Shown here one piece after another: positions 1-5,493 of a stretch of 5,493 bases of DNA; position 1 is the stretch's first letter, and the number at the start of each line of letters is the position of its first letter. The notes below the pieces were generated by a model. The model was not told the origin of the DNA. It worked only from the letters and a program-made list of their open reading frames with translations, and did no database searches. Both the position numbers and the translations under genes were made by a program. This DNA is from Candidatus Fermentibacterales bacterium. Lineage in GTDB: Bacteria; Fermentibacterota; Fermentibacteria; Fermentibacterales; JAFGKQ01. The stretch lies in contig JAFGKQ010000061.1 in NCBI GenBank assembly GCA_016928495.1, positions 1 through 5,493 of the forward strand. Direction: 5' to 3'.

Positions 1-1023
1 CCGATCCCGCTGGCGCACTCATGGTGGAACTGGGACAACAGACCGAATACCGATGCTCAGAAGTACCAGGTCGCCTGGGGAGTGAACCAGGAGGGCAGCG
101 GACGCAGGAGCGGACCGGCGTACCTGGCGGACTGGATCGGCGATCCCTCAGCTCCGGAAGCGTTTGCTCCGCCGAACCCGGGGCCCTTCCCGATAGTGCA
201 GGAGAATCCCATCGCTCTCGACTTCCCTCCGTTCGACTACTCCTTCCTGCTTACGCTGGGCCCGTTGGACCTCGCCGACTGGGACAGCCTTCACGTCGTC
301 GGAGGCTGGGTGATCGGGAGAGGACTGGTAGACCTGAGGGTCCAGGCGGACAACCTGCTGGACGCGTACCACCGCGATGGAGGATGGGGCGTTCCCGACG
401 TCCCGCCCGTTCCCGCCTTCTTCTACGAGGCCGGGGACGGATGCGTGGAGCTCATCTGGAGCGATGACGCCGAAGTCTATCAGCCCTTCGGAGGGTACAG
501 GCTGTACAGGTCGACCTTCGATACCTCCGGGTGGGAGCTGGTTTCCGAGCTCGACGAGAGCGCTCACTCCTATACCGACAGCGACGTTACCAGAGGATTC
601 CCCTACTTCTACGTTCTCTGCTCATACGATGCGGAAACGCTCATCGAAAGCCAGAAGACAAACTACAAGCAGGAGCTGGATGGTGCGCCGATCCCGGTCG
701 TGCCGGGATGGAGTCCGAGGGTTGACTGGACCAGTGCCGTGAGCGTCGTGCCTAACCCCTACCGGGGCTCTGCGGACTGGGAGGTCGCACATCTCGACAA
801 GCTGGCATTCACCAACCTGCCGGCAGTATGCGACATACATGTCTACACTCTCGCTGGTGATCACGTAGTAACGCTCGAGCACAGGAGCCTTGGCGGTGAC
901 AGCGGTGTGGAGTACTGGGACCTTCGGAACAGCCTCGGGAGGGGGATTGCCTCGGGGCTCTACGTCTACTGCGTTCAGACATCCGCCAGGCATGTCCTGG
1001 GCAGGTTCGCCGTCATCCGATAA
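1..1023 (+). CDS. Secreted surface protein with FN3-like module and FlgD-Ig/sorting-type tail (5' partial)
   Basis: The frame is open from the first base to a TAA at 1021-1023, so the visible 340 residues are the C-terminal part of a longer protein. The GTG at base 82 is internal and I do not take it as the start. Residues about 1-130 are Trp- and Pro-rich and include LLTLGPLDLADWDSLHVVGG, a pattern like the end of an extracellular catalytic or beta-rich domain; I cannot name it. Residues about 131-215 look like a fibronectin type III module, with W-x-D strands and GGYRLYRS followed by FPYFYVLCSYD. Residues about 248-340 form a FlgD-Ig-like or type IX-like sorting tail: VVPNPY, FTNLP, IHVYTLAGDHVVTLEH, WDLRN, GIASGLYVYCV and terminal GRFAVIR. 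Such tails occur on exported proteins of Fibrobacterota, Eisenbacteria and related phyla, so surface location or secretion is inferred. The enzymatic role, if any, lies upstream of the window. Confidence 0.85.
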   Translation, partial: PIPLAHSWWNWDNRPNTDAQKYQVAWGVNQEGSGRRSGPAYLADWIGDPSAPEAFAPPNPGPFPIVQENPIALDFPPFDYSFLLTLGPLDLADWDSLHVVGGWVIGRGLVDLRVQADNLLDAYHRDGGWGVPDVPPVPAFFYEAGDGCVELIWSDDAEVYQPFGGYRLYRSTFDTSGWELVSELDESAHSYTDSDVTRGFPYFYVLCSYDAETLIESQKTNYKQELDGAPIPVVPGWSPRVDWTSAVSVVPNPYRGSADWEVAHLDKLAFTNLPAVCDIHVYTLAGDHVVTLEHRSLGGDSGVEYWDLRNSLGRGIASGLYVYCVQTSARHVLGRFAVIR

Positions 1024-1046
1024 CCGCTAATCGCGCTATTGCTAAT

Positions 1047-1181
1047 GGGGGACACGCACTATTTACGCAGCATGCCGCGAAAGCCGGGGGACTCGCCGCG
1101 CTGCTCGTTGGGCAGCTTCGGAATACAATAAACCGACACGCAAGTTGAATAAGTGTAACTACGTCCCCGTTCGTCCTCGTT
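1047..1181 (+). mobile_element. Probable decayed REP/RAYT element remnant
   Basis: This stretch between two genes differs in style from its surroundings. It opens with GGGGGACACGCACTATTTAC and closes with an opposed GTCCCC at 1163-1168, so the ends form a short inverted repeat. A tandem, one-mismatch 10-bp repeat (CGTCCCCGTT, CGTCCTCGTT) follows at 1162-1181. Just inside the left end, an ATG at 1072 begins a 19-codon reading frame starting MPRKP and stopping at 1129-1131. MPRKP is the usual beginning of REP-associated tyrosine transposases (RAYT, Y1_Tnp family), and GGGGAC heads are typical of their terminal repeats. The likely reading is an element whose transposase body was deleted, leaving the two ends. 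The family assignment rests on recalled sequence style and short matches only. A plain intergenic spacer is the alternative. Confidence 0.4.
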
Positions 1182-1203
1182 TCCTGCCAGCTTGCTTCGG
1201 CCA

Positions 1204-1249
1204 GGTCCCCGTCTCAGATTTGATCTCGGGAGTATGCGAAAGGGGGACC
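1204..1249 (+). promoter_or_regulatory. Inverted repeat enclosing the ribosome binding site of the PEBP gene
   Basis: GGTCCCC at 1204-1210 is perfectly complementary to GGGGACC at 1243-1249, with a 32-base loop. The right arm overlaps the purine run AAAGGGGGA that serves as Shine-Dalgarno sequence for the GTG at 1252. If the hairpin forms in the mRNA it would hide that site. The arms carry the same GGGGAC/GTCCCC motif as the putative element just upstream, so it may be a second REP-like palindrome. The regulatory role is inference. Confidence 0.3.
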
Positions 1250-1251
1250 GT

Positions 1252-1719
1252 GTGGTCTGGGCATTCACACTCATGAGCTCCGCCTTCTCGGACGGAGAGA
1301 TGATACCGGAGCTGTACACCGTCGACGGTACCGATATCTCTCCGCCCCTGGAGTGGAGCAACCCGCCGGAGGGCACCAGGAGCTTCGCCCTCATCTGCGA
1401 CGATCCCGATGCACCGGCGGGCACCTGGGTCCACTGGGTCATCTACAACATCGACGCCGACGTTAACCAGCTCGAGGCGGGAATCCTGCCCGACCCGGAG
1501 CTCTTCGAGGGCATGCTCCAGGGCAAGAACAGCTGGGGCAGGATCGGATACGGCGGGCCGGCGCCGCCCAGCGGCACTCACAGGTACTTCTTCAGGATCT
1601 ACGCCCTCAGCGCCACTCTGGACATGCAGGCCGGCGTGACGAAGGCCGAGCTACTCACGGCCATGGAGGGCTTCGTTCTGGACGAAGCCAGCCTGATGGG
1701 TAGATACCGCAGGAAGTAA
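1252..1719 (+). CDS. YbhB/YbcL-type phosphatidylethanolamine-binding protein (PEBP/Raf kinase inhibitor-like)
   Basis: This gene encodes a small soluble protein of the PEBP fold, 155 residues with the chosen start, close to the roughly 158 of E. coli YbhB. Visible family motifs are DGTDISPPLEW (25-35), CDDPDAPAGTWVHWVIYNI (49-67), which carries the anion-pocket Asp-Pro and His residues, and GYGGPAPPSGTHRYFF (99-114) with the second pocket His. Bacterial members bind anionic ligands in vitro, but their physiological role is poorly known. There is no signal peptide, so it is probably cytoplasmic. I choose the GTG at 1252 because AAAGGGGGA precedes it at good spacing and the product then begins a few residues before the usual family start. 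The ATG at 1234 would add six residues (161 aa), but its GGGAG lies only one base away. The frame stays open upstream to a TTG at 1192. The stop lies 19 bases before the peptidase gene, suggesting co-transcription. Confidence 0.9.
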   Translation: MVWAFTLMSSAFSDGEMIPELYTVDGTDISPPLEWSNPPEGTRSFALICDDPDAPAGTWVHWVIYNIDADVNQLEAGILPDPELFEGMLQGKNSWGRIGYGGPAPPSGTHRYFFRIYALSATLDMQAGVTKAELLTAMEGFVLDEASLMGRYRRK

Positions 1720-1738
1720 CGGACGAACGGGAGGAACG

Positions 1739-3763
1739 ATGCCGCGCCCCATTACGGCCGAGGATCTCTTTCGCTTTCAGCTGCTCTCCGGGACAGCCGT
1801 CTCGCCGGACGGCAGCATGGCAGCCTACACCCTGACCAGGACCGACAAGACCAGCCAGAAGCGATACTCGAACATCTGGGTGGTGGACCTGGCCACCGGC
1901 CGGAGAAGGCAGTTCACCCGTGGGGACCAGGTGGACAGGTCCCCGGCATGGGCGCCGGACGGCAAGCACCTTGCCTTCGTCTCCTGCCGCGATGCCGGAT
2001 CGTCCGAGGGCCCCGGGCAGGAGCAGATCTACCTCATCCCGGTCGACGGGGGAGAGGCGCGGAAGCTGACCAGCCTCGAGGGGCGCATCCACTGCTTCGA
2101 CTTCTCGCCCGACTCACGCTCGATCTTGGTCCTCCTCACGAAGAAGGACGCCGAGCAGAAGGAGCTGGAGAAGGACGAGAAGAAGAGGAAGCTCGGCATC
2201 GTGTCGAGGAGGATCGAGAGGCTGTTCTTCAAGCTGGACGGCATGGGCTACAGGCCGAAGGAGCTCCCGCACATCTGGCTCGTGAACGCCGGCAGCGGCA
2301 AGGCCGGGCAGATCACTGACTCCCCCGTTCACTCGGAGTCCGGGCCTCCGTGCTGGTCGCCCGATTCGAAGCGGATAGCCTTCACCTCCAACGTGAGCAA
2401 GGACCCCGATCTGGATCCCAGCGCCATCGACCTGTTCGTCATGAAGGCCGACGGAACCGGCAGGAAGCGCCTGAAGACCCCCGAAGGGCCGAAGTTCGAG
2501 CCGTCTTTCTCGCCCGACGGCAAGCGGCTTGCATGGCTCGGGATGGAGGGCAAGGGCCAGGGCTGGAGGCTGACCCGCCTCTGGGTCGCTCCCGCGAGCG
2601 GCTCCGGCGAGGCCGTGTGTCTCAGCCGGGACTTCGACATCAACATCACGGCATGGACGATCAACGACCTCCCCGAGGGCCTGGGCGAGACGGCACCCGT
2701 ATGGTCCCCGGACGGCGGGAGCATCTACGTCCAGATCGCCCACCACGGCGCCACCCGCCTGGCCCGCTTCTCGAGCGATCCCGACAGGCCGTCCATGGAG
2801 GAGGTGATCTCCGGGGACCTGGTGGTAGGCCATCCCGTCTTCGACGGCGCGAGGAAGAAGGTGGTCTACGCGGAGGGCAGCATGGGCAATCCCGGCAGGC
2901 TCCGCCTGAGGAACCTCGCCAAGGGCTCGGACAGGGACCTCGCGGACCCCAACCGCTGGCTGAGGTCTTCCATAGACCTCGGCATGGTCGAGGAGGCATG
3001 GATCGACGGGCCTGACGGCAACCGCATCCAGGGCTGGATAATGAAGCCCCCGGGGTTCAGCCCCCGCCGGAAGTACCCCTCCATTCTGGAGATCCACGGA
3101 GGCCCCAGGGTCCAGTACGGCCACTTCTTCATGCACGAGTTCTACTTCCTGGCTGCAGCCGGCTACGTGGTGCACTTCTGCAATCCCAGGGGCGGCCAGG
3201 GCTACGGCGAGCAGCACTCCAAGGCCATCCTCGACAACTGGGGCACGGTCGACTACGACGACCTCATGGCCTGGACCGACCACTTAGCGGAGAAGAAGTA
3301 CATCGACCCCGGCAGGATGGGCGTCACCGGCGGGAGCTACGGCGGGTACATGACCTGCTGGATAGTGGGACACACCGACAGGTTCAGGGCCGCGGTGACC
3401 CAGAGGTGCGTCAGCAACCTGATAAGCATGTACGGCTCCAGCGACTTCAACTGGTCCTTCCAGAGGGAGTTCGGTGACAAGCCGCCATGGGAGAGCCTGG
3501 AGAACTACTGGCGGCAGTCTCCGATAGCCTTCGTGGGCAACGTGAAGACGCCTACCATGGTGATCCATAGCGAGAGCGACCTTCGCTGCGCCATCGAGCA
3601 GGGCGAGCAGTTCTACGTGGCTCTGAAAAAGCTGGGGGTCCCCACGGAGATGATACGCTTCCCCGACGAGCCTCACGGACTCTCGAGGGGAGGGAGGACC
3701 GACAGGCGCATCGACCGCCTGAAGCACATACAGCGCTGGTTCGACACCTGGCTGAAGGCCTGA
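1739..3763 (+). CDS. S9 family serine peptidase (prolyl oligopeptidase / acylaminoacyl-peptidase type)
   Basis: This 674-residue enzyme of the prolyl oligopeptidase family should cleave short peptides or N-acyl aminoacyl residues. Residues about 15-400 form the N-terminal beta-propeller with TolB-like repeats: SPAWAPDGKHLAF (68-80), FDFSPDSRSI, PPCWSPDSKRIAFTSN (203-218), EPSFSPDGKRLAW and APVWSPDGGSIY. The alpha/beta-hydrolase domain covers about 415-674, with HGGP near the oxyanion hole (453-456). The catalytic triad is complete: Ser533 in GGSYGGYM, Asp614 in HSESDLRC and His646 in EPHGLSRGG. The Lys/Glu-rich stretch at 135-151 is a propeller insertion seen in related enzymes. There is no signal peptide or membrane segment, so it is probably cytoplasmic, in peptide turnover. 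The start is supported by GGGAGG at 1729-1734. The layout is closest to acylaminoacyl peptidase-like S9C enzymes, but exact specificity cannot be read. The TGA stop is backed by an in-frame TAG two codons later. Confidence 0.95.
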   Translation: MPRPITAEDLFRFQLLSGTAVSPDGSMAAYTLTRTDKTSQKRYSNIWVVDLATGRRRQFTRGDQVDRSPAWAPDGKHLAFVSCRDAGSSEGPGQEQIYLIPVDGGEARKLTSLEGRIHCFDFSPDSRSILVLLTKKDAEQKELEKDEKKRKLGIVSRRIERLFFKLDGMGYRPKELPHIWLVNAGSGKAGQITDSPVHSESGPPCWSPDSKRIAFTSNVSKDPDLDPSAIDLFVMKADGTGRKRLKTPEGPKFEPSFSPDGKRLAWLGMEGKGQGWRLTRLWVAPASGSGEAVCLSRDFDINITAWTINDLPEGLGETAPVWSPDGGSIYVQIAHHGATRLARFSSDPDRPSMEEVISGDLVVGHPVFDGARKKVVYAEGSMGNPGRLRLRNLAKGSDRDLADPNRWLRSSIDLGMVEEAWIDGPDGNRIQGWIMKPPGFSPRRKYPSILEIHGGPRVQYGHFFMHEFYFLAAAGYVVHFCNPRGGQGYGEQHSKAILDNWGTVDYDDLMAWTDHLAEKKYIDPGRMGVTGGSYGGYMTCWIVGHTDRFRAAVTQRCVSNLISMYGSSDFNWSFQREFGDKPPWESLENYWRQSPIAFVGNVKTPTMVIHSESDLRCAIEQGEQFYVALKKLGVPTEMIRFPDEPHGLSRGGRTDRRIDRLKHIQRWFDTWLKA

Positions 3764-3813
3764 GGGCGGTAGCAGGCCGCCAGCACGTCAGTTCCGCATG
3801 GCCGGGAAGCGAA

Positions 3814-3837
3814 AGGGGCGGCCGCGGGGCCGCCCCT
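3814..3837. terminator. GC-rich hairpin between convergent genes, probable bidirectional terminator
   Basis: Perfect 10-bp inverted repeat AGGGGCGGCC / GGCCGCCCCT with a 4-base loop, 50 bases after the peptidase stop and 24 bases past the minus-strand FG-GAP gene's stop. On the minus strand the stem is followed by TTTCGCTT, a weak T tract. On the plus strand only CTCTCC follows. The position between two converging genes supports termination from both sides, though the short T tracts make it an imperfect intrinsic terminator. Confidence 0.65.
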
Positions 3838-3861
3838 CTCCGTCCGGTCTGCCCGGGCCGG

Positions 3862-5133
3862 CTACCTGATCAGCGCGATCGTCCTGGAGACCGTCTGCTG
3901 GCCCAGGGTGCAGACCGCCCGGTAGGAGCCGACCGGCAGGCTACTCAGGTCCGTGGTGAGAAGGTGCTGACCCGCCTGCAGGAAGCCCCCGTCCAGGGTC
4001 TGGACCAGCCGGCCATCGACCGAGAACAGCAGCAGCGTCACCTGCTGGGCAGCGGCCAGGCCCAGCTCCAGCGAGAGCGTCCCGCTACACGGGTTCTCGA
4101 GGACGGTGAGCCCTGAGGATCCGATCTCGGCGCTGGACTCGTCCGCGACCCCGGTCTCGTAGCCCCAGTAGATCCTGACGAAGCCGTCGTAGGCCCCGCA
4201 GAGCATGTCCAGGTGCCCATCCATGTCCCAGTCGATCATGTAGGGCCTGGCGGCGTAGCCGGGATCGATGTAGCTGGAGCCGGAGTTGTAGGTCAGCCAG
4301 GCTCCGGCTGCCAGTACCGGGCTGGAGTTCGTCCCGGTGTTCTCGTAGTAGTAGACGTAGCCGTCCTGGTATCCCGCCACAACATCCTTCTTGCCGTCCC
4401 CGTTGCAGTCCTCGACGTCAGGCACTACCCTGTAGAGGTTGATCGTCTTGCCGTCGGCCTCCAGGTAGCTGAAGCCGGTGAGCTGCGGGTTGCCGGGCGT
4501 TCCGCTGTTGAGGTAGAGGCGGATCGATGGTGCGTTCCCGTAGTAGTCTCCCTGGGAGCCCACGACGAGGTCGAGCAGCCCGTCCTCGTTCCAGTCCACG
4601 ACGACGGGAGCCGCGTTGTAGCCGACGTCTATGGTGCTGCCGCCGGCAGTGAGATGGCCCACGAAGTGCAGCGAAGGGTAGGTGTCCGCGTTGTCCGTTG
4701 CCTGGTAGTAGTCGATCATGCCGTCTCGGCCGCCTACCAGGATGTCCAGATCACCGTCGCCGCTCCAGTCCACGACCTGTGGACTAGTGGCTCCGGTGCA
4801 TCAACCGTAGTTGCAGACTATGTCCGTTCCGTCCGCCTGGATGTAGTCGTAGGTGCTGAACACGGGAGACGGGTTGGTGCCCTCGTTGGGATACCAGCGT
4901 ATCTTGCCGTAGTCCGTGTAGCCGGGCGAGTAGTACTGCCCGACTATCAGGTCCCTGAGCCCGTCACCGTCCCAGTCCGCCACGAACGGGTCGCTGTAGC
5001 CCCCTATGTCTATGTCCGCGCCGGAGCACTCGATGTACTCCATGGCGCCGTATACGGGCGGCCAGGCCATGGCCGCCCCGGTACAGACGCAGACGGGAGC
5101 CAGAGCCACCAGCGCCTTCCGGATCGCATCCAT
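3862..5133 (-). CDS. Secreted FG-GAP/VCBS repeat protein with in-frame UGA at codon 111 and C-terminal sorting tail
   Basis: Read through the UGA (4803-4801), this gene gives 423 residues. Residues 1-23 are a signal peptide (basic MDAIRK, hydrophobic core, AMA cleavage site), so the protein is exported. Five FG-GAP-like repeats follow, each with a calcium-loop motif: DWDGDGLRDL (53-62), DWSGDGDLDI (122-131), DWNEDGLLDL (180-189), DCNGDGKKDV (242-251) and DWDMDGHLDM (301-310). Such repeats usually form a beta-propeller. Residues about 340-423 resemble a type IX-like sorting or FlgD-Ig tail (NPCSG, LLLFSVDGRLVQTL, GSYRAVCTL, terminal TIALIR). The ATG at 5133 is preferred over the GTG at 5139 because GGGAGGT sits four bases upstream of it. 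Both halves share one frame, and the part after the UGA has no further lesion. The UGA may encode selenocysteine, or this may be a nonsense mutation or sequencing error. Without readthrough the product is a 110-residue fragment with one repeat. No binding partner or enzymatic role is visible. Confidence 0.8.
4765..4803 (-). promoter_or_regulatory. In-frame UGA followed by a SECIS-like hairpin (candidate selenocysteine recoding site)
   Basis: On the minus strand the UGA occupies 4803-4801 and is followed by UGC (Cys). Thirteen bases later begins a 9-bp stem, CUAGUCCAC (4787-4779) with GUGGACUGG (4773-4765), having one U-G pair and a 5-base loop AGGUC (4778-4774). The loop starts 22 bases after the UGA. 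Bacterial SECIS elements place a small G-containing apical loop roughly 16-37 bases after the UGA, and the E. coli fdhF loop, as I recall it, is AGGUCU. I see no clear bulged U in the stem. The right arm also encodes the conserved VDW of the repeat, so part of the pairing may be coincidental. No tRNA-Sec, SelB or SelD gene lies in the window to support decoding. Confidence 0.35.
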
Positions 5134-5137
5134 GTAC

Positions 5138-5144
5138 ACCTCCC
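5138..5144 (-). promoter_or_regulatory. Ribosome binding site deciding the start of the FG-GAP gene
   Basis: On the minus strand GGGAGGT lies four bases before the ATG at 5133. The longer alternative start, GTG at 5139, overlaps this motif and so could not use it. Starting at 5133 also gives a cleaner signal peptide (MDAIRKAL). Confidence 0.7.
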
Positions 5145-5163
5145 AGTATGTCCTATCAGAATC

Positions 5164-5493
5164 CTAGGATAAAACTAAGCAAGCTATCGTCCTGCGCCAA
5201 GACCCGTTGCTATGGTCTTCCGCCTCCAGCTCCCCGGCAACCCGGGCGGGGAGCCTGCCGATCTCCGAGAGCTTCCTGACCAGGTTCCCCATGCTGTCGA
5301 ACGGCCTCATGCAGAGCTCGTACTCCTCCCGTGTGATGCTGCCGGTCCGGGGGAGGCAGAACAGCAGCATCCCCGCCGGCGAGGCCATCAGGGTCCGGAG
5401 GGTCCCGCAGGGGAACTCCTCGCACTCCGCACAGCTGTCCAGGCCCCTGTCGATCGCGCAGGGCCGGGCCTTGCAGCTCCTGTCCGCCAGGCG
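5164..5493 (-). CDS. DUF3795-like cysteine-rich protein (5' partial)
   Basis: The minus-strand frame is open from the window edge to a TAG at 5166-5164, giving the C-terminal 109 residues; the start lies outside. The visible part begins RLADRSCKARPCAIDRGLDS, followed by CAECEEFPC, giving the spacing C-x4-C-x8-C-x2-C-x4-C. This is the pattern of the second half of DUF3795 proteins, which are small predicted zinc-binding or otherwise metal-binding cytoplasmic proteins of unknown function. After the Cys cluster comes a mostly helical region (ITREEYELCMRPFDSMGNLV). The internal ATG at 5388 falls after the Cys cluster and is not taken as a start. The C-terminal 30 or so residues (ELEAEDHSNGSWRRTIACLVLS) look poorly conserved. 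It ends 30 bases upstream of the FG-GAP gene on the same strand, so a shared transcript is possible but not shown. The family call is from memory of the motif. Confidence 0.75.
   Translation of the reverse strand, partial: RLADRSCKARPCAIDRGLDSCAECEEFPCGTLRTLMASPAGMLLFCLPRTGSITREEYELCMRPFDSMGNLVRKLSEIGRLPARVAGELEAEDHSNGSWRRTIACLVLS

Follow-up and report, generated by a model that had tools for sequence, protein, structure and literature searches.

A predicted selenoprotein family built on exported five-bladed FG-GAP propellers in Candidatus Fermentibacterota and other bacteria

The window, meaning here the whole stretch of DNA that was analysed, covers 5,493 nucleotides from a Candidatus Fermentibacterales bacterium. 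Its plus strand carries two ordinary genes, one for a member of the phosphatidylethanolamine-binding protein family (PF01161, 1273-1719) and one for a prolyl oligopeptidase family S9 peptidase with PD40 propeller repeats (1739-3763). On the minus strand, a Cys-rich DUF3795 fragment (5164-5493) extends past the window edge. The gene considered here also lies on the minus strand. A frame check of the window yields a frame of 423 codons with a single internal stop, a UGA at codon 111, and the codon that follows this UGA is TGC (Cys). This agrees exactly with the initial annotation, which had described a lone in-frame UGA at this codon with a Cys codon next to it. The gene contains the following features:

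3862-5133, minus strand: probable selenoprotein gene (ATG at 5133, TAG at 3864-3862, 423 codons) whose product is predicted to be an exported FG-GAP propeller with five blades and, C-terminally, a sorting/Ig-like tail
5065-5133, minus strand: putative N-terminal signal peptide, MDAIRKALVALAPVCVCTGAAMA (called by eye; helix 2-19 in the model)
4801-4803, minus strand: UGA codon 111, predicted selenocysteine (UGA shared at this alignment position by 122 distinct genes)
4798-4800, minus strand: Cys codon, residue 112, predicted partner in a Sec-Cys pair (family alignment)
4765-4787, minus strand: bacterial SECIS-type hairpin of 9 bp with apical loop AGGUC (4778-4774), 22 nt past the UGA (folding, conserved pairing)
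3871-4116, minus strand: C-terminal domain resembling the T9SS Por_Secre_tail / FlgD Ig-like domain (weak in the window protein; several relatives above the curated cut-off)

The encoded protein matches PF13517 (FG-GAP_3) in five stretches (E = 3.1e-20). In an AlphaFold2 model (pLDDT 89), propeller strands occupy residues 27-326 and an Ig-like tail occupies residues 341-421; Foldseek matches comprise FG-GAP and related propellers (BBSome, CRTAC1, ITFG2, and PVL lectin). Together with the putative signal peptide, these results bear out the earlier description of an exported protein with calcium-binding FG-GAP propeller repeats. The FG-GAP/VCBS propellers (PF13517 and PF01839), such as integrin alpha, CRTAC1, ITFG2, and the fungal PVL lectin, share with the window protein both the repeats with DxDxDG calcium loops and the propeller fold. 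However, the window protein has five blades and an insertion, containing the predicted selenocysteine (Sec) and the adjacent Cys, that precedes the inner strand of blade 2. To our knowledge, such a Sec-Cys insertion is known in no FG-GAP protein. The best structural overlay by VIA-align is with the five-bladed GH43 propellers (Z ~19.8, rmsd 3.2 over 254 residues). The window protein nevertheless has only 7-14% identity to the GH43/GH32 glycosidase propellers and shows no sign of glycosidase function, and the overlay of the model is evidence of fold, not of function. The C-terminal tail of the window protein scores 12.4 bits against Por_Secre_tail (cut-off 23), while four relatives (L041, L021, L089, and L110) score 24.4-29.8 bits.

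In the model, Sec 111 and Cys 112 lie in the loop that precedes the innermost strand of blade 2. At the equivalent loop position, an Arg is present in blade 4 in 64 of 80 members from the phylum and in blade 5 in 63 of 80. On the plan of the propeller, this arrangement would probably bring Sec, Cys, and Arg face to face around the central pocket.

A lone stop in one gene of a metagenome-assembled genome looks the same whether it is recoded or whether the gene for an ordinary FG-GAP protein has acquired a nonsense mutation, has decayed into a pseudogene, or contains a base-call error, and this assembly is fragmented (337 contigs, 81% complete). Conservation of the UGA distinguishes these explanations. 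Within the same genome, a paralogue on contig C143 that is 42% identical to the window protein has UGA at the same codon (VCNYG-U-CTGATSPQVVDW in the window protein, VPSG-U-CTGATNPQVVDW in the paralogue). When a single protein was used as the query against genome contigs, no matches were obtained; an alignment query recovered the wider family. Across the phylum (Ca. Fermentibacterota), clear members are found in all but 6 of 42 genomes, and nearly all have exactly one UGA. This gives 94 distinct phylum genes with UGA at a single aligned site: the window gene, its paralogue, and 92 genes from other genomes. A scan of GTDB species genomes adds 28 distinct genes from outside the phylum whose UGA aligns with this site, in candidate division WOR-3, Chitinivibrionales, Sedimentisphaerales and other Planctomycetota, Verrucomicrobia, Bacteroidales, and others, for a total of 122. 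In one genome (bacterium PL23a_bin.125; L140, 13-7927), six UGA-containing members lie in tandem on one contig. Alignment of homologues, which had been proposed as a check on whether the site holds an ordinary Trp, Arg, or Gly, thus finds UGA in other genomes as well.

Since the same UGA recurs in 121 other distinct genes, a base-call error is ruled out, and the nonsense mutation or base-call error that had been named as the main rival is refuted. The sequence past the UGA is also under strong purifying selection, with a median dN/dS of 0.085 (91 pairs, which are not independent); hence the protein is produced at full length and maintained by selection. The probability left to mutation or error is negligible. 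An open frame across the UGA could equally reflect a suppressor tRNA or an altered code that inserts some other amino acid. However, 36 of the 94 phylum genes end with UGA as their ordinary stop codon, and therefore the code has not been reassigned. Given this use of UGA, together with a hairpin of bacterial SECIS geometry after nearly all of the sites and a tRNA-Sec with anticodon TCA, decoding as another amino acid is extremely improbable.

The hairpin, CTAGTCCAC-AGGTC-GTGGACTGG, is located at 4787-4765, and its loop begins 22 nt past the UGA. The folding energy of the 60-nt stretch that starts at the UGA is -32.6 kcal/mol. The loop is similar to that of E. coli fdhF, which is AGGUCU. In the published model for bacterial SECIS elements, a loop of 3-9 nt with a G within its first two positions caps a stem of 4-16 bp, at a spacing of 16-37 nt and with an energy of -7.5 kcal/mol or lower (PMC13188914). 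The window hairpin, with 9 bp, the AGGUC loop, and the 22-nt spacing, falls within this model. An Rfam search of the window gave no match. Hairpins of the strict type (-7.5 kcal/mol or lower) follow 83 of the 122 family UGAs, compared with 4.8% of control codons located farther along the same loci, and because of this difference the window hairpin is not a matter of chance.

Pairing within the stem was scored for the phylum genes over seven pairs, in fixed columns defined by the protein alignment. In register, 89% of the cells are paired; with one arm shifted by 1-2 bases, the figure falls to 25-43%. One of the stem pairs varies among A-T (66), G-C (10), G-T (5), C-G (4), and T-A (3). Codon choice within the stem is similarly biased. 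The stem Pro codon is CCA in 83 of 91 genes and CCG in the other 8, while CCA accounts for 257 of 1685 Pro codons elsewhere in the same genes; all 87 stem Val codons are GTG, versus 665 of 2838 elsewhere (p-values near 1e-54, computed ignoring the relatedness of the genes). The other blades of the same genes provide the best, internal control: pairing is 6.81 of 7 at the Sec blade and 3.27-3.74 of 7 at the equivalent site of the others. In homologues that have Gly-Cys and no Sec, the hairpin is lost, with 1-3 of the 7 pairs. The hairpin is therefore kept through compensatory changes and is under selection as RNA. The 9-bp hairpin reported at first, with its loop AGGUC 22 bases past the UGA, is thus confirmed, and compensated across the family.

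The GTG within the hairpin (4773) raises a different explanation, in which translation stops at the UGA and reinitiates at this codon to give a second polypeptide from a 303-aa frame. GTG can initiate translation, and 87 of the 91 phylum genes counted have it at this position. However, members from WOR-3 and at L140, L143, and L163 have TGC, GCG, GAG, and GGA rather than GTG, with the stem pairing kept. In addition, the break would split a propeller blade within its first strand, and the family is accompanied by Sec machinery. The production of two polypeptides is consequently very improbable.

The initial annotation had proposed a search of the same genome for selA, selB, selC, and selD, and all four are present, selA as a fragment. 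The selB gene scores 306 bits, over its cut-off (C111), and the selA fragment adjoins it at the contig end. The tRNA-Sec scores 74 bits, and ARAGORN assigns it the anticodon tca. Two neighbouring selD genes score 342 and 301 bits. Each gene of this pair (G000:C329:357-1283 and 1732-2646; L008 and L009) itself has an in-frame UGA within a CAGU motif, and the presence of two Sec-containing SelD genes seems unusual. Across the phylum, selB is over the cut-off in 35 of 42 genomes and tRNA-Sec is found in 36 of 42. Among the genomes outside the phylum that have UGA members, selB is over the cut-off in 18 of 22, and at least one of the other four has a long selB fragment.

The machinery, the conservation of UGA in 122 genes, the compensated hairpin, and the dN/dS of 0.085 all support the recoding first suggested for this locus, and the probability that the UGA at codon 111 is decoded as Sec is put at roughly 97%. 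SelB and tRNA-Sec would decode the codon, directed by the hairpin immediately 3' of it. The product would then be exported and folded as a five-bladed, calcium-binding FG-GAP propeller that ends in a sorting tail. Judged from sequence, the gene very probably specifies a true selenoprotein with this anatomy, an exported five-bladed propeller with Sec-Cys in the blade 2 loop.

The motif shared by the family is (G)-Sec-Cys-x-G. The C-x3-U-C motif originally read from the window sequence turns out to be a feature of a small subgroup only, since Cys 107 is present in 5 of 80 phylum members. Among the 94 phylum genes with UGA, 85 have Cys directly after the Sec site and 9 have Pro, Gly, Ala, or Asn there; Sec is therefore slightly more conserved than Cys. 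Two subfamilies, with CUPKTGA (L089, L111, L113, and L118) or TUGHAAT (L123, L062, and L063) at the site, have kept Sec and lost the following Cys. Most homologues without Sec have Gly at the Sec site and retain the next Cys. True Cys-for-Sec forms are rare, with one clear case (L120). In L146, L149, L150, L153, L155, and L195, Gly-Cys replaces Sec-Cys, in some cases with an additional Cys four residues upstream (CxxxGC); selB is still present in several of the corresponding genomes. In one tandem pair (L132 and L072, G015:C35), one copy has Sec-Cys and the other has Glu-Thr. Because its hairpin is intact, with 7 of 7 stem pairs, the Glu-Thr copy seems to have lost Sec only recently.

The predicted product would most likely be an extracytoplasmic selenol/thiol redox enzyme or a redox-active binding protein, in which Sec would act as the nucleophile and the adjacent Cys as the resolving partner. 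A DsbD N-terminal domain (PF11412), absent from the window protein, is fused to two UGA members, L158 from Planctomycetota (6.4e-8) and L190 from Verrucomicrobiales (2.5e-14). In DsbD, this domain mediates extracytoplasmic thiol-disulfide exchange. These fusions and the Sec-Cys motif thus support an extracytoplasmic redox role, which the sequences make the somewhat more probable function. A serious rival is the binding of a metal or metalloid, or the formation of a structural selenenylsulfide, by the Sec-Cys pair on a surface propeller, with no redox catalysis. Related FG-GAP propellers bind ligands, and the abundance of paralogues within genomes points to diverse ligands. The neighbour genes of the members sampled outside the phylum include no shared redox partner, and the DsbD/CcdA membrane domain, found in only 3 of 42 phylum genomes, counts against a simple Dsb link there. 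Against a binding or structural role stand the DsbD N-terminal fusions, which occur in two phyla, and the rule that most selenoproteins of known function use Sec for redox chemistry (PMC13188914). A role in binding or structure is possible, though the less probable of the two.

Like other bacterial selenoproteins, for example formate dehydrogenase and SelD, the window gene has a UGA, a hairpin 16-37 nt further on with an early G in the loop, and Sec machinery in the genome; unlike them, it belongs to a different protein family. A review from 2026 catalogues 119 selenoprotein families and subfamilies of prokaryotes, including those of Haft and Tolstoy 2025, in what its authors call the "most comprehensive inventory to date" (PMC13188914), and FG-GAP, VCBS, and propeller families do not appear among the 119 entries. 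This is in line with the earlier statement that none of the described selenoproteins was known to be of such a type. The NCBIfam selenoprotein models have no match in six family members at E values up to 1. A literature search on selenoproteins with FG-GAP/VCBS, Fermentibacter, or WOR-3, which covered few subscription journals, returned nothing relevant, and an earlier mention elsewhere is possible. The selenoprotein family is regarded here as one not described in the literature surveyed. It is likely to be a large, uncatalogued family that spans multiple phyla and has several paralogues per genome. Its exported calcium propellers, each of five blades, would carry a Sec-Cys active site, and Sec was previously unrecognised in this fold.

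Genome pipelines would treat the UGA as a terminator and truncate these genes near residue 110, which hides the family from standard annotation. Its recognition would add a new fold to the selenoproteome and would place Sec on exported proteins of several phyla. It also raises a testable question, namely the role of a selenol-thiol pair on an extracytoplasmic propeller. Since many genomes carry several copies, the family may represent a major use of selenium in Fermentibacterota.
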